The notes under the pieces were generated by a model that had not been told where the DNA came from, did not search any database, and saw only the letters and a list, made by a program, of their open reading frames with translations. This document shows, piece after piece, positions 1 to 64,000 of a stretch of 64,000 bases of DNA; position 1 is the first letter of the stretch; every line of letters starts with the position of its first letter. The position numbers and the translations under genes were made by a program. Origin of the DNA: Ilumatobacteraceae bacterium (lineage in GTDB: Bacteria; Actinomycetota; Acidimicrobiia; Acidimicrobiales; Ilumatobacteraceae); contig JAHEKY010000003.1 in the NCBI GenBank assembly GCA_024644465.1, forward strand, positions 1 to 64,000, given 5' to 3'.

Positions 1-35
1 GCAGCGGCGAGGGTGATGGAACGACGGCGGGCCAT
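1..35 (-). CDS. start of a probable secreted protein or lipoprotein (partial)
   Basis: Only the first 11 codons are in the window. They read MARRRSITLAA on the minus strand, a basic stretch followed by hydrophobic residues, as at the start of a signal peptide. The ATG overlaps the TGA stop of the sensor kinase by four bases (ATGA), so the gene is translationally coupled to it. In mycobacteria the mtrA-mtrB pair is followed by the lipoprotein gene lpqB, and this could be the equivalent. Too little sequence is visible to confirm that. Confidence 0.5.
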   Translation of the reverse strand, partial: MARRRSITLAA

Positions 36-1477
36 CAGTCGACCAGTTCCGTCGCCATCAGCTCGATGACGAACCGTGCGCCGGGCTGACCGTCGAGGCG
101 ATCCTCGACCCAGACGCGCCCGCCGTGCATCCTCACGTGCTCGTCGACCAACGAGAGGCCGAGCCCTGCTCCCTCGCTGCCGGTGCGACGCCCCGCCCCG
201 CCGCCGCGGGCGAACCGCTCGAAGACCAGATCGCGTTCCTCGACCGGCACGCCGGGGCCGTGATCGACCACGGCGATCTGGATGTGGGACATCGGCTCGT
301 CGTCGGCGTCCACGACGCGGATGTGGATCTCCGGTTTGCCGCCGCCGTATGCGATCGCGTTGTCGATCAGGTTTGCGATCACGCGGGCGAGACGCCGCTT
401 GTCGCCCCTGATCAACGCCCGCTCGGATCGCTCGGAGACGTGCAGGGTCAGGTCGGGTGCCGCGCTGACCGCCACCGCCTGGCGGACGAACTCGGTCGCG
501 AGCAGCTCTTCGAGGTGGAGGCGGATCGCGCCGGCGTCGAACCGCGAGATCTCGAGCAGGTCCTCCACGAGCCCCTGGAAACGCACGACGTCACCGGACA
601 GCAGGTCGAGCGCCGCTCGCGCCCGATCCGGCAGCTCGTCGCGGCGCGCTTCCATCACCTCGACCGACGCGGACAGCGTCATCAGCGGCGAGCGCAGTTC
701 GTGGCTGACGTCGGACGCGAAGCGGGCGTCGCGCTCGACGCGTTGCTGCAGTGCCTCGGCCATGTCGTTGAACGAGTCGGTGAGCACACCGAGGTCGGGA
801 TCCTCGGTCGTCTCGAGTCGCGTGTCGAGACGACCGCCGGCGATCGCCGACGCGGCCTGGGCGGCCGTCGACAGCGGGCGTACCGCGCGCCGCGCCGAGA
901 AGATGCCGAGCAGCACGCCGAGCCCGGTCGTGATCGCGGCGGCGAGGATCAGCGCCAGTCGCACGCTGTTGAGCGTCGAAACCTGGTCCTCGAGGCTGGT
1001 GAACTGGAAGTACGCGCCGACCCCCGGGACCTCCCACCCGACGAGGATGTTCAGCTCGTCGCCGACGCGCACGACCTGCTGGGACGGGATTCCCCGCTCG
1101 AGCACGTTCTCGACGATCTCGGGTGGCAGGTTCGTCTCGACGTACGGCGTGACACCACCGAACCACTGGTCCTGATAGCGGATGAGATAGCGCTGCACGC
1201 CGATGCTGTTCAGCGAGTCGCCGGCCGGTTGCGCGGTCGGCGGGTTGGACCGCAGGTTGCTCTCCACGCTCTGCGCGTTGCGCAGCGATGTCTTCACGGC
1301 CGCTTCCTCGGCCTGGCGAACGAGGTTGTTCTGCGTCAGCCCGTATGTCGTCAGCGCGAGGAAGACCGACAGCGCGATCGAACCGAGCGTGATCGTCAGC
1401 AGGATCCGGCGCCGAAGGCCGAGTGCGGCCGGGCGGGACCGGCGGAGCAGGCGACGGATCGAGCCGCCGGTGGTCAC
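35..1477 (-). CDS. HAMP-domain sensor histidine kinase (MtrB-like)
   Basis: Membrane sensor kinase of about 480 residues, presumed to phosphorylate the response regulator encoded just upstream. A first membrane helix (about residues 25-46) and a second (about 172-194) enclose an extracytoplasmic sensor region. HAMP follows, then the HisKA motif DVSHELRSP with the phospho-acceptor His near residue 259, then an ATPase domain with an N box (NLIDNAIAYGG), a G1 box (DHGPGVP) and a G2 box (GAGLGLSL). The GTG start was chosen because it overlaps the regulator's TGA by four bases (GTGA); the open frame extends further upstream but inside the regulator gene. The arrangement regulator, kinase, secreted protein resembles mtrA-mtrB-lpqB, which controls cell-wall and division genes in other actinobacteria. 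The orthology is inferred. Confidence 0.9.
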   Translation of the reverse strand: MTTGGSIRRLLRRSRPAALGLRRRILLTITLGSIALSVFLALTTYGLTQNNLVRQAEEAAVKTSLRNAQSVESNLRSNPPTAQPAGDSLNSIGVQRYLIRYQDQWFGGVTPYVETNLPPEIVENVLERGIPSQQVVRVGDELNILVGWEVPGVGAYFQFTSLEDQVSTLNSVRLALILAAAITTGLGVLLGIFSARRAVRPLSTAAQAASAIAGGRLDTRLETTEDPDLGVLTDSFNDMAEALQQRVERDARFASDVSHELRSPLMTLSASVEVMEARRDELPDRARAALDLLSGDVVRFQGLVEDLLEISRFDAGAIRLHLEELLATEFVRQAVAVSAAPDLTLHVSERSERALIRGDKRRLARVIANLIDNAIAYGGGKPEIHIRVVDADDEPMSHIQIAVVDHGPGVPVEERDLVFERFARGGGAGRRTGSEGAGLGLSLVDEHVRMHGGRVWVEDRLDGQPGARFVIELMATELVD

Positions 1478-2163
1478 GTCTGGAGCCGATATCCCAGCCC
1501 GCGAACCGTGACGACGTGCCGCGGGTTGGCCGCGTCGCTTTCGACCTTGGTGCGCAGGCGCCTGATGTGAACGTCGACGAGACGACCGTCGCCGAAGTAG
1601 TCGTATCCCCACACCTTGTCGAGCAGCGCCTCCCGGCTGAGAACCTTGCCCGGGCTCTCCGCGAGTTCACACAGCAGCCGGAACTCGGTCTTGGTCAGGT
1701 GCACCTCGTCGCCGTCGCGGAGCACCTTGCCCTCGTCGGGGATCAGTTCGAGATCGCCGAAGACGAGCCGCGCGTGGCCCGGAGCGCTCGGTCGGATCCG
1801 GCGCAGCAGCGCTCGGATGCGGGCGGACAACTCTTTCGGTGCGAACGGCTTCGTCAGGTAGTCGTCGGCGCCCGCCTCGAGACCGGCGACGACGTCGTGG
1901 GTGTCGTTGCGTGCGGTGACCATCACGACCGGCACGTCACTCGTCTTGCGCAGCGTCCGGCACAACTCGAAGCCGTCGATGCCGGGCAGCATGATGTCGA
2001 TCAGCACGACGTCGGGGTTCGATCGGTTGAACTTGTCGATCGCCTCCTCACCGCTCTCGGCCTCGTCGACGATCCATCCCTCGTCTTCCAGTGCGAGCTT
2101 CACTGCCGAGCGGATGCGTTCGTCGTCTTCGACGGCCAGGATGCGAGTTCCCACGGCCCCCAT
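1474..2163 (-). CDS. OmpR/PhoB-family response regulator (MtrA-like)
   Basis: DNA-binding response regulator of 229 residues and cognate partner of the downstream kinase. The receiver domain shows the acidic pair D13/D14, the phospho-acceptor D56 in LIDIMLPG, and K105 in LTKPFAPKE. A winged-helix domain follows, with the family signature WGYDYFGDGRLVDVHIRRLR near the C terminus. The ATG start is supported by a Shine-Dalgarno GGAGGA about 11 bases upstream; a GTG three codons further in is an alternative. The gene is first in a three-gene coupled operon. Its targets cannot be read from the sequence. Confidence 0.92.
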   Translation of the reverse strand: MGAVGTRILAVEDDERIRSAVKLALEDEGWIVDEAESGEEAIDKFNRSNPDVVLIDIMLPGIDGFELCRTLRKTSDVPVVMVTARNDTHDVVAGLEAGADDYLTKPFAPKELSARIRALLRRIRPSAPGHARLVFGDLELIPDEGKVLRDGDEVHLTKTEFRLLCELAESPGKVLSREALLDKVWGYDYFGDGRLVDVHIRRLRTKVESDAANPRHVVTVRGLGYRLQT

Positions 2164-2218
2164 GATGCCGCAAATCCTCCCTGCGTGACGCGCATGGTCC
2201 CGCCAACTGGACGAAAAG

Positions 2219-3040
2219 TCAGCGGGTGGCGTCGCGAAGCGCGTCCCGCAGCAGGTCATGCACCGCTGGTGCGGCGACGATCACCGCACCCTCGCGGACG
2301 TCGCGACCGTCGAAATCGGATGCCCGCGCGCCGGCCTCGGTGGCGATCAGGAGGCCTGCTGCGACGTCCCACGAATTGAGGTGTTCCTCGAAGTATGCGT
2401 CGAGACGCGCGCAGGCGACGTAGCACAGGTCGAGTGCCGCCGACCCGAGGCGACGGATGTCGCGGAACTCCGGCAGCAGCACGGTCAGCCGCTCGGCCTG
2501 CGCGCCACGCCGGTCGCGCAGATAGCTGAATCCGGTGCCGACGAGCGCGACGTCGAGCGCGGCCACGTCCGAGGCGCGGATCGTTTCGCCGTTCAACGTC
2601 GCGCCGTGGCCGCGCGCGGCCGAGAACAGCTCGTCGGTGACCGGGGCGTACACGGCACCGCTGATCGAGCCCTGCTCGTCGACGGCGGCGATGCTCGTGC
2701 ACCACGCCGGCTGGTCGTAGAGGAAGTTCGCGGTGCCGTCGATCGGGTCGATGTGCCATGCGATCCCGCTCGTGCCGTCGTCCGCGGTGCCTTCCTCGCC
2801 GACGATCGCATCGTCGGGCCGCCGCGCGCGTAGCGCCCGCACGATCAACTCCTCGGCCGCCCGATCGAACTCGGTGACCGGGTCGGTCGCGCTCGACTTC
2901 GTTCCGTGAGAGGGCTGCGCGCCGCGCGGGACGCTGCGCCGGCCGGAGAGCGCGACCGCGCCTGCCGCGGTGGCCAGTTCCTCCGCGAGCTGCCGCAACT
3001 CGACGGCGAGTTCGGGTGCCCCGCTCTTGTCCGGGCTCAC
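2219..3040 (-). CDS. inositol monophosphatase-family phosphatase
   Basis: Mg2+-dependent phosphatase of the IMPase/FBPase/HisN superfamily, 273 residues. Metal-binding residues are visible in VGEEG (about 80-84) and in DPIDGTANF (about 98-106, motif A). The C-terminal motif WDVAAG (motif B) is present. The substrate could be inositol monophosphate, histidinol phosphate or PAP; sequence alone does not separate these. The chosen GTG start overlaps the stop of the small membrane protein upstream (GTGA). An inositol phosphatase would fit the phosphatidylinositol mannoside genes elsewhere in the window, but the two loci are not linked. Confidence 0.88.
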   Translation of the reverse strand: MSPDKSGAPELAVELRQLAEELATAAGAVALSGRRSVPRGAQPSHGTKSSATDPVTEFDRAAEELIVRALRARRPDDAIVGEEGTADDGTSGIAWHIDPIDGTANFLYDQPAWCTSIAAVDEQGSISGAVYAPVTDELFSAARGHGATLNGETIRASDVAALDVALVGTGFSYLRDRRGAQAERLTVLLPEFRDIRRLGSAALDLCYVACARLDAYFEEHLNSWDVAAGLLIATEAGARASDFDGRDVREGAVIVAAPAVHDLLRDALRDATR

Positions 3041-3330
3041 CGCGGTGCGTGCCCGGCGCTCGTGCGGCCCTCGACCTCGCGCCATTCGCCGAGGGCGCGC
3101 ATCACGAGGACGGCGACGATCGCCATCCCGCCGGCGGCGATGACGGCACCCGTCAGGAGGCCCAACCCGAGCGGCAGCGCACAGTCACCCTCGCACTGCA
3201 GCGAGATCAGCGAGTACCCGATCAGCCCGCCGGCGAGCCCGCTGAGGCAGATCGCGACGAACGCCCCGATCCGCACGCCCACCGACGGCAGCGCAGAGAG
3301 CGGTCGGGAGGGAGACGGCGAGTCGGTCAT
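3037..3330 (-). CDS. small membrane protein with two helices
   Basis: A protein of about 97 residues with no family I recognise. Two hydrophobic segments (about 20-40 and 52-75) flank a short loop containing CEGDC, whose two cysteines may face the outside. The C terminus is short and charged. The stop overlaps the GTG of the downstream phosphatase gene, so the two are probably co-translated. A GTG three codons upstream (3339) is an alternative start. It is divergent from the polymerase IV gene with only 27 bases between the two starts. Confidence 0.7.
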   Translation of the reverse strand: MTDSPSPSRPLSALPSVGVRIGAFVAICLSGLAGGLIGYSLISLQCEGDCALPLGLGLLTGAVIAAGGMAIVAVLVMRALGEWREVEGRTSAGHAPR

Positions 3331-3343
3331 CGGCGCCACAGCG

Positions 3344-3349
3344 TAACTT
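3344..3349 (+). promoter_or_regulatory. -10 element of a near-leaderless promoter for dinB
   Basis: TAACTT lies eight bases before the dinB ATG and no Shine-Dalgarno sequence is visible. Transcription would begin at or within two bases of the start codon. Confidence 0.4.
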
Positions 3350-3357
3350 GGCCCTCG

Positions 3358-4632
3358 ATGAGCCCGTCATCGACCGAGCCGCGACCGGCGCGCACGATCC
3401 TGCACGCCGACATGGACGCGTTCTTCGTGTCGGTCGAACTGCGCCGTCGCCCCGAACTCGCGGGCAAGCCGGTGGTCGTCGGGGGGACCGGCAACCGAGG
3501 AGTCGTCGCAGCCGCCTCGTACGAGGCGCGGCGCTTCGGCGTCCATTCGGCGCTGCCCTCGTCCGTCGCTCGCCGCCGCTGCCCACATGCCGTGTTCCTC
3601 CCCGGCGACCACGCCCTGTACGGCGCGGTGAGCGCGCAGGTGCGCGAGATCTTCGACCGCTACACGCCGCTCGTCGAACCGCTGTCGCTCGACGAGGCGT
3701 TCCTCGACGTGACCGGGTCGCAGCGTCTCTTCGGGCCCGGCGCCGAGATCGCCGCACAGATCCGCGCCGCGGTGCGCGACGAGCTGGACCTCGGATGCTG
3801 CATCGGTGTCGCTCGCAACAAGTTCCTCGCGAAGTTGGCGTCCGTGGAAGCGAAGCCCGTGGCCCGCCCCGACCGGATCGACCCCGGCCTCGGCGTGAAG
3901 GTCGTCGAGGCCGGATCCGAGCAGACGTTCCTCGACCCGCTGCCGGTCCAGCGGCTGTGGGGGGTCGGGCCGGCGACGCTCGAGAAACTGCACCGCCTCG
4001 GCGTCGTCAGAGTCGCCGACCTCCACGTCGTCGATCGCACCGCGCTCCAGTCCACCCTCGGCGCGAACCAGGCCGGGCACCTCCTCGCGCTGGCGGTCGG
4101 TGACGACGACCGACCGGTCGAACCCGAGCGGGAGGCGAAGTCGATCGGCCACGAGGAGACGTATCCGCACGACAAGCACACGGCCGTGGAACTCGACCGG
4201 GAGCTCGTACGCCTCGCGGACGCCGTGGCCCAGCGCCTCAGGGCGCAGGGACTCGGGGCCCGCACGATCACGATGAAGGTCCGGTTCGCGGGGTTCGTCA
4301 CGATCACCCGGTCGGTGACGACCGCCGATGCGGTCGATCTCGCACCGGACATTCTCGGGCTGCTCCGGCCCGTTCTGGAGACGATCGACCCGACGCCCGG
4401 CGTGCGCCTGCTCGGCGTGAGCGGGTCGAACCTGACGACGCCGTCACACCAGCTCAGCTTCGACGACGTGCTCGACGCCGGGCCGGACTGGAGCGCTGCG
4501 ACGTCTGCGCTCGACGAGATCAGGGGCCGGTTCGGCGCCGACTCGATCGGCCCGGCCAGCTCACTCGACGGCCGGGGGCTGAACGTCGTGACCCGTGGCG
4601 GGCAGCAGTGGGGCCCGGATGACGAGCGGTGA
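3358..4632 (+). CDS. dinB: DNA polymerase IV (Y-family translesion polymerase)
   Basis: Error-prone polymerase of 424 residues that bypasses DNA lesions. The catalytic carboxylates are visible: D18 in HADMDAFF, and D112/E113 in SLDEAF. The helix-hairpin-helix region reads LWGVGPATLEKL, and a little-finger domain completes the C-terminal half. The ATG at 3358 was chosen because the conserved ILHADMDAFF lies 14 residues in, and a -10 element sits just upstream. I see no canonical beta-clamp pentapeptide at the extreme C terminus; LSFDDV at about residue 366 could serve. No SOS (LexA) box was recognised. Confidence 0.93.
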   Translation: MSPSSTEPRPARTILHADMDAFFVSVELRRRPELAGKPVVVGGTGNRGVVAAASYEARRFGVHSALPSSVARRRCPHAVFLPGDHALYGAVSAQVREIFDRYTPLVEPLSLDEAFLDVTGSQRLFGPGAEIAAQIRAAVRDELDLGCCIGVARNKFLAKLASVEAKPVARPDRIDPGLGVKVVEAGSEQTFLDPLPVQRLWGVGPATLEKLHRLGVVRVADLHVVDRTALQSTLGANQAGHLLALAVGDDDRPVEPEREAKSIGHEETYPHDKHTAVELDRELVRLADAVAQRLRAQGLGARTITMKVRFAGFVTITRSVTTADAVDLAPDILGLLRPVLETIDPTPGVRLLGVSGSNLTTPSHQLSFDDVLDAGPDWSAATSALDEIRGRFGADSIGPASSLDGRGLNVVTRGGQQWGPDDER

Positions 4633-4705
4633 TCACCGGCGGATTTTTCGTCTCCGTTGGATCTCCCGCGTTGATGGACCCTTGAGAACGTGCGATGATG
4701 ATGGC

Positions 4706-5044
4706 GTGCCGCTCTCCGAGAACGAACAGCGCATTCTTCGCCAGATCGAAGAGGAACTCCAACAGGATCCCACGTTTGCGCAGCGCGGGTACCGCGTCTC
4801 GCGCCGCCGCTCGGCGCTGATGGGGCTCGGCCTGCTCGCCGGGATGGCGCTGACGATCGGTGGTCTCGCCGTCAGCTTCCTCCTGGCGTTCGTCGGTTTC
4901 GTGATCGTGCTCGTGATGGCCGTGCTGCTCGAATCCGAGCTGCGACTGCTCGGCCGGGATCGTTTGGGCCAGCTGCCGATCTCGGCGTGGCTCAGCGGCG
5001 GGCGCCGTCCTGACGCGGAGTCCGACAGCGTCGACGACCACTGA
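4706..5044 (+). CDS. DUF3040-family membrane protein
   Basis: A protein of 112 residues starting V-PLSENEQRILRQIEEEL, the hallmark N terminus of the actinobacterial DUF3040 family. A basic stretch (SRRRS) precedes two closely spaced hydrophobic segments (about 40-80), and the tail is charged. Members are small membrane proteins of unknown function, often found near division or polymerase IV genes. The GTG start is set by the family N terminus. No Shine-Dalgarno sequence is seen; GATGAT six bases upstream may be a weak -10 for leaderless transcription. Confidence 0.85.
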   Translation: MPLSENEQRILRQIEEELQQDPTFAQRGYRVSRRRSALMGLGLLAGMALTIGGLAVSFLLAFVGFVIVLVMAVLLESELRLLGRDRLGQLPISAWLSGGRRPDAESDSVDDH

Positions 5045-5100
5045 CCCGCCGCCCGGGTGCAGCGTGACGGGGGCTCGACCGTCCCACCGTCTGAGCGGTC

Positions 5101-7467
5101 TCAGCCGAACCGCGTGAAGTAGCGGCGGATCCTGCGCAGCGGCGAGATCGACTCACCGACGGCGCGTTCGATCTGGCGGCACCAGTGCTCGCATTCGTCG
5201 ATCCGCAACCGGCCACGCTGGTTCGGTTGCCCAATGGTGGACGGTGCGACGTCGTCGCCGTCGCCGGGCGCATACGTCACCGTCGTCAACGCTTCGGCGA
5301 GCGACGAGATCGGGCGGGCGATGATCGGGAACTTCGCCGCCGCCGCCGATGCGTGCTCCGCAGGGGTCAACGACGAGCGGGCCCGGACGCCGACTTCCGC
5401 GAGCGCGTCGATCGAACGTCGCCAGAGCATCGCGACGGCGCCGGACTCGTCGGTTGCTTCCTTGCGGCGCCGCCACCTGCGAACGAGCGCCGGTCCGACC
5501 AGCACGGCGAGTGCGGCGATCGCGAGGACGACGACCCGCCAGGGGAACGACCTGCCCGTCGCCGGCGGTGGGGCGTCGTCGTCGGTGGTGACCGTCTGAT
5601 CGACGCCGGCCGGAATGTTCGGTCCGTCGGTGTCGTTCGCGTCGACCGCGATCGTCGACGTCGGCGCCGTGTCGGAGTTCTCCTCCGGCTGGGCCGGCTC
5701 GGGGCGGGGGGCGTCGGGATCGACCCCTGAGACGTCCTGTTCGGGGGCGACGTTCGTGTAGTTCTCCGAACCCGGTGCGCCGCGTCCCGGCGTCGGCTCG
5801 AACGGCACCCACCCGAGGCCGCTGAACCACACCTCCGGCCAGGCGTGGGCGTTCTTGCCGAGCACCGAGTACCCGGTGCCGTTGAAGTTGCCGGGGGTGA
5901 ACCCGACCGCGACGCGCGCCGGGATGCCGAGCGTGCGCATCATCGCGGCGTACGTGCCGGAGAACTGCTCGCAATACCCGACGCGATCGCGCAGGAATCC
6001 CTCGATCGCGTTCGAGCTGTGCCCGGCCTGGACCTCGAGGCTGTAGTCGAACTCGCTGCGGAACCAGTTCTGCAGTGTCAGCGCGATCTCGTAGCTCGTC
6101 GTCGCACCGTCGGTGACCTCGGCAGCGAGGCGGCCGACCGAGGGCGGGAAGTTCTCCGGCAGTTCGAGGTAGATCGGGTCGCCGACTCCGGACGACCCGG
6201 CGGCCTGGAGTTGGGCGACGTCGAAGCGCGGTGCCGCCGAGACGACCTCGAACGTGTCGCCGGGTTCGAGCTCACCTTCGATCTTCAGCAACGTCGAGGA
6301 GTCCTCGTTCCACCGCAGCTCGTCCTGTGGCGTCACGGTGATCAGGTCGGCGGCCGTTGGCACGAACTTGTCGCCGAGATTGCTGATGCGGATCGTCTGA
6401 CGCAGCGGGTCCGAGCCGGCCCGCGCGTCGGACAGCGTGCCACCGGCGCCGGTCAGTGACCGTTCCGGAAGACCCCACCGCGTCCCGTCGAACCGCGGCA
6501 GCGCCGACAACCGCCAGTACGACTCGAAGTCCGCCTCGACGACGAACAGTTCCGTGTTGGAGCGGTTGGTCAGCCGCGAGCGGATGTCGACGAGCGGGCT
6601 GACGACGTTGGTGACGCTGCCGCCGTTGCCGCCGCGGGTCTCGTAGATCGGAGCCGAGTCCGCGCCCGGGAGTCGCGGGCCGACGTAGCCGGCGGTGATC
6701 GCGACGAGCGCGGCGGTTCCGATCGCCGCCGGGAGGATCAACCTGCTCGGTGAGCGTTCGCGCCCGATCGCGGTCGGACGACGTGGGGAGTGGAACGCGC
6801 GGAGGGCGACGGTCGCGATGACACCGGACGCGATGAGCAGCAACGTCAGCGAGATCCGGCTGCGTTCGTAGCCGAGCGCGGCGATGAACACGAACAACAC
6901 CCCACCGGGCACGAGCGCCTCCGCCCGGGCGAAAGCACGGAACGCGAACGTGTCGGACAGCACGATCGTCAGCCCGATCCCGATCGCCGCGAGCACGTCC
7001 CACCCGCCGGCGTAGATCACCGGCGCAACCGCGCCGCGGAACTGCGATCGGACGAGATCGATCTCGGCCTGGAACAAGTCGAGCGTCTCGCCGGTCGGCA
7101 GCAGCAGCGAGTAGGAGTCGCGGTAGTAGACGAACCCGACGAGCCACACGAGCGCCGCGGTGAGGACGGGGACTGCGAGCCATCCGGGTACCCGCAGACG
7201 GCGAAGTACGAAGCCGGCGCCGTGGCCGACCACCGCGAGCACGAGGAAGTCGTCGAGGAACTGCCATCCCGCGAACACCCGCGTGTAGCCGATCGCGACG
7301 GCGATCGTGAACGTCGTCAGCGCCGCAACGGCGATCAGCTCCCTCGACAGCAGCGGGTCGACGATCGGACGTGCGGTGGGCGGAGCCGCACGGGGCGGCG
7401 GCGGCGCCGCCTGCGGACGCCAGTCGCTCGCGGGGCCCGGCCGCGTGGGCGCGTCGGTCATCGTCAT
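5101..7467 (-). CDS. transglutaminase-like membrane protein (TgpA/DUF3488 type)
   Basis: A protein of 788 residues and last gene of a MoxR-DUF58-transglutaminase operon. The N-terminal third has several hydrophobic helices (the DUF3488/TgpA region). The extracytoplasmic part contains a transglutaminase core: Cys in VGYCEQFSGTYAAMMRTLG, His in HAWPEVWFSGLGW, then the acidic position before FEPTPG. A Pro/Asp/Glu-rich linker leads to another membrane helix, and the cytoplasmic tail resembles DUF4129. The family is thought to modify or process cell-surface proteins; its substrates are unknown. The ATG overlaps the DUF58 stop by four bases (ATGA), with a second ATG two codons downstream. Confidence 0.88.
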   Translation of the reverse strand: MTMTDAPTRPGPASDWRPQAAPPPPRAAPPTARPIVDPLLSRELIAVAALTTFTIAVAIGYTRVFAGWQFLDDFLVLAVVGHGAGFVLRRLRVPGWLAVPVLTAALVWLVGFVYYRDSYSLLLPTGETLDLFQAEIDLVRSQFRGAVAPVIYAGGWDVLAAIGIGLTIVLSDTFAFRAFARAEALVPGGVLFVFIAALGYERSRISLTLLLIASGVIATVALRAFHSPRRPTAIGRERSPSRLILPAAIGTAALVAITAGYVGPRLPGADSAPIYETRGGNGGSVTNVVSPLVDIRSRLTNRSNTELFVVEADFESYWRLSALPRFDGTRWGLPERSLTGAGGTLSDARAGSDPLRQTIRISNLGDKFVPTAADLITVTPQDELRWNEDSSTLLKIEGELEPGDTFEVVSAAPRFDVAQLQAAGSSGVGDPIYLELPENFPPSVGRLAAEVTDGATTSYEIALTLQNWFRSEFDYSLEVQAGHSSNAIEGFLRDRVGYCEQFSGTYAAMMRTLGIPARVAVGFTPGNFNGTGYSVLGKNAHAWPEVWFSGLGWVPFEPTPGRGAPGSENYTNVAPEQDVSGVDPDAPRPEPAQPEENSDTAPTSTIAVDANDTDGPNIPAGVDQTVTTDDDAPPPATGRSFPWRVVVLAIAALAVLVGPALVRRWRRRKEATDESGAVAMLWRRSIDALAEVGVRARSSLTPAEHASAAAAKFPIIARPISSLAEALTTVTYAPGDGDDVAPSTIGQPNQRGRLRIDECEHWCRQIERAVGESISPLRRIRRYFTRFG

Positions 7468-8654
7468 CGCGCACCTCCGCTCTCGGCCGGCTGGGGCCGC
7501 GGCCGACCGGTCTCACGGCTGCTGCGCGCCAGCCCGTTGAGTGTGCGCCAGGACTCGACGAACTCGTCCTCGGTGCGTGCCGAGACACCGACGCCGGCGC
7601 GCGCCCGCTCGTCGGACGTCACGCTGAGGGCGGTGAGTGTCGGGTCGACGATCGCCTGCATCGTCCGCCAGGCCCCGCTCTGGTGCGTGCCGGTGACGAG
7701 GATCATCAGGCCGAGCCCTTCTCCGGGATCTCGATCGAGCACACCCAGCGGCTCGGTGCTCGGTTCGATCCGGGCGAGCACCTTCAGCGTGTTCGCGCCC
7801 GCCTCCGGGCCGCGCAGGTCGATCCCGCCGGAGGTGACGAAGCGGGTCGTCAACCCCGCCTGTTCGGAGCTGTGCACCAGGCTCGCGGCCGCGGTGACCG
7901 CTCGTTCGAAACTCGCCGACTCGAGATAGGACGTCGGGTCGGCATCGAAGATCACCGTGCACCGACGGACGCCTTCGACCGTGTGCTCCTTGACCAGCAG
8001 ATCCAACGATCGGGCCGACGACTTCCAGTCGATCGACCGTGGCTCGTCACCGTCGACGTACAGCCGCAGGCCGTGGAACTCGCCGGGACCGAGCCGGCGC
8101 GCCTGGACGAGCAGGTGGCGGCCGAGTACGCCCTGGCCGAGCAGCGGCATCGGCAGGAGGAACGTCTTCGGGGCGACCGTGACCGTGTCCAGGTCGGCGA
8201 CGACGTGCCGGGAACAGGCGATGCCGAGCGGGTCAAACGTCTCGACGAGCAGCGGGCCGAGCTGGACGATGCCGCGTGCGGTCGTCGGCAACTGATAGCC
8301 GGCTGACGACCGCGTGCCGGGCGCGAGGGGTGCGACCGACAGGCGCGCGAGATGATCCGGGGCGTTCGCCCGGCGTACCCGTTCCGCCAGCTCGAACGAA
8401 GTCGAACGGACCGTGCTGCGGTGCGCGAGCCGCAGGTCGACACGTCCGGTGTCGCCCGCCACGAGCACGGTCGGATGGACCCACCGGATCGCGCTGATCT
8501 GCGGACGCCTGACCCGCACGAAGACGACTGCCCACACCGCGGCCGCGAGGAACGCCGTGCCGATGACGAAGAGCTCGATGACGCCGAAGACGCGTCCGAC
8601 CGCGATCGCCAGGAACCCGGCGACGACGCTCGTCACGCCCTGCCGCGTCAGCAT
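7464..8654 (-). CDS. DUF58-domain membrane protein
   Basis: A protein of about 396 residues with two N-terminal hydrophobic helices (about 8-50), then the DUF58 signature in GDEPRSIDWKSSARS and a von Willebrand A-like C-terminal region. DUF58 proteins almost always accompany MoxR ATPases and transglutaminase-like proteins, as here. They are thought to act as adaptor or substrate-binding partners of the AAA+ chaperone. The ATG at 8654 follows the MoxR stop by a single base. A further upstream in-frame ATG would lie inside the MoxR gene and is not favoured. Confidence 0.88.
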   Translation of the reverse strand: MLTRQGVTSVVAGFLAIAVGRVFGVIELFVIGTAFLAAAVWAVVFVRVRRPQISAIRWVHPTVLVAGDTGRVDLRLAHRSTVRSTSFELAERVRRANAPDHLARLSVAPLAPGTRSSAGYQLPTTARGIVQLGPLLVETFDPLGIACSRHVVADLDTVTVAPKTFLLPMPLLGQGVLGRHLLVQARRLGPGEFHGLRLYVDGDEPRSIDWKSSARSLDLLVKEHTVEGVRRCTVIFDADPTSYLESASFERAVTAAASLVHSSEQAGLTTRFVTSGGIDLRGPEAGANTLKVLARIEPSTEPLGVLDRDPGEGLGLMILVTGTHQSGAWRTMQAIVDPTLTALSVTSDERARAGVGVSARTEDEFVESWRTLNGLARSSRETGRPRPQPAESGGAR

Positions 8655-8655
8655 T

Positions 8656-9720
8656 TCATCGGGCGACCGGCACGGGTACGGCTTCGAACAACTCGCGTAC
8701 CGCATCCTCCGGTGACAAATGGGCGCCCCGGTCGGTGCGCACCATGATGCGGTGCGAGAGCGTCGCCAGCCCGACCGCTTTCACGTCGTCCGGGGTGGCG
8801 TAGTTGCGGCCCCGTGCGGCCGCGTGGGCGCGCGTCGACGCGGCCAGCTGCAACGTCGCGCGAGGCGACAGACCGAGCTCGATGCCCGGGTGCCGCCGGC
8901 TCGCCTCGGAGATGTCGACCAGGTAGGACTTCAATGCGCCGGCGACGTAGACGGTGCGCACCGCAGCGATCATCCCGTTGATCTCCTCCGCGGAGACCAC
9001 CGGGCTGAGCGTGCGCAGCACGTTCGCCGACCCGAGGTCGTCGAGCATCTCGATCTCCGCGGTGCGGCCGGGGTAGCCGATCGAGATCCGCAGCAGGAAA
9101 CGGTCGAGTTGGCTCTCCGGCAGGCGGTACGTGCCCTCCTGGTCGACCGGGTTCTGGGTGGCGATCACCATGAACGGCGGCGCGAGCTCGCGGCTGACCG
9201 CATCGACGGTGACCTGACGCTCTTCCATCGCCTCGAGCAGTGCCGACTGGGTCTTCGGGGAGGCCCGGTTGATCTCGTCGGCGAGCACGATGTTCGCGAA
9301 CAGCGGGCCCGGCTCGAAGCGGAACTTCTCGGTAGAGCGCTGATAGATGCTGACCCCGACGAGGTCGGTCGGCAGTAGGTCGGGTGTGAACTGGACTCGC
9401 TTCCACGTGCAGTCGACCGACGCCGACAGCGCCTTGGCGAGGCTCGTCTTGCCGACGCCGGGAACGTCCTCGACGAGGAGGTGGCCCTCGGCGAGCATGC
9501 ACATGATCGCGAGCTCGATCGATTCGATCTTGCCGTGGATGACGAGCGCGATGTTCGCCGCGATCGCATCGAACAGTGCTGCGAAGCCGCGTGGTGCGAT
9601 GTCGATCGCACCCTCGGTGGCGCCATCACCCGTGTCGGCACCCGTGCCGGTCTCGAAGCGTTCGGAGACGCGTCGTGCCGCCGGCCCGGTCGTCGGTGTT
9701 CCGTCCTCGTCAAGATCCAT
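8656..9720 (-). CDS. MoxR-family AAA+ ATPase
   Basis: Cytoplasmic AAA+ ATPase of 354 residues, first gene of the MoxR-DUF58-transglutaminase operon. Walker A is visible in EDVPGVGKTSLAKA (about 85-97) and Walker B in IVLADEINRASP, followed by sensor regions and a C-terminal lid. The first 40 residues are poorly conserved and acidic. The ATG start is supported by GAGG a few bases upstream. MoxR proteins are regarded as chaperones that mature partner proteins carrying VWA-like domains. Confidence 0.92.
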   Translation of the reverse strand: MDLDEDGTPTTGPAARRVSERFETGTGADTGDGATEGAIDIAPRGFAALFDAIAANIALVIHGKIESIELAIMCMLAEGHLLVEDVPGVGKTSLAKALSASVDCTWKRVQFTPDLLPTDLVGVSIYQRSTEKFRFEPGPLFANIVLADEINRASPKTQSALLEAMEERQVTVDAVSRELAPPFMVIATQNPVDQEGTYRLPESQLDRFLLRISIGYPGRTAEIEMLDDLGSANVLRTLSPVVSAEEINGMIAAVRTVYVAGALKSYLVDISEASRRHPGIELGLSPRATLQLAASTRAHAAARGRNYATPDDVKAVGLATLSHRIMVRTDRGAHLSPEDAVRELFEAVPVPVAR

Positions 9721-9770
9721 CGTCACCTCGCGAAGGGTAGATGCAAACGCCCGGCTGCGACAGTCGGCGG

Positions 9771-9776
9771 TACCTT
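9771..9776 (+). promoter_or_regulatory. -10 element of a near-leaderless promoter for the ROK-like gene
   Basis: TACCTT lies eight bases before the ATG of the ROK-like gene, in the 64-base gap shared with the divergent MoxR operon. Confidence 0.4.
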
Positions 9777-9784
9777 CGTTCCCG

Positions 9785-10663
9785 ATGAGTTTCGCACCAG
9801 ACGACCCCGTCGAGTCGGTCCCGCACGTGCTCGCCGTCGCGGTGGAACCGTCCCGGCTCGCGGCCGGGCTCGTCGATGCTCGCGGCGACGTGCTGCTGCG
9901 CGACCGCGTGACGACGCCGGCGCGCGATGTCTGGCGATCCCTCGAACGCCTGATCCGCCGCGTGATCGCCGCTGCGCCCGACGGGCTGGGTGCGCCGAGC
10001 GGCGTCGGCGTCAGCTGTGTCGGGCCGGTCGATGTCCACGCGGGCACCGTGTCGCCGTCGATGGTGCCGACATGGACCAACTTCACCTTGCGTGAGCACA
10101 TGGAGCGGCTGACCGGACACGACGTCGAGCTCGACTCGGCCGGGGCGGCGGCGACCGAAGCGGAGCGCTGGCTCGGCGAGGCACGTGGTGTCGCCAGCTT
10201 CCTCAGTGTCCAGCTCGACGGGACGATCGAATCGGCCTGTGTGATCGACGGGGTGCGCCTGTCGGGGTCACACGGCAATGCCGGCTCGATCGCACACGTC
10301 GTCGTCGAGCCGAACGGCAAGCCCTGCCGGTGTGGCGCGCACGGTTGCGTGGAGGCCTACGTGTCGTCGACCGCGATCGAGGCCGAGATCAATCGGCCGC
10401 TCGGCAGGGCCACGGCGCCGACCGTCGAGCGGACCGGCATCATGCTCGGACGAGCGATCGCCTCGATGGCCGCGATGCTCGACGTGCGGACCGTGTTCGT
10501 GTCCGGCAACGTGATCGACGTGCTCGGCGACCCGATGCTGGCGGCGATGCACCGCGAGCTCGCCCTGCGGTCGCGACTCGCGTCGCTGACCGGGCTGCAG
10601 GTGATCGAGCCGCACGAACGGATCGCGCCGCTCGTCGCGGCGGCGGCACTGGCGCTCAACTGA
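9785..10663 (+). CDS. degenerate ROK-family protein (probable non-kinase)
   Basis: A protein of 292 residues with the fold signatures of the ROK sugar-kinase/repressor family but with catalytic positions changed. The zinc site CRCGAHGC (181-188) and its upstream His (H171 in NAGSIAH) are present. The N-terminal phosphate-binding motif DxGGT is replaced by AVAVEPS (about 17-23). The segment that normally holds the catalytic Asp (NDAN) reads DSAG (117-120). The usual AGEIGH sugar-binding motif has lost its Glu (AGSIAH). There is no N-terminal winged helix, so it is not a typical ROK repressor either. Its role is unknown; it may bind a sugar or act as a regulator. Confidence 0.8.
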   Translation: MSFAPDDPVESVPHVLAVAVEPSRLAAGLVDARGDVLLRDRVTTPARDVWRSLERLIRRVIAAAPDGLGAPSGVGVSCVGPVDVHAGTVSPSMVPTWTNFTLREHMERLTGHDVELDSAGAAATEAERWLGEARGVASFLSVQLDGTIESACVIDGVRLSGSHGNAGSIAHVVVEPNGKPCRCGAHGCVEAYVSSTAIEAEINRPLGRATAPTVERTGIMLGRAIASMAAMLDVRTVFVSGNVIDVLGDPMLAAMHRELALRSRLASLTGLQVIEPHERIAPLVAAAALALN

Positions 10664-10696
10664 CCGCCCGGCTACCGCGCGGTAACCACATCCGAT

Positions 10697-10702
10697 TACG
10701 CT
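10697..10702 (+). promoter_or_regulatory. -10 element of a leaderless promoter for the acyl-CoA dehydrogenase gene
   Basis: TACGCT is followed by seven bases and then the ATG. No Shine-Dalgarno sequence is present. Confidence 0.5.
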
Positions 10703-10709
10703 CGCCCAC

Positions 10710-11936
10710 ATGGACCCGACCTACACCCCCGAAGCCGAGGCATACCGCGAAAAGGTGCAGGCCTTCCTCGCCGAGAAGCTCCCGGCCGACTGGCAGGGCA
10801 CCGGCGTGCTGGAAGGCGACGAACTCGCCGACTTCGTGACCGAGTGGCGCAAGACGCTCTACGAGGCGAACTACCTCGCCCCCGGGTGGCCCCAGGACGT
10901 CGGGGGCGCGGGTCTGTCTGCGACCGAACAGGTGATCCTCGCCGAGGAGTTCACGAAGGCCGGCGTCCCGGGCGGTGGCCCCAACGACGTGTTCGGCATC
11001 CAGATGCTCGGCAACACGATGCTGATGTGGGGGACCGACGATCAGAAGCGGCACTTCCTGCCCCGGATCCTCTCGGGCGAGGACACGTGGTGTCAGGGTT
11101 ATTCCGAGCCGAACGCAGGCTCCGACCTCGGCAATGTCGGCCTGAAGGCGGAACTCGACGGCGATGAATGGATCCTCAACGGGCAGAAGATCTGGACGTC
11201 GGCCGGGCATCTCGCCGACCACATCTTCACGCTCGCCCGCACGGATCCGGACGCTCCGAAGCACAAGGGCATCTCGTTCCTGCTCGTACCGATGGACCAG
11301 CCCGGCATCGAGGTTCGCCCGATCAAGATGATCTCGGGCGACAGCGAGTTCAACGAGGTCTTCTACACCGACGCGCGGGTCCCGAGGGAAAACGTCGTCG
11401 GCGGCGTCAACAACGGGTGGGCGGTGGCGATGTCGCTGCTCGGCTTCGAGCGCGGCGAGGCGGCCGCGACCGGGCCGATCCGCTTCAAGGGTGAGATCGA
11501 CCGGCTGATCGCGATGGCCGCGGAGCGCGGCCTCACCGACGACCCCGAGATCCGTCAGCGGCTCGCGTGGTGCTACTCGAAGGTCGAGATCATGAAGTAT
11601 CTCGGCCAGCGCACGCTGACGAAGTTCCTCGCCGGCCATCACCCCGGCCCCGACGGTGCCATCTCGAAGCTGTACTGGAGCGAGTACCACAAGGTCTCGA
11701 CCGAGCTGGCGATGGACATTCTCGGCGCCGACGCTCTCTTCTGGGAGGGGCGCCGGCCCTCGTCGGCGTTCAGCGCCGACGATGCAGGGGCCGCCAATTC
11801 GTCGGCCTCGTGGATCGGGACGTTCCTCAACGCACGCGCCGGGACGATCTATGCCGGGTCGTCGCAGATCCAGCGCAACATCATCGGCGAGATGATCCTC
11901 GGTCTGCCGAAGGAACCGAAGCCACCGGCTCCGTGA
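10710..11936 (+). CDS. acyl-CoA dehydrogenase family protein
   Basis: FAD-dependent enzyme of 408 residues that oxidises an acyl-CoA thioester to the 2-enoyl-CoA. The FAD/substrate signature is WCQGYSEPNAGSDL (127-140), and the C-terminal signature is GTIYAGSSQIQRN. The Glu that serves as catalytic base in medium-chain enzymes (IYEGT) is replaced by Ala. E247 in LGFERG occupies the position used by isovaleryl-CoA dehydrogenase-type enzymes, so activity is still likely. Many actinobacterial FadE proteins of lipid and sterol breakdown have this pattern. The substrate cannot be told. The next gene is coupled through a GTGA overlap. Confidence 0.9.
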   Translation: MDPTYTPEAEAYREKVQAFLAEKLPADWQGTGVLEGDELADFVTEWRKTLYEANYLAPGWPQDVGGAGLSATEQVILAEEFTKAGVPGGGPNDVFGIQMLGNTMLMWGTDDQKRHFLPRILSGEDTWCQGYSEPNAGSDLGNVGLKAELDGDEWILNGQKIWTSAGHLADHIFTLARTDPDAPKHKGISFLLVPMDQPGIEVRPIKMISGDSEFNEVFYTDARVPRENVVGGVNNGWAVAMSLLGFERGEAAATGPIRFKGEIDRLIAMAAERGLTDDPEIRQRLAWCYSKVEIMKYLGQRTLTKFLAGHHPGPDGAISKLYWSEYHKVSTELAMDILGADALFWEGRRPSSAFSADDAGAANSSASWIGTFLNARAGTIYAGSSQIQRNIIGEMILGLPKEPKPPAP

Positions 11937-12193
11937 TCCGATCACTGCCCCGGATCATGGCCCGCCTGCTCGGGACCCCCTCGCTGTGGCCGACCGCGGT
12001 ACGGCAGGTCAAGCGGCTCGCCGCGCCCGGGTGGTGGCGGCGATGGCCGTTCCTGCCGTTGCCCTCGAGTGAGTACCTCGAGTTCAGGATGATCACGCAG
12101 TACGGGGACGCCGCGCATCGCCCCGAGGTCGCCGATGTGGTGAACTATCTCAGATGGTGCAGGGAATGGGATCGAGCAGCCCCGACCGTCTGA
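11933..12193 (+). CDS. conserved small protein coupled to acyl-CoA dehydrogenase
   Basis: An 86-residue protein starting at a GTG that overlaps the dehydrogenase stop (GTGA). It is basic, with a Trp/Pro-rich centre (PGWWRRWPFLPLP) and a second half containing YLEFRMITQYGD. It resembles small conserved actinobacterial proteins of unknown function that I know only by their sequence pattern. Close coupling suggests co-expression with the dehydrogenase. No signal peptide or membrane helix is evident. Confidence 0.7.
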   Translation: MIRSLPRIMARLLGTPSLWPTAVRQVKRLAAPGWWRRWPFLPLPSSEYLEFRMITQYGDAAHRPEVADVVNYLRWCREWDRAAPTV

Positions 12194-12252
12194 GTCGCTG
12201 CACGCACTCGGCGGAGCGAATATCGATCTCGATCGTCGGACGCGTCGATCGA

Positions 12253-12258
12253 TAAGGT
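12253..12258 (+). promoter_or_regulatory. -10 element of a leaderless promoter for the HNH gene
   Basis: TAAGGT is followed by six bases and then the ATG at 12265, with no Shine-Dalgarno sequence. Confidence 0.5.
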
Positions 12259-12264
12259 CCGCAG

Positions 12265-12762
12265 ATGCTGAGCGCGCTCGTTCTCAATGCCACCTATGAG
12301 CCGCTCTCCGTCGTGTCCGCACGCCGTGCCACCTGCCTCGTGCTCGCGGAGAAGGCCGACATGCTCGAACACGACGGCATCGTGCTGCACTCCGAGTCGC
12401 TCGACGTCAAGCAGCCGTCCGTGATCCGGCTGAGGTACATGGTCAAGGTGCCGTACGTCCGCCGGTCGTCGATGTCGCGCCGCGCGATCTTCGCGAGAGA
12501 CGACCACCGCTGCCAGTACTGCGGGGACCGCGCCGACTCGATCGACCACGTGCTGCCGCGTTCGCGCGGCGGTCCGCACAGTTGGGAGAACGTCGCGGCG
12601 GCGTGCAAGCCGTGCAACCTCAGCAAGCGCGACCGCACGCCGGAGGAGGCGGGGATGCGGCTGGCGCGACCCTGCCGCGCGCCGCGGGCGACGGCGTGGG
12701 TCATCGTGTCGGTCAGCGGGGTGCCCGACACGTGGCGGCCCTATCTGCCACGGGCCTCGTGA
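12265..12762 (+). CDS. HNH endonuclease-domain protein
   Basis: A 165-residue protein. The N-terminal half has the pattern common to a conserved actinobacterial HNH family (ALVLNATYEPLSVVSARRA). The HNH core is complete: CQYCG, IDHVLPRSRGG, then ENVAAACKPCN, giving two Cys pairs that bind structural zinc plus the DH catalytic pair. Members are widespread chromosomal proteins of undefined role, possibly in DNA repair. Nothing here suggests a mobile element or restriction system. Confidence 0.88.
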   Translation: MLSALVLNATYEPLSVVSARRATCLVLAEKADMLEHDGIVLHSESLDVKQPSVIRLRYMVKVPYVRRSSMSRRAIFARDDHRCQYCGDRADSIDHVLPRSRGGPHSWENVAAACKPCNLSKRDRTPEEAGMRLARPCRAPRATAWVIVSVSGVPDTWRPYLPRAS

Positions 12763-12793
12763 CTGGTCCGGCGCGCCGGCCACCTGCCGCGAC

Positions 12794-13507
12794 GTGACGT
12801 ACGAGTTGATCGAGCGAGCCGGTACGGCCGCCGAGTTGCATGCGCTGGCGCTTCCTGATCCGGCGCGCCCGGAGCTGTGGTGGCATCGCGTGACGTCACC
12901 TGCACTCGTGCTCGGCTCGACCCAGCGCGACGAAGTGGTCGACGTCGATGCGTGCGCCGCCGCGGGTGTGGACCTCGTGCACCGTCGCAGCGGGGGCGGT
13001 GCGGTGCTGCTCGTCCCGGGTGCCGTCGCGTGGCTCGACGTCGTCCTCCCGGCCGGCGCGCCGGGGTGGGCCGCCGACGTACACGCACCGATGCGCTGGA
13101 TCGGCGCCCACCTCGCCGCTGCGGTGCGCGAGACGCTCGGCGGTTCGCACGACGTGACGTTCAACGCCGACGGGATGCGCCCGACCGCGTGGTCGCCCAC
13201 GGTGTGCTTCGACGGTGTCGGCCCCGGCGAGGTCCTCCTCGACGGAGCGAAGCTGATCGGGATCAGCCAGCGCCGGTCGCGCCCGGCCGCTCGGCTCCAG
13301 TGCTCCTGGTACCTCGCTCACGACCATCGCGACCTGGCCCGCCTGCTCGCGCCCGCGCATCGGCCACCGGTCGACGAATTGCAGGCGGTGGCGACCGTGC
13401 CGGCCGACCGGTCGGTGCGGATCCGAGATCTGGTGCACGAAGCGCTCGACCGCGAACTCGAGGGCACTCATGGGGCTCTGGGGAATGAAATGGGGAAGAA
13501 TGGTTGA
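12794..13507 (+). CDS. lipoate-protein ligase / octanoyltransferase-like protein
   Basis: A 237-residue protein of the biotin/lipoate A/B ligase fold. Visible motifs are RRSGGGAVLL (about 69-78, ligand loop) and the conserved lysine in DGAKLIGISQRR. A preceding Cys in TVCFDG matches the catalytic Cys position of LipM-type octanoyltransferases. It lacks an LplA-type C-terminal accessory domain. It may transfer octanoate or lipoate to carrier domains, but the acceptor is unknown. GTG start. Its last 12 or so codons coincide with the MraZ operator of the downstream division cluster. Confidence 0.72.
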   Translation: MTYELIERAGTAAELHALALPDPARPELWWHRVTSPALVLGSTQRDEVVDVDACAAAGVDLVHRRSGGGAVLLVPGAVAWLDVVLPAGAPGWAADVHAPMRWIGAHLAAAVRETLGGSHDVTFNADGMRPTAWSPTVCFDGVGPGEVLLDGAKLIGISQRRSRPAARLQCSWYLAHDHRDLARLLAPAHRPPVDELQAVATVPADRSVRIRDLVHEALDRELEGTHGALGNEMGKNG

Positions 13508-13536
13508 CGGTGGGGGCAAATGGGGTAACAATGGGG
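13471..13536 (+). promoter_or_regulatory. MraZ operator: repeated TGGGG boxes
   Basis: TGGGG-type boxes start at 13491, 13501 (degenerate, TGGTT), 13511 and 13521 in strict 10-base phase, then at 13532. Two further TGGGG copies lie at 13471 and 13479. This matches the known MraZ recognition pattern, TGGGN units separated by five bases. The array spans the end of the octanoyltransferase-like gene and the promoter, so MraZ probably autoregulates the dcw operon here. Confidence 0.85.
13504..13532 (+). promoter_or_regulatory. sigma-A-type promoter of the dcw cluster (PmraZ)
   Basis: -35 TTGACG (13504-13509), a 16-base spacer, and -10 TAACAA(T) (13526-13532). The whole promoter is embedded in the MraZ boxes, with the -35 starting inside the degenerate box. 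The predicted transcript has a leader of about 75-80 bases before the mraZ GTG. Confidence 0.7.
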
Positions 13537-13615
13537 CCCGCCGGGGAGCCCTCCCGCGATTTCCGGCGCGAACAGGCCCGTTGCGGGGGACCGAGCCAGG
13601 AACGAGACACGACGC

Positions 13616-14032
13616 GTGTTTGTGGGGGTACACGAGCGACAGCTCGACGAGCGAGGCCGGGTGGCACTGCCGCCGACCTTCCGCCACCCCCTCGGTGACC
13701 AGTGCTATCTCTTCTCCGGTGAAGACGGCTGTGTCAGCGTCCGCAGCGTCGAGTCCTTCAAGGACGAAGCGAACGACCTGATCGCCCGCGTGAAGCGCGG
13801 CGAAGCCAGCCGCGATCGCCAGCGGGCCTTCGCCGCGTCGGCCAACGAGGCCGCGATCGACAAGCAGGGTCGCGTGACACTGTCGCCCGAGCTGCGGACG
13901 TTCGCCGGCATCGAGCCGAACTCCGCGGTCGTCGTCCTCGGCGACCTCGACCACATCGAGATCTGGGAGCCGGCGGCGTACGCCGCGCACCACGATCTGG
14001 GGACCGACGAACTCACGGGGAGCGCATCATGA
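13616..14032 (+). CDS. mraZ: MraZ transcriptional regulator of the dcw cluster
   Basis: A 138-residue DNA-binding protein with two SpoVT/AbrB-like repeats. The signature of each repeat is visible: LDERGRVALP (about 9-18) and IDKQGRVTLS (about 79-88). It binds TGGGN repeats upstream of its own gene and represses the division and wall cluster in bacteria where it has been studied; such repeats are present at 13471-13536. GTG start. The stop overlaps the rsmH ATG (ATGA). Confidence 0.95.
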   Translation: MFVGVHERQLDERGRVALPPTFRHPLGDQCYLFSGEDGCVSVRSVESFKDEANDLIARVKRGEASRDRQRAFAASANEAAIDKQGRVTLSPELRTFAGIEPNSAVVVLGDLDHIEIWEPAAYAAHHDLGTDELTGSAS

Positions 14033-15030
14033 GCGCAACGGCCAGCGACGGCTTCGACCACCAGCCCGTCATGCTCGCGGAAGTGACCGAGCTCTTCGCC
14101 GGTGTGCCACGGGGGACGGTCGTCGACGCGACGCTCGGAGGCGGCGGGCACACGCTGGCCCTGCTCGAAGCCCACCCGCACCTCGACGTACTGGGGATCG
14201 ACCAGGATGCGGCCGCGCTCGATGCGGCGATCGCGCGGCTGAAGCACCTCCACCAACGCCTCCGCACGAGCCATCGGCGCTTCGACCAGTTCCGGGCGGC
14301 GATGGCCGACCACGGGATCACCGCGATCAGCGGTGCGCTGTTCGACCTCGGCGTCTCGTCGCCGCAGCTCGACCGCGGCGCGCGCGGCTTCTCGTACCGC
14401 AACGACGGCCCGCTCGACATGCGGATGGATGCCGACCAGCCGTGGTCGGCATCCGACGTCGTCAACGGCTACGACGAGCGGGAACTCGCACGGATCATCC
14501 GGGCGTACGGCGACGAGCGGTTCTCGGGTCGGATCGCGAAGGCGATCCTCGCAGCGCGGCCGATCCAGACGACGTTCGAGCTCGCAGAGGTCGTGACGAG
14601 CGCAATTCCCGCCCCGGCCCGTCGCACCGGCGGCCATCCGGCGAAGCGCACGTTCCAGGCGATCCGGATCGAGGTCAACGGGGAACTGGACGTCCTCCCG
14701 GGCGCGCTCGACCAGGCAGTGGAGGCGACCGTCCCCGGCGGCCGGATCGCCGTGCTGTCGTATCACTCGGGTGAGGACCGGATCGTCAAGGAGCGGTTCG
14801 CCGTCGCCGCCGGGGCCTGTGACTGCCCGCACGATCTGCCGTGCGTGTGCGGTGCGATCCAGACGGTCCGTCTCGTGCGGGGGATCCCGAAGCGGCCGAG
14901 CGCGGACGAACAGTCGGCGAACCGTCGCGCCGCCTCTGCGCGGTTGCGAGTCGTGGAGCGGATTCCCGCGACGCGCAAGTCGGATGGCAGCCTCGTCGAG
15001 CCCGACGCCGACCCGGAGGCCGCATCCTGA
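14029..15030 (+). CDS. rsmH: 16S rRNA (cytosine1402-N4)-methyltransferase
   Basis: S-adenosylmethionine-dependent methyltransferase of 333 residues (MraW) that modifies C1402 of 16S rRNA. It starts with FDHQPVMLAEV, the usual family N terminus. The SAM-binding motif is DATLGGGGHTLALLE (about 36-50), and LFDLGVSSPQLD and the C-terminal region (YHSGEDRIVKERF) are typical. It sits in its standard place between mraZ and ftsL, overlapping the former by four bases and the latter by one. Confidence 0.96.
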   Translation: MSATASDGFDHQPVMLAEVTELFAGVPRGTVVDATLGGGGHTLALLEAHPHLDVLGIDQDAAALDAAIARLKHLHQRLRTSHRRFDQFRAAMADHGITAISGALFDLGVSSPQLDRGARGFSYRNDGPLDMRMDADQPWSASDVVNGYDERELARIIRAYGDERFSGRIAKAILAARPIQTTFELAEVVTSAIPAPARRTGGHPAKRTFQAIRIEVNGELDVLPGALDQAVEATVPGGRIAVLSYHSGEDRIVKERFAVAAGACDCPHDLPCVCGAIQTVRLVRGIPKRPSADEQSANRRAASARLRVVERIPATRKSDGSLVEPDADPEAAS

Positions 15031-15503
15031 TGGCCGTCCCGCTCCGCCGTTCCGCTCCAGCGTCGGCCGCTCCGGCCGCGAAGCCACGGCTCTCGCTCGC
15101 CAGTCGCCGCCGCCGGCGCTGGCCGCTCGCATTCGGCGTCGTGGCGACGCTCATCGTGCTCGCCGGCCTGCTCGGTGCGGCGGTCTTTCACACCCAGCTC
15201 GCGGAACGGCAGTTGCGGATCGACGCGCTCGAACGCGCGGTCAACGCCGAGCGTGAACGGTTCGACGAGCTGCGGTACCGCCGCGCCGAACTGCGCTCGC
15301 CGGTCCGGCTCGCTGACGAAGCCGACCCACTCGGCATGGTCCGCGGTGACACCGGCGAGTTCGTCGACGTCGATCCGTGGCTGGTCGCCAGGCAACTCGC
15401 GGCGGCCGGCGTCGTGGAGGACCACACCCGACGGGTGATCATCGAGACCGACCCGCTCGAGCAGTTCAGCGACGTGAAACGCGTCTCGGCCGGGCAACCG
15501 TGA
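15030..15503 (+). CDS. ftsL: FtsL-like cell division protein
   Basis: A 157-residue bitopic membrane protein. A basic cytoplasmic tail rich in Ala/Arg (1-30) is followed by one membrane helix (about 31-52) and a short coiled coil rich in Glu/Arg (about 55-90). This is the architecture of FtsL, which with FtsB and FtsQ activates the FtsWI septal synthase. Sequence conservation in this family is low, so the call rests on topology and position between rsmH and ftsI. The ATG overlaps the rsmH stop by one base. The tail after the coiled coil is longer than in proteobacterial FtsL. Confidence 0.82.
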   Translation: MAVPLRRSAPASAAPAAKPRLSLASRRRRRWPLAFGVVATLIVLAGLLGAAVFHTQLAERQLRIDALERAVNAERERFDELRYRRAELRSPVRLADEADPLGMVRGDTGEFVDVDPWLVARQLAAAGVVEDHTRRVIIETDPLEQFSDVKRVSAGQP

Positions 15504-15514
15504 GGGGATCGAGC

Positions 15515-17563
15515 ATGTCGCGGACCCGCACCACCCGCTCGCACGGCTCGACGCCGACGCGTCGCGCCCACGGGGGTGGCACTCGTGCCGCCGGCCGGCA
15601 AGCGGCGTCGACACCCGCCGCGAGCCGCCGACCATCGTCGAAGACGCCGTCGCGCGGCACGGTGACGTCGAGCCGGACCGCACCTGCGTCGCGACGGGTT
15701 TCGCCGATGCGCAAGCAGCCCGTGCCGGCTGCACGGAAGCAGTCACAGCGGGTGCCGGTCGCCGCGCCGGTGAAGCGGGCGTCGGGCAAGCGGGCCCGAG
15801 TGAACGCGCCCCGGCCGGAGACGCGCGCCACATCGCGCCGGCTCGCCTCCCCGCAGCGCAGGCTGAAGGTCGCGCTGTTCGCGATTGCACTGGTGCTGAC
15901 CGGAATCATCGGTCGCGTGACCTACCTCCAGACGCAGGAGGCCACGTCGCTGCGGTCGGCCGGTGCCGATCAGTGGACGCGCACGTACACGCTCACCGCC
16001 CAGCGGGGAACGGTGTTCGATCGGCACGGCAACGAACTGGCGATGTCGGTACCCGCCGCGTCGATCTCGATCAACCCGAAGCTGATCGTCGACGGGCCCC
16101 GGACCATCCAGGACCTCGACAACGTGCTCGACCTGCCGGACGACACGGTCGCCGAGCTGCTCGACGAAGTCGCCCGCAAGGACCGGGGGTTCGTGTACGT
16201 CGCCCGGCAGGTCGACGCGAACGTCGGCGACTTCATCCGGGAACTCGGGCATCCCGGCGTCAACGTCGACGCCGAGGCGCGGCGCGAGATGCCCGGCGGC
16301 GACACCGGCCGCAGCGTGATCGGTCGGACGAACATCGACGGGCTCGGCATCGCAGGGCTCGAAAAGCAGTACGACGACGTGCTCACGGGCACCGGCGGAT
16401 CGATGACCCGCGAAGTCGACCCGATGCAGCGGATGATCGCCGGCTCCGAGACGATCACCCAGGCACCGGTGAGCGGCGACGACCTCGTGCTCACCCTCGA
16501 CCGCTCGATCCAGTTCGCCACCGAGCAGGTACTCCTCGAGCAGCTCAACAAGATCGGCGGCAAGGGCGCGACCGCGATCGTGATGGAGACGTCGACGGGC
16601 GAGATCTACAGCATGGCGTCGGTGCGCCGCGACCAGATCACGGGTGCGTACGAGGTGACCAGCGGCAACTTTGCCGCCGTCGACTCCTACGAACCCGGTT
16701 CGGTCGCCAAGGTGATCACCGTGGCGGGTGCGCTCGACGCCGGCGCCGTCACGCCGGACACGACGTTCAACGTGCCGTGGCGCAAGAAGTACTACGACCT
16801 CTTCCTGTCGGACTCCCACGAGCACCCCGACCTGACGCTCAGCGTGTCGGACATCCTCGCGACATCGTCGAACATCGGCACGATCTCGATCCAGGAGCGG
16901 ATGGGCCGCTTCGAGCACCACGAGTACATGGCTGCGTTCGGCCTCGGCGAGCGGACCGCGCTCGACTTCCCGGGCGAGTCGTCCGGCATCCTCAAGAACC
17001 CCGAGGACCTGTGGGGCACCGAGCGGGTGACGGTCGCGTACGGCCAGGGTGTGTCGAGTACGTCGCTGCAGCTCGTCGCCGCGATCAACACGATCGCCAA
17101 CGGTGGCACCTACGTCGACCCGAAGCTGGTCCGCGCGACCGTCGGCCCCGACGGGACGCAGACGGCGACGCCGGACTCCGCGACGAGGCGGGTCGTGTCG
17201 GAACAGGCGGCGACCGACACCACGGCGATGATGCGGCGAGTGGTCTGCGAGGGGACGGCGAAGCGCGCGCAGGTCGAGAACCTGTCGATCGCCGGCAAGA
17301 CCGGGACCGCCTTCAAGGCCGCCGACAACGGCACCTACTGGAACGACGAGGGCCGACGGGTCTACTACGCCAGCTTCGTCGGGTTCTTCCCGGCGGAGGA
17401 CCCGCAGGTCACCGTACTCGTCTCGGTCGACGAGCCTCCGGCCGGCACGGGCGACCGCTTCGGCGGCACGGCCGCGGCGCCGGTGTTCGCCGCCCTCGTT
17501 CCCACACTGATCCACGAACTCAACCTGCAGCCGCCCGCGGGCAGTTCCGGGTGCGCAGAATGA
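15515..17563 (+). CDS. ftsI: septal peptidoglycan transpeptidase (PBP3/FtsI)
   Basis: Class B penicillin-binding protein, 682 residues, that cross-links septal peptidoglycan with FtsW. Active-site motifs are S396-VAK (in EPGSVAKV), S451-S-N and K595-TG (in AGKTGTA). The dimerisation domain begins with QRGTVFDRHG. The single membrane helix lies at about 117-136, preceded by an unusually long cytoplasmic tail of about 115 residues rich in Arg, Lys, Ser and Pro. The ATG was chosen because AGGGGATC lies just upstream; a GTG at 15500 overlapping the ftsL stop is an alternative. Confidence 0.94.
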   Translation: MSRTRTTRSHGSTPTRRAHGGGTRAAGRQAASTPAASRRPSSKTPSRGTVTSSRTAPASRRVSPMRKQPVPAARKQSQRVPVAAPVKRASGKRARVNAPRPETRATSRRLASPQRRLKVALFAIALVLTGIIGRVTYLQTQEATSLRSAGADQWTRTYTLTAQRGTVFDRHGNELAMSVPAASISINPKLIVDGPRTIQDLDNVLDLPDDTVAELLDEVARKDRGFVYVARQVDANVGDFIRELGHPGVNVDAEARREMPGGDTGRSVIGRTNIDGLGIAGLEKQYDDVLTGTGGSMTREVDPMQRMIAGSETITQAPVSGDDLVLTLDRSIQFATEQVLLEQLNKIGGKGATAIVMETSTGEIYSMASVRRDQITGAYEVTSGNFAAVDSYEPGSVAKVITVAGALDAGAVTPDTTFNVPWRKKYYDLFLSDSHEHPDLTLSVSDILATSSNIGTISIQERMGRFEHHEYMAAFGLGERTALDFPGESSGILKNPEDLWGTERVTVAYGQGVSSTSLQLVAAINTIANGGTYVDPKLVRATVGPDGTQTATPDSATRRVVSEQAATDTTAMMRRVVCEGTAKRAQVENLSIAGKTGTAFKAADNGTYWNDEGRRVYYASFVGFFPAEDPQVTVLVSVDEPPAGTGDRFGGTAAAPVFAALVPTLIHELNLQPPAGSSGCAE

Positions 17564-17603
17564 GCACCGGCACGACTCCGTGCGCCGTGCCCGGGACGGT
17601 GAC

Positions 17604-19067
17604 ATGAGTCGTGCGGCGGTTCCGGCGACCGCGATCGTCGATGTCCTCGGAGATGCGGTGAGCGAGGTCGTCGGTGACGTCGACGGGCTCGACGTCGCGT
17701 ACGTCACGCACTCGTCGCCGGATGTCCCACCTGCGTCGTTGTTCGCCTGTCTCCGCGGCGCGTCGGCGGACGGCCACGACTTCGCCGGTGCCGCCGTCGA
17801 GGCGGGTGCCTCGATCCTGCTCGTCGACCATCCGCTCGATCCGTCCGTCGTCGGCGCGGTGGCGCAGATCGTCGTCGCCGACACCCGACGCGAGCTCGGG
17901 CCGGTGGCCGCCCTCGTCGCCGGCCGGCCGAGCCGGTCTCTGCACACCGTCGGGGTCACGGGCACGAACGGCAAGACGACGACCGCGATGATGCTGGCCG
18001 CGATCTTCGAGGCGAACGGGTGGGGGACCGGCGTGATCGGCACGCTCTCCGGGCTGCGCACGACTCCCGAGGCACCCGAGCTGCAACGCCGCCTCGCCGG
18101 CTTCGTCGACGACGGATGCGCCGCGGCGGTGCTCGAGGTGTCGTCGCACGCCCTCGCACTACACCGTGTCGACGGCACCGAGTTCGATGTCGTCGTGTTC
18201 ACCAACCTCGGCCACGACCACCTCGACCTGCACGGGACGCCGGAGGACTACTTCCGCGCGAAGGCTGCGCTGTTCGTCCCCCGGTTCGCACCGGTCGGCG
18301 TGATCAACGTCGACGACACGCACGGGCGGTTGCTCGCCGACGCGTCGGCGGCACCCGGCGAGTTCAGGGTCGTTCCGTACTCGACGGCCGACCTGACCGA
18401 CGTCGCCGTCGCCGCGACGAGGATCGAGTTCCGGTGGCGCGGCCACCACTTCGACGTGAACGCGGGGGGCTCGTTCAACGTGTCGAACGCGCTCGCGGCG
18501 ATCGTGACCGCCGCCGAGTTGGGGATCGAACCGGACGTCGCCGGGGTCGGCCTCCGTGCCCTGCCCGCGATTCCGGGGCGGTTCGAGACGGTCGCCTCAC
18601 CGGCCGACGGGACCGCCGCGTTCACCGTGGTCGTCGACTACGCCCACACACCGGACGGTCTGCGCGAGGTCATCTCGGCGGCGCGGGCGGTCGCCGCTCC
18701 CGGCGCGGCAGTGATCATCGTGTTCGGGTGCGGGGGCAACCGTGACCAGGCGAAACGTCCCGAGATGGGTGAGGCTGCGGCGACGGCGGCCGACCTGGTG
18801 ATCGTCACCTCCGACAACCCCCGCACAGAGGATCCGAGCGCGATCATCGGTGACGTCCTCGCCGGAGTGCCCAGCAACTATCGTGCCCGCGTCACGTCGA
18901 ACCCGGACCGCCGACACGCGATCGGTGATGCGCTCGACACGGCACGCGCTGGCGACGTCGTCGTCATCGCCGGAAAAGGCCATGAGCAGACGCAGGATCT
19001 CGGCGGCACGACCGTCGAGTTCGACGATCGGGTCGTCGCCCGGTCGATCTTGGAGGACATGTCGTGA
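17604..19067 (+). CDS. murE: UDP-MurNAc-L-Ala-D-Glu:meso-diaminopimelate ligase
   Basis: Cytoplasmic ATP-dependent ligase of 487 residues that adds the third residue to the peptidoglycan stem peptide. The P-loop GTNGKTTTAMM and LEVSSHALAL are visible. The substrate motif SDNPRTEDP indicates meso-diaminopimelate, not lysine. The ATG at 17604 is preferred over an in-frame GTG at 17580. There is a gap of 40 bases after ftsI. The stop overlaps the mraY start (GTGA), so murF, which normally lies between them, is missing. Confidence 0.95.
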   Translation: MSRAAVPATAIVDVLGDAVSEVVGDVDGLDVAYVTHSSPDVPPASLFACLRGASADGHDFAGAAVEAGASILLVDHPLDPSVVGAVAQIVVADTRRELGPVAALVAGRPSRSLHTVGVTGTNGKTTTAMMLAAIFEANGWGTGVIGTLSGLRTTPEAPELQRRLAGFVDDGCAAAVLEVSSHALALHRVDGTEFDVVVFTNLGHDHLDLHGTPEDYFRAKAALFVPRFAPVGVINVDDTHGRLLADASAAPGEFRVVPYSTADLTDVAVAATRIEFRWRGHHFDVNAGGSFNVSNALAAIVTAAELGIEPDVAGVGLRALPAIPGRFETVASPADGTAAFTVVVDYAHTPDGLREVISAARAVAAPGAAVIIVFGCGGNRDQAKRPEMGEAAATAADLVIVTSDNPRTEDPSAIIGDVLAGVPSNYRARVTSNPDRRHAIGDALDTARAGDVVVIAGKGHEQTQDLGGTTVEFDDRVVARSILEDMS

Positions 19068-20113
19068 TCGCCCTGATGATCGCCACCGCGGTGTCGACGT
19101 TCGTCTCGTTGTTCGGGACGCGGTTCCTGATCAAGTTCTTCCGTACCCGTGGCCAGGGTCAGCCGATCCTCGGCAAGGAGGACCGCGGGCCGGAGCACCA
19201 CATGATCAAGCAGGGCACGCCGACGATGGGCGGCCTGGCGATCATCGGCGCCGCCTTCATCGGCTGGACCGCAGCGCACGTCCGGGACCTCGCGTTCTCG
19301 CGGCAGGCGATGATCGTGTGGGCGGGCGTGTTGTTCCTCGCGGCGATGGGGTTCCTCGACGACTACATCAAGGTCCGCAAGTCGCACAACCGCGGCATCT
19401 TCTGGAAACAGAAGAACTACATCACGATGGTCTCCAGTTTTCTGATGGCGTGGGGCCTCGTCGTCGGGACCGGCATCTCCGAGACGATCTCGATCACCCG
19501 TCCCGACATCGGCATCGAGGTCCCGACATTCGTGTGGATCATCTGGGCGGGGGCGATCATCTGGGCGACGACGAACGCGGTCAACGTCACCGACGGTCTC
19601 GACGGCCTCGCCGCAGGATCCGCGGCGATGGGCTTCGGCGCATTCACGCTGATCGCCTACTGGGCGTTCCGCAACAACGACATCTACGGAGCGATTGTCA
19701 ACCCGCTCGACATGGGCGTCTTCGCCGCGGCCTTCGCGGGCGGCTGTCTCGGCTTCCTGTGGTGGAACGCGGCGCCCGCCCGCATCTTCATGGGTGACGT
19801 CGGCGCACTCGCGATCGGTTCGGCCCTCGCGTTCCTCGCGTTGACGACGAACACCCACCTGCTGATCGTGCTGATCTGCGGCATCAATGTGATGGAGGCG
19901 GGTTCGGTCGCGATCCAGATGGGCGTGTTCAAGGCGTCCGGGCGCAAGCGTCGCCTGTTCCGGATGTCGCCGATCCACCACCACTTCGAGTTGGTCGGCT
20001 GGCCGGAGACGACGGTCATCATCAGGTTCTGGCTGATCGCCGGGATCTGCACGGCGACGGCGGTCGCGATCTTCATCGCCGACTTCACGAGCGTGGCGGC
20101 GGACCTGCCGTGA
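19064..20113 (+). CDS. mraY: phospho-MurNAc-pentapeptide translocase
   Basis: Polytopic membrane enzyme of 349 residues that transfers phospho-MurNAc-pentapeptide to undecaprenyl phosphate, giving lipid I. Hallmarks are GQPILGKEDRGPEHHMIKQG (cytoplasmic loop), PTMGGL, FLDDYIKVRK, NAVNVTDGLDGLAAG with its catalytic aspartates, and the loop with SPIHHHFELVGW. About ten hydrophobic helices are visible. The GTG start overlaps murE, and the stop overlaps murD (GTGA). Confidence 0.96.
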   Translation: MIALMIATAVSTFVSLFGTRFLIKFFRTRGQGQPILGKEDRGPEHHMIKQGTPTMGGLAIIGAAFIGWTAAHVRDLAFSRQAMIVWAGVLFLAAMGFLDDYIKVRKSHNRGIFWKQKNYITMVSSFLMAWGLVVGTGISETISITRPDIGIEVPTFVWIIWAGAIIWATTNAVNVTDGLDGLAAGSAAMGFGAFTLIAYWAFRNNDIYGAIVNPLDMGVFAAAFAGGCLGFLWWNAAPARIFMGDVGALAIGSALAFLALTTNTHLLIVLICGINVMEAGSVAIQMGVFKASGRKRRLFRMSPIHHHFELVGWPETTVIIRFWLIAGICTATAVAIFIADFTSVAADLP

Positions 20114-21483
20114 CGACGGCGATGGTCTACGGACTGGCCGTTGCCGGCGCGTCGACCGTGCGGGCGCTGCAGCGCCGAGGCCACGACGTCGTCGTGGTCG
20201 ACGACTCGTCGACGCCCGCGCGGGAGGACCTCGCAGCGGAACTCGGTGTCGATCTGATCGACGGCGCGACCGCCGACGTCGACGGATTGCTGGCGCGCTG
20301 CTCGCTGCTGTGCCCGTCTCCGGGTGTACCGGAGACCCACGACGTGATCGCCGCCGCGCTCCGTCGTGACGTGCCGATCGTGTCGGAGATCGAGCTCGCG
20401 TACCGCTGGGAGCAGGAGCGCCCGGCCGGGCCGCGTCCGATGCTCGCGGTGACCGGTACCGACGGCAAGACGACGACGACGAAGCTGACGGTCGCGATGC
20501 TCGCCGCCGCCGGCGTCCGCAGCGTCGACGCCGGCAACACCGACACGCCGCTCGTCGACGCGCTCGAACAGGACCTCGACGCGTTCGTCGTCGAGTGCAG
20601 CAGCTTTCGGCTCGCATGGACACCGAGCTTCCGGGCGGAGGCGGCTGCGTGGCTCAACTTCCAACCCGACCACCTCAACTGGCATCGGTCGATGGCCTCG
20701 TACGAGGACGCGAAGAACCAAGTGTTCGCGAACCAGCGGCCGACCGACGTGGCGATCGGCTTCGCCGACGATCCCGTCATTGCGCGGCGACTCGCGGCGG
20801 CGCCGGGCCGGGCGGTGACGTTCGGGCTCAGTGCAGCGGACTACCGCACCGACGGCGACGACCTGGTCGGCCCGGAGGGCACGATCGCGACGCGGGGCTC
20901 GATGCGCCGCGCGCTGCCGCACGACGTGACGAACGCGCTCGCTGCGTCGGCGCTCGTGCTCGAATCGGGTCTCGGCACCGTCGAGGCGATCCGCGCCGCG
21001 CTGGCGACCTTCGCCGGGCCGCCGCATCGACTGGAATGGCTCGGCGAGTGGGACGGAGTCGCCTGGTACAACGACTCCAAGGCGACGACGCCACACGCGG
21101 CTGCGGCTGCGATCCGTTCCTTCGACCGCATCGTGCTGATCGCCGGAGGTGCCGACAAGGGGGTCGACCTGGACCCGATGGCGGCCGACATCGACCGGGT
21201 GCGCGGCGTCATCGCGATCGGGACGACGGCAGCGGCGATTGCCGAGACGTTCGCCGCGGCACCGCGTGTCGAGATCGCCGGGACGCTCGATCGAGCGGTG
21301 GCGACCGCCCGCGAATGGGCTCGCGCGGGGGACAGCGTGCTGCTCTCGCCGGGGTGCGCCAGCCTCGACCAGTTCACCAACTTCGAAGCTCGCGGCGAAA
21401 CGTTCCGAGCGCTCGTCGACCAGCAATTCGGCGACACACCGCTGCGCGTGTCGCCCGGAGACCCCACGGAGGCCCTTGCATGA
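20110..21483 (+). CDS. murD: UDP-MurNAc-L-alanine:D-glutamate ligase
   Basis: Cytoplasmic ligase of 457 residues. The N-terminal nucleotide-binding domain begins VYGLAVAGASTVRALQRRG, the P-loop is VTGTDGKTTTTKL, and the central domain contains NDSKATTPHA, typical of MurD. The C-terminal domain ends with LSPGCASLDQFTNFEARG, another MurD hallmark. GTG start overlapping mraY; the stop overlaps the ftsW ATG. Confidence 0.95.
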   Translation: MTTAMVYGLAVAGASTVRALQRRGHDVVVVDDSSTPAREDLAAELGVDLIDGATADVDGLLARCSLLCPSPGVPETHDVIAAALRRDVPIVSEIELAYRWEQERPAGPRPMLAVTGTDGKTTTTKLTVAMLAAAGVRSVDAGNTDTPLVDALEQDLDAFVVECSSFRLAWTPSFRAEAAAWLNFQPDHLNWHRSMASYEDAKNQVFANQRPTDVAIGFADDPVIARRLAAAPGRAVTFGLSAADYRTDGDDLVGPEGTIATRGSMRRALPHDVTNALAASALVLESGLGTVEAIRAALATFAGPPHRLEWLGEWDGVAWYNDSKATTPHAAAAAIRSFDRIVLIAGGADKGVDLDPMAADIDRVRGVIAIGTTAAAIAETFAAAPRVEIAGTLDRAVATAREWARAGDSVLLSPGCASLDQFTNFEARGETFRALVDQQFGDTPLRVSPGDPTEALA

Positions 21484-22787
21484 CATCGACGCTGAACGTC
21501 ACCGCACGACGACGCGCGACGTTGGAACGCCAGCAGCAACGCCACCCCGCCCGGCGCGCGCCGGCGGCTGCGAAGAGGCAGCTCAGGGTCGCGCCCGTCG
21601 GCCGCAGGGAGCCTCAGTCGCTCGCCATCCGGACTCGGCGGGTGCTCGGCCTGGACGGGGCGGTGGGCACGGACGACCGGCGCACGCTGGGGCCGCCGCC
21701 GGGCACGTTCTACGTGATCGCAGCGGTCGTCACCGTGTTCGTCATCTTCGGCCTCGTGATGGTCCTCTCGGCGTCGGCGGTCACGCAGGCGAACGTCGGC
21801 AACTCCCCGTACGCGGTGTTCAGCAGGCAGGCGATGTGGGCCGGCTGCGGGATGATCGGGCTGATCGCGATGACCCGGATTCCGTACACGGTCTGGAGGC
21901 CGCTTTCGATCCCGCTCGGGTTGCTGGGCGCAGCCGCGATGGCGGCCCCCTTCGTGCCGGGGCTCGGCGTGACGATCAACGGTGCGCGGTCGTGGGTACG
22001 CGTCGCCGGGCTGTCGGTCCAGCCGTCGGAGTTCCTCAAGCTCGTCGTCGTGATCGCGGCGGCGGACCTGCTCACGCGCCGTGAGCGCGACCTCGCCGAC
22101 CACCGGCGCACGCTGTTGCCGATCGCGGCGCTCGCCGGTGCCGCCGCAGCGGGCAGCCTGATCCAGGGTGACCTCGGCTCGGCCATCGTCCTCGCCGCGA
22201 TCGTGCTCGCGGTCGCATGGATCGCCGGGGTGCCGTTCTTCCCGCTCACCGGCGTCACGATCGGGGCCGCGGTGATCGCCGTCGCGTTCGTGCTGTCGAG
22301 CGCGAGACGGCTCAGCCGGTTCACCGCGTTCCTCGACATCGAGGGCCACAAGGACCTCGAGTCGTATCAGGTGTGGCAGGGCATGGTCAGCATGGCGAAC
22401 GGCGGGTTCACCGGTTCGGGCATCGGCGGCAGCCGCGGCAAGCTCGGCTACCTCCCGTATGCCCACAGCGACTTCATCTTCGCGATCATCGTCGACGAAC
22501 TCGGGATGCTCGGCACCGCCGCGGTGATCGGCGGCTTCATCGTGCTCGTCGCGTTCGGCATCCAGACCGCGCTGGCCGCCCCCGATCGTTTCGGGATGTT
22601 GCTCGCCGGGGGTGTCTCGGCGTGGTTCGGCGTCCAGGCGATCGTCAACCTCGGCGGCGTCACGGGGGTGATGCCGGTGACGGGTCTGACGCTGCCGTTC
22701 TTCTCAGCGGGCGGCAGTTCGTTGTTCGTCAGCATGCTCGCCGCCGGCCTCCTCCTCAGCGTCGCCCGCCGCGCGATCCGTCACTGA
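21480..22787 (+). CDS. ftsW: FtsW-type septal peptidoglycan glycosyltransferase
   Basis: SEDS-family membrane protein of 435 residues that polymerises lipid II at the septum together with FtsI. A basic cytoplasmic tail of about 75 residues precedes about ten helices. Conserved features include GARSWVRVAGLSVQPSEFLK, IQGDLGSAIV, GGSRGKLGYLPYAHSDFIFA, the large-loop Glu in VDELGM, and GLTLPFFSAGGSS. The ATG overlaps the murD stop. Confidence 0.95.
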   Translation: MTSTLNVTARRRATLERQQQRHPARRAPAAAKRQLRVAPVGRREPQSLAIRTRRVLGLDGAVGTDDRRTLGPPPGTFYVIAAVVTVFVIFGLVMVLSASAVTQANVGNSPYAVFSRQAMWAGCGMIGLIAMTRIPYTVWRPLSIPLGLLGAAAMAAPFVPGLGVTINGARSWVRVAGLSVQPSEFLKLVVVIAAADLLTRRERDLADHRRTLLPIAALAGAAAAGSLIQGDLGSAIVLAAIVLAVAWIAGVPFFPLTGVTIGAAVIAVAFVLSSARRLSRFTAFLDIEGHKDLESYQVWQGMVSMANGGFTGSGIGGSRGKLGYLPYAHSDFIFAIIVDELGMLGTAAVIGGFIVLVAFGIQTALAAPDRFGMLLAGGVSAWFGVQAIVNLGGVTGVMPVTGLTLPFFSAGGSSLFVSMLAAGLLLSVARRAIRH

Positions 22788-22789
22788 TC

Positions 22790-23926
22790 GTGGACGACGT
22801 GCCGTCCGGCCCCAACGCGGCGACGTTCGCCGTCGTCACCGGCGGTGGCACTTCCGGACACGTGCTGCCCGCACTCGCGGTGGCCGAGGCGCTCGTCGCG
22901 CACGGTCACGACGCTGCGACGATCCGCTACGTCGGCTGCACCCGTGGGATCGAGACACGGTTGCTGCCGGCGACACCGTTCCCGCACGTCTTCTACGACG
23001 TCGTCGGGTTCCAACGCAGCCTCAGCCGTCGCAACCTCGCGTTCGTCCCGAAGATGCTGCGGGCGACCCGCCGAGCGATCAGCGCGTTCCGGGCGGATCG
23101 ACCGCGGGTGGTGGTGTCGGTCGGCGGCTACGCGAGCATGCCCGCGGTCTTCGCGGCCCGCCGTCTGAAGATCCCGGTCGTCGTCGTGTCCTACGACCGC
23201 ACGCCCGGCCGGGCCAGCCGGTTGGCAGCGCGCCGCGCAGCGGCATGTGCCGTCGCGTTCGAGAACTCGCCGCTCCCGAACGCCGAGTTGACCGGGGCGC
23301 CGATCCGCCGGCAGATCCTCGACGTCGATCGGGTCGGCGACCGGGCGGCGGCGCGTGAACGCCTCGGTCTGGACGCGGACCGCTTCGTCGTGGCCGTGAT
23401 GGGTGGGTCCCAGGGCTCCGGCGTGCTGAACGGGGCGATCGGCGCATACGTCGCAGCCCACCGTGACGACACCGGTCTCGCGGTGCGGCACGTCGCGGGC
23501 GAGCGCTTCGCCGCCGACGTCGCACCGCTCGACGTCGGGGTGTCCGGGGTCGTGCACCAGGTCATCGGCTACGAGGACGACATGCCCGCGGTGTATGCGG
23601 CCGTCGACCTGTTGATCGGTCGAGGTGGTGCGAGCACCGTGCACGAGGTCGCGGTCACCGGGACCCCTGCGATTCTCGTGCCCTGGGCGAACGCCGCCGA
23701 GGATCATCAGACCGACAACGTCCGCTGGCTGGCCGAGCGGGAAGCGGCGGTGTTGTTGCCGGAGGCCGACCTCGACCGCCTCGGCGACGAGATCGAGCGG
23801 CTCCGTCACGACGACGCGGCGCGCACCGCGCTCGGTGCGGCCGCAGCCGAGCGGGGAGAGGTGCATCGTTCCGGCGCATTGGCCCGTCTGATCGAGCGGG
23901 TCGCCGTATCCTCAGTGCCATCGTGA
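22790..23926 (+). CDS. murG: UDP-GlcNAc:lipid I N-acetylglucosaminyltransferase
   Basis: Peripheral membrane glycosyltransferase of about 378 residues that converts lipid I to lipid II. The N-terminal G-loop is GGGTSGHVLPAL with the conserved His near residue 24. A second G-loop is MGGSQGSGVLN, and the donor-binding region reads GRGGASTVHEV with EDHQTDN. The HEQN acceptor motif of most MurG proteins is replaced by SYDR (about 134-137). The start is uncertain: GTG at 22790, two bases after the ftsW stop, is used here and GTG at 22799 is possible. No clear Shine-Dalgarno is seen. Confidence 0.9.
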   Translation: MDDVPSGPNAATFAVVTGGGTSGHVLPALAVAEALVAHGHDAATIRYVGCTRGIETRLLPATPFPHVFYDVVGFQRSLSRRNLAFVPKMLRATRRAISAFRADRPRVVVSVGGYASMPAVFAARRLKIPVVVVSYDRTPGRASRLAARRAAACAVAFENSPLPNAELTGAPIRRQILDVDRVGDRAAARERLGLDADRFVVAVMGGSQGSGVLNGAIGAYVAAHRDDTGLAVRHVAGERFAADVAPLDVGVSGVVHQVIGYEDDMPAVYAAVDLLIGRGGASTVHEVAVTGTPAILVPWANAAEDHQTDNVRWLAEREAAVLLPEADLDRLGDEIERLRHDDAARTALGAAAAERGEVHRSGALARLIERVAVSSVPS

Positions 23927-25404
23927 GTCCGACGACACCGCCGACCACAACCGATCCCTTCGCCGGCGCCCCGGACATCGCGGCGACCGCGCGCCGCATG
24001 CCGATCGCTCCGCTCGACCTGTCGATCCCGCACCGCCTCCACGTGGTCGGTGTCGGCGGGCCGGGGATGAGTGCGATCGCGATCGCACTCGCCGAGATGG
24101 GCCACGACGTCTCCGGGAGCGACCTGCGGAACCATCCGGTGCTCGAACGCGTTCGCGCTGCCAGGGTGCGGGTCACGGTCGGGCACCAGCGGGCGCTCGT
24201 GCACGGCGTCGACGCGGTCACGGCGTCGACCGCGGTGCCCGCCCACAACGTCGAACTCGAGGAAGCCCGCAAGACGGGCGTGACGGTGCTTCGCAGGTCC
24301 GGCATGCTCGCGTCGATCTGTGCGCGGGCGAAGTCGTTGGCCGTCGCGGGGACCCACGGCAAGACCACGACGACGTCGATGCTCATGCTGATCCTCGCCG
24401 AGGCCCGGCTGCGGCCGAGCTTCATCGTCGGCGGAGATGTCACCGACGTCGGTACGGGGGCGCAGTGGTCGGGCGGCGAATGGCTGGTCGTCGAAGCCGA
24501 CGAGAGCGACGGCACGCACCTCGAGCTGCCGATCCACGGCACGATCCTGACCAACGTCGAGACGGACCATCTCGATCACTACGGCTCCTTCGACGCGATC
24601 GTCGAGAGCTTCGACACGTACCTCGCCCAGATCTCCGGCCCGAAGGTCGTCTCGGCGGACGATCCGGTCGCGAGGGGCCTCGCCGCTCGCCACGGTGCCG
24701 TCACGTACGGGCTCGGCCCGGATGCAGACGTTCGCGCCGTCGACGTGATCGCCGAAGACGGCTCGTTCCGGTACGTCGTCGAACGGCGGCCCGCTGAGGG
24801 CGCGGACCACGTCCGGCTCGGCGAGATCGACCTCCCGATGCGCGGCATCTACAACGTGAAGAACTCGCTCGCCGCCGCAGCGATGGCGCTCGAGATCGGC
24901 GTCGACTTCGCCGACGTCGCCGCCGCCCTGTCGAGATTCGGCGGCGTCGCCCGGCGCTTCGACGTCCGGGGCACCGACGGCGGCGCGACGTTCGTCGACG
25001 ACTATGCCCATCTGCCGTCCGAGATCGACGCCGTACTGACCGGAGCGCGGGACAGCGGCGACGGGTGGAAGCGGGTGATCGCCGTGTTCCAGCCGAACCG
25101 GTTCAACCGGATCGCCGAGATCTGGCGGGAGTACCAGGACGCCTTCGTGAACGCCGACCTCGTCGTGCTGACCGACATCTACTCGTCCGGAACGACCCCG
25201 ATCCCCGGTGTCACCGGCAAGCTGATCGTCAACGCCGTCGCCGAGGCGCACCCCGACGCGCGGGTCGTCTGGTTGCCGCGCCGCAGCGACCTCGTTTCGT
25301 TCGTGGCCGGCGAAGCACGCGCGGACGATGTCGTGATCTCGATGGGATGTGGTGACATCGCATCGTTCCCGACGGAGGTGCTCGATGCCCGTCGCGCCCG
25401 CTGA
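23923..25404 (+). CDS. murC: UDP-MurNAc:L-alanine ligase
   Basis: Cytoplasmic ligase of 493 residues that adds the first amino acid of the stem peptide. Visible signatures are VGVGGPGMSAIA near residue 45, the P-loop AGTHGKTTTTSM, EADESDGTH, and TNVETDHLDHYG. The C-terminal domain contains FQPNRFNRI and DIYSSGTTPIPGVTG. GTG start overlapping the murG stop (GTGA). The last 20 bases overlap murB. Confidence 0.95.
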   Translation: MSPTTPPTTTDPFAGAPDIAATARRMPIAPLDLSIPHRLHVVGVGGPGMSAIAIALAEMGHDVSGSDLRNHPVLERVRAARVRVTVGHQRALVHGVDAVTASTAVPAHNVELEEARKTGVTVLRRSGMLASICARAKSLAVAGTHGKTTTTSMLMLILAEARLRPSFIVGGDVTDVGTGAQWSGGEWLVVEADESDGTHLELPIHGTILTNVETDHLDHYGSFDAIVESFDTYLAQISGPKVVSADDPVARGLAARHGAVTYGLGPDADVRAVDVIAEDGSFRYVVERRPAEGADHVRLGEIDLPMRGIYNVKNSLAAAAMALEIGVDFADVAAALSRFGGVARRFDVRGTDGGATFVDDYAHLPSEIDAVLTGARDSGDGWKRVIAVFQPNRFNRIAEIWREYQDAFVNADLVVLTDIYSSGTTPIPGVTGKLIVNAVAEAHPDARVVWLPRRSDLVSFVAGEARADDVVISMGCGDIASFPTEVLDARRAR

Positions 25405-26353
25405 CCACGCGGCTGCGGTCGACACCGCGCTCGGTCTGCTCGGTGACCTGGCCGAACGCGACGTCCCGATCGGCCCACTGACGACGTATCGCGTCGGCGG
25501 GGCCGCCGACGTGTTCGTGCGGCTGCGGGATCGGGCAGACCTCGAACCGCTCGCGGCCGCGGTCCGGGCGACCGCACTGCCCGTTCTGCTCGTCGGGCGG
25601 GGATCGAACCTGCTCGTCGCGGACAGCGGCTTCCGCGGCATCGCCGTCTCCGCGATCGAGATGGCCGACGCCACGTCGATCACGATCGACCCGGTCACGT
25701 CGGTCGTCCGCGCGGGCGGCGCGGTGCTGCTCCCCGTGCTCGCCCGGCGCACCGCCGCAGCGGCGCTGACCGGTTTCGAGTGGGCGGTCGGGGTGCCCGG
25801 TTCGGTCGGCGGCGCCGTCCGGATGAACGCCGGTGGCCACGGTTCGGACATGGCCGCCGTGCTCGTCGCCGCCACGATCGCGGACCTCGGCGCGCCGCCC
25901 GCGTCCGGCGACGGGGTCGTTCGCGCGGTCCCCGCCGGCGACCTCGATCTGCGGTTCCGGGGGAGTGGGATCGGCCCCGCGCAACTCGTGCTCGACGCGA
26001 CGATGCAACTCGCCCCTGGCGATCGCGACGTGGCAGAGCGTGAGATCAGCGAGATCGTGCACTGGCGGCGCGCCAACCAGCCGGGTGGTCAGAACGCCGG
26101 CTCCGTCTTCGTCAACCCGGTCCCCGGGGAGGTGACGTGCGGTGCGCTGATCGACGCCGCCGGCCTGCGCGGGTTCCGGCACCGCACCGCGACCGTCTCG
26201 GACAAACACGCCAACTTCATCCAGGCCGACGAAGGCGGATCGGCGGACGACGTCCGGGATCTGATGCGTCTCGTCCGGGAACGTGTGGAGCGGGCGAGCG
26301 GGTACCGGTTGCGCAGTGAGATCCGCCTGATCGGGTTCGAGGGCGAGTTCTGA
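25385..26353 (+). CDS. murB: UDP-N-acetylenolpyruvoylglucosamine reductase
   Basis: FAD-dependent reductase of 322 residues that completes UDP-MurNAc. Type I MurB signatures are LTTYRVGGAADVFV, LLVGRGSNLLVADSGFRG, GVPGSVGGAVRMNAGG and NAGSVFVNP (proton-donor Ser). Also present is the C-terminal LRSEIRLIG with its catalytic Glu. The ATG lies inside murC but has a strong Shine-Dalgarno, GGAGGT, five to six bases upstream. The stop overlaps the ftsQ ATG by one base. Confidence 0.95.
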   Translation: MPVAPADHAAAVDTALGLLGDLAERDVPIGPLTTYRVGGAADVFVRLRDRADLEPLAAAVRATALPVLLVGRGSNLLVADSGFRGIAVSAIEMADATSITIDPVTSVVRAGGAVLLPVLARRTAAAALTGFEWAVGVPGSVGGAVRMNAGGHGSDMAAVLVAATIADLGAPPASGDGVVRAVPAGDLDLRFRGSGIGPAQLVLDATMQLAPGDRDVAEREISEIVHWRRANQPGGQNAGSVFVNPVPGEVTCGALIDAAGLRGFRHRTATVSDKHANFIQADEGGSADDVRDLMRLVRERVERASGYRLRSEIRLIGFEGEF

Positions 26354-27741
26354 TGCTGCGGCGCACCAAGCGTGGCGAGCACGCCGCCGGCGCAGCGGAC
26401 GACGCAGTGACCGCCGACCCGGCCGTCGACGCGAACGCCGACGCGGTGACCGCGCCGGTCGGCCCGGTCCGGCCCGACGACAGCGTGCTCGACGAGTTGT
26501 CCCGGGTCTTCGGCGCGGCGGGCGAGAATGCGGACACCGACGACACCGCACCGTCGGAACCCGATCCGCTCGCCGCAGCGACCGAGCAGCCGGCGACGAA
26601 CGCACCGGCCGCGGCCGATGCGGGGGGCGGCACCGGCGGGGCCTCCGATGCGCCGACGCCTGCGGTGCGGCCGACGATCACGATCGGCGGCGACGACCTC
26701 GGCACCGGCGTCGCCGATCCCGTGCCGCTCGACGAGGCGCTCGGGCGCCCGGGTCGGCTGGGCGGTGACGACGCCGGCCCCACCGCAGAGCCGGCGGCCC
26801 GAGACCGAGCGACGATCTCGATCGTCGTCGGCGACGAGCTCCCCGATGCCGTCTACCTCGACGAGGAGTTGCAGGGCGACGATTCGTCGGGTGGCACCGT
26901 GTTCATCGACGACGACGGCACCGGCGACGCGCTCGCGCCGAAGGAAGCGACGTCACCGGGCATCGAACCCCGTTTCCGTCAGCGCCGGATCGGTGTGCGG
27001 CGCGCGGAGGGGCGGCGCCGGCTCAAGTGGGTCGTGATCGTGGTCATCGTCCTGATCGTCGTCCTCGGCGCGCTGACCGTGCTCGGGTCAGGCCTGTTCG
27101 CGATCGACGAGGTGTCGGTCGGCGGCGCGGTCTACACCGACGAGAACCGCCTCGAGGCTGTCGTCGACGAACTGCTCGGGACGCCCGTGTTGCTCGCCGA
27201 CACCGCACGGGCCGAGCGGGACCTGGAGGCGATCCCCTGGGTCGAGGACGCCCGCGTCCGGGCCCGGTTCCCGAATCGGGCCACGATCGAGATCCGGGAG
27301 CGCACGCCGGTCGCGACGATGCGCGGCGCCGACGGGCGCTTCCGGGTCCTCGATGCCGAAGGGCGCGTGCTCGACGTGATCGAGGGCCAGCCGGTCGCCT
27401 ACATCCTCATCGCGGGCCCCGGCACGCTCGACCTCGCCGCCGGCGAGTTCGCGCCGATCGGCCAGGCATCGGCGGCCGCGCTCGTCACGAAACTCACCCC
27501 CACGATCCGCCCGCGGGTCGAGTCGATCGAGGTGACCGCCGACGGCTCGGATCTCGTCGTCAATCTCGCGCCGGTGCCGGACAGCTTCCAGACGACGTCG
27601 ATCACGGTACGATTCGGCTCCGCAATCGGAGACAACGACCAGATCGAAAAGCTCGTACGCCTCGAACAGAAGCTCAATGACCTCCCGGACCGACCGATCT
27701 CGGAGATCAACGTGGCGACCGACGAAGTGACCGTGCTGTGA
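26353..27741 (+). CDS. ftsQ: FtsQ-type cell division protein with long acidic tail
   Basis: Bitopic divisome protein of 462 residues. One membrane helix lies at about 226-247, followed by a POTRA domain (FAIDEVSVGGAVYTDENR, then PWVEDARVRARFPNRATIEI) and an FtsQ domain. POTRA-FtsQ proteins link FtsL/FtsB to the septal synthase. The cytoplasmic N-terminal region is about 220 residues, far longer than usual, acidic and Ala/Asp-rich. It carries a duplicated motif: RPTITIGGDDL with VPLDEAL (106-130) and RATISIVVGDEL with VYLDEEL (151-173). A basic patch (RFRQRRIGVRR) precedes the helix. The ATG overlaps the murB stop. Confidence 0.9.
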   Translation: MLRRTKRGEHAAGAADDAVTADPAVDANADAVTAPVGPVRPDDSVLDELSRVFGAAGENADTDDTAPSEPDPLAAATEQPATNAPAAADAGGGTGGASDAPTPAVRPTITIGGDDLGTGVADPVPLDEALGRPGRLGGDDAGPTAEPAARDRATISIVVGDELPDAVYLDEELQGDDSSGGTVFIDDDGTGDALAPKEATSPGIEPRFRQRRIGVRRAEGRRRLKWVVIVVIVLIVVLGALTVLGSGLFAIDEVSVGGAVYTDENRLEAVVDELLGTPVLLADTARAERDLEAIPWVEDARVRARFPNRATIEIRERTPVATMRGADGRFRVLDAEGRVLDVIEGQPVAYILIAGPGTLDLAAGEFAPIGQASAAALVTKLTPTIRPRVESIEVTADGSDLVVNLAPVPDSFQTTSITVRFGSAIGDNDQIEKLVRLEQKLNDLPDRPISEINVATDEVTVL

Positions 27742-27845
27742 GTTCCATGCCACCGTCCCCGCTGCGACCTTCAGAACCTGGCAGGATGACCCTGATTGAT
27801 CTACCGGATATTCCGCTGGGCTGACATCGAACGGAAGACGAGCTC

Positions 27846-27908
27846 ATGAAGAACACACATCGCTGGCTGTACACACTCGGCCCGAGCCAACCCGGAAGGA
27901 GCTGCTGA
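27846..27908 (+). CDS. possible 20-residue leader peptide coupled to ftsZ
   Basis: ATG followed by 19 codons and TGA; the final A of the stop is the first base of the ftsZ ATG (ATGA overlap). The peptide begins [12 protein letters not shown] and ends GRSC. A weak purine-rich GGAAGACGAG precedes it. The ftsZ Shine-Dalgarno AAGGAG lies inside its last codons, so translating the leader could expose or block ftsZ initiation. A frame this short can arise by chance. Confidence 0.3.
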
Positions 27909-29005
27909 TGGTCGGCGCACCCCAGAACTACCTCGCGGTGATCAAAGTCGTCGGCGTCGGCGGCGGTGGCGTCAACGCGGTCAACCGGATGATCGACGCG
28001 GGTCTGAAGGGCGTCGAGTTCATCGCCGTCAACACCGATGCCCAAGCGCTGCTGATGAGCGACGCAGACGTCAAGCTCGACATCGGCCGGGACCTGACCC
28101 GCGGCCTCGGAGCCGGCAGCGACCCCGAGGTCGGCTCCGCAGCGGCCGAAGCCCATCGCGAAGAGATCGAAGAGATGGTCAAGGGCGCCGACATGGTGTT
28201 CATCACCGCGGGCGAGGGTGGCGGTACCGGTACCGGCGCCGCCCCGGTGATCGCCGAGGTCGCCCGGGAGGCCGGCGCGCTGACGATCGGTGTGGTGACC
28301 CGGCCGTTCTCGTTCGAGGGCCGCCGGCGCGCCGTGCAGGCCGACAATGGCGTCGGGCGCCTGAAGGAGAAGGTCGACACGCTGATCGTCATTCCGAACG
28401 ACCGCCTGCTGACCGTCGCCAACGACAAGACCAGTGTGCTCAATGCGTTCAAGATGGCCGACGAGGTGCTGCTGCAGGGCGTCTCGGGGATCACCGGCCT
28501 GATCACGACACCGGGGTTGATCAACACCGACTTCGCCGACGTCAAGGCCGTGTTGTCGAACGCCGGTTCGGCGCTGATGGGCATCGGCCAGGCGAGCGGC
28601 GACGAGCGGGCGATGTCGGCGGCGAAGGCCGCGATCTCGAGTCCGTTGCTCGAGTCGGCGATCGACGGTGCGCGCGGCGTCCTGCTCAACATCACCGGGC
28701 CGTCGAGCATGGGCCTGTTCGAGATGAACGCGGCGGCCGAGATCATCCACGGTGTCGCCCATCAGGACGCCAACATCATCTTCGGGACCGTCGTCGACGA
28801 CGAGATGGGTGACGAGGTCCGCGTGACCGTCATCGCGGCGGGCTTCGATCGAGTCGAGGGTGGCTCGAGTGGCCTCGGCTCGAGCGACAACCTCGGATTG
28901 CGGACCTCACCGACGCGGATCAACGAGCTGTTCGGCGAGGAGCAGGAGAGCGACCCCCTCGAGGACGACGACGACGATTTCGACGTCCCCTCGTTCCTGA
29001 AGTAG
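27908..29005 (+). CDS. ftsZ: cell division GTPase FtsZ
   Basis: Tubulin-like GTPase of 365 residues that forms the cytokinetic ring. The N-terminal loop is [14 protein letters not shown], the tubulin signature is [13 protein letters not shown] (about 104-116), and the synergy loop lies around [11 protein letters not shown]. The C-terminal conserved peptide reads [11 protein letters not shown], the binding site for SepF and other partners. The Shine-Dalgarno AAGGAG is about seven bases upstream of the ATG. The 166 bases before the gene hold no recognised promoter, only short open frames. The linker to the C-terminal peptide is short. Confidence 0.97.
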
Positions 29006-29022
29006 CGCGGCCCCTCCCGCGC
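29005..29022 (+). terminator. hairpin after ftsZ
   Basis: A six-base perfect stem (GCGCGG / CCGCGC) with a six-base loop starts at the last base of the ftsZ stop codon. There is no U tract, so it could be a weak terminator or an mRNA 3'-end stabiliser between ftsZ and pgeF. Confidence 0.3.
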
Positions 29023-29034
29023 CGGCTGCCACGG

Positions 29035-29760
29035 ATGGAGGTGCTGCTCGAACGACGCGTCGACGGGCGGCACCTCGTGGCCCTTGCGACCGACCGCCGT
29101 GACGGCGACGTCCATCCGCGGCGGGTTCCGCCGATCGAGCTCGAGCAGCGCCAGCGGGCACTCGCCGGCCAACGCTGGGCGATGGCCGACCAGGTCCACG
29201 GCACCGCCGTCGTGTCGGTCGACACCGCGCCGGCGGCCTGGCCGCTCGCCGGGCGCGGCGACGTACTGGCCGTCGCGCCGACGGACGTGAACTCCGGCCC
29301 GATGCCGATCGCGGTCTGGGCTGCCGACTGCGCAGCTGTCGCGCTGTTCGGCGCCGGCGGTTCGATCGTGATGTTCCACGCCGGCTGGCGAGGCCTGGCC
29401 GCGGGCGTCGTCGATGTCGCGATCGACGCGATGGCCGCCAGGGCCGACGCGGTCGTTGCGGCAGTTCTCGGCCCCGTGATCCACCCGTGCTGCTACGAGT
29501 TCGGCGAAGCCGACGTCGCGGCAGTTGCCGCCGGCGTGCACGCCGACATCGCGGCGGTGACCGGCGCGACCTCGTCCGGCGCACGGGCGCTCGACGTGCC
29601 GCGTGCGATCCGGTTCGGTCTCGCCGGTCGCGGCGTGGCGCTCGACGTGACCGGGCCGTGCACCGGCTGCAGCGATCGGTGGTTCTCGCACCGTGTCCAC
29701 GCCGACGGCGGCCGGCACGCCGTCGTGGCATGGGCGTCTGCGTCGGACGTGGCACGCTGA
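29035..29760 (+). CDS. pgeF: peptidoglycan editing factor / purine nucleoside phosphorylase-like (YfiH family)
   Basis: Multicopper-oxidase-like (DUF152) protein of 241 residues. Family hallmarks are ADQVHGTAVV, WAADCAAVALF, HAGWRGLAAG and GPVIHPCCYEFG, whose Cys and His residues form the metal site. E. coli YfiH (PgeF) keeps L-Ser out of peptidoglycan precursors; related proteins act as purine nucleoside phosphorylases or adenosine deaminases. Its place directly after ftsZ is standard in actinobacteria and fits the wall-editing role. Confidence 0.9.
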   Translation: MEVLLERRVDGRHLVALATDRRDGDVHPRRVPPIELEQRQRALAGQRWAMADQVHGTAVVSVDTAPAAWPLAGRGDVLAVAPTDVNSGPMPIAVWAADCAAVALFGAGGSIVMFHAGWRGLAAGVVDVAIDAMAARADAVVAAVLGPVIHPCCYEFGEADVAAVAAGVHADIAAVTGATSSGARALDVPRAIRFGLAGRGVALDVTGPCTGCSDRWFSHRVHADGGRHAVVAWASASDVAR

Positions 29761-29765
29761 CGACG

Positions 29766-30428
29766 ATGACCTTCACCGCCTCGAGTGTCGCCGCGAACGT
29801 GGCCGCCATCCGCGCCCGGATCGAGCAGATCGACCGCCCGTTCACGCACACCGTCGACATCGTCGCGGTCACCAAGGGGTTCGACGAGTCGGCGGTGGCC
29901 GCCGCGGTTGCCGCCGGTTGTACCGCGATCGGCGAGAACTACGCCCAGGAGCTGCTCTCGAAGCGCACCGCCATCGAGGCGCTGGGCGCCCGTGTGCACT
30001 TCATCGGACAGCTGCAGTCGAACAAGGTTCGGCTGATCGCCGACCTCGTGTCGGTGTGGGAGACGCTCGACCGGCGCTCGGTCATTGCCGAGGTCGCGAA
30101 ACGTGCTCCCGGCGCACGGGTCCTGCTCCAGGTGAACACGACCGGCGAGTCCGGCAAGGGCGGCTGCGCGCCGGCCGACGTCGAGCCGCTCGTCGACCTC
30201 GCCCGCGAGTCCGGGCTCGCCGTCGACGGGCTGATGACCGTCGGCCCGACCGGGCGTCCCCCGGCGGCGGCTCGCGCCGGTTTCGACGTGGTGCGATCCC
30301 TCGTCGACCGCCTCGGCCTCTCGTCGTGTTCGATGGGCATGACCGCCGATCTCGAGGTCGCCGTTGCCGCCGGTGCGACCCACGTGCGACTCGGCTCCGC
30401 GCTGTTCGGTCCGCGACCGCGCGCGTGA
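29766..30428 (+). CDS. pyridoxal phosphate homeostasis protein (YggS family)
   Basis: PLP-binding alanine-racemase-fold protein of 220 residues without racemase activity in studied members. The PLP lysine lies in IVAVTKGFDE, and other signatures are IGENYAQEL, HFIGQLQSNK, VNTTGESGKGG and SMGMTADLEVAVAAGATHVR. It follows pgeF by five bases. In many actinobacteria this gene sits between pgeF and sepF, as here. Confidence 0.93.
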   Translation: MTFTASSVAANVAAIRARIEQIDRPFTHTVDIVAVTKGFDESAVAAAVAAGCTAIGENYAQELLSKRTAIEALGARVHFIGQLQSNKVRLIADLVSVWETLDRRSVIAEVAKRAPGARVLLQVNTTGESGKGGCAPADVEPLVDLARESGLAVDGLMTVGPTGRPPAAARAGFDVVRSLVDRLGLSSCSMGMTADLEVAVAAGATHVRLGSALFGPRPRA

Positions 30429-30429
30429 T

Positions 30430-30454
30430 CCGCCCGGTCCGCGGGCACCGGCGG
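30430..30454 (+). terminator. hairpin after yggS
   Basis: A hairpin begins one base after the stop codon of the YggS-family gene. CCGCC pairs with GGCGG and GGT pairs with ACC, with one bulged C and an eight-base loop. No U tract follows. It may end the ftsZ transcript before sepF. Confidence 0.35.
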
Positions 30455-30494
30455 CGACAACGGTGTTGTCCACCTCGTACGGATCGCCGTGGGC

Positions 30495-30500
30495 TAGCCT
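30495..30500 (+). promoter_or_regulatory. possible -10 element for sepF
   Basis: TAGCCT lies 21 bases before the sepF ATG, leaving room for a short leader that carries AGGAGGA. No convincing -35 is seen. Confidence 0.35.
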
Positions 30501-30521
30501 GACCGCAAGCAGGAGGATTGC

Positions 30522-31124
30522 ATGCCCATCTGGAAACGGACCATGGACTACCTGGGTCTCGGTCCTGACGACACATACGACGACTACGACGACTACGACG
30601 AGCCGGATCCGTCGGCGCGCCACCGCGCACCACGTGAACCCGATGCGCGTGGCGCTCGTGGGCGCGATGTGGAGCCCGAACCGGAGGTGCGGACCGTCTC
30701 GGCGCGGCCGAGCTTTCCCTCGCGCGACTTCGACGCGTCGGCGGCCTCGCGCCGCCCCCGACCGGACCCCGGCAGTCCCCGCGACACCCGCGACGATTCC
30801 GGTGTGCAGATCCGTCCGGCCACTCAGCAGCACGGCCAACCCCAACCCAGCCTGCGCAGCGTTCCGGGAGGATCGATGGAACCCCACACCGTTCGACCAC
30901 GACGCTTCGACCAGGCGCAGGAAGTGGCCGACAAGTTCAAGGACGGCCAGCCGGTGATCATGAACCTCGAGGGGACCGATCGCAGCGTCGCACGCCGTCT
31001 GATCGACTTCGCGAGCGGCATCTGTTATGCGATGGACGGATCGATGGAGAAGGTGGCAACGGGGGTCTACCTGCTCAAGCCGGCACCGCCGAGACAAGTT
31101 CGTTACGACGAATACGACGACTGA
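30522..31124 (+). CDS. sepF: SepF cell division protein
   Basis: A 200-residue protein that anchors FtsZ to the membrane in actinobacteria. The N-terminal amphipathic helix is MPIWKRTMDYLGLG. A disordered, acidic and Tyr-rich linker follows, with a 9-base triplicated YDD unit at about 30576-30602. The SepF core fills the C-terminal third (PRRFDQAQEVADKFKDGQ, then RRLIDFASGICYAMDGSMEK). A strong Shine-Dalgarno AGGAGGA lies upstream of the ATG. The tail ends in YDEYDD. No yggT gene lies between sepF and divIVA. Confidence 0.94.
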   Translation: MPIWKRTMDYLGLGPDDTYDDYDDYDEPDPSARHRAPREPDARGARGRDVEPEPEVRTVSARPSFPSRDFDASAASRRPRPDPGSPRDTRDDSGVQIRPATQQHGQPQPSLRSVPGGSMEPHTVRPRRFDQAQEVADKFKDGQPVIMNLEGTDRSVARRLIDFASGICYAMDGSMEKVATGVYLLKPAPPRQVRYDEYDD

Positions 31125-31164
31125 CACTTCGCCCGTCCCGGGTGGCAAGTGAGAGAGAAGTGCC

Positions 31165-32082
31165 ATGGACATGAATCCGCAACGTGTACGCAGCGCTGAG
31201 TTCAAGACCGTCAAACGCGGTCTCGACCCCGCTGAGGTCGAGGCGTTCCTCGATGCCGTCGCCGACGAACTCGAGCGGGCGCAGAACCAATCGACCGCCA
31301 TGGAGGCGCGGGCGAGGGCGGCCGTCGCGCGGTTGCAGGAACTGTCCGATGGTGCGGCGTCGCAGGCGGAGGCGGCGGAGTCTGCCGACCCCGAGCAGGT
31401 TGCCGCTTCGGTCGACCAGTCCGAGACGATCAGCCGCACGCTGCTCCTCGCGCAGCGCACCGCCGACACGACGATCGCCGAGGCCAGGGCCGAAGCCGAT
31501 CGGCTGCGGTCCGACGCCGACGGCGAGGCGTCGCGAACGCTGGAGTCGACACGTGAGATGGCCGCCGGGCTGCTCGACGAGGCCCGCGAGGAGGCCCGCA
31601 AGGTCGGCGAGCAGGAGCGGGTCGCGCTCAAGAGCGAAGTCGATGCGTTGGCCGCGCGGCGAGACTTCCTCGAATCCGACGTCGATCACCTCGAGCAGTT
31701 CCTGATCGCGCAGCGCGATCGGCTCCGCGATGCTGCGAGCGAACTGATCGAGCTCACCGACCGGGTGCCGGGCGGCCTGGGCGAAGTGCGCCGGCCATTG
31801 ATGTCGGCGTCCGATGATGACGACGACGAGGGCGCCGCGGACGCCGCCGAACGGGGCGACGATGACGAGGCGTCCGACGACGAGACCCCGGTGGCGGCCG
31901 CGGCCGTGGCGAACGACGACGAGACGGATGCCGCCGATGCGGCCGACGACGATGCCGGTGACGACGACGACTCGTCGGATGATCTCTGGCTGCCGGACGA
32001 CGACGAGGACGAGGTGGCTGACACCGCCGCGACGGACGGGGAGTCCGCCCGCGGGTTCCGGTTGTCGTTCGGCGACGACTGA
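31165..32082 (+). CDS. DivIVA-like polar/septal coiled-coil protein
   Basis: A 305-residue protein. The N-terminal membrane-binding region resembles DivIVA (QRVRSAEFKTVKRGLDPAEVEAFLD), and a long coiled coil (about 30-205) is rich in Glu, Ala and Arg. The last 90 or so residues are extremely acidic (runs of Asp), unlike Wag31. DivIVA scaffolds recruit wall-growth machinery at poles or septa. It follows sepF in the standard actinobacterial order. It also has similarity to the generic DivIVA-domain class, so one-to-one equivalence with Wag31 is likely but not certain. Confidence 0.88.
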   Translation: MDMNPQRVRSAEFKTVKRGLDPAEVEAFLDAVADELERAQNQSTAMEARARAAVARLQELSDGAASQAEAAESADPEQVAASVDQSETISRTLLLAQRTADTTIAEARAEADRLRSDADGEASRTLESTREMAAGLLDEAREEARKVGEQERVALKSEVDALAARRDFLESDVDHLEQFLIAQRDRLRDAASELIELTDRVPGGLGEVRRPLMSASDDDDDEGAADAAERGDDDEASDDETPVAAAAVANDDETDAADAADDDAGDDDDSSDDLWLPDDDEDEVADTAATDGESARGFRLSFGDD

Positions 32083-32114
32083 ATCCGGCCGCGCCTCGCG
32101 CCGAGGTCGCTCGG

Positions 32115-32120
32115 TAGCAT
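32115..32120 (+). promoter_or_regulatory. -10 element of a leaderless promoter for ileS
   Basis: TAGCAT is followed by six bases and then the GTG at 32127; there is no Shine-Dalgarno sequence. Confidence 0.5.
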
Positions 32121-32126
32121 TCCGGT

Positions 32127-35252
<3,126 letters not shown>

Positions 35253-35341
35253 CAGCCGTCGGCGGATGCGGGCGGGGGATGGTGGCTGATTTGGGCGGTC
35301 TCCGCTAGAGTCCGGCGCTCAATACGCCGAGAGGAGCGCCG

Positions 35342-36325
35342 ATGGCAGCGCCGAAGAAGTCGAAGACCGCGAAGAAGTCCACGACGAAGAAGGCGGCGAC
35401 GAAGTCGTCGGCCGCCCGGAAGACGACGGCCAAGAAGACCACCGCCAAGAAGCCCGCTGCGAAGAAGCCCGCCGCGACCAAACGACCAGCCGCGAAGAAG
35501 GCCACCGCGAAGCGACCGGCCGCGAAGAAGACCGCCGCGAAGCGACCGGCCGCGAAGAAGACCGCCGCGAAGAAGACCGCCGCGAAGCGACCGGCCGCGA
35601 AGAAGACCGCCGCGAAGAAGACCGCCGCGAAGCGACCGGCCGCGAAGAAGACGGCCGCGAAGAAGCCCGCTGCGAAGACGGTCGCGAAGAAGTCCACCGC
35701 GAAGAAGACGCCTGCGAAGAAGACGCCGGCGACGCGGGCCACGACCAAGAAGAAGGGTTCGACCGACAAGGTGTCTCCGAAATCCAGCGGCGCGAAGACC
35801 GCCCCAGCAAAGCAGACCGTGCCACCGCGGCGGCCCGCCAAGGTGAAGCCGAAGCCCGTGTTCTCCTCGTTGCTGTCGAACGACGTGCCCGAGAAGGTCG
35901 AGATCCCCAAGCCGCGCGGCACGAGCAAGGACGGCGTCTCGTACACGAAGGACTTCGACGTCAAGTTCCTGAAGGCGCAGCGTGACGAACTGTTGGCGCG
36001 CCGCGCCGCCGAACTCGCTCGCGCCACCCGCCTCGAAGACGAGGCGACGAGCTTGATCGAGGACGGCGAGATGGGCGACGTGCAGTTCGACGACGAAGGC
36101 GGCGAAGGCGACACGATGGTCGTCCAGCGCGACCTCGATCGCCTGCTGTCGGGCCAGGCGCGCCAGACGATCGAGGAGATCGACGCTGCGCTCGCCCGCA
36201 TCGAGGCGGGCACCTACGGTTACTCGATGGCATCGGGCAAGCCGATCCCCCGTGAGCGTCTCGAGGCGATCCCCGAGACCACCGTGCTGGCGGTCGAGAA
36301 GATCAGCGGCGCGGGCCTCCGCTGA
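35342..36325 (+). CDS. DksA/TraR-like protein with histone H1-like Lys/Ala tail and no zinc-finger cysteines
   Basis: A 327-residue two-part protein. Residues 1 to about 165 are almost entirely Lys, Ala, Thr, Pro and Arg in repeated AAKK units, like bacterial histone H1 analogues and likely DNA-binding. The C-terminal part (about 190-327) is DksA/TraR-like. It has a coiled-coil hairpin ending in a region equivalent to the zinc finger, GTYGYSMASGKPIPRERLEA, where all four cysteines are replaced. DksA proteins bind RNA polymerase through the secondary channel; without cysteines this one cannot hold zinc in the usual way. A DksA/TraR-like gene between ileS and lspA is, as I recall, also found in Streptomyces. 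Shine-Dalgarno GAGAGGAG precedes the ATG. Confidence 0.85.
   Translation: MAAPKKSKTAKKSTTKKAATKSSAARKTTAKKTTAKKPAAKKPAATKRPAAKKATAKRPAAKKTAAKRPAAKKTAAKKTAAKRPAAKKTAAKKTAAKRPAAKKTAAKKPAAKTVAKKSTAKKTPAKKTPATRATTKKKGSTDKVSPKSSGAKTAPAKQTVPPRRPAKVKPKPVFSSLLSNDVPEKVEIPKPRGTSKDGVSYTKDFDVKFLKAQRDELLARRAAELARATRLEDEATSLIEDGEMGDVQFDDEGGEGDTMVVQRDLDRLLSGQARQTIEEIDAALARIEAGTYGYSMASGKPIPRERLEAIPETTVLAVEKISGAGLR
35507..35656 (+). repeat. in-frame tandem repeat in the histone-like tail
   Basis: A 30-base unit encoding AKRPAAKKTA occurs four times (35507-35536, 35537-35566, 35582-35611 and 35627-35656). It is interspersed with two 15-base half units (35567-35581, 35612-35626). Copies are identical apart from one base in the last. 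Multiples of 3 and near-identity suggest recent expansion or contraction without frameshift. Confidence 0.9.
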
Positions 36326-36354
36326 GCGGGGGCGCCGACCGGACGCGATCGCCG

Positions 36355-36870
36355 ATGACCACGTCGCGGTCAGCCGGGCCGACGAGTGCCGGTTGGGCGG
36401 CGCCGGTCGCCCTGTCCGGCGCCGTCGTCGCGTTCGACCAGGTCACCAAGCACTGGGCGGTCACGGGCCTGGGCGACGACCGTGTGATCGACATCGTCTG
36501 GACGCTGCGGTTCAACCTCGCGTTCAACAGCGGGATGGCGTTCAGCCGGGGTACGGGCCTCGGCCCGCTGATCGCCGTCGTGGCGACGATCGTCATCGTC
36601 TGGTTGCTGATCTCGTTGCGCACGGAGTCGAGCCGCCTGTCGACCATCGGGATGGGTCTCGTGATCGGCGGTGCGGCGGGCAACCTGGTCGATCGGATGT
36701 TCCGTGGCGAGGCGTGGCTGCGCGGTGCCGTCGTCGACTTCATCGACTTCCAGTGGTTCCCGATCTTCAACGTCGCGGACATCGCGATCAACGTCGGTGC
36801 CGGACTCCTCATCCTCAACAGCATCCTGGCGAGCCGCCGCGCACGGTCGGCTGAGGCGGACGACCGGTGA
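36355..36870 (+). CDS. lspA: lipoprotein signal peptidase II
   Basis: Membrane aspartyl protease of 171 residues that removes prolipoprotein signal peptides. Four hydrophobic helices are visible. The catalytic aspartates lie in GGAAGNLVDRMF and FNVADIAINVG. The N terminus starts in a typical way (VAFDQVTKHW). The stop overlaps the start of the pseudouridine synthase gene (GTGA). A substrate lipoprotein is encoded at 60447-61559. Confidence 0.95.
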   Translation: MTTSRSAGPTSAGWAAPVALSGAVVAFDQVTKHWAVTGLGDDRVIDIVWTLRFNLAFNSGMAFSRGTGLGPLIAVVATIVIVWLLISLRTESSRLSTIGMGLVIGGAAGNLVDRMFRGEAWLRGAVVDFIDFQWFPIFNVADIAINVGAGLLILNSILASRRARSAEADDR

Positions 36871-37784
36871 TCGTCGAAGAAGTGCCGGCCGCCCTCGACG
36901 GCGAGCGGCTCGACCGCATCGTCGCGCTGATCGGCGACCTCAGCCGCGCCGACGCCCGCACGGTCGTCGCGGGCGGCGGGGTGCAGGTCGACGGCGCCGC
37001 CGCGACCAGCGGCAAGGTCCGTCTGGCCGAAGGGCAGGTCGTCGCCGTCGACCCCGCGACGTTCCCCCGGACGCAACTGCCCGAACCGGACCCGACGGTC
37101 GATTTCACCGTCGTCCACGAAGACGAGGCGGTGATCGTCGTCGACAAGCCGGCGGGGCTCGTCGTCCACCCCGGGGCCGGAAACCGCGAGGGCACGCTCG
37201 CCCACGGGCTGCTCGCTCGCTTTCCGGACCTGGCCCGCGTCGGTGACCCGCTGCGACCGGGCATCGTGCACCGTCTCGATGCGGGGAGCTCGGGCCTCCT
37301 TGTCGTCGCGCGGACCGATGCCGCGGCCGAGCGGCTGATCGAGCAGTTCGCCGACCACAGCTGTACGCGCCGCTACGTCGCGGTCGTGTGGGGTGTGCCG
37401 GAGGCGCCCCACGGGATCATCGACGCACCGATCGGGCGCGACCGCGGCGACCCGCTCAAGATGGCCGTCGTCGCGCACGGCCGGTTCGCGCGCACCGACT
37501 ATCGCGTCGTCGGCACGTACTCCGCGCCGGCGGTCGTCTCACGGCTCGAGTGCCGCCTCGAGACCGGCCGAACACACCAGATCAGGGTTCACCTCGCGTC
37601 GATCAACCATCCGCTGCTCGGCGACCCGGTCTACGGGCAGCGCCGCCCCGACCTCGGGCTCGCGCGTCCGTTCCTCCACGCCGCCGAGTTGGCGTTCGAC
37701 CATCCGAGCACTGGCGAGCGCGCCACGTTCCACAGCCCCCTCGCGACCGACCTCCAGGACTGGCTCGACCGGGCGACGCCGTGA
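36867..37784 (+). CDS. RluA/RluD-family 23S rRNA pseudouridine synthase
   Basis: RNA-modifying enzyme of 305 residues. An N-terminal S4 RNA-binding domain (ERLDRIVALIGDLSRADART) precedes the catalytic domain. The signature HRLDAGSSGLLVVART holds the catalytic Asp, and the C-terminal KTHQIRVH-type segment reads GRTHQIRVHLASINHPLLGD. GTG start overlapping lspA, the usual lspA-rluD pairing. The exact rRNA positions modified cannot be told. Confidence 0.93.
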   Translation: MIVEEVPAALDGERLDRIVALIGDLSRADARTVVAGGGVQVDGAAATSGKVRLAEGQVVAVDPATFPRTQLPEPDPTVDFTVVHEDEAVIVVDKPAGLVVHPGAGNREGTLAHGLLARFPDLARVGDPLRPGIVHRLDAGSSGLLVVARTDAAAERLIEQFADHSCTRRYVAVVWGVPEAPHGIIDAPIGRDRGDPLKMAVVAHGRFARTDYRVVGTYSAPAVVSRLECRLETGRTHQIRVHLASINHPLLGDPVYGQRRPDLGLARPFLHAAELAFDHPSTGERATFHSPLATDLQDWLDRATP

Positions 37785-37798
37785 CGCCGCTACGCATC

Positions 37799-38242
37799 TC
37801 AGCGGAGCTGTGGCCAGGGCGAGTTGCCGCGGGCGATCTCGGCGATCGAGGCAAGTGAGTATCCCTCGAGGTGCTCGCGCATGTACGTCCCCGCCTGATT
37901 CCAGATCTCCAGCAACACGCATTGGCCCTCGTGGTCGCAGGCGCCGTCCTGGTGCGGCTGACCGAAGTCGCCGACGGTGATCGGTCCGTCGACCGCCGAC
38001 ACGATCTCGGACAGCATGATCGTCTCGGGGTCGCGGGCGAGGATGTAGCCGCCCCCGACGCCGCGTTTGGAACGCACGAGGCCGGCACCCTTCAGCGCGA
38101 GCAGGATCTGCTCGAGGTAGGGCTGAGGGAGGCCCGTGCGCTCCGCGATGTCACGCACCGACGTCGGGCCCTCGATCTCGGAATGCAGCGCCAGCGACAG
38201 CAGCGCACGACAGGCATAGTCCCCTCTGGTCGAGATGCGCAC
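37799..38242 (-). CDS. Rrf2-family transcriptional regulator
   Basis: A winged-helix regulator of 147 residues. The family N terminus RISTRGDYACRALL follows the chosen GTG directly. That GTG is preceded by a -10 element (TATGGT) at seven bases, which favours it over two in-frame ATGs at 38248 and 38254. The region that binds Fe-S in IscR/NsrR has only two cysteines (CDHEGQC, a CX5C pair) and lacks the third. A cluster would need another ligand, or the protein may sense redox through thiols. It is convergent with the pseudouridine synthase gene, 14 bases apart. Confidence 0.88.
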   Translation of the reverse strand: MRISTRGDYACRALLSLALHSEIEGPTSVRDIAERTGLPQPYLEQILLALKGAGLVRSKRGVGGGYILARDPETIMLSEIVSAVDGPITVGDFGQPHQDGACDHEGQCVLLEIWNQAGTYMREHLEGYSLASIAEIARGNSPWPQLR

Positions 38243-38249
38243 GACCATC

Positions 38250-38255
38250 ACCATA
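38250..38255 (-). promoter_or_regulatory. -10 element of a leaderless promoter for the Rrf2 regulator
   Basis: On the minus strand TATGGT is followed by seven bases and then the GTG that begins the conserved Rrf2 N terminus. The element overlaps an upstream in-frame ATG, arguing against that ATG as the start. Confidence 0.5.
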
Positions 38256-38341
38256 ACGATTCGACGTCCGCTCGACCGTGCTGCTCGACCAGCCGTTGCG
38301 ACCGACAATCTCGTTCTTGCCTTGTGATCTGACCCACAGAC

Positions 38342-39481
38342 ATGGTGGACTTGCGCTTCGTGACTTCCACATGCGGCGGCGGGCCGATCATTCCCGACTA
38401 CTCGGGTCCGAACGTGCGGGGCATCATCCCGGCGCTGCTCGGGCCGGGCGACTGGGCGACGTCGCTGCCGTCGTGGATGCCGGACCCCGTCGCCGATTCC
38501 GAGCAGTGTGTGATGCTCGTGCTCGACGGCCTCGGGTGGGATCAATTCCAGGAGCACCGTGCGCTGATGCCGACCCTGGCGGGTCTCACCGGTCGGTCGA
38601 TCCACACGGTCGCCCCGACGACGACATCGACGGCGCTGACCTCGATCACGACGGGGCTGACACCCGGCGAGCACGGCATCGTCGGATACCGCATGGTGCT
38701 CAACGGCGATGTGCTGAACATCCTGCGCTGGACCGTGGGGGACCAACAGGTCCGGCGCTCGAAGCGGCCCGCGGAGGTGCAACCGTTCGTTCCGTTCCTC
38801 GGGCGAGCGGTCCCGGTCGTGTCGATGTCCGAGCTGCAGAACTCCGCGTTCAGCGAGGCGCACCTGCGCGGCGCCCGGCAGATGGGTTGGCGCGCCGCGT
38901 CCTCGATCGCGGTGACCGCGGCGGAGCAGGTCGAACACGGTGAGCGATTCGTCTACTGCTACTACGGCGGCATCGACAAGATCGCGCACGAGCGGGGGTT
39001 CGGGCCGTACTACGAGGCGGAGCTGCGCGCCGCCGATCGGCTGGTCGCCGATCTGCTCGATCTGCTGCCGAGCGGTACGTCGATCCTGATCACCGCCGAC
39101 CACGGCCAGGTCCACGTCGGCGAGAACATCGTCCGCCCGTCGACCGAGATGCTGCGCGGTGTCACACTGCAGTCCGGCGAGGGCCGATTCCGCTGGCTGC
39201 ATGCGGCCGCGGGTGCCGTGGCGGACGTCGCGCAGGCCGCCGAGGACGAGGTCGGCGCACTCGCATGGGTCGTGACGCAGGAACAGGTCGTCGACGAGGG
39301 GTGGTTCGGGCCGACCGTCGCACCGCCGATCAGATCCCGCCTCGGCGACGTCGCGCTCGTCGCCCACGAGCCGGTGAGCTTCCACGAGGACGCGGACTCG
39401 GGGTTGTATCAGCTCGTGTGCCGTCACGGGTCACTCACATCCGCAGAGGTCAACGTCCCGCTGATGGCCGGGACTGCCTGA
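38342..39481 (+). CDS. alkaline-phosphatase-superfamily phosphodiesterase
   Basis: A 379-residue enzyme of the nucleotide pyrophosphatase/phosphodiesterase branch. Metal-site residues can be followed: Asp in VLDGLGWD, a Thr nucleophile in TTTSTALTSI, Asp/His in GGIDKIAHERG, Asp-His in ITADHGQVH and a final His in CRHGSL. It has no signal peptide or membrane helix, so it is probably cytoplasmic. The substrate is unknown; nucleotide or phospholipid-type diesters are possible. An ATG start is used and a GTG one codon later is an alternative. It is divergent from the Rrf2 regulator, with about 100 bases between. Confidence 0.82.
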   Translation: MVDLRFVTSTCGGGPIIPDYSGPNVRGIIPALLGPGDWATSLPSWMPDPVADSEQCVMLVLDGLGWDQFQEHRALMPTLAGLTGRSIHTVAPTTTSTALTSITTGLTPGEHGIVGYRMVLNGDVLNILRWTVGDQQVRRSKRPAEVQPFVPFLGRAVPVVSMSELQNSAFSEAHLRGARQMGWRAASSIAVTAAEQVEHGERFVYCYYGGIDKIAHERGFGPYYEAELRAADRLVADLLDLLPSGTSILITADHGQVHVGENIVRPSTEMLRGVTLQSGEGRFRWLHAAAGAVADVAQAAEDEVGALAWVVTQEQVVDEGWFGPTVAPPIRSRLGDVALVAHEPVSFHEDADSGLYQLVCRHGSLTSAEVNVPLMAGTA

Positions 39482-39513
39482 GATTCCGCCCGCAACGCTG
39501 TAGAAAGGCGATC

Positions 39514-40071
39514 ATGTCCGACACCGAGCCCTCGACGGCCGACACGCAACCGCCGACCGGTGAGAGCGAGGTGGTCCACCCCGACCTCGTCACCGACGAC
39601 CGTCTGGAGCGCGACGCCGATGGCGACGGGGGCGCCGTCGAGCAGGTCGAAGCGGTGACGCAACCCGCGAAGGTGATGCGGATCGGCTCGATGGTCAAGC
39701 AACTGCTGGACGAGGTCCGCAACGCCGGGCTCGACGAAGCGTCTCGTGAGCGGCTCGCCGAGGTGTACGAACGGTCGGTGACCGAGGTCTCCGAGGCGCT
39801 GTCGCCGGATCTCCAGGAGGAGCTGCGGTCGCTGGCGCTGCCCTTCGACCACGAGGAGGTACCGAGCGAAGCGGAGCTGCGGGTCGCGAAGGCGCAGCTC
39901 GTCGGTTGGCTCGAGGGACTGTTCCACGGCATCCAGGCGAGCATGATGGCCCAGCAGATGGCGATGCGGGTGCAGCGCCAGCAGACGCCGGAACTCCCCG
40001 GGGGGTCACCGATGCAGCCCGGGGGTCTCGGCGAACGCCCGGACGGCGACCGGCCCGGAACCTACCTGTAG
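39514..40071 (+). CDS. bpa: bacterial proteasome activator Bpa/PafE
   Basis: A 185-residue homologue of the mycobacterial ATP-independent activator that opens the 20S proteasome gate. The core is strongly conserved: QPAKVMRIGSMVKQLLDEVR, ALPFDHEEVPSEAELRVAKA and QLVGWLEGLFHGIQASMMAQ. The flexible C-terminal tail ends in GTYL, corresponding to the GQYL motif that docks in proteasome pockets, with Gln changed to Thr. The N-terminal 45 residues are acidic and disordered. It implies that the organism encodes a 20S proteasome elsewhere. AAAGG precedes the ATG. Confidence 0.93.
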   Translation: MSDTEPSTADTQPPTGESEVVHPDLVTDDRLERDADGDGGAVEQVEAVTQPAKVMRIGSMVKQLLDEVRNAGLDEASRERLAEVYERSVTEVSEALSPDLQEELRSLALPFDHEEVPSEAELRVAKAQLVGWLEGLFHGIQASMMAQQMAMRVQRQQTPELPGGSPMQPGGLGERPDGDRPGTYL

Positions 40072-40112
40072 CCCGTCCGAGCGACGAGTTCCCTCGGCGA
40101 ATTCCACTCGTG

Positions 40113-40118
40113 TAATCT
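40113..40118 (+). promoter_or_regulatory. -10 element for dnaE
   Basis: TAATCT lies 12 bases before the dnaE ATG and is preceded by TG (extended form TGTAATCT). The transcript would carry a leader of about five bases and no Shine-Dalgarno. Confidence 0.45.
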
Positions 40119-40130
40119 CGCTCTCGCGCC

Positions 40131-43100
40131 ATGGCCGACTCCTTCACCCACCTCCACGTCCACACCGAGTTCTCGATGCTCGACGGCGCAGCCCGCCTCG
40201 ACGAGCTGGTGGCCAAGGCGGTCGGCGACGGGCAGCCCGCGATCGGCATGACCGATCACGGCAACATGTACGGCACGTTGGACTTCTACAAGGAGTGCAA
40301 TCGCCAGGGGATCAAGCCGATCATCGGCACCGAGGCGTACATGGCCCACGACCATCGCAGCGAGCGGCCGACCCGTCGCGGGCGGATGGACGACTCCGGT
40401 GGCGAGACCGAGGGTGGCAAGAAGCTCTACTACCACCTGATCCTGTTGGCGGAGAACAACACCGGCTATCAGAACCTGATCCAGCTCGCGTCGCTCGCCT
40501 TCATGGAGGGCTACTACTACAAGCCGAGGATGGACTGGGAGCTGCTCGAGAAATACTCCGAGGGGCTGATCGCCACGACCGGTTGCCTCGGCGGCCACGT
40601 GCTCCAGTCGCTGCTCAACGGCGACGAGCGCGGCGCACTGGAGAACGCGGCGCGGTTGCAGGACATCTTCGGCAAGGACAACCTGTTCGTCGAGATCCAG
40701 GACCACGGCATCCCCGCGCAGCGCGACACGAACCCGAAGCTGCTCGAGATCGCGAGGAAGATCGGTGCCCCGCTGCTCGCGACGAACGACAGCCACTACA
40801 CGCACCAGGAGGATCACGAGAGCCACGACGCGCTCCTGTGTGTCCAGACCGGTTCGCTCCTGTCTGACCCGAAGCGCCTCAAGTTCGAGGGTTCCGAGCA
40901 CTTCCTGAAGACGGCCGCGGAGATGCGCTACCTGTTCCGCGAGCTGCCGACGGCGTGTGACAACAGCCTCTGGATCGCCGAGCGGGCGAACGTCGAGATC
41001 GAGTTCGGCAAGCCACTGTTGCCCGACTTCCCGCTGCCGGACGGGTTCGACAGCGACGAGGCGTACCTTCGCCACCTCACCCAGCTCGGCGCGGAGAAGC
41101 GGTGGGGCAAGGACGTACCGGCGGAGGCGGTCGAACGGCTCGCCTACGAGCTGCAGGTGATCTGCGACATGGGGTTCGCGTCGTACTTCCTGATCACCTG
41201 GGACCTGATCAAGCATGCGCGGGACAACAACATCCGCGTCGGGCCCGGCCGCGGGTCGGCCGCCGGGTGTGCGGTCGCCTACTGCCTGTGGATCACCGAT
41301 CTCGATCCGATCAAGTACGACCTGCTGTTCGAGCGGTTTCTCAACCCGAGCCGCATCTCGATGCCCGACATCGACATGGACTTCGAGACCCGCTACCGCG
41401 ATGAGATGATCCGCTACGCGGCGGAGCGCTACGGACGGGACCACGTCGCGCAGATCATCACGTTCGGCACGATCAAGGCCCGCAACGCAGCGCGCGACGC
41501 GGCGCGGGTGCTCGGGTACCCGTACGGCGTCGGCGACAAGATCGCCAAGGCGATGCCGCCGCTCGTGATGGGTCGTGACACCCCGCTGAAGTACTGCTTC
41601 GAGCAGCACCCGAAGTACGCCGACGGCTACAAGGCGGCTGCCGATCTCCGGGCGATGTACGACACCGACGCCGACATCAAGAAGGTCGTCGACGTCGCCA
41701 AGGGCCTGGAGGGCCTGAAGCGCTCCGACGGAATCCATGCCGCCGCGGTCGTCATCACAAAGAACCCGGTCACCGACTACGTGCCGATCCAGCGCAAGCC
41801 GGAATCCGGGATGGACCCCGCCGACGCGCCCGTCGTGACGCAGTACGAGATGCACGGCGTCGAATCGCTCGGCCTGCTGAAGATGGACTTCCTCGGGCTG
41901 CGCAACCTCGACGTGATCAGTGACGCCGAGGCGATGATCCGGGCACAGCGCAAGCCGGACTTCGTCATCGAGGAGGTGTCGCTCGACGATCGGGCGACGT
42001 TCGACCTGCTCTCACGCGGCGACACGATCGGGGTGTTCCAACTCGAGTCGCCGCCGATGCGCCAACTCCTGAAGGCGATGGAGCCGTCCTCGTTCGAGGA
42101 CGTGTCCGCGGTGCTCGCCCTCTATCGGCCGGGGCCGATGAGCGTCAACATGCACTACGACTTCGCCGACCGCAAGAACGGCCGGCAGCCCGTCGAGTAC
42201 TTCCACCACGACGCGCAGGCGGTGTTGGGCGACACGTACGGGTTGATGATCTACCAGGAGAGCGTGATGCGTGTCGCGCAGAAGTTCGCCGGGTACTCGC
42301 TCGCCGAGGCGGACAACCTGCGCAAGGCGATGGGCAAGAAGTCCCGCGAGGTGATGGCCACGGCCCGCCAGGCGTTCGAGGAAGGTTGCGTCGCGAGCGG
42401 CTACGGCGAGGAACTGGGCCCGCAGCTGTTCGACATCATCGAGAAGTTCGCCGACTACGCGTTCAACAAGAGCCACACGTTCGGGTACGGGCTGATCACC
42501 TACCAGACCGCGTACCTCAAGGCCCACTATCCGGTCGAGTACCTCGCGTCGCTGCTGACGAGCGTGAAGAGCAACCTGGACAAGGCGGCGCTGTACCTCG
42601 CCGACTGCCGCTCGATGGGGATCAAGGTGCTCCCGCCCGACGTCAACCGCTCGCTGATGAATTTCGGCGCGCTCGCCCCCGACGAGTTGCCGGCCGGCGT
42701 GTCGCTTCCCGTCGGCAGTCCCGGTGCGATCACGTTCGGGCTGTCGGCGGTCCGCAACGTCGGCGAGGGGCTCGTCGAGCAACTGCTCGCCGAGCGCCAG
42801 GAGAACGGCATGTTCACCGGCTTCCACGACTTCGTCGAACGGGTCCCCGAGGCGGTGCTCAACAAGCGCACGATCGAGTCGCTGATCAAGGGCGGCGGCT
42901 TCGACAACCTCGGTCACCCGCGCCGGGGGCTGCTGACCGTCTTCGAGCACATCATCGACTCGACCGTCAAGCGGCGGCGCGAGCGGGAGAAGGGCGTGAT
43001 GAGCCTGTTCGGAGACTGGGGCGACGCAGACGACGACAGCGGTTCCGAGACCGGCAACGGTACGGGCTTCGACGAACGCACCGAGATCCCCGACCTCGTG

Positions 43101-43724
43101 TTCGACAAGACCGAGCGGCTGCGATTCGAAAAGGAGATGCTCGGCCTCTACGTCTCCGATCACCCCCTGCTGGGGGTCGAAGGGGCGCTGAAGCGCAAGG
43201 TCGAGCACGCATTGATCGACCTGCCGAACATGGAGGACGGCACACCGGTGGTCGTGGGCGGCGTGATCACCAACCTCGCCCGCAAGTTCACGAAGAAGGG
43301 CGACCAGATGGCGGTCTTCCTACTCGAGGACCTCGACGCGTCGATCGAGGTGACGATCTTCCCCCGCACGCTCGCCGAGCAGGGGCACAAGCTCGAAGAC
43401 GACCTGATCGTCGCGGTCAAGGGCCGGCTCGACCGGCGCGACGAGTCCCGGTTCGGGCTGATCGGCCAAACGGTCACCGTGCTGGACGGCCTCGGCGACG
43501 GCCCGGCGACGCCGCTGCGGCTGCGGATGCCGTCGACATCGCTCGACGAGCTGAAGATCCAGCGTCTGAAGCGGATCCTCAAGGAGCATCCGGGAGACTC
43601 GCTCGTGATGGTCGACATCGGTCAGGGCAAGGTCCTGAAGCTCGCGGACGAGTTCCGCGTCGACCTCGATCGCTCGGTCGGCGAGCTGCGGATGGCCTTC
43701 GGACACGACGCCGTTCTGCTCTGA
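40131..43724 (+). CDS. dnaE: DNA polymerase III alpha subunit
   Basis: Replicative polymerase of 1197 residues. The N-terminal PHP domain keeps its metal ligands (FTHLHVHTEFSMLDG, GMTDHGNMYG), as in actinobacterial DnaE1, where PHP provides proofreading. The polymerase palm has the catalytic aspartates in MPDIDMDFE, and VGPGRGSAAG is conserved. A helix-hairpin-helix region and an OB fold (VVVGGVITNLARKFTKKGDQ) complete the C terminus. No intein is present. This is the DnaE1 type, not the error-prone ImuC/DnaE2 form, judging by the intact PHP residues and length. Confidence 0.96.
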   Translation: MADSFTHLHVHTEFSMLDGAARLDELVAKAVGDGQPAIGMTDHGNMYGTLDFYKECNRQGIKPIIGTEAYMAHDHRSERPTRRGRMDDSGGETEGGKKLYYHLILLAENNTGYQNLIQLASLAFMEGYYYKPRMDWELLEKYSEGLIATTGCLGGHVLQSLLNGDERGALENAARLQDIFGKDNLFVEIQDHGIPAQRDTNPKLLEIARKIGAPLLATNDSHYTHQEDHESHDALLCVQTGSLLSDPKRLKFEGSEHFLKTAAEMRYLFRELPTACDNSLWIAERANVEIEFGKPLLPDFPLPDGFDSDEAYLRHLTQLGAEKRWGKDVPAEAVERLAYELQVICDMGFASYFLITWDLIKHARDNNIRVGPGRGSAAGCAVAYCLWITDLDPIKYDLLFERFLNPSRISMPDIDMDFETRYRDEMIRYAAERYGRDHVAQIITFGTIKARNAARDAARVLGYPYGVGDKIAKAMPPLVMGRDTPLKYCFEQHPKYADGYKAAADLRAMYDTDADIKKVVDVAKGLEGLKRSDGIHAAAVVITKNPVTDYVPIQRKPESGMDPADAPVVTQYEMHGVESLGLLKMDFLGLRNLDVISDAEAMIRAQRKPDFVIEEVSLDDRATFDLLSRGDTIGVFQLESPPMRQLLKAMEPSSFEDVSAVLALYRPGPMSVNMHYDFADRKNGRQPVEYFHHDAQAVLGDTYGLMIYQESVMRVAQKFAGYSLAEADNLRKAMGKKSREVMATARQAFEEGCVASGYGEELGPQLFDIIEKFADYAFNKSHTFGYGLITYQTAYLKAHYPVEYLASLLTSVKSNLDKAALYLADCRSMGIKVLPPDVNRSLMNFGALAPDELPAGVSLPVGSPGAITFGLSAVRNVGEGLVEQLLAERQENGMFTGFHDFVERVPEAVLNKRTIESLIKGGGFDNLGHPRRGLLTVFEHIIDSTVKRRREREKGVMSLFGDWGDADDDSGSETGNGTGFDERTEIPDLVFDKTERLRFEKEMLGLYVSDHPLLGVEGALKRKVEHALIDLPNMEDGTPVVVGGVITNLARKFTKKGDQMAVFLLEDLDASIEVTIFPRTLAEQGHKLEDDLIVAVKGRLDRRDESRFGLIGQTVTVLDGLGDGPATPLRLRMPSTSLDELKIQRLKRILKEHPGDSLVMVDIGQGKVLKLADEFRVDLDRSVGELRMAFGHDAVLL

Positions 43725-43741
43725 CAGCCCTGCGTCCGATG

Positions 43742-43763
43742 GCCGGATCCCGGATTTTCCGGC
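43742..43763 (+). terminator. hairpin after dnaE
   Basis: A six-base perfect stem (GCCGGA / TCCGGC) with a ten-base loop lies 18 bases after the dnaE stop. The U-rich part is inside the loop, not after the stem, so termination would not be the classical Rho-independent type. Confidence 0.3.
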
Positions 43764-43780
43764 GTGCGGAGCGCCCGAGT

Positions 43781-43811
43781 TTGATTCGATTCGCGTTTCC
43801 GGTGGCAGAAT
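43781..43811 (+). promoter_or_regulatory. promoter of the unknown gene at 43819
   Basis: -35-like TTGATT (43781-43786) and -10-like CAGAAT (43806-43811) are separated by 19 bases. The -10 ends seven bases before the ATG. The AGGGAGG next to the ATG has no spacer and could not act as a normal Shine-Dalgarno, which supports a leaderless start. Confidence 0.4.
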
Positions 43812-43818
43812 AGGGAGG

Positions 43819-44475
43819 ATGGCCCTTGAAGTTTCCACGAACGACGCCGCTGCCCTGACCGACACGGACCTCGACGAACTGGCCTCGATGGAGGACGCGT
43901 TCAGTGCCGGGCAGCTGTCCAAGGCCAAGGAAGACTGGGTCCTGATCACGACCGCCCGGTTCGGTGACAGCCTCCACGGCTACTCGTTCTCGACGCTGGA
44001 GCGCATCGGCGGAACGCCATGTGTGCTGATCGGGCTGCTCAGCGTGAAGCGGTCGTCCAAGCGCGACCAGGTGCTCCGGGGCTTGATGAACGAGGCCTAT
44101 CACCGGGCACTGATGGCGTTCCCGGACGAGGACGTCGTCGTCGGCAGCCGGTTCGTCAACGCCGACGCGGTCGTCGCCTTCAAGGATCTCGACGATCTCA
44201 CCCCCGCGCCGGGCTCCCGTGCGGTCGGCGAGGAGCGGGCCTGGGGCCGGAGGCTCGCGAAGCGGTTCGGCATCGACGCGAAGTACGACGCCAACAGCTT
44301 CATCTCGACGAGCGGCGCACAGGACGGATTCATGGACTTCGAGGCGCTCAAGCCCGACAAGCTCGATGCGGACGTCGTGAAGCTGTTCTCCGCCGTGCCG
44401 GCCACGAAGGGTGGCGCGATGGTGGTCTACGGCTGGACGATGGCCGAGGACCTCGTCAAGCTCGGCAAGCGCTGA
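43819..44475 (+). CDS. conserved protein of unknown function
   Basis: A 218-residue soluble protein I do not recognise. It begins with a Thr/Asp-rich stretch, then a well-folded alpha/beta-looking core (EDWVLITTARFGDSLHGYSF, then TPCVLIGLLSVKRSSKRD). There are no membrane helices, cysteine clusters or nucleotide-binding motifs. The alternating strands and the KRSSKRD loop are faintly reminiscent of an acyltransferase-type core, but I would not assign it. Codon use matches its neighbours. It is followed by the nitroreductase gene after 13 bases and is probably co-transcribed. Confidence 0.75.
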   Translation: MALEVSTNDAAALTDTDLDELASMEDAFSAGQLSKAKEDWVLITTARFGDSLHGYSFSTLERIGGTPCVLIGLLSVKRSSKRDQVLRGLMNEAYHRALMAFPDEDVVVGSRFVNADAVVAFKDLDDLTPAPGSRAVGEERAWGRRLAKRFGIDAKYDANSFISTSGAQDGFMDFEALKPDKLDADVVKLFSAVPATKGGAMVVYGWTMAEDLVKLGKR

Positions 44476-44488
44476 ACCGGTCCGTCCC

Positions 44489-45097
44489 GTGACGGAGTTC
44501 GCGGACGTCGTGCGGGCGCGCCGGATGACCCGCGAGTTCAGCCCGGCTCCGGTCGATCGGGGAGTGATCGACGAGCTGGTCGATCTCGCGTCGCGCTCAC
44601 CGAGTGCCGGCAAGGTGCAGGGGTGGCACCTCGTCGTGCTCGAGGGCGACGCGACGGCGAGGTTCTGGGACATCACGTTGCCGGCCGATCGTCGGGCGAC
44701 GTTTCGCTGGCAGCGGCTCCTCGACGCGCCGGTGATCGCGCTCCCGTTCGCCGACGCCGGCGCCTATGTCGACCGGTACGCGGAGCCGGACAAGGCGGCG
44801 ACAGGGCTGGGGGAGGGGCAGGACGCCTGGCCCGCGCCGTACTGGACGATCGACACGTCGATGGCGGTGATGACCCTGCTGCTCGCCGCCGAGGACGCGG
44901 GGCTCGGCGCGCTCTTCTTCGGTGTCTTCCGCGAGGAGGACCGTCTGCGAGCCGAACTCGCCGTCCCCGACGGCCTCGAACTGCTCGGCGCGATCGCCCT
45001 CGGCCACCGGGCCGACGACGCCGGTTCGGCGCCCGGGCGAAGCGCGGCCCGGACGCGCCGGTCGCCCGATCAGATCATCCACCGCGACGGCTGGTGA
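44489..45097 (+). CDS. nitroreductase-family flavoprotein
   Basis: A 202-residue FMN-dependent oxidoreductase-fold protein. The N-terminal signature is ADVVRARRMTREFSPAPVD, followed by ASRSPSAGKVQGWHLVV and a C-terminal ALGHRADD-like segment, all typical of nitroreductases. The middle is shortened compared with classical NfsB types. The substrate is unknown. GTG start. It is convergent with the YyaL-type gene, with one base between stop codons. Confidence 0.85.
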   Translation: MTEFADVVRARRMTREFSPAPVDRGVIDELVDLASRSPSAGKVQGWHLVVLEGDATARFWDITLPADRRATFRWQRLLDAPVIALPFADAGAYVDRYAEPDKAATGLGEGQDAWPAPYWTIDTSMAVMTLLLAAEDAGLGALFFGVFREEDRLRAELAVPDGLELLGAIALGHRADDAGSAPGRSAARTRRSPDQIIHRDGW

Positions 45098-45098
45098 T

Positions 45099-47120
45099 TC
45101 AGTCGGCGTCGGGGCGTGGGGGCAGTGCCCGGCCCGTCAACATCTCGACGAAGCCCTCGACGGTGTCGTGCGGCAGCTGGCAGGTGTGGTCCCGGCAGAC
45201 GTAGGCGAAGCCCTCCTCGCGGCCGTCCCACAGTGGCGACGCGTACGGTTCGCCCCATGCGAGCACCGCATCGGGCCGCCAGACCGTGTGCGCGATCCGG
45301 ACGAGATCCGGGCGGTCGCCGACGATCACGACCTCGGTCGAGCCGCGACGGCGCAGGTCGACGGCGAGCAGCGCGTTCGAGTACATCCCGATCGCGTCGT
45401 CGAACTGGGTCCCGAGCAGGCGCAGGATGCGGTCGGCGTGGTTCGCGTAGCGCTGCTCGCCGGTCAGCGCGGCAAGGCGGAACAGCGCGAGCGCGGCGGT
45501 CGAGTTGGCCGACGGCGTGGCGTTGTCGGTGAGGTCCTTCTGCCGTACGACGAGCTGCTCGCCGTCGTCGGCGATCGTGTAGAGGCCGCCCTGCTCCGGA
45601 TCCCAGAACCGGTCGAGCATCGTGTCGGCGGTCTCGATCGCGGTCGTGATCCAGCGGGCCTGACCGGTCGCTTCCGACAGCCGTGTGAAGGCATCGACGA
45701 GGGCGGCGTAGTCGGCGGCCAGCGCGTCGTGGCGGGCGGGCGGGTCGCCGTCGGCGTGCCAGCTGCGATGCCAGTGGCCGTCCGGCCGGCGCAGCTCGCG
45801 CACGAGGAACTCGCCGTTGCGGATCGCCGCGTCGCGCCATTCCGGGTTGTCGAACACCGCCGCCGCCTCGGCGAGCGCGGAGAGGAACAGCGCGTTCCAC
45901 TCGGTGATCACCTTGTCGTCGAGGCCGGGGCGCCGCCGCTGTCCGCGGGCGGCCGCGAGCAGCGCGGTCGTCCGCTCGATCTCCGGTGGCCGCGCGAGTG
46001 TGCCGCGGGCGTGGGACCGGTTCGGGATCGATCGCCCCTCGAAGTTGCCGTCGGGCGTGATGCCGTACCAGTCGAGCGTCGCGTCGACGACACCGGGGTC
46101 CTCGCCGTCGAGCGCCGCGCGGACTTCGTCCGGCGTCCAGGTGTGGAACAGCCCTTCGACGCCGTGGCCGTGCTCGTCGGGCGAGTCGGCGTCCTCCGCT
46201 GAGTAGAAGCCGCCATCCGGGTGCTGCAGCGTCGTCAGCACGTAGCGGATCGTCTCGACGAGCACCTGCCGCCACTGCGGCGCGCCGATCACGATCAGTG
46301 CGTGGAGGTACGTGCGGCACAGCAGCGCCTGGTCGTACAACATCTTCTCGAAGTGGGGCACGAGCCACTCGCGATCGACCGAATACCTCGCGAAGCCGCC
46401 GCCGATGTGGTCGTACATCCCGCCGGATGCCATCGCGTCCAGCGTCGTCGAGACGATTTCCTTCGGGGCATCTGCGGCGGTCGACATGTACGCCCGCAGC
46501 ATCAGTTCGAGGTTGAACGTCGACGGGAACTTCGGGGCGCGGCCGAATCCGCCCCAGTCCGGGTCGAACGCCCCGGCCAGCCCCTGCACCGCGCGGTTGA
46601 GCTGATCGGCGCCGGGCAGGTCGTCGCCCGCGACGAGTCGGGCACTGCGCGAGATCGCTCCGACGAGCTGGTCGACATTCGACCTGACGTCGTCCGGGCG
46701 GTTGCGGTAGACGTCGTCGATTGCATCGAGCAGTTGCAGGAACGCGGGCTTCGGGAAGTACGTGCCCCCGTAGAACGGTGCGCCGTCGGGTGTCATGAAC
46801 ACGGTCATCGGCCAGCCGCCGCGACCGGTCATCGCCTGGACCGCATCCATGTACAGCGCGTCGACGTCGGGCCGTTCCTCGCGGTCGACCTTGACGTTGA
46901 CGAACAGCTCGTTCATCTTCGCCGCCACCTCGTCGTCCTCGAAGCACTCGTGGGCCATCACGTGGCACCAGTGGCACGCCGAGTAGCCGACCGACAGCAG
47001 GATCGGCACGTTGCGCTCGCGCGCCGCGTCGAACGCCCCGGTGCCCCACGCGTGCCAGTCGACGGGGTTGTCACGGTGCTGGCGGAGGTACGGAGACGTT
47101 TCGTCGGCGAGCCGGTTCAC
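45099..47120 (-). CDS. YyaL-type thioredoxin-domain protein
   Basis: A 673-residue protein of the DUF255/spermatogenesis-associated-20 family. The N-terminal thioredoxin-like domain starts with ETSPYLRQHRDNPVDWHAW and has a CHWC motif in GYSACHWCHVM. The rest is an (alpha/alpha)6 glycoside-hydrolase-like barrel with GGFYSAEDADS and FARYSVDREW. Members are widespread and cytoplasmic, with no settled function. The GTG start is supported by a -10 (TACCCT) seven bases upstream on the minus strand, with no Shine-Dalgarno. Confidence 0.92.
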   Translation of the reverse strand: MNRLADETSPYLRQHRDNPVDWHAWGTGAFDAARERNVPILLSVGYSACHWCHVMAHECFEDDEVAAKMNELFVNVKVDREERPDVDALYMDAVQAMTGRGGWPMTVFMTPDGAPFYGGTYFPKPAFLQLLDAIDDVYRNRPDDVRSNVDQLVGAISRSARLVAGDDLPGADQLNRAVQGLAGAFDPDWGGFGRAPKFPSTFNLELMLRAYMSTAADAPKEIVSTTLDAMASGGMYDHIGGGFARYSVDREWLVPHFEKMLYDQALLCRTYLHALIVIGAPQWRQVLVETIRYVLTTLQHPDGGFYSAEDADSPDEHGHGVEGLFHTWTPDEVRAALDGEDPGVVDATLDWYGITPDGNFEGRSIPNRSHARGTLARPPEIERTTALLAAARGQRRRPGLDDKVITEWNALFLSALAEAAAVFDNPEWRDAAIRNGEFLVRELRRPDGHWHRSWHADGDPPARHDALAADYAALVDAFTRLSEATGQARWITTAIETADTMLDRFWDPEQGGLYTIADDGEQLVVRQKDLTDNATPSANSTAALALFRLAALTGEQRYANHADRILRLLGTQFDDAIGMYSNALLAVDLRRRGSTEVVIVGDRPDLVRIAHTVWRPDAVLAWGEPYASPLWDGREEGFAYVCRDHTCQLPHDTVEGFVEMLTGRALPPRPDAD

Positions 47121-47127
47121 CGCGTCG

Positions 47128-47133
47128 AGGGTA
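47128..47133 (-). promoter_or_regulatory. -10 element of a leaderless promoter for the YyaL-type gene
   Basis: Minus-strand TACCCT followed by seven bases and the GTG at 47120. It lies three bases from the -10 of the divergent gene. Confidence 0.5.
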
Positions 47134-47135
47134 GC

Positions 47136-47141
47136 TAGCGT
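47136..47141 (+). promoter_or_regulatory. -10 element of a leaderless promoter for the YeaQ-type gene
   Basis: TAGCGT followed by six bases and the GTG at 47148; no Shine-Dalgarno. Paired with the divergent -10 at 47128-47133. Confidence 0.5.
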
Positions 47142-47147
47142 GGCGGC

Positions 47148-47420
47148 GTGGGCATCCTCGGGTGGATCGTGATCGGGCTGGTCGCCGGCGGGCTCGCGCG
47201 CTGGATCGTCAAGGACGACCGCCGCGGCTGCCTCTACACGATGATCGTCGGCGTGCTCGGCGCGCTGATCGGCGGGGCACTGATGAATGCGGCGGACAGC
47301 CGCGGCGTCGACGAGTTCTCGCTGCGCAGCATCGCCGTCTCGGCGATCGGGGCGGTGCTCCTGCTACTCGTCCTCCAGGCGATCGCGGGCCGAGGCCCGA
47401 GACGACCGCGCCGATTCTGA
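47148..47420 (+). CDS. GlsB/YeaQ/YmgE-family small membrane protein
   Basis: A 90-residue protein with three hydrophobic helices. The family signature GWIVIGLVAGGLARWIVKDD opens the protein, followed by GCLYTMIVGVLGALIGG. Members (transglycosylase-associated proteins) are stress-linked inner-membrane proteins of unknown mechanism. The GTG start is fixed by the family N terminus and by the upstream -10. It is convergent with the enoyl reductase gene, nine bases apart. Confidence 0.88.
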   Translation: MGILGWIVIGLVAGGLARWIVKDDRRGCLYTMIVGVLGALIGGALMNAADSRGVDEFSLRSIAVSAIGAVLLLLVLQAIAGRGPRRPRRF

Positions 47421-47429
47421 CCCGACGGG

Positions 47430-48209
47430 TCAGGCGCCGACCGCGTGGTATCCGCCGTCGACGTGGATGATCTCGCCGGTCGTCGCCGGGAACCAGTCCG
47501 ACAGCAGCGCGATCACCGCACGCGCGACCGGCTCGGAGTCGTTGACGTCCCAGCCCAGGGGAGCGCGGCCGTCCCACGTGTCCTCGAACAACGCGAAGCC
47601 GGGGATCGACTTCGCCGCCATCGTGCGGATCGGCCCTGCGGCGACGAGGTTCGAGCGGATGCCCTGCGGACCCAGTTCCTTCGCGAGATACCGCGAAACG
47701 CTCTGCAGCGCAGACTTCGCGACCCCCATCCAGTTGTAGGCGGGCCACGCCTGCGTGTTGTCGAAGTCGAGTCCGACGAACGAGCCGCCCTGGGTCATCA
47801 ACGGGACGAACGCATCGGCGAGTGCCTTGAGCGAGTACGTCGAGATGTGCATCGCAATGGCGACGTCCTCCCACGGTGCGCCCATGAAGTCGTCGCCGAG
47901 GCATGACTCGGGGGCGAAGCCGACCGCGTGGAGCACGCCGTCGACGCGCCCCCACTTCTCCGCGAGCGCATCCCGGACCGCCTCGCCGTGTGCCGGGACC
48001 GTGACGTCGAGTTCGTAGACGTCGATCGGCGCGTCGTCGTCACCGACGAGCTTGCGAGCGGTCCGCTCGGTCAGCTTGAGCGCTCTCCCGGCGCCGGTGA
48101 GCACGATGTCCGCGCCCTCCTCCCGCGCGAGGCGTGCGACTCCGTAGGCGAGCGACGCGTCGGTGAGGACGCCGGTGATCACGATGTTCTTGCCGTCGAG
48201 CAGACCCAT
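47430..48209 (-). CDS. fabI: NADH-dependent enoyl-ACP reductase (InhA/FabI type)
   Basis: Last-step enzyme of the type II fatty-acid elongation cycle, 259 residues. It has the variant Rossmann start GLLDGKNIVITGVLTDASLAYG and the catalytic pair in YNWMGVAK. Long stretches match mycobacterial InhA (KSALQSVSRY, SNLVAAGPIRT, ALLSDWFPATTGEII). Unlike mycobacteria it is not beside a mabA/fabG gene or hemZ. The ATG has a leaderless-type promoter (TAGCTT, six bases upstream). Confidence 0.95.
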   Translation of the reverse strand: MGLLDGKNIVITGVLTDASLAYGVARLAREEGADIVLTGAGRALKLTERTARKLVGDDDAPIDVYELDVTVPAHGEAVRDALAEKWGRVDGVLHAVGFAPESCLGDDFMGAPWEDVAIAMHISTYSLKALADAFVPLMTQGGSFVGLDFDNTQAWPAYNWMGVAKSALQSVSRYLAKELGPQGIRSNLVAAGPIRTMAAKSIPGFALFEDTWDGRAPLGWDVNDSEPVARAVIALLSDWFPATTGEIIHVDGGYHAVGA

Positions 48210-48215
48210 GTCGGC

Positions 48216-48221
48216 AAGCTA
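48216..48221 (-). promoter_or_regulatory. -10 element of a leaderless promoter for fabI
   Basis: Minus-strand TAGCTT followed by six bases and the ATG at 48209. The rest of the 151-base gap to mshC shows no clear promoter for mshC. Confidence 0.5.
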
Positions 48222-48360
48222 GTGCGGCGACGCGGTCGCCCGTGCGACGATCGTCACACGACGAGGGATTCTCGCCCGGGCAGGAGGGACCTGGCCCGGG
48301 CTGTGCCACGCTGTGCGGCATGCGTGCGGGAATGAATCGGCACCTCCGCGGGGTTGGCCC

Positions 48361-49485
48361 GTGACGATGCAGCTCTACGACACCGCGCGCCGTGCGATCG
48401 TCCCCTTCGAACCCGGCGAGACGGTGCTGATGTACACGTGCGGGATCACGCCGTATGACGCGACACACCTCGGCCACGCGGCGACGTTCGTCGCGTACGA
48501 CGTGCTGATCCGTCGGTTGATCGACAAGGGCCATGACGTCCGCTGCGTCCGCAACGTCACCGACGTCGACGACCCGCTGTTCGACCGGGCCCGTCAACTC
48601 GGCGTGCACTACTTGGATCTCGCCGCCGGCGAGGAGGCGCGCTTCGAACGCGACATGGAAGCGCTCAACGCGTTGCCGGTCTCGTCGAGCCCGCGTGCAT
48701 CGTCGGCGATTCCCGACATCCGGGGGTTCATCGGGATGGTCCTCGACCGGGGCTACGCGTACGAGGCAGGCGGTTCGGTCTACTTCGACGTGTCCAAGTA
48801 CGAGTCGTTCGGCTCGATGAGCGGGTATTCGCACGACGAGATGATCGCCTACGCCCGCGAGCGCGGCGGCAATGTCGACGACCCGAACAAGCGCTCCCCG
48901 CTCGACTTCGTCCTCTGGCATCCGTCGGCGGACGACGAACCCGCATGGGACACGATGTGGGGGCGGGGGAGGCCGGGCTGGCACATCGAGTGTTCGGCGC
49001 TGGCGCTCCGCGAGCTCGGCACCACGATCGACCTGCACGGCGGCGGCACCGACCTGATCTTCCCGCACCACGAATCGGAACGGGCCCAGTCCGAGGCTGC
49101 GACCGGCGAGCAGTTCGTCAAGCACTGGATGCACACCGGCATGATCGCCAAGGACGGCGAGAAGATGTCGAAGAGCCTCGGCAACCTGGTCTTCGTCGAC
49201 GCCTTGCGCGAGGACTACGACCCACGGGCGATCCGGCTGGCGATCATCGAACACCACTACCGCGCCGACTGGGAGTGGGACGAGGAGCTGATGCCGCGCA
49301 ACGCGGCCCGGCTCGAGTCGTGGTCGGCGAACGCGAGGCCGAACGAAGCGCTGCTCGGTGCCGTCCGCGCGCGTCTGGACGACGATCTCGACACGCCGGG
49401 GGCGATCGCGGCGATCGACGCCGCAGCCGGCGCCGGCTCGGGCGTTCTCGAGGCGGCCGCACTGCTCGGCGTCGACCTCGTCTGA
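48361..49485 (+). CDS. mshC: cysteine:1D-myo-inositol glucosamine ligase (mycothiol synthesis)
   Basis: A class I synthetase-like enzyme of 374 residues that joins Cys to GlcN-inositol in mycothiol synthesis; it arose from CysRS. MshC hallmarks are YTCGITPYDATHLGHAATF (first zinc Cys and HIGH-type HLGH), NVTDVDDPLF, GRPGWHIECSALAL, GGGTDLIFPHHE and the KMSKS loop GEKMSKSLGN. It is shorter than CysRS and lacks the anticodon domain. The start is uncertain: GTG at 48361 is used, ATG at 48367 is close by, and an in-frame GTG at 48313 would add 16 residues. Confidence 0.93.
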   Translation: MTMQLYDTARRAIVPFEPGETVLMYTCGITPYDATHLGHAATFVAYDVLIRRLIDKGHDVRCVRNVTDVDDPLFDRARQLGVHYLDLAAGEEARFERDMEALNALPVSSSPRASSAIPDIRGFIGMVLDRGYAYEAGGSVYFDVSKYESFGSMSGYSHDEMIAYARERGGNVDDPNKRSPLDFVLWHPSADDEPAWDTMWGRGRPGWHIECSALALRELGTTIDLHGGGTDLIFPHHESERAQSEAATGEQFVKHWMHTGMIAKDGEKMSKSLGNLVFVDALREDYDPRAIRLAIIEHHYRADWEWDEELMPRNAARLESWSANARPNEALLGAVRARLDDDLDTPGAIAAIDAAAGAGSGVLEAAALLGVDLV

Positions 49486-49539
49486 AGACGATTCACACGC
49501 TGTTCACGGAACCGCCTTCGCACGCCGACATCGGTGACG

Positions 49540-49545
49540 TACTGT
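49540..49545 (+). promoter_or_regulatory. -10 element of a leaderless promoter for plsC
   Basis: TACTGT followed by seven bases and the ATG at 49553. A weak -35-like TTCGCA lies 17 bases upstream (49517-49522). Confidence 0.5.
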
Positions 49546-49552
49546 TCGGCTC

Positions 49553-50296
49553 ATGACCGATCGACCGGGCGCCGGCACGTTGCAGCGCAGTGTCCGGCGC
49601 GTCGGCGCGCCGATCGTCACTCGGCTGTGGGACATCGAGACGAGCGGGTACGAACGGCTCCCGCACGACGGCCCGGCGATCCTCTGCCCGAACCACATCT
49701 CGTTCTTCGACTCCGCCGCGCTCACGTTCACGCTGCCGCGCACCATCTCCTTCGTCGGCAAGGCGGAGTACATGGACTCGTGGAAGACGAAGTACCTCTT
49801 TCCGGCGATGGGGATGATCCCGATCGACCGTGCCGGCGGCGCGGGCAGCGCCGGTGCGCTCGACGCCGCTCGTCAGGTCCTCGAACACGGTGAGCTGTTC
49901 GGCATCTATCCCGAGGGGACGCGCTCCCGCGACGGCCGCCTCGGCAAGGGGCGCACCGGCGCAGCGCGCCTCGCGATCGCCGTCGGCTGCCCGATCTACC
50001 CGGTCGGCATCGTCGGCACCGATGCGATCCAGCCGCCGGGCGCCTCGGTGCCGAAGCTGCGCAGGACGTGTCAGGTCACGATCGGCCGCCCGATCCGCCC
50101 GGAGCGGTACGCCAACCGTGGCCCGGAGCACCTGCAGTGGCGCTCGATGACCGACGAGGTGATGTTCGAGATCCGTGAGCTCACCGGCCAGGAATACGTG
50201 CACCGCTACCACGGCGAGGCGGCGGAGACCGAACCGACGGTCGAGGCGCGGGTCACCGGCGCGTCCGAGCAACCGCGGCAGCTCGTTTCCGCGTAA
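49553..50296 (+). CDS. plsC: 1-acyl-sn-glycerol-3-phosphate acyltransferase
   Basis: PlsC-like lysophosphatidate acyltransferase, 247 residues. The catalytic motif NHISFFD (NHX4D) lies near residue 45, followed by FVGKAEY and the phosphate-binding motif YPEGTRSRDGRLGKG. GTDAIQPPG is another family block. The product phosphatidic acid would feed phospholipid synthesis, including the phosphatidylinositol route encoded just downstream. It lacks the long hydrophobic start seen in some PlsC proteins. Confidence 0.9.
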   Translation: MTDRPGAGTLQRSVRRVGAPIVTRLWDIETSGYERLPHDGPAILCPNHISFFDSAALTFTLPRTISFVGKAEYMDSWKTKYLFPAMGMIPIDRAGGAGSAGALDAARQVLEHGELFGIYPEGTRSRDGRLGKGRTGAARLAIAVGCPIYPVGIVGTDAIQPPGASVPKLRRTCQVTIGRPIRPERYANRGPEHLQWRSMTDEVMFEIRELTGQEYVHRYHGEAAETEPTVEARVTGASEQPRQLVSA

Positions 50297-50325
50297 CCAA
50301 CCGCCCAGCCGCGACCCGGCGCTCC

Positions 50326-50331
50326 TATCCT
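50326..50331 (+). promoter_or_regulatory. -10 element of a near-leaderless promoter for thrS
   Basis: TATCCT followed by nine bases and the thrS ATG. Transcripts would start within about three bases of the start codon. Confidence 0.4.
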
Positions 50332-50340
50332 GGGGGCCGC

Positions 50341-52338
50341 ATGTCGAACATCACGATCTCGCTGCCCGACGGTTCCTCACGGGAGCTGCCCGAGGACTCC
50401 ACGGTGCTCGACCTCGCCGCGTCGATCGGCTCGGGATTGCGCAAGGCGGCCGTCGCGGGCGCGATCGACGGGCGCGAGGTCGACCTCGGCACCCCGCTGC
50501 ACGACGGTGCCCAGGTGGCGATCATCACCAACGACACCGACGCCGGCCGCCACGTGTTGCGACACTCGACCGCGCACGTGCTCGCCCAGGCGGTGACCCT
50601 GCTGTTCCCCGGTGCGAAGTTCACGATCGGCCCGGCCATCGAGAACGGCTTCTACTACGACTTCGAGTTGCCGGACGGCAAGACGTTCTCCGAGGAGGAC
50701 CTCGAGGCGATCGAGGCGAAGATGCGCGAGATCGTCAAGGAGAACCAGCCGTTCGTGCGCTCCGAGCACTCGATGGCCGAGGCGAAGGAGATCTTCGCCG
50801 ACCAGCCCTACAAGGTCGAGATCATCGAGCGGGTCGAGTCAGCCCAGGAGGGCGGAGGCGCAGCTGACGCGGAAGACGCCGGTGAAGTCGCAGGCGACGG
50901 CAAGATCAGCGCGTACCGCAACACCGACCAGTTCGTCGACATGTGCGTCGGCCCCCACGTGCCCTCGACCGGCAAACTCGGGTTCTTCAAGCTGCAGCGC
51001 GTCTCGGGCGCCTATTGGCGTGGCAACGAGAAGGGGCCGATGCTGCAGCGGATCTACGGCACTGCGTGGGAGTCGAAGCAGGCGCTCAACGACCATCTCC
51101 ACCAGCTGGAGGAGGCACTCAAGCGCGACCACCGCAAGCTGGCGGTCGAGCAGGACCTGCTCAGCTTCCCCAGCGAGCTCGGCGGCGGCCTCGCCGTCTG
51201 GCATCCGAAGGGTGCGATCATCCGCAAGCTGATGGAGGACTACAGCCGGTTCCGCCACGAACAGGGTGGCTACGAGTTCGTGTACACCCCGCATCTCGCC
51301 GACTCCGGGCTGTTCGAGACGTCCGGTCATCTCAGCTGGTACGCCGAGGGGATGTACCCGCCGATGGAGATGGACAACGGCACGTACTACCCGAAGCCGA
51401 TGAACTGCCCGATGCACTGCCTGATCTACGGCAGCCGGCAGCGCAGCTACCGCGAGTTGCCGCTGCGCCTGTTCGAGCTCGGCACCGTCTACCGCTACGA
51501 GCGGGCGGGCACGCTGCACGGGCTGATGCGGATCCGCGGGTTCACCCAGGACGACAGCCACATCTACTGCACGAAAGAGCAGCTCGCGGAAGAGATCGCG
51601 GCGCTGCTCGACTTCGTCCTGTCGGTGCTCCGTGCCTTCGGCTTCGACGAGTTCACGTTCAACCTCTCGACGAAGGATCCCGAGAAGTACGTCGGGAGCG
51701 ACGAGATCTGGGACGAGGCGACCGAGGCGCTGCGCGAGGCACTCGATGCGCACGGGCTCGAGTACGCCGTCAAGGAAGGCGACGCCGCGTTCTACGGGCC
51801 GAAGATCGACATCGACGTGCGCGACGCGATCGGCCGCTCGTGGCAGTTGTCGACGATCCAGGCCGACTTCCAGTTGCCCGAGCGTTTCGACCTGGAGTAC
51901 GTCGGCGCGGACAACAACCGCCATCGCCCGATCATGTTGCATCGCGCCCTCATGGGGTCGATCGAGCGGTTCTTCGGCGTACTCGTCGAGCACTACGCCG
52001 GGGCGTTCCCGACCTGGCTCGCGCCGGTACAGGTCCGAGTCCTCCCGGTCGCGGAGGCGCACGGCGCCTATGCCGACGAGGTCGTCGCGCAACTTCGGGC
52101 GGCAGGCGCCAGGGTCGACGCCGCCGCGGCCGACGACGGCCTCGGCAAGCGGATCCGCACCGCGAAGATGGACAAGTTGCCGTACGTGCTCGTCGTCGGC
52201 GACGACGACATGGCCGCCAAGACGGTCGGGGTCAACCCGCGCGGCGGCGACGTCGAGCGCGACGTTCCGCTCGACGAGTTCATCGCCCGGTTCACGTCCG
52301 AGGTCGCGGACGCAGCATCGGTCGCGTTCGGTTCCTGA
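50341..52338 (+). CDS. thrS: threonyl-tRNA synthetase
   Basis: Class II synthetase of 665 residues. Domains in order: TGS (about 1-62), the editing/second additional domain beginning RHSTAHVLAQAV, the catalytic core with the zinc Cys in KPMNCPMHC and motif 2 in RYERAGTLHGLMRIRGFTQD, and motif 3 in HRALMGSIERF. The C-terminal anticodon domain starts near PVQVRVLPVAEAHG. An insert rich in Gly/Ala/Asp near residue 165-185 is a small lineage feature. The stop overlaps the HIT gene ATG. ThrS heads the PIM cluster in mycobacteria too. Confidence 0.96.
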   Translation: MSNITISLPDGSSRELPEDSTVLDLAASIGSGLRKAAVAGAIDGREVDLGTPLHDGAQVAIITNDTDAGRHVLRHSTAHVLAQAVTLLFPGAKFTIGPAIENGFYYDFELPDGKTFSEEDLEAIEAKMREIVKENQPFVRSEHSMAEAKEIFADQPYKVEIIERVESAQEGGGAADAEDAGEVAGDGKISAYRNTDQFVDMCVGPHVPSTGKLGFFKLQRVSGAYWRGNEKGPMLQRIYGTAWESKQALNDHLHQLEEALKRDHRKLAVEQDLLSFPSELGGGLAVWHPKGAIIRKLMEDYSRFRHEQGGYEFVYTPHLADSGLFETSGHLSWYAEGMYPPMEMDNGTYYPKPMNCPMHCLIYGSRQRSYRELPLRLFELGTVYRYERAGTLHGLMRIRGFTQDDSHIYCTKEQLAEEIAALLDFVLSVLRAFGFDEFTFNLSTKDPEKYVGSDEIWDEATEALREALDAHGLEYAVKEGDAAFYGPKIDIDVRDAIGRSWQLSTIQADFQLPERFDLEYVGADNNRHRPIMLHRALMGSIERFFGVLVEHYAGAFPTWLAPVQVRVLPVAEAHGAYADEVVAQLRAAGARVDAAAADDGLGKRIRTAKMDKLPYVLVVGDDDMAAKTVGVNPRGGDVERDVPLDEFIARFTSEVADAASVAFGS

Positions 52339-52835
52339 TGGTCGAGCGGATCTGGTCGGGGTGGCGCTCGCCGTACGTGAGCGACGCGGCGACGCGGCGC
52401 GGGGCCGAATCCGAGCGGAGCGTGTTCACGGAGCTGCTCGAGTCGGGGCTCCCCGACGAGGAGACGTTCATCGTGCACCGCGGCGAACTCGTCTTCGCGA
52501 TTCTCAACATCTACCCGTACACCTCGGGCCATCTGCTGATCGTCCCGTACCGCCAGGTCGCCGATCTGGCCGATCTCACCGCGGACGAGACCACCGAATT
52601 CTGGGCGACGGTGACCCGTGCGATCGACGTCGTCCGGCGTGCCTACGACCCGGACGGGATGAACGTCGGCATGAATCTCGGGCGGGCAGCCGGCGGCTCG
52701 ATCGCGACGCACCTGCACATGCATGTCGTCCCGCGGTGGAGCGGCGACTCCAATTTCGTCTCCGCGATCGCCAACGCCCAGACGCTGCCGGAAGCGCTCG
52801 ACGTGAGTGCTGCCCGCCTCCGCGCCGCGTGGTGA
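52338..52835 (+). CDS. HIT-domain AP4A phosphorylase-like protein
   Basis: A 165-residue histidine-triad nucleotide-binding protein. The N terminus IWSGWRSPYVSD is typical of the actinobacterial AP4A phosphorylase group, and the triad is THLHMHVVPRW. The mycobacterial homologue next to thrS (Rv2613c) phosphorolyses diadenosine tetraphosphate, which aminoacyl-tRNA synthetases can make. The ATG overlaps the thrS stop by one base. Confidence 0.92.
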   Translation: MVERIWSGWRSPYVSDAATRRGAESERSVFTELLESGLPDEETFIVHRGELVFAILNIYPYTSGHLLIVPYRQVADLADLTADETTEFWATVTRAIDVVRRAYDPDGMNVGMNLGRAAGGSIATHLHMHVVPRWSGDSNFVSAIANAQTLPEALDVSAARLRAAW

Positions 52836-52838
52836 CCG

Positions 52839-52844
52839 TACACT
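52839..52844 (+). promoter_or_regulatory. -10 element before the two-helix membrane protein
   Basis: TACACT lies eight bases before the ATG at 52853, or five before a GTG at 52850. It suggests a separate transcript start within the PIM cluster. Confidence 0.4.
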
Positions 52845-52852
52845 TCGGTGTG

Positions 52853-53326
52853 ATGACCGACGATCAACGCGACCAGCTTCCCGATGATCTCAACCCGTCC
52901 GGCTTCGTCGGCGCGTACCTGTTCCCCGACAACAGCCGCCGCCGCTGGCCCGGGGTGATGTACCTGGTCATCGCGGCGGTGTGTGTGCTCGTCGTCGCAG
53001 TCGCGGAGGACTCCGCCGTCGTCAACCGCGGCTGGCTCGTCGCCGCAGTACTGCTCGCTGCCGTCGGCGTGTTGTCGATCACGTCCGGTTGGAGAATGAC
53101 CGTCGACGAGAAGCAGGCGCTCGTCGCCGCCCAGGGCGCCGTCGAGTTCGGCGTCGGCCACGCGTCCGCGCAGCAGGTCTGGCGGGGCCTGCGCAGCCGG
53201 CCGACGTGGCGGGTGCTGTGCTACTCGGCCGAAGAGCCGCCACTGCAGCGCGGGCTCGTGCTCGTCGACGCCGTCGACGGCCGGATCGTCGAACGCCTGG
53301 TCGAGGAAAATGACGAAACCGAGTAG
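52853..53326 (+). CDS. two-helix membrane protein of unknown function
   Basis: A 157-residue protein between the HIT and pgsA genes. The N-terminal part GFVGAYLFPDNSRRRWPG is followed by two hydrophobic helices (about 36-53 and 61-78). The remaining half is soluble and contains VWRGLRSRPTWRVLCYS and ends in an acidic tail. I do not recognise the family. Its place suggests a partner of inositol-lipid synthesis, but only by position. The start may instead be the GTG one codon upstream. Confidence 0.75.
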   Translation: MTDDQRDQLPDDLNPSGFVGAYLFPDNSRRRWPGVMYLVIAAVCVLVVAVAEDSAVVNRGWLVAAVLLAAVGVLSITSGWRMTVDEKQALVAAQGAVEFGVGHASAQQVWRGLRSRPTWRVLCYSAEEPPLQRGLVLVDAVDGRIVERLVEENDETE

Positions 53327-53329
53327 GGT
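53324..53329 (+). promoter_or_regulatory. -10 element of a near-leaderless promoter for pgsA
   Basis: TAGGGT begins within the stop codon of the preceding gene and is followed by eight bases and the pgsA ATG. Confidence 0.35.
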
Positions 53330-53337
53330 CGCCCCCA

Positions 53338-54024
53338 ATGTTTGACGGCAAGTTCCGGACGCCGGTCGACAAAGCCGTCAAGCCACTCGGCGCGTTCCTG
53401 CGCCGCACGCGCCTGACCCCCGATCACCTGACGGTCGTCGGCCTGATCATCGGTGTCGGGGCCGCCGTCGCGATCGGTTTCGGTCGCCTGTGGATCGGCC
53501 TCGTCCTCGTCATCCTCGCTGCGCTGCCCGACCTGCTCGACGGCGCACTCGCGAAGGCGTCGGATTCGGCCAGCCAGCGCGGCGCGTTCTTCGACTCGAC
53601 CGTCGATCGGGTCACCGACTCGCTGCTGCTCGGTGGCATCGCCTGGCATTTCGCCAGTACCGAGTCCGCGCACCTCGCCCTCCTGCCGTTCGCGGTCGCC
53701 GCGGTCTCGTCGGTGATCAGCTACCAGCGGGCGAAGGCGGAATCGCTGGGGATCGACGCCAAGGGCGGCTTGATGGAGCGTGCCGAGCGAATCATCGCGA
53801 TCTGCGTCGGCCTCGCGTTCAACGTGCTGTTGATCCCGATTCTCTGGCTGATGCTCGTGCTGACGTCGATCACGGCGGTCCAACGCTTCGTCAAGGTCTG
53901 GCGGGCGGCGGCGATCGCTCCCGTCACCGCGGCGCGGATCGAGATGCGCCGCTCCCGCCGTCAGAGCCGACGCGTCGCCCGGACCGAGCGGCGGCGCACG
54001 CGCGTTCCCCGCCGCAAGCCCTGA
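53338..54024 (+). CDS. pgsA: phosphatidylinositol phosphate synthase-type CDP-alcohol phosphatidyltransferase
   Basis: Membrane enzyme of 228 residues that joins a CDP-diacylglycerol lipid to an inositol phosphate. The family motif is DLLDGALAK followed by RGAFFDSTVDR, giving the four metal-binding aspartates; the usual Arg after the first half is Lys here. Six hydrophobic helices fit the fold. The N-terminal FRTPVDKAVKPLG matches the actinobacterial PgsA1 type. The C-terminal tail is very basic (Arg-rich). Its place between HIT and the PatA-like gene supports the inositol assignment. Confidence 0.87.
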   Translation: MFDGKFRTPVDKAVKPLGAFLRRTRLTPDHLTVVGLIIGVGAAVAIGFGRLWIGLVLVILAALPDLLDGALAKASDSASQRGAFFDSTVDRVTDSLLLGGIAWHFASTESAHLALLPFAVAAVSSVISYQRAKAESLGIDAKGGLMERAERIIAICVGLAFNVLLIPILWLMLVLTSITAVQRFVKVWRAAAIAPVTAARIEMRRSRRQSRRVARTERRRTRVPRRKP

Positions 54025-54059
54025 GGGGCCGGGGTAACGGAGCGATCGGTGGTGCCGGC

Positions 54060-55043
54060 GTGAGCAACGGGAACCGGCGTCCGCCGGTCTTCGACGAATT
54101 CGACCCGAAGTGGCTCACCGGCCAGTTGACCACCGGCGGCTACAGGTTCGGCGCGCTCGCGGCCCGGCTGCTCCCGACCGCCGTCGCGGCCGGGCTGGCG
54201 ACACCGCTCGGCGCCACCGCGAACTTCGCCAGCCCCGAGCGGCGGGCGATGATCGAACGCCACCTGCGGCGGGTCGACCCGACGTTGCGGGGGATGCGGC
54301 TCCGCCGCGCCGTCCAGGACTCGTTCGACTCCTACGCCCGGTACTGGATCGAGAGCTTTCGGCTGCCGTACCTGTCGAAGCGCGCCGTCAGTGCGGCCTT
54401 CGTCGAGGATGGGTACCGGGTGCTCCTCGATGCACTCGACGGCGGCAAGGGTGCGATCATCGCGCTGCCGCACCTCGGGGGATGGGAGTGGGCGGGCCGA
54501 TGGATCGCCGACCGGGGTCACCCGATCACCGTGATCGTCGAACGGCTCGAACCGCCCGAGCTCTTCGACTGGTTCGTCGATCTGCGGTCGAAGCTCGGGA
54601 TGCGGGTCGTTCCCCTCGGTCCGCAGGCGGGCTCCGAGGTCGTCAAGGCGCTCAACGCGAATCACGTGGTCTGCCTGCTCTCGGATCGGGACATCCAGGG
54701 CAACGGCCCGGAGGTCGAGTTCTTCGGCGAGCGCACGACGCTGCCCGCGGGCCCCGCCACGCTCGCGCTGCGCACCGGCGCCCCGATCCTGCCGACCGGG
54801 GTGTACTTCACCGATCGCCTCGACGGCCACCTCGGGCACGTTCGCCCGCCCGTTCCCGCCGAGCGTGAGGCGAAGCGCCTGCGCGACGACGTCGCGCGCA
54901 TCACCCAGGACATCGCGAGGGAGCTCGAGGTGCTGATCCGGCGGGCGCCGACGCAGTGGCACATGTTCCAGCCGAACTGGCCGTCAGATCCCGGATATCC
55001 CCAGTTCAGCTCAACTCTCGAGCGTGACTTGCCGAAGAACTGA
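54060..55043 (+). CDS. PatA-like lysophospholipid/PIM acyltransferase
   Basis: A 327-residue acyltransferase of the LpxL/HtrB-PatA superfamily. The catalytic His-x4-Glu pair lies in LPHLGGWEWAG, and conserved DRDIQGNG and FFGERTTLPAGPATLALRTG follow. In mycobacteria the equivalent gene acylates the mannose of PIM. The GTG start lies 36 bases after the pgsA stop. No signal peptide is seen, so it is probably a peripheral cytoplasmic-face enzyme. Confidence 0.88.
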   Translation: MSNGNRRPPVFDEFDPKWLTGQLTTGGYRFGALAARLLPTAVAAGLATPLGATANFASPERRAMIERHLRRVDPTLRGMRLRRAVQDSFDSYARYWIESFRLPYLSKRAVSAAFVEDGYRVLLDALDGGKGAIIALPHLGGWEWAGRWIADRGHPITVIVERLEPPELFDWFVDLRSKLGMRVVPLGPQAGSEVVKALNANHVVCLLSDRDIQGNGPEVEFFGERTTLPAGPATLALRTGAPILPTGVYFTDRLDGHLGHVRPPVPAEREAKRLRDDVARITQDIARELEVLIRRAPTQWHMFQPNWPSDPGYPQFSSTLERDLPKN

Positions 55044-55120
55044 ACATCGACAAACCGCGTCTTTTCACGATCGCGAGTCGCCCTGGACGGCTCGTCGCGT
55101 CCGCCGTTGCGATCGCAGCG

Positions 55121-57778
55121 GTGTACCTCGTGCTGCCCCCCGGGGCGGCGGCGGAGACGCTGCGCGTGCTCGCCCCGGCCATCGGCGTCGGTGCAATCCT
55201 GATCGGCGTCGCGGCCAACGAGCCGCGACGATCCGGTGGCTGGTCGATGTTCGTCGTGGCCTTCGTGATGGAGGCGATCGGCGCACTGATCTGGTCGACC
55301 CGGCACTTCGCCGGTGATGTGACCTATCCCTCGGTGATCGAGCTGTTCCGGGCGGTCGCCGCGTTGTTCCTCCTGGCCGGTGTCGTCCGGATGAGCCGTG
55401 ACGACCAGGGTGAGTCCGACGCGTTCGGCACGATCGAGACGGCGATCGTGGCAATCGCGTCCGGTGTCGGTGTGTGGCTGCTCGTCATCGAGCCGTACGT
55501 CTCCGAGCGCTCGCTGGCATTCGGTCAGAAGGCGTGGGCGATCCTCATCCCGCTGATCGGCGCGCTGTCGCTCGCGGTCGGCGTCCGCTTCGCCGCGCAG
55601 AGCCGCTTCCGGGAGCGGTCACCGCGGCTGATCGCGATCGGCCTGGGCGTGACCGTCCTCGCCGACGCGCTCCGGAGCTTCTTCGAACTCCGCGAACGCT
55701 ACGGGCCGGGTGGGTTCGTCGCCGCCCTGACGATCCTCGCACCACTGCTCCTCGCCGCCGCGGCGCTCGACGAGTCGATGGCGCCGCGCAACCGCCCGGT
55801 CGTCGAGGCCGCGGGCTTCGGAAGGGTCGTCGGGCTCAGCGTCGCCGCGCTCACGCCGTTGACCGTCCTGTTCGCGCTGACGGTCACCGACCTCGGCTCG
55901 AGGATGACGCGCGTCGTCGCCGCTGTCTCGGCGATGATCGTCGTCGTGCTCGCACTCGCGCGGATGTGGGGTCTCGTCGCGACCGTGCGGGCGCTGACGG
56001 AGCGCCGCGGCCAGGACCGTCTCGCCGCGATGGTCGAGCACTCCAGCGATGTCGTGATGCTCGTCGACGACGACGGCGACATCCGCTACGCCAGCCCCGG
56101 TCTCACGAGCACGCTCGGCCACCGCGCGTCCGACTGGATCAGCCGTCCGATGATCGACCTCGTCGTCAACGACGACCGCGCCGCCGCCGAGCAGCAACTC
56201 CAGAACCTGATCGGGCTCGGCTCGGGCGGCACCGTGAAGTTCGAAGCGAGCCTCGTTCGGGTCGACGGTCAGCGGCGCAGGATGGAGGCGACGATCGCCA
56301 ACCTGATCGGCGGCGAGGCGGTCGACGGCATCGTCGCCACGTTCCGCGACGTGACCGAGCAGCGCGACCTCGAGAACCAGCTCAGTCACCGCGCGTTCCA
56401 CGACGAATTGACCGGTCTCGCCAACCGCGCGCTGTTCCTCGACCGGATGGACCACGCGTTGCGGATCACCCGCCTCGACACCGATCCGGTCGTCGTCCTG
56501 TTCGTCGACCTCGACGACTTCAAGTCGGTCAACGACGCGCTCGGTCACGCGGTCGGCGACCAGCTGTTGCGGCACATCGCCGGCCGCATCAAGACGACCG
56601 CCGGCAGCGGTGACACCCCCGCCCGTCTCGGCGGCGACGAGTTCGCGATCCTGCTGGAGGACCGCGGAGGTGTCGAACGAGCGCTGCACATGGCCGAGTC
56701 GCTGCTCGATCTGCTGCGCGAGCCCGTGTCGCTCGGTGGCTACGACCTCACGGTGCTCGCGAGCGTCGGCGTCGCCGTTGCCGCACAGGGGATGTCGACG
56801 TCGAGCCTGCTGCGCGATGCCGACATCGCGATGTACGAGGCGAAGCGCGCGGGGAAGGGACAGATCAAGATCTTCGACCCGGCGATGCGACTGAGCGCGA
56901 CGACCCACCTCGAGTACCGGAGCGACCTCGCCAACGCGATCAACACCGGCCAGCTGCGCTTGATCTTCCAGCCCCAGGTCGACTTGCGCACCGGCGAGGT
57001 GATCGGCGCCGAAGCCCTCGTGCGCTGGCGGCATCCCGAGCGGGGCGACGTCAACCCGACCGAGTTCATCCCGATCGCAGAGCGCTCCGGATTGATCAAT
57101 GGGATCGGCGAGTGGATCATCGACGAGAGCGTCCGGATCGCGAAGACGTGGCAACGCAGCGGCCCGCGCGCGATGAGCGTGAACGTGTCCGCAGTGCAAC
57201 TGCGCAACCCGTCCTTCGTCGCACAGGTCTCGGCCGCGCTCCGGAGGTACGACCTCGATCCCCGACAACTGACACTCGAGATCACCGAGACCGTGCTCGT
57301 CGACGAGATCGAGGCCGCCTCGGGTGTGCTCGCCGACCTCCGCGGCCTCGGCGTCCGCATCGCGATCGACGACTTCGGCACCGGGTACTGCTCGCTGTCG
57401 TATCTGCAGCGGTTCCCGGTCGACGTCGTCAAGATCGACAAGCAGTTCGTCGACGAGCTCGGCGGCGACCCCCGGAGTTCGAGCCTCGCCCAGATGATCC
57501 TGCAGATGACGTCGAGCCTCGAGGTCCTCAGCGTCGCCGAGGGCATCGAGCGCCCGGAACAGCTGGTCGTGCTGCGCCGGATGGGCTGCGACGTGGGACA
57601 GGGCTTCCTGCTCTCGCGGCCACTGGAGGCCGACGTCATCATGGAGCGGTTCGGTCTCGTGTTCCCGCCGCCGCTCGGCACGCGCGCGGGTGCGCCGCCT
57701 CCGCCGCCCCCGATGCAGCCACCGAACCCACCGAGGGAGTCGGCGGACGTCGCGATCCAGACGCCGTCGATGAACTGA
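55121..57778 (+). CDS. membrane PAS-GGDEF-EAL c-di-GMP protein
   Basis: A protein of about 885 residues. Seven or eight hydrophobic helices fill residues 1 to about 280, then PAS (MVEHSSDVVMLVDDDGDIRY), GGDEF with an intact site (RLGGDEFAILLEDR), and EAL with intact catalytic motifs (AEALVRWRHP, DDFGTGYCSLSYL). Both synthesis and breakdown of cyclic di-GMP are possible. The C terminus is Pro-rich. The GTG start is provisional: the frame is open back to 55028 and encodes an apparent helix, but it has only a CTG (55040) upstream. It separates the PatA-like and PimA-like genes. Confidence 0.93.
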   Translation: MYLVLPPGAAAETLRVLAPAIGVGAILIGVAANEPRRSGGWSMFVVAFVMEAIGALIWSTRHFAGDVTYPSVIELFRAVAALFLLAGVVRMSRDDQGESDAFGTIETAIVAIASGVGVWLLVIEPYVSERSLAFGQKAWAILIPLIGALSLAVGVRFAAQSRFRERSPRLIAIGLGVTVLADALRSFFELRERYGPGGFVAALTILAPLLLAAAALDESMAPRNRPVVEAAGFGRVVGLSVAALTPLTVLFALTVTDLGSRMTRVVAAVSAMIVVVLALARMWGLVATVRALTERRGQDRLAAMVEHSSDVVMLVDDDGDIRYASPGLTSTLGHRASDWISRPMIDLVVNDDRAAAEQQLQNLIGLGSGGTVKFEASLVRVDGQRRRMEATIANLIGGEAVDGIVATFRDVTEQRDLENQLSHRAFHDELTGLANRALFLDRMDHALRITRLDTDPVVVLFVDLDDFKSVNDALGHAVGDQLLRHIAGRIKTTAGSGDTPARLGGDEFAILLEDRGGVERALHMAESLLDLLREPVSLGGYDLTVLASVGVAVAAQGMSTSSLLRDADIAMYEAKRAGKGQIKIFDPAMRLSATTHLEYRSDLANAINTGQLRLIFQPQVDLRTGEVIGAEALVRWRHPERGDVNPTEFIPIAERSGLINGIGEWIIDESVRIAKTWQRSGPRAMSVNVSAVQLRNPSFVAQVSAALRRYDLDPRQLTLEITETVLVDEIEAASGVLADLRGLGVRIAIDDFGTGYCSLSYLQRFPVDVVKIDKQFVDELGGDPRSSSLAQMILQMTSSLEVLSVAEGIERPEQLVVLRRMGCDVGQGFLLSRPLEADVIMERFGLVFPPPLGTRAGAPPPPPPMQPPNPPRESADVAIQTPSMN

Positions 57779-57818
57779 GCCTGCCCGGTCCGGCCGGCTG
57801 TCGGCTAGACATTGCGCG

Positions 57819-58913
57819 GTGGGACCTCCGTTGCGTGTCGGCCTGCTGTGTCCGTACAGCCTGACGATCTTCGGCGGCGTGCAGATGCAGGTGCTCGCCC
57901 TCGCCCGTGAGTTGCGCTCGCGAGGGATCGAGGCACGCGTGCTCGGCCCGTGCGACGGGCCGCCTCCGGCGAGCTTCGTCACGCCGCTCGGCAACTCGCT
58001 GCCGACCGCCGCGAACGGATCGATTGCGCCGCTCGCACCCGACCCGCCAGCGGTCCTGCGTACGATCCGGGCGCTCAACGACGAGGACTTCGACGTGCTG
58101 CACCTGCACGAGCCACTGGCCCCGGGGCCGACGCTGACATCGGTCGTCCTGCACCGGGCGCCGACCGTCGGCACGTTCCACGCCGCCGGGTCGTCCAGCA
58201 GCTATCGCTTGCTCAACCCACTGCTGCGGCGGCTGATCAAGCGCATCGATCACGGCGTCGTCGTGTCGAAGGATGCCCTTGCGCTCGTCCAGGCACATTT
58301 CGGGGTCGACTACGAGGTGCTGTTCAACGCGGTGGAGATCAAGGTGATCCGCTCGATCCCGCCGATCCCGACCGCTCGCCGAACCGTGTTCTTCTGCGGT
58401 CGCCACGAGGAGCGCAAGGGGTTGCGGATCCTGATCGATGCGTTCGAGACGATGCCCGCCGACGTCGATCTGCTGATCGCCAGCGACGGGCCCGACACGG
58501 CCGAGCTGATGCGTCACACCGCGCACGACCCGCGTGTGCACTGGCTCGGCCGGATCACAGATCGCGAGAAGTTCGCCCGGCTCCGCGGCGCCGACGTGTT
58601 CTGCGCGCCGTCGCTCGGTGGCGAGTCGTTCGGCATCGTGCTGATCGAGGCGATGGCAGCGGGTACGACCGTCGTCGCGAGCGACCTGCCCGGCTATCGC
58701 AACGTCGCCACCGACGGCGAGGACGCGCTGTTGACCGCGCCGGGATCGGTCGGCGACCTCGCCGGGGCGCTGCGCCGCGTGCTCGACGACGACGCGCTCG
58801 CGGCCGGTCTGCGCCGGACCGGCTCCGCGCGCGCCGAACAGTTCGCGATGACAGCGCTGGCTGATCGTTACGTCGAGATCTACGAGGGGCTCCGCGGCGC
58901 TACGGGCCGCTGA
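57819..58913 (+). CDS. pimA: PimA-like phosphatidylinositol mannosyltransferase (GT4)
   Basis: GT4 glycosyltransferase of 364 residues. The N-terminal G-loop is YSLTIFGGVQMQVLALAREL, and the acceptor region has DVLHLHEPLAPGPTL with TVGTFHAA. The C-terminal donor site contains FCGRHEERKGL and APSLGGESFGIVLIEAMAAGT with its conserved EX7E motif. In mycobacteria PimA starts PIM synthesis by adding mannose from GDP-mannose to phosphatidylinositol. GTG start; TAGACA seven bases upstream is a possible -10. Confidence 0.9.
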   Translation: MGPPLRVGLLCPYSLTIFGGVQMQVLALARELRSRGIEARVLGPCDGPPPASFVTPLGNSLPTAANGSIAPLAPDPPAVLRTIRALNDEDFDVLHLHEPLAPGPTLTSVVLHRAPTVGTFHAAGSSSSYRLLNPLLRRLIKRIDHGVVVSKDALALVQAHFGVDYEVLFNAVEIKVIRSIPPIPTARRTVFFCGRHEERKGLRILIDAFETMPADVDLLIASDGPDTAELMRHTAHDPRVHWLGRITDREKFARLRGADVFCAPSLGGESFGIVLIEAMAAGTTVVASDLPGYRNVATDGEDALLTAPGSVGDLAGALRRVLDDDALAAGLRRTGSARAEQFAMTALADRYVEIYEGLRGATGR

Positions 58914-58962
58914 GCTCCCGGCGAAACCCGATCACATCGCCGCCGGTCAACCGGGCTCCCCG

Positions 58963-58968
58963 TACACT
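58963..58968 (+). promoter_or_regulatory. -10 element of a leaderless promoter for lemA
   Basis: TACACT followed by six bases and the lemA ATG; no Shine-Dalgarno. Confidence 0.55.
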
Positions 58969-58974
58969 GACGCC

Positions 58975-59526
58975 ATGTTTCTCATCATCGTGGTCGTCAT
59001 CGTGGCGATCCTGCTCCTCGCCGCCATCCTTGCGTACAACGGCCTCATCCGTCGCCGGAACCAGATCGAGAACGCCTGGTCACAGATCGACGTGCAGCTC
59101 AAGCGCCGTCTCGATCTGATCCCGAACCTCGTCGAGACGGTCAAGGGCTACGCCGCCCACGAGCGCGAGACGCTCGAGGCCGTGATCGCCGCGCGCAACG
59201 CTGCGATCGAAGCGCCGGACACACCGGCGGGCCAGGAGGGCGCGAACGACATGCTGAGCGGTGCGCTGCGCAAGCTGTTCGCACTCAGTGAGGCGTATCC
59301 GGATCTCAAGGCGAACCAGAACTTCCTGGCCCTGCAGGAGGAGTTGACGGCGACCGAGGGCCGCGTCGCGTACTCGCGCCAGTTCTACAACGACAGCGTC
59401 CTCGACTACAACAACAAGCTCGAGCAGTTCCCGACCGTGTTCTTCGCGCGGGTGATGAAGTTCGAGCGCCGGGAGTACTTCCAGGCCGAGGAGTCGGCAC
59501 GCACCGCACCGACGGTCGAGTTCTGA
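58975..59526 (+). CDS. lemA: LemA-family membrane protein
   Basis: A 183-residue protein. One N-terminal membrane helix (about 3-22) is followed by the LemA signature NGLIRRRNQIENAWSQIDVQLKRRLDLIPNLVETVKGYA and a helical bundle (ARNAAIEA, LSGALRKLFALSEAYPDLKA, FLALQEELTATEGRVAYSRQ). LemA proteins are widespread, often paired with an M48 protease gene as here, and of unclear function. Confidence 0.93.
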   Translation: MFLIIVVVIVAILLLAAILAYNGLIRRRNQIENAWSQIDVQLKRRLDLIPNLVETVKGYAAHERETLEAVIAARNAAIEAPDTPAGQEGANDMLSGALRKLFALSEAYPDLKANQNFLALQEELTATEGRVAYSRQFYNDSVLDYNNKLEQFPTVFFARVMKFERREYFQAEESARTAPTVEF

Positions 59527-59541
59527 TCCCGTCGTCCGCTG

Positions 59542-60447
59542 ATGTATGAACTGATCCGTTCGAACAAACGCCGCAGCATCGCACTCGTCGCCGCCTTCGT
59601 CGTCGTCGTCGCCCTGGTCGGCGCTGCGATCGGCCTGGTCGTCGGCAACGGGATCGCATTCACGGTCGTCGCCCTCGTGTTCAGCGGGGCCGTTGCGTTC
59701 GCGTCCTACTGGAAGGCCGACAAGATCGCGCTGGCGGTCAGTCGCGCGAAGCCCGCGTCCGAGCAGGAGTACGCGCGGCTGCACAACCTCGTCGAGGGCC
59801 TGTGCATCGCCGGAGGGCTCCCCAAGCCGGGCGTGTACGTGATCGACGACCCGGCGCCGAACGCGTTCGCCACCGGCCGCAACCCCGACCATGCCGCGAT
59901 CGCCGTCACGACCGGGCTGCTCGAGATCATGAACCGCGTCGAACTCGAAGGCGTGATCGCCCACGAACTCGGCCACATCCGCAACTACGACATCCTCGTG
60001 TCGACCCTCGCGGTCACGATGGTCGGCGCCGTTGCGCTGCTCGCCGACGGTGCGATCCGGTTGATGTGGTGGAACGGCGGCCGGGTGTCACGTTCGGGTG
60101 ACCGCGGCAACCACAACAACCCGTTGGCACTGCTCGGGTTCGCATTGCTGATCGTCGCGCCGCTGATCGCGCGGGCGATGCAAGCCGCGATCTCGCGGCG
60201 TCGTGAGACCCTCGCCGACGTCAGCGCCTGCCAGCTCACGCGATATCCGCCCGGGCTCATCTCGGCGCTCGAGAAACTGCAGGCAGACACGACGGTGACG
60301 CACAGTGCGTCGACAGCTACGGCACACTTGTGGATCGAACAGCCGATGAGTGGTGTCGGGGACGGCGGCCGACTCGGAGGGGTTCACAAGATGTTCGACA
60401 CCCACCCCCCGCTCGATGAGCGCATCGCATTGTTGAGAGAACTCTGA
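59542..60447 (+). CDS. M48-family membrane zinc metalloprotease (HtpX-like)
   Basis: A 301-residue integral membrane protease. Two N-terminal helices (about 12-55) precede the zinc motif HELGH in GVIAHELGHIRNYD. Two further helices follow, then the third zinc ligand region RRRETLADVSAC. The C terminus is FDTHPPLDERIALL, typical of HtpX. HtpX proteins degrade misfolded membrane proteins. The gene is 15 bases after lemA, and its stop overlaps the ATG of the DUF3048 gene. Confidence 0.92.
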   Translation: MYELIRSNKRRSIALVAAFVVVVALVGAAIGLVVGNGIAFTVVALVFSGAVAFASYWKADKIALAVSRAKPASEQEYARLHNLVEGLCIAGGLPKPGVYVIDDPAPNAFATGRNPDHAAIAVTTGLLEIMNRVELEGVIAHELGHIRNYDILVSTLAVTMVGAVALLADGAIRLMWWNGGRVSRSGDRGNHNNPLALLGFALLIVAPLIARAMQAAISRRRETLADVSACQLTRYPPGLISALEKLQADTTVTHSASTATAHLWIEQPMSGVGDGGRLGGVHKMFDTHPPLDERIALLREL

Positions 60448-61559
60448 TGACCATCAAGTCCGCTGTGGCCGGTCTGGCCGCCGCCGCACTCATCGCCGCT
60501 GCATGCAGTGGCGGCAGTGACGAGGCCGAGACGACCGAACCATCGACGACCACGTCGACGTCGACCACCACGTCGACGACCACGACGACCACCACGACCA
60601 CGGTCGCGCCGCCGACGACGGAGCTGCCGCCGCCGACGACGCTGCCCCCGGTGATCCGCCAGCCGCTGACGGGCGACCCGCTCGACGACGAGGACGAGAT
60701 CATCGCTCGCGCCGCGCTCGCCGTGAAGATCGACAACCATCAGTCGTCGCGCCGCAACCACACCGGCCTCGCCGTCGCCGACATCGTGTACGAGGAGAAG
60801 GTCGAGGGCGGACTGACCCGGTTCGCCGCGGTGTTCCACTCCCGCGATGCCGATCCGGTGGGCCCGATCCGCTCGGGGCGTTCGCAGGATGTCGCGTTGC
60901 TCAGCTCCTACAACCAGCCGTTGTTCGCCTGGAGTGGGGGCAACGCGGGCGTGACGCGTCTGATCAGGGACTCGTTCCTGGTCGATCTCAACTTCCAGTT
61001 CAACACGGGGAGCTACTACCGGGGCCCGGGCGGATCACCGCACAACGTGTACAGCAGCACCGATTCGCTGTACCGGCTGACGCCCGACGATCATCCGGGC
61101 GCGCCGCCGGAGCAGTTCGAGTACGTCCGCGACGCCGAGGTGTTCGAGGGCGAGCCGGCGACCGAGATCGACCTGCGGATCGGCGACATCGACATCTCGT
61201 GGGTGTGGAACGACGGCCGCTACGAGCGTTCACAGGAAGGCGCCGAGCACGTCGACAAGACGTACGGCCGGATCGTCGCGGACAACATCGTCGTGATGGT
61301 CGTCGAGTACAAGCCGAGTCAGATCGACGCCCGTAGCCCCGAAGCGCAGACGATCGGCAACGGCCCGGTCTTCGTCTTCAGCAACGGCCAGGTCGTCGAG
61401 GGCCGCTGGACGCGCGAGCTGGAGATCTACACGGTGGTCCTCGAAGACGAGCGGGGCGATCCGATCAAGCTCACGCCGGGTCAGACCTGGGTCGAGCTTG
61501 CCGAGGCGGTGCCGTCGGGCGACATCGCCAATCCCGACGTGAACCTCAGCTATTCCTGA
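60447..61559 (+). CDS. DUF3048-family lipoprotein
   Basis: A 370-residue exported lipoprotein. The signal peptide ends in a lipobox LIAAAC with Cys near residue 24. A Thr/Ser-rich linker follows (encoded by the repeat at 60541-60603), then the DUF3048 domain with [37 protein letters not shown] and [15 protein letters not shown], and a second half containing VSVGQTWVE-like [13 protein letters not shown]. The family includes B. subtilis YerB, whose role is unknown. The ATG overlaps the metalloprotease stop, so an extracytoplasmic partnership with that protease is possible. LspA at 36355 would process it. Confidence 0.9.
60541..60603 (+). repeat. simple ACG/ACC-type repeat encoding a Thr-rich linker
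   Basis: Irregular runs of ACC, ACG and TCG codons encode a Thr/Ser stretch between the lipid anchor and the folded domain. Such linkers are flexible and are often glycosylated in actinobacteria. Confidence 0.8.
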
Positions 61560-61581
61560 CCGGTCGCCGGGTCGGCGAAAG

Positions 61582-61587
61582 TACGCT
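61582..61587 (+). promoter_or_regulatory. -10 element of a leaderless promoter for pdxS
   Basis: TACGCT followed by six bases and the pdxS ATG; no Shine-Dalgarno. Confidence 0.5.
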
Positions 61588-61593
61588 GGCCCC

Positions 61594-62449
<856 letters not shown>

Positions 62450-62478
<29 letters not shown>

Positions 62479-63061
62479 ACTGTCCGGCCGCGGCCCGCTC
62501 GTCGGCGTCCTCGCACTGCAGGGTGCGTTCGCCGCGCACGAGCAGCGCCTGACGGCGCTCGGCGCCGCCTCGCAAGCGGTCCGGACCCCGGACGAACTCG
62601 CGCTGGTCGACGCGCTCGTGCTGCCGGGCGGGGAGAGCACGACGATGTCGATGCTGCTCACGACGAGCGGCCTGTTCGACCCGCTGAAGGGCCGGCTCGC
62701 CGACGGCATGCCCGTGTTCGGGACGTGCGCCGGGATGATCCTGTGTGCGACCGAGGTGCTCGACGGCCGGCCCGACCAGCGCGGGTTCGACCTGATCGAC
62801 ATCACGGTCCGCCGCAACGGCTACGGGCGCCAGCTCGACAGCTTCGAGACCGACCTCGACGTCGCCGGTCTCGACGAGCCGTTCCACGCGGTGTTCATCC
62901 GTGCCCCGTACGTCGAGCGCGTCGGCGCCGAGGTCGAGGTCCTCGCGCGTCACGACGACGTGCCTGTCCTCGTGCGCGACGGAAGCTGTACCGTGGCGGC
63001 GTTCCATCCCGAGCTGACCAACGACACCCGTCTGCACGCGATGTTCATCGCCTCGTTGTGA
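62450..63061 (+). CDS. pdxT: pyridoxal 5'-phosphate synthase, glutaminase subunit
   Basis: Class I-type glutamine amidotransferase of 203 residues supplying ammonia to PdxS. It opens [17 protein letters not shown], with [13 protein letters not shown], the catalytic Cys in FGTCAGMIL and the His-Glu pair in [14 protein letters not shown]. The ATG at 62450 lies within pdxS; no later start in frame comes before the conserved LALQG. Confidence 0.96.
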
Positions 63062-63111
63062 ACGACGAGCACAAACCACGTCCCTGACTACCCGAGAACG
63101 CGGAGAGTTCC

Positions 63112-63858
63112 ATGTCCGGCCACTCCAAATGGGCAACGATCAAGCACAAGAAGGGCGCCGCCGACAAGGCGCGGGGCAAGTTGTTCGCCAAGCTCGCCCG
63201 CCAGATCGAGGTCGCCGCGAAGGGTGGGGGAGACGTCGACGCGAACCCGACGCTGCGCACCGCCGTCCAGAAGGCCAAGGCCGGCCGGATGACCAACGAT
63301 GCGATCGAGCGAGCGATCAAACGGGGGACGGGCGACGCCGACGGCGGCACCTACGAGAGCATCATGTACGAGGGGTACGCGCCCGGCGGTGTCGCCCTGA
63401 TGATCGACGTGCTGACCGACAACCGCAACCGGACCGGCGCCGACATCCGCAACGTCTTCAGCAAACTCGGTGGGTCGATGGCCGAACCGGGGGCGGTGAG
63501 TTGGCAGTTCGCCCGCACCGGCGTGATCGTCGTGACCGGCGGCGTCGACGAGGAGGAGTTGATGTCGATCGTGCTCGATGCAGGCGCCGACGACATGGCC
63601 GCGATGGCCGACGGGTTCCAGATCACGACCGACCCCTCCGTCGTGTACGACGTGAAAGCGGCGCTCGAGGAGGCGGGCATCGAGGTCGAGTCGGCTGACG
63701 CGCCGATGACGGCGGAGAACCTCGTCGAGGTGACCGACCCGAAGGACGCGAAGGCGATTCTGCGGATCCTGGAGGCGTTGGAGGACAACGACGACGTCCA
63801 GGACGTGTTCTCGAACTTCGACATGGCGGACGAGTTGATGGCGGAGGCCGCATCGTGA
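63112..63858 (+). CDS. YebC/PmpR-family transcriptional regulator or translation factor
   Basis: A 248-residue protein with the signature MSGHSKWATIKHKKGAADKARGK-type start, GYAPGGVALMIDVLTDNRNR and a C-terminal EALEDNDDVQDVFSNFDM. YebC proteins have been described as DNA-binding regulators and, more recently, as factors relieving ribosome stalling. It lies 50 bases after pdxT. The common downstream partner ruvC does not follow; a peroxiredoxin gene does, through a GTGA overlap. Confidence 0.95.
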   Translation: MSGHSKWATIKHKKGAADKARGKLFAKLARQIEVAAKGGGDVDANPTLRTAVQKAKAGRMTNDAIERAIKRGTGDADGGTYESIMYEGYAPGGVALMIDVLTDNRNRTGADIRNVFSKLGGSMAEPGAVSWQFARTGVIVVTGGVDEEELMSIVLDAGADDMAAMADGFQITTDPSVVYDVKAALEEAGIEVESADAPMTAENLVEVTDPKDAKAILRILEALEDNDDVQDVFSNFDMADELMAEAAS

Positions 63859-64000
63859 ACGTCGGCGTCGGCGATCGCGCCCCCGACTTCACGTTGCCCG
63901 GCACCGGCGGGCGGGACTACTCGCTCGACGAATTCGCCGGACATCCGCTGGTGATCGCGTTCTACCCGGGCGACGACACACCGGTGTGCACGAAGCAACT
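63855..64000 (+). CDS. peroxiredoxin (AhpC/TSA, Bcp type), 5' part
   Basis: The first 48 codons are in the window. They begin GVGDRAPDFTLPGTGG and include FYPGDDTPVCTKQL, with the peroxidatic Cys in TPVCTKQ near residue 46. This is the active-site motif of thioredoxin-dependent peroxiredoxins of the Bcp/PrxQ group. The GTG start overlaps the yebC stop by four bases. The C-terminal part lies outside the window. Confidence 0.88.
   Translation, partial: MNVGVGDRAPDFTLPGTGGRDYSLDEFAGHPLVIAFYPGDDTPVCTKQ

What the first reader, a model, noticed from the sequence alone, without database searches (positions are those of the whole stretch)
9836..10348. ROK-family protein that kept its zinc site but lost the kinase residues
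The CRCGAHGC zinc motif and its His are intact. The DxGGT phosphate-binding motif reads AVAVEPS, the catalytic NDAN segment reads DSAG, and the sugar-binding Glu of AGEIGH is Ser. There is no DNA-binding domain. This looks like a pseudo-kinase that may bind a ligand or partner, transcribed away from the MoxR operon.
Basis: partly seen in the sequence, partly recalled or inferred. Interest (0 to 1): 0.5.

Follow-up and report, generated by a model that had tools for sequence, protein, structure and literature searches.

The report
Dead sugar-kinase cousin, still conserved
This bacterial gene encodes a sugar-kinase relative that has lost the residues needed to act as a kinase but keeps its zinc site and is still protected by natural selection, so it probably works as a non-catalytic partner protein, perhaps of its living sister enzyme.

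Summary
The gene is window 9785-10663 (+), 292 aa, a ROK protein without a DNA-binding domain.

It is not a private oddity. In its family (Ilumatobacteraceae by inference) 35 copies form one clade: catalytic Asp in 0 of 35, Gly149 replaced by Asp/Glu in 35, all four zinc ligands in 35. dN/dS is 0.10-0.16. The losses are not class-wide: 18 of 18 copies held from other families keep the four key kinase residues. Of the 35 genomes, 31 were shown to carry a second copy, B, intact in 23.

MoxR proximity is conserved but dispensable: four genomes keep the pseudo-kinase with no MoxR or DUF58 match. In another genus an independently evolved dead ROK directly precedes an intact one, stop and start codons touching.

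Best reading, inferred: a zinc-stabilised pseudo-kinase subunit partnering a living ROK kinase. No activity, binding or structure was shown; the AlphaFold model failed.

The parts
9785..10663 (+). ROK-family pseudo-kinase gene, 292 aa (copy A)
   Evidence: Pfam ROK 113.7 bits; 35 orthologues in one clade
9839..9856 (+). position of DxGGTK (phosphate loop 1), reads A19 V E P S R24
   Evidence: Lys24 is Arg in 31 of 34 pseudo-A copies
10133..10147 (+). position of DNDAK (catalytic loop), reads D117 S A119 G A; catalytic Asp is Ala119
   Evidence: Asp in 0 of 35 pseudo-A copies
10217..10237 (+). position of (S)TGVGGG (phosphate loop 2), reads D145 G T I E149 S A
   Evidence: Gly149 is Asp (25) or Glu (10) in 35 of 35
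10283..10297 (+). position of GHIGH; S168 in place of the sugar-binding His/Glu, zinc ligand H171 kept
   Evidence: H171 in 35 of 35
10325..10348 (+). zinc motif CRCGAHGC (C181, C183, C188 ligands)
   Evidence: each Cys in 35 of 35
9721..9784 (.). 64-bp divergent intergenic stretch between the MoxR start and the ROK start
8656..9720 (-). MoxR-type AAA ATPase (neighbour)
   Evidence: AAA_3 209.6 bits; divergent beside 20 of 22 pseudo-A copies with the flank held
7464..8705 (-). DUF58 protein (neighbour)
   Evidence: 36.8 bits
5101..7467 (-). TgpA-like transglutaminase-core membrane protein (neighbour)
10710..11936 (+). acyl-CoA dehydrogenase, next gene on the same strand (neighbour)
   Evidence: within 800 bp downstream in 23 of 23 pseudo-A copies with the flank held

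Best explanation
The gene encodes a catalytically dead ROK protein that arose from a ROK sugar kinase and was kept for a non-catalytic job. Shown by sequence: loss of both phosphate loops, the catalytic Asp and most of the sugar site; an unchanged zinc site; purifying selection; one origin of this clade; company of a second ROK copy (B) in most genomes. Inferred: the protein folds as a zinc-stabilised ROK protomer and works by pairing with a live ROK protomer (copy B, or another ROK), holding or tuning it allosterically. ROK kinases are described as homodimers (PMC5458393, passage), so a duplicated copy can form mixed dimers by default. The invariant acidic residue at 149, in place of a phosphate-loop Gly, would repel ATP; with Arg24 it may close the old nucleotide site (speculative).
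For: (1) 35 sequences in one clade, support 1.0 with all columns and 0.993 without active-site columns, nested among other copies of the same locus, most of them motif-intact. (2) Asp119 in 0 of 35; acidic 149 in 35 of 35; zinc ligands in 35 of 35. (3) Mean column entropy at 15 active-site positions is 1.70 in pseudo-A against 0.15 in intact A; the zinc motif is 0.00. (4) NG86 dN/dS 0.098-0.164 in seven pseudo-A pairs. (5) B was identified by sequence in 31 of 35 pseudo-A genomes; two more (G066, G094) have a second, unclassified match; the last two (G003, G082) are 81% and 73% complete. (6) A separate genus evolved a dead ROK from the B side of the tree, zinc motif kept, placed directly before an intact ROK: the stop overlaps the start by 1 nt in G087, and lies 2 nt and 3 nt from it in G073 and G031. 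(7) The pseudo-kinase persists in genomes with no MoxR or DUF58 match, against a partner in that operon.
Against: No complex, binding or activity was shown. Copy B has itself lost at least one of the four key residues in 11 of 52 two-copy genomes, 10 of them with A altered too, so a clearly live partner of this subfamily is not always present. B loss is not clearly tied to A loss (10 of 37 against 1 of 15). Rate covariation of A with B (partial r 0.44) is no stronger than A with the unrelated neighbour LplA (0.66): inconclusive. A and B lie at separate loci in this genome. Pseudo-A dN/dS (0.098-0.164) is higher than that of six B pairs (0.057-0.082), so constraint is weaker than on B. In genus g23 only two upstream copies are held far enough to be called dead; the G031 one is partial.
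Confidence: 0.45

Rival explanations
1. Ligand sensor or adaptor: the dead ROK binds a sugar-like or other small ligand in its remodelled cleft and passes the signal to a partner outside the ROK family, without needing copy B.
For: In genus g11 nine A copies have the catalytic Asp changed to Asn while GxGVGGG and GHxGH are largely kept, a state expected of binding without catalysis. In 10 of 52 two-copy genomes both A and B have altered motifs yet are kept. H171 and, in 10 of 35, E190 of the sugar site remain.
Against: In the pseudo-A clade the sugar-site residues at 119, 168 and 190 are not conserved as a set, so no common ligand pocket is visible. No ligand is known.
Confidence: 0.27
2. Partner of the divergent MoxR-DUF58-TgpA system, acting in envelope protein assembly.
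For: MoxR is divergent within 1.5 kb of 20 of 22 pseudo-A copies with the flank held, and of none of 51 B copies.
Against: G021, G066 and G094 (90-98% complete) and G013 (77%) carry pseudo-A but have no MoxR match at E <= 1e-30 and no DUF58 match at E <= 1e-8 (diverged homologues could be missed). Intact ROK copies in other families also sit beside MoxR, so the neighbourhood is not tied to the loss.
Confidence: 0.1
3. An enzyme with changed chemistry: the remodelled cleft (Arg24, Asp/Glu149, Ser/Thr118) catalyses a new reaction.
For: Position 149 is acidic in 35 of 35, 118 is Ser/Thr in 33 of 35, 24 is Arg in 31 of 34.
Against: Many other cleft positions that are conserved in intact copies vary in pseudo-A; no new conserved catalytic set was recognised.
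Confidence: 0.1
4. A decaying relic with no function.
For: The active-site columns are strongly relaxed.
Against: dN/dS 0.098-0.164 in seven pairs; invariant zinc ligands; ten positions nearly invariant in pseudo-A that vary in intact A; kept in 35 genomes.
Confidence: 0.03
5. Still a kinase by an unusual mechanism, another residue replacing the catalytic Asp.
For: D117 lies next to the lost Asp.
Against: D117 is Asp in only 20 of 35; both phosphate loops are gone as well.
Confidence: 0.05

Closest known systems
ROK N-acetylmannosamine kinases (NanK; e.g. 2aa4, 6jdc) and ROK glucokinase 3vov
   Same: Sequence family, zinc motif, length; best NCBIfam hit is PRK05082 NanK, 74.3 bits; intact relatives share GHxGH with E. 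coli NanK
   Different: Far below the NCBIfam cut-off (283); both phosphate loops, the catalytic Asp and most sugar-site residues lost
ROK repressors (Mlc, NagC; 1z6r, 3bp8)
   Same: ROK domain used for regulation rather than catalysis; zinc motif (family knowledge)
   Different: No N-terminal helix-turn-helix here; ROK is the only Pfam family found
The paralogue B in the same genome (L037) and the intact counterparts at the shared locus in other families (e.g. L031)
   Same: Same subfamily, 39% (B) and 41% (L031) identity, same zinc motif
   Different: They keep DIGGTK, the catalytic Asp, STGxGGG and GHxGH
Fusobacterium nucleatum NanK (PMC5458393)
   Same: ROK protein missing a signature motif
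   Different: The mirror case: it lacks the zinc site and keeps the other motifs (passages read)

Membership tests
ROK family (PF00480) | Pfam profile match above the curated cut-off | tested here: met
   113.7 bits against 22.9
ROK family (PF00480) | Zinc motif CxCGxxGCx(E/D) plus His of GxxGH | tested here: met
   C181, C183, C188, H171, E190
ROK sugar kinase | DxGxT nucleotide-binding motif | tested here: not met
   A19-V-E-P-S
ROK sugar kinase | Strictly conserved catalytic Asp | tested here: not met
   Ala119; Asp in 0 of 35 orthologues
ROK sugar kinase | ExGH (or HxGH) sugar motif | tested here: not met
   S168-I-A-H171; only the zinc-binding His is kept
ROK sugar kinase | Phosphorylates a sugar | not testable with these tools
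   needs purified protein
ROK transcriptional repressor | N-terminal helix-turn-helix domain | tested here: not met
   Only about 14 residues precede the first ROK strand; no HTH in Pfam
N-acetylmannosamine kinase (NCBIfam NF003461, NF047821) | Score above the curated cut-off | tested here: not met
   74.3 of 283; 67.8 of 450; three intact relatives also fail NF003461, 151.5-161.5 of 283
Pseudo-enzyme (conserved non-catalytic paralogue) | Catalytic residues lost and gene under purifying selection | tested here: met
   absence of activity itself not measured
Hetero-oligomeric ROK with a pseudo-kinase subunit | Physical complex with a live ROK | not testable with these tools
   only co-occurrence and one tandem genus

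The most novel reading that the evidence does not exclude
Ilumatobacteraceae run mixed ROK enzymes: dead, zinc-stabilised ROK subunits that evolved at least twice (the copy here, and a translationally coupled tandem copy in another genus) and that regulate a live ROK kinase, a pseudo-kinase/kinase system in a sugar-kinase family where my searches found none described.
Probability: 0.4. Interest if true: 0.65.

Novelty: new variant of a known kind. Interest (0 to 1): 0.5.

Why it matters
ROK proteins are described as sugar kinases or as transcriptional repressors (PMC4856308 and PMC12696579, passages read). A conserved branch without HTH and without kinase residues, with live and dead copies side by side across one bacterial family, would let one watch a metabolic enzyme turn into a non-catalytic partner and test what the retained zinc module does alone.

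Tried and rejected
A viral-contig scan, partly to find more permitted relatives, found none.

Rate covariation between A, B and neighbours (19 genomes) did not single out A-B; treated as inconclusive. YN00 dN/dS returned no value for 12 of 15 pairs, so NG86 is given. Two further pairs of near-identical genomes (intact A 0.021, B 0.009) are not used as controls.

Partner in the MoxR operon: weakened by genomes without a match (TgpA was not searched there). Relic: rejected on dN/dS and conserved positions. The strict claim 'loss only where two copies exist' was softened: G026 (93% complete, one match) has one of four key residues altered, and G003 and G082 (81% and 73% complete) show only pseudo-A. 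Rooting of A against B is unresolved (support 0.374 at that node), so I do not claim which copy is the original, only that A sits at the locus shared with other families. MoxR was missing from the first synteny table because my script cut it in the wrong frame; one search mends that. L107 (94 aa fragment) was left out of the tree and the copy counts; L099 and L108 (distant ROKs) were left out of the group counts and L108 was the root. Six of the 24 genomes searched in other families (G036, G039, G049, G050, G055, G056) were not fetched.

Literature (open-access PMC only): 'ROK family' + pseudokinase 0 papers; four-term zinc/catalytic search 128, 20 listed; six-term Mlc search 7; 'ROK family' + 'catalytically inactive' 1, a CRISPRi paper, listing only; Ilumatobacter + ROK 0; ROK + pseudoenzyme + sugar kinase 1, listing only; a mixed search 1,158, 12 listed, none on ROK by title; Acidimicrobi + 'ROK family' 0; NagC/Mlc search 5. 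Of the listed papers I read passages of four: PMC2742894, PMC5458393, PMC12696579, PMC4856308. Conejo et al. 2010 was seen only as a citation.

Full report
What it is. The open frame at 9785-10663 (+) gives a 292-residue protein. Pfam finds only the ROK domain, 113.7 bits against a cut-off of 22.9; 29 distinct solved-structure sequences match at E <= 0.01, led by a ROK glucokinase (3vov), human GNE's kinase domain and a NanK. The genome is an unnamed 3.37-Mb assembly, 82.9% complete. A record titled Ilumatobacter sp. holds an 88%-identical copy on a contig of the same length as the one in G001; the family name Ilumatobacteraceae for 'f1' is inferred from that.

The motif losses. The ROK signature is a DxGxT motif, a strictly conserved catalytic Asp, an ExGH motif and CxCGxxGCx(E/D) (PMC5458393, passages); the sugar residues in human GNE are N516, D517, E566, H569 and E588 (PMC2742894, passages). 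By alignment these correspond here to S118, A119, S168, H171 and E190, so three of five are lost. DxGGTK reads AVEPSR, the second phosphate loop reads DGTIESA, and the GSVALGFG stretch (nucleotide side by family knowledge) reads GNVIDVLG.

How widespread. I aligned 162 ROK proteins of this subfamily and its outgroups. Thirty-five from family f1, including the window's, form one clade with support 1.0, and 0.993 when active-site columns are removed. In it the catalytic Asp is present in 0 of 35, Gly149 is Asp (25) or Glu (10), and each zinc ligand is present in 35 of 35. Of the other groups, B copies keep Asp119 in 52 of 55, and further copies in 57 of 69. At 15 active-site positions mean entropy rises from 0.15 (30 intact A copies) to 1.70 (35 pseudo-A); at six zinc-motif positions it is 0.11 and 0.00; at 254 others 1.27 and 1.55. 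Ten positions outside the motifs (L25, R39, D40, R47, R59, A63, G87, Y192, R204, R262) are invariant or nearly so in pseudo-A but variable in intact A, which suggests a new constraint. A permutation among 85 conserved columns gave p 0.0022 for excess relaxation at 13 active-site columns; I chose that set from the known motifs but after seeing the alignment, and related sequences inflate such tests.

Selection. NG86 dN/dS: window against G001 0.107, window against G005 0.105; seven pseudo-A pairs 0.098-0.164; six B-copy pairs 0.057-0.082. Constraint is therefore strong but weaker than on B. dS exceeds 1 in several pairs, so the values are approximate.

Locus and history. MoxR lies divergent within 1.5 kb upstream of 20 of 22 pseudo-A copies with enough flank, and an acyl-CoA dehydrogenase follows within 800 bp in 23 of 23; for B copies both counts are 0 (of 51 and of 50). 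MoxR is also beside 25 of 36 'other' copies, a group that mixes other families with non-pseudo f1 copies; the dehydrogenase follows 19 of 37 of them. The 18 copies held from other families (of 24 genomes searched) are intact at residues 19, 119, 147 and 149. So the window gene sits at an old shared locus and B lies elsewhere. Whether A or B is the phylogenetic original is unresolved.

Copy number and loss. Of 52 f1 genomes with both copies held: A altered and B intact 27, both intact 14, both altered 10, A intact and B altered 1. Of 39 f1 genomes with a single match that I classified (tallied by hand; a subset of the single-match genomes; G106, G023, G149, G110, G173 and the g23 genomes left out as fragmentary or not single), 36 are intact; G026 has one altered residue, and G003 and G082, both incomplete, show only pseudo-A. 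Parsimony needs at least four changes for Asp119 and eight each for Gly147 and Gly149, against none for His171 and one for Cys181. The reverse also occurs: L056 and L115 keep the kinase motifs and lack the zinc cysteines.

The MoxR question. G021, G066, G094 and G013 carry pseudo-A but gave no MoxR match (E <= 1e-30) or DUF58 match (E <= 1e-8), while G001, G006, G022, G024 and G027 did. The pseudo-kinase therefore does not appear to need that system.

A second, independent dead ROK. In genus g23 (G031, G073, G087) two ROK genes lie in tandem. The downstream copy keeps the kinase residues in G087 and G031; the G073 one is cut by its contig end and keeps DIGATK and GDGDTK. The upstream copy is dead by motif in G073 (ELGGVQ, DTVGR, IDDSVAGG, GRVGH) and G087 (ELDGSR, DDVGR, LGQRVSGG, GRVGH) with the zinc motif kept; in G031 only its C-terminal part is held, so its state there is not shown. 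The upstream stop overlaps the downstream start by one base in G087 and lies 2 or 3 bases from it in G073 and G031. The tree places the two upstream copies with the B side, not with pseudo-A: 0.92 for a clade with B and B-side single copies (all columns), 0.888 for a clade with four B copies when active-site columns are left out. Gly at 120 and Arg at 121 appear in both upstream copies and in 29 and 16 of 35 pseudo-A copies. Such tight coupling usually means that the two products act together (established knowledge; inference here).

Mechanism and confidence. I commit to a zinc-stabilised pseudo-kinase subunit pairing with a live ROK (0.45). Shown: sequence losses, selection, co-occurrence, and the tandem arrangement elsewhere. 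Inferred: fold, inactivity, pairing, regulation. A sensor acting alone is the main rival (0.27). The AlphaFold attempt failed, so no structural claim is made.

Novelty. Non-kinase ROK proteins are known as repressors; I found no paper on a ROK pseudo-kinase without HTH in the open-access library. I rate it a new variant of a known kind.

Noticed in passing
L056 (G051) and L115 (G058): ROK copies beside MoxR in other families that keep all kinase motifs but lack the zinc cysteines, the mirror image of the window gene.
   Followed up: partly
L236 5745-7552 (G087), L237 (G073), L238 (G031): Tandem ROK pair with touching stop and start codons in genus g23; the upstream copy is dead by motif in the two genomes where it is held far enough.
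   Followed up: yes
L025, L123, L125, L127, L131, L133, L134, L136, L150 (genus g11): A copies with the catalytic Asp changed to Asn (NNAK or INAK) while the second phosphate loop and GHxGH are largely kept, as if binding were kept without catalysis.
   Followed up: partly
L044, L045, L047, L092, L093, L169, L188-L191, L195: Copy B itself has an altered key residue in 11 of 52 two-copy genomes, 10 of them with A altered too.
   Followed up: partly
G001:C94:18805, G025:C62:4828, G008:C10:60719, G006:C1:2129752: A more distant ROK match lies roughly 15-20 kb from the A copy on the same contig in these relatives (coordinates); the window's contig begins too close to the gene to show it.
   Followed up: no

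Follow-up and report, generated by a model that had tools for sequence, protein, structure and literature searches.

In the draft genome of an Ilumatobacteraceae bacterium (195 contigs), the 66 bases immediately 5' of mraZ carry six exact copies of TGGGG that interlock with the promoter of the gene. Judged from its sequence and by analogy with studied MraZ systems, this array is very probably the MraZ autoregulatory operator of the dcw cluster, at which MraZ, the product of the first gene, would act as a repressor. Most likely the array elaborates, within this lineage, a self-regulating switch of a known kind and is not a new mechanism. Here the switch has more sites than usual, and sites are built into the promoter recognition elements. 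Positions below refer to the whole 64,000-nt stretch of DNA that was analyzed (the window), all features lie on the + strand, and box offsets are counted from the -35 hexamer.

The array is the densest TGGGG cluster in the window on both strands, since elsewhere no 66 nt hold more than two copies. When the 175-nt region was dinucleotide-shuffled, six boxes were reached in none of 5,000 shuffles (mean 1.05 boxes). Its core is a run of five TGG starts, the longest in the window at 10–11 bp spacing, comprising TGGGG at 13491–13495 (offset -13), a degenerate box that retains TGG only (TGGTTGAC, 13501–13508) and adjoins the -35, TGGGG at 13511–13515 (+7) and 13521–13525 (+17), both in the promoter spacer, and TGGGG at 13532–13536 (+28), whose T is the final base of the -10. 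The run forms a tandem TGGGN-type repeat at a ~10-bp pitch, apart from the TGG-only member at 13501; its only exact TGGGG-N5-TGGGG pair is 13511–13521, and the step from 13521 to 13532 is 11 bp. Upstream of the run, the box at 13471–13475 is in register after one empty turn (20 bp 5' of 13491), and the box at 13479–13483 (offset -25) is outside the 10-bp register, lying 8 and 12 bp from its neighbors. Downstream, a degenerate copy, CGGGG at 13542–13546 (offset +38), is again in register, and several congeners have TGGGG there. The preliminary description of this site had placed boxes at 13491, 13501, 13511 and 13521 in a 10-base phase, with extra copies on both sides and at least six in all. 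The phase is correct, the extra copies are found as the TGGGG at 13471, 13479 and 13532, and the count agrees with the six exact boxes, but 13501 is not a TGGGN box because it reads TGGTT.

A pattern scan of 400 bases returned a single sigma-70-type promoter, TTGACG-17-AACAAT at 13504–13532, of a kind seen in 0 of 50 shuffles. It consists of the -35 hexamer TTGACG (13504–13509), which is also supported by the family alignment, and the -10 hexamer AACAAT (13527–13532) after a 17-bp spacer, so placed that transcription is predicted to start at 13538–13541, 6–9 nt 3' of the -10. The earlier reading, TTGACG-N16-TAACAA, was right in its -35, whereas its -10 and spacer gave way to AACAAT and N17, on which the scan and the family conservation agree. 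Relatives have CATAGT, CATCAT, AATAAT or CACAAT at the place of the -10, and in Ilumatobacteraceae a -10-like hexamer (A at position 2, T at position 6) follows the -35 at a distance of 17 or 18 bases, where the hexamer of each relative was the best of four spacings, a choice that favors a match. Among the 73 TTGAC sequences of the window, TGG stands directly 5' of one, that of the mraZ promoter. No intrinsic terminator was found between mraZ and the gene before it, and folding of the array as a single-stranded DNA hairpin was unexceptional, 198 of 200 shuffles folding at least as well.

The gene behind this promoter, mraZ (13616–14032, GTG start), encodes the likely repressor. Its product matches the Pfam MraZ model PF02381 in two stretches (E-value 3.2e-18; 65.9 bits against a cut-off of 23) and shows a 124-residue alignment to solved MraZ chains, the DxxGR motif being present in both repeats; recent MraZ structures in the PDB are 9qlr, 9qlg and 9sx6. 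Against TIGR00242 the protein scores 74.1 bits over its full length, where the NCBI naming cut-off is 98.35, and the best NCBIfam models are all MraZ, so that by its sequence it appears to be a divergent MraZ. The array lies at the promoter of this gene, at the head of the dcw cluster, where an MraZ operator is expected. The cluster (14029–29005), its probable target as far as the predicted operon extends, continues with rsmH, an ftsL-like ORF, a PBP gene, murE, mraY, murD, ftsW, murG, murC, murB, an ftsQ-like ORF and ftsZ, in which ftsL and ftsQ are named by their position in the cluster. By RsmH, the nearest named relatives belong to Ilumatobacter, class Acidimicrobiia, with protein identities of 74–87% to Ilumatobacter MAGs and 72% to I. 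nonamiensis. murF is absent between murE and mraY (17604–20113) and lies on a separate contig of the same draft genome (G000:C163); in the remaining Ilumatobacter genomes that were searched, the murF above the cut-off is also away from mraZ, on another contig or at another place. Second, weaker MraZ-domain matches occur outside the dcw cluster in three relatives (L059 on G005:C16, L060 on G001:C130 and L061 on G026:C95), and these proteins are possibly paralogues or AbrB-like proteins. In the phylum sample, no MraZ match was obtained in three genomes from a single genus that are large and near-complete (G082, G160 and G178; 7.9–9.7 Mb).

When 35 Ilumatobacteraceae mraZ promoters were aligned on the -35, the boxes were found at fixed offsets. 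TGG starts at -24/-23 in 23 of the 35, at -13 in 30, at -3 in 29 and at +7 in 19, and further downstream at +17 in 23, at +28/+29 in 23 and at +38/+39 in 19; every remaining offset from -40 to +55 has TGG starts in fewer than 4. The TGG that adjoins the -35 as TGGTTGAC is accordingly present in 29/35 promoters, and the box that starts at +28 or +29, the place of the final T of the -10, in 23/35. The longest TGG run, found in a congener (G004), contains nine members. The comparison with relatives proposed in the preliminary description thus recovered the same boxes upstream of their mraZ. Its central claim, a promoter enclosed by an MraZ-box array, is borne out by the adjoining Pfam-confirmed mraZ, by the spacing conserved in the 35 family members and by a core that is unique in the genome. 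Three relatives (G021, G027 and G032; L045, L048 and L052) have mraZ and the TGGTTGAC promoter with few or no TGGG boxes, G027 only partly so, and in these the operator was possibly lost or changed. These exceptions, like the divergence of the MraZ studied here, weigh against the operator reading.

The uniqueness of the core was seen in genome-wide scans, which were pattern searches, with the 25-base query TGGGG-N5-TGGTTGAC-N2-TGGGG and one mismatch allowed. It matched in 24 of 60 genomes (this one and relatives), once in each, and the reversed control gave 0 matches; 23 of these 24 matches lay at the mraZ promoter, the exception being G058. Since the core occurs at most once per genome and nearly always at mraZ, the MraZ operator is probably a single-locus element. 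A regulon search of the genome itself with TGGGG-N5-TGGGG returned 8 matches, mostly simple repeats, against 9 for the reversed control, and hence gave no sign of further strong targets.

To place the family in a wider frame, we compared the mraZ promoters of 56 other Actinomycetota, 22 of them others of the order and 34 from outside it. The 10-bp TGG period is kept in both groups, and the 34 promoters from outside the order have TGG runs upstream of mraZ with a mean of 2.97 versus 1.18 in shuffles. Outside the family, TGGGG is often replaced by AAGTGGAG, AAGTGGTG or AAGTGGCG at the same 10-bp period, which identifies TGG as the core of the box. These promoters resemble those of Ilumatobacteraceae in that TGG boxes lie within the promoter, where offsets of +8, +18, +28 and +38 are frequent, but their boxes are often TGGAG, TGGTG or TGGCG, and the runs are mostly of 2–4 and mostly start 3' of the -35. 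Ilumatobacteraceae have extra boxes at -23, -13 and -3, with +7/+17 in place of +8/+18. Runs of at least five TGG at 10–11 bp occur in 9/35 Ilumatobacteraceae versus 1/56 others (Fisher p 6e-4, ignoring kinship), so the earlier statement that the boxes exceed the usual three or four holds, by this comparison of run lengths, at the level of the family. Across all groups, the next box is at +7 in 18 of the 20 promoters with TGG at -3 and at +8 in 18 of the 21 lacking it (Fisher p 1e-6, ignoring phylogeny), and the downstream pair stays near +28/+38 either way. Plausibly, Ilumatobacteraceae gained an upstream block of boxes, which keeps exact 10-bp phase through the -35, and plausibly this block was joined to an older downstream block via the 11-bp step over the -10.

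The wider comparison also bears on a rival reading, to which we assign a very low probability: that the main role of the G-tracts is to form a DNA G-quadruplex and thereby control the promoter, in line with a proposal made for S. aureus mraZ. The boxes do create a G3+N1-7 quadruplex motif at 13512–13546, probably an incidental one, and a G-quadruplex has been reported in the S. aureus mraZ promoter (PMC11796246). However, the motif is not generally kept, being present in 16/35 promoters of the family, 5/22 others of the order and 0/34 outside the order, whereas all three groups retain the TGG period; moreover, the T, the 10-bp phasing and boxes of the kind TGGAG or TGGTG would all be superfluous for a quadruplex. 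Because the phase persists where the motif is missing altogether, the motif looks like a side effect. We regard as similarly improbable that the array serves another DNA-binding protein, for example the response regulator MtrA, whose binding upstream of mraZ has been reported in Dietzia (PMC9602371). Against this, the box fits the MraZ consensus TGGGN, its repeats have the 10-bp pitch also seen in the E. coli control, and the array is at mraZ in nearly every match; a different regulator may nevertheless act in addition to MraZ.

Least credible of all is that the repeats arose incidentally from coding sequence or from a G-rich composition where the upstream lipoate-ligase-like gene ends. This ORF (12794–13507) does read through 13471, 13479, 13491 and 13501 and ends in a TGA inside the -35, yet the homologous gene in two relatives (G007 and G008) ends ~175–280 nt before the array, the array is present in other loci checked where no such upstream gene was recognised, and six copies arose in no shuffle. 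A coding accident was ruled out by the conserved position of the array in relatives.

Under the preferred reading of the array as an MraZ operator, MraZ made from the first gene would bind the tandem TGGGG boxes through their TGG core. Relative to the predicted start, the flanking copies extend from -68 to +8 and the phased boxes occupy approximately -50 to -3; since the latter are about one helical turn apart, they would lie on one face of the DNA, so that MraZ arranged along this face could cover the -35, the spacer, the -10 and the start. Because the boxes adjoin the -35 (TGGTTGAC) and have one base in common with the -10 (AACAATGGGG), oligomeric MraZ bound to them would keep RNA polymerase out. 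Both mraZ and the cluster that follows would then be transcribed less, the predicted outcome being negative feedback that controls division and cell-wall gene dosage. For MraZ binding, repression and the extent of the operon, we infer the working of this site from E. coli, Mycoplasma and Burkholderia. A considerably more tentative proposal, which we hold to be possible and rather doubtful, is that the MraZ operator was extended in the evolution of Ilumatobacteraceae to runs of up to nine phased sites and came to incorporate both hexamers, by virtue of which repression may be more cooperative or more graded than at three- or four-box operators. If this were true, an MraZ oligomer could engage more boxes, or two oligomers could sit side by side. 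MraZ is widespread among bacteria as a regulator, and its operator has been studied in only a few lineages; the natural series of operators with ~2 to 9 phased boxes offers a set for testing both the engagement of boxes by MraZ oligomers and the way in which box number sets the strength of repression.

Among known MraZ systems, the site of Mollicutes, AAAGTG[T/G] (Fisunov et al. 2016, cited in PMC8475190), is likewise a direct-repeat series at the mraZ promoter and, in M. genitalium, occurs at one chromosomal locus (PMC8475190), but its box sequence is unlike TGGGG. M. genitalium MraZ is a repressor of the dcw cluster (PMC8475190), while in M. gallisepticum overexpression of MraZ was associated with raised FtsZ (PMC8475190), and simple repression may therefore not hold everywhere. 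B. cenocepacia MraZ binds four repeats at the promoter (PMC7761207); these are tandem repeats of 7 nt with 3-nt spacers, which gives the same 10-bp pitch, but they are only four and lie 3' of the -10 over the start site (PMC7761207). E. coli MraZ is described as a repressor acting via such repeats (PMC8475190), and in our E. coli K-12 control three TGGGN boxes were found at -43, -33 and -23 of the ATG. The E. coli Pmra operator (Eraso et al. 2014, cited in PMC8475190 and PMC7761207) shares with the present array TGGGN direct repeats at a 10-bp pitch adjoining mraZ. However, its three boxes lie 3' of the -10 in the latter account (PMC7761207), whereas the six exact boxes of the present array extend across the -35 and the -10 and interlock with both. 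In contrast to the E. coli arrangement, such interlocking speaks for simple occlusion of the promoter.
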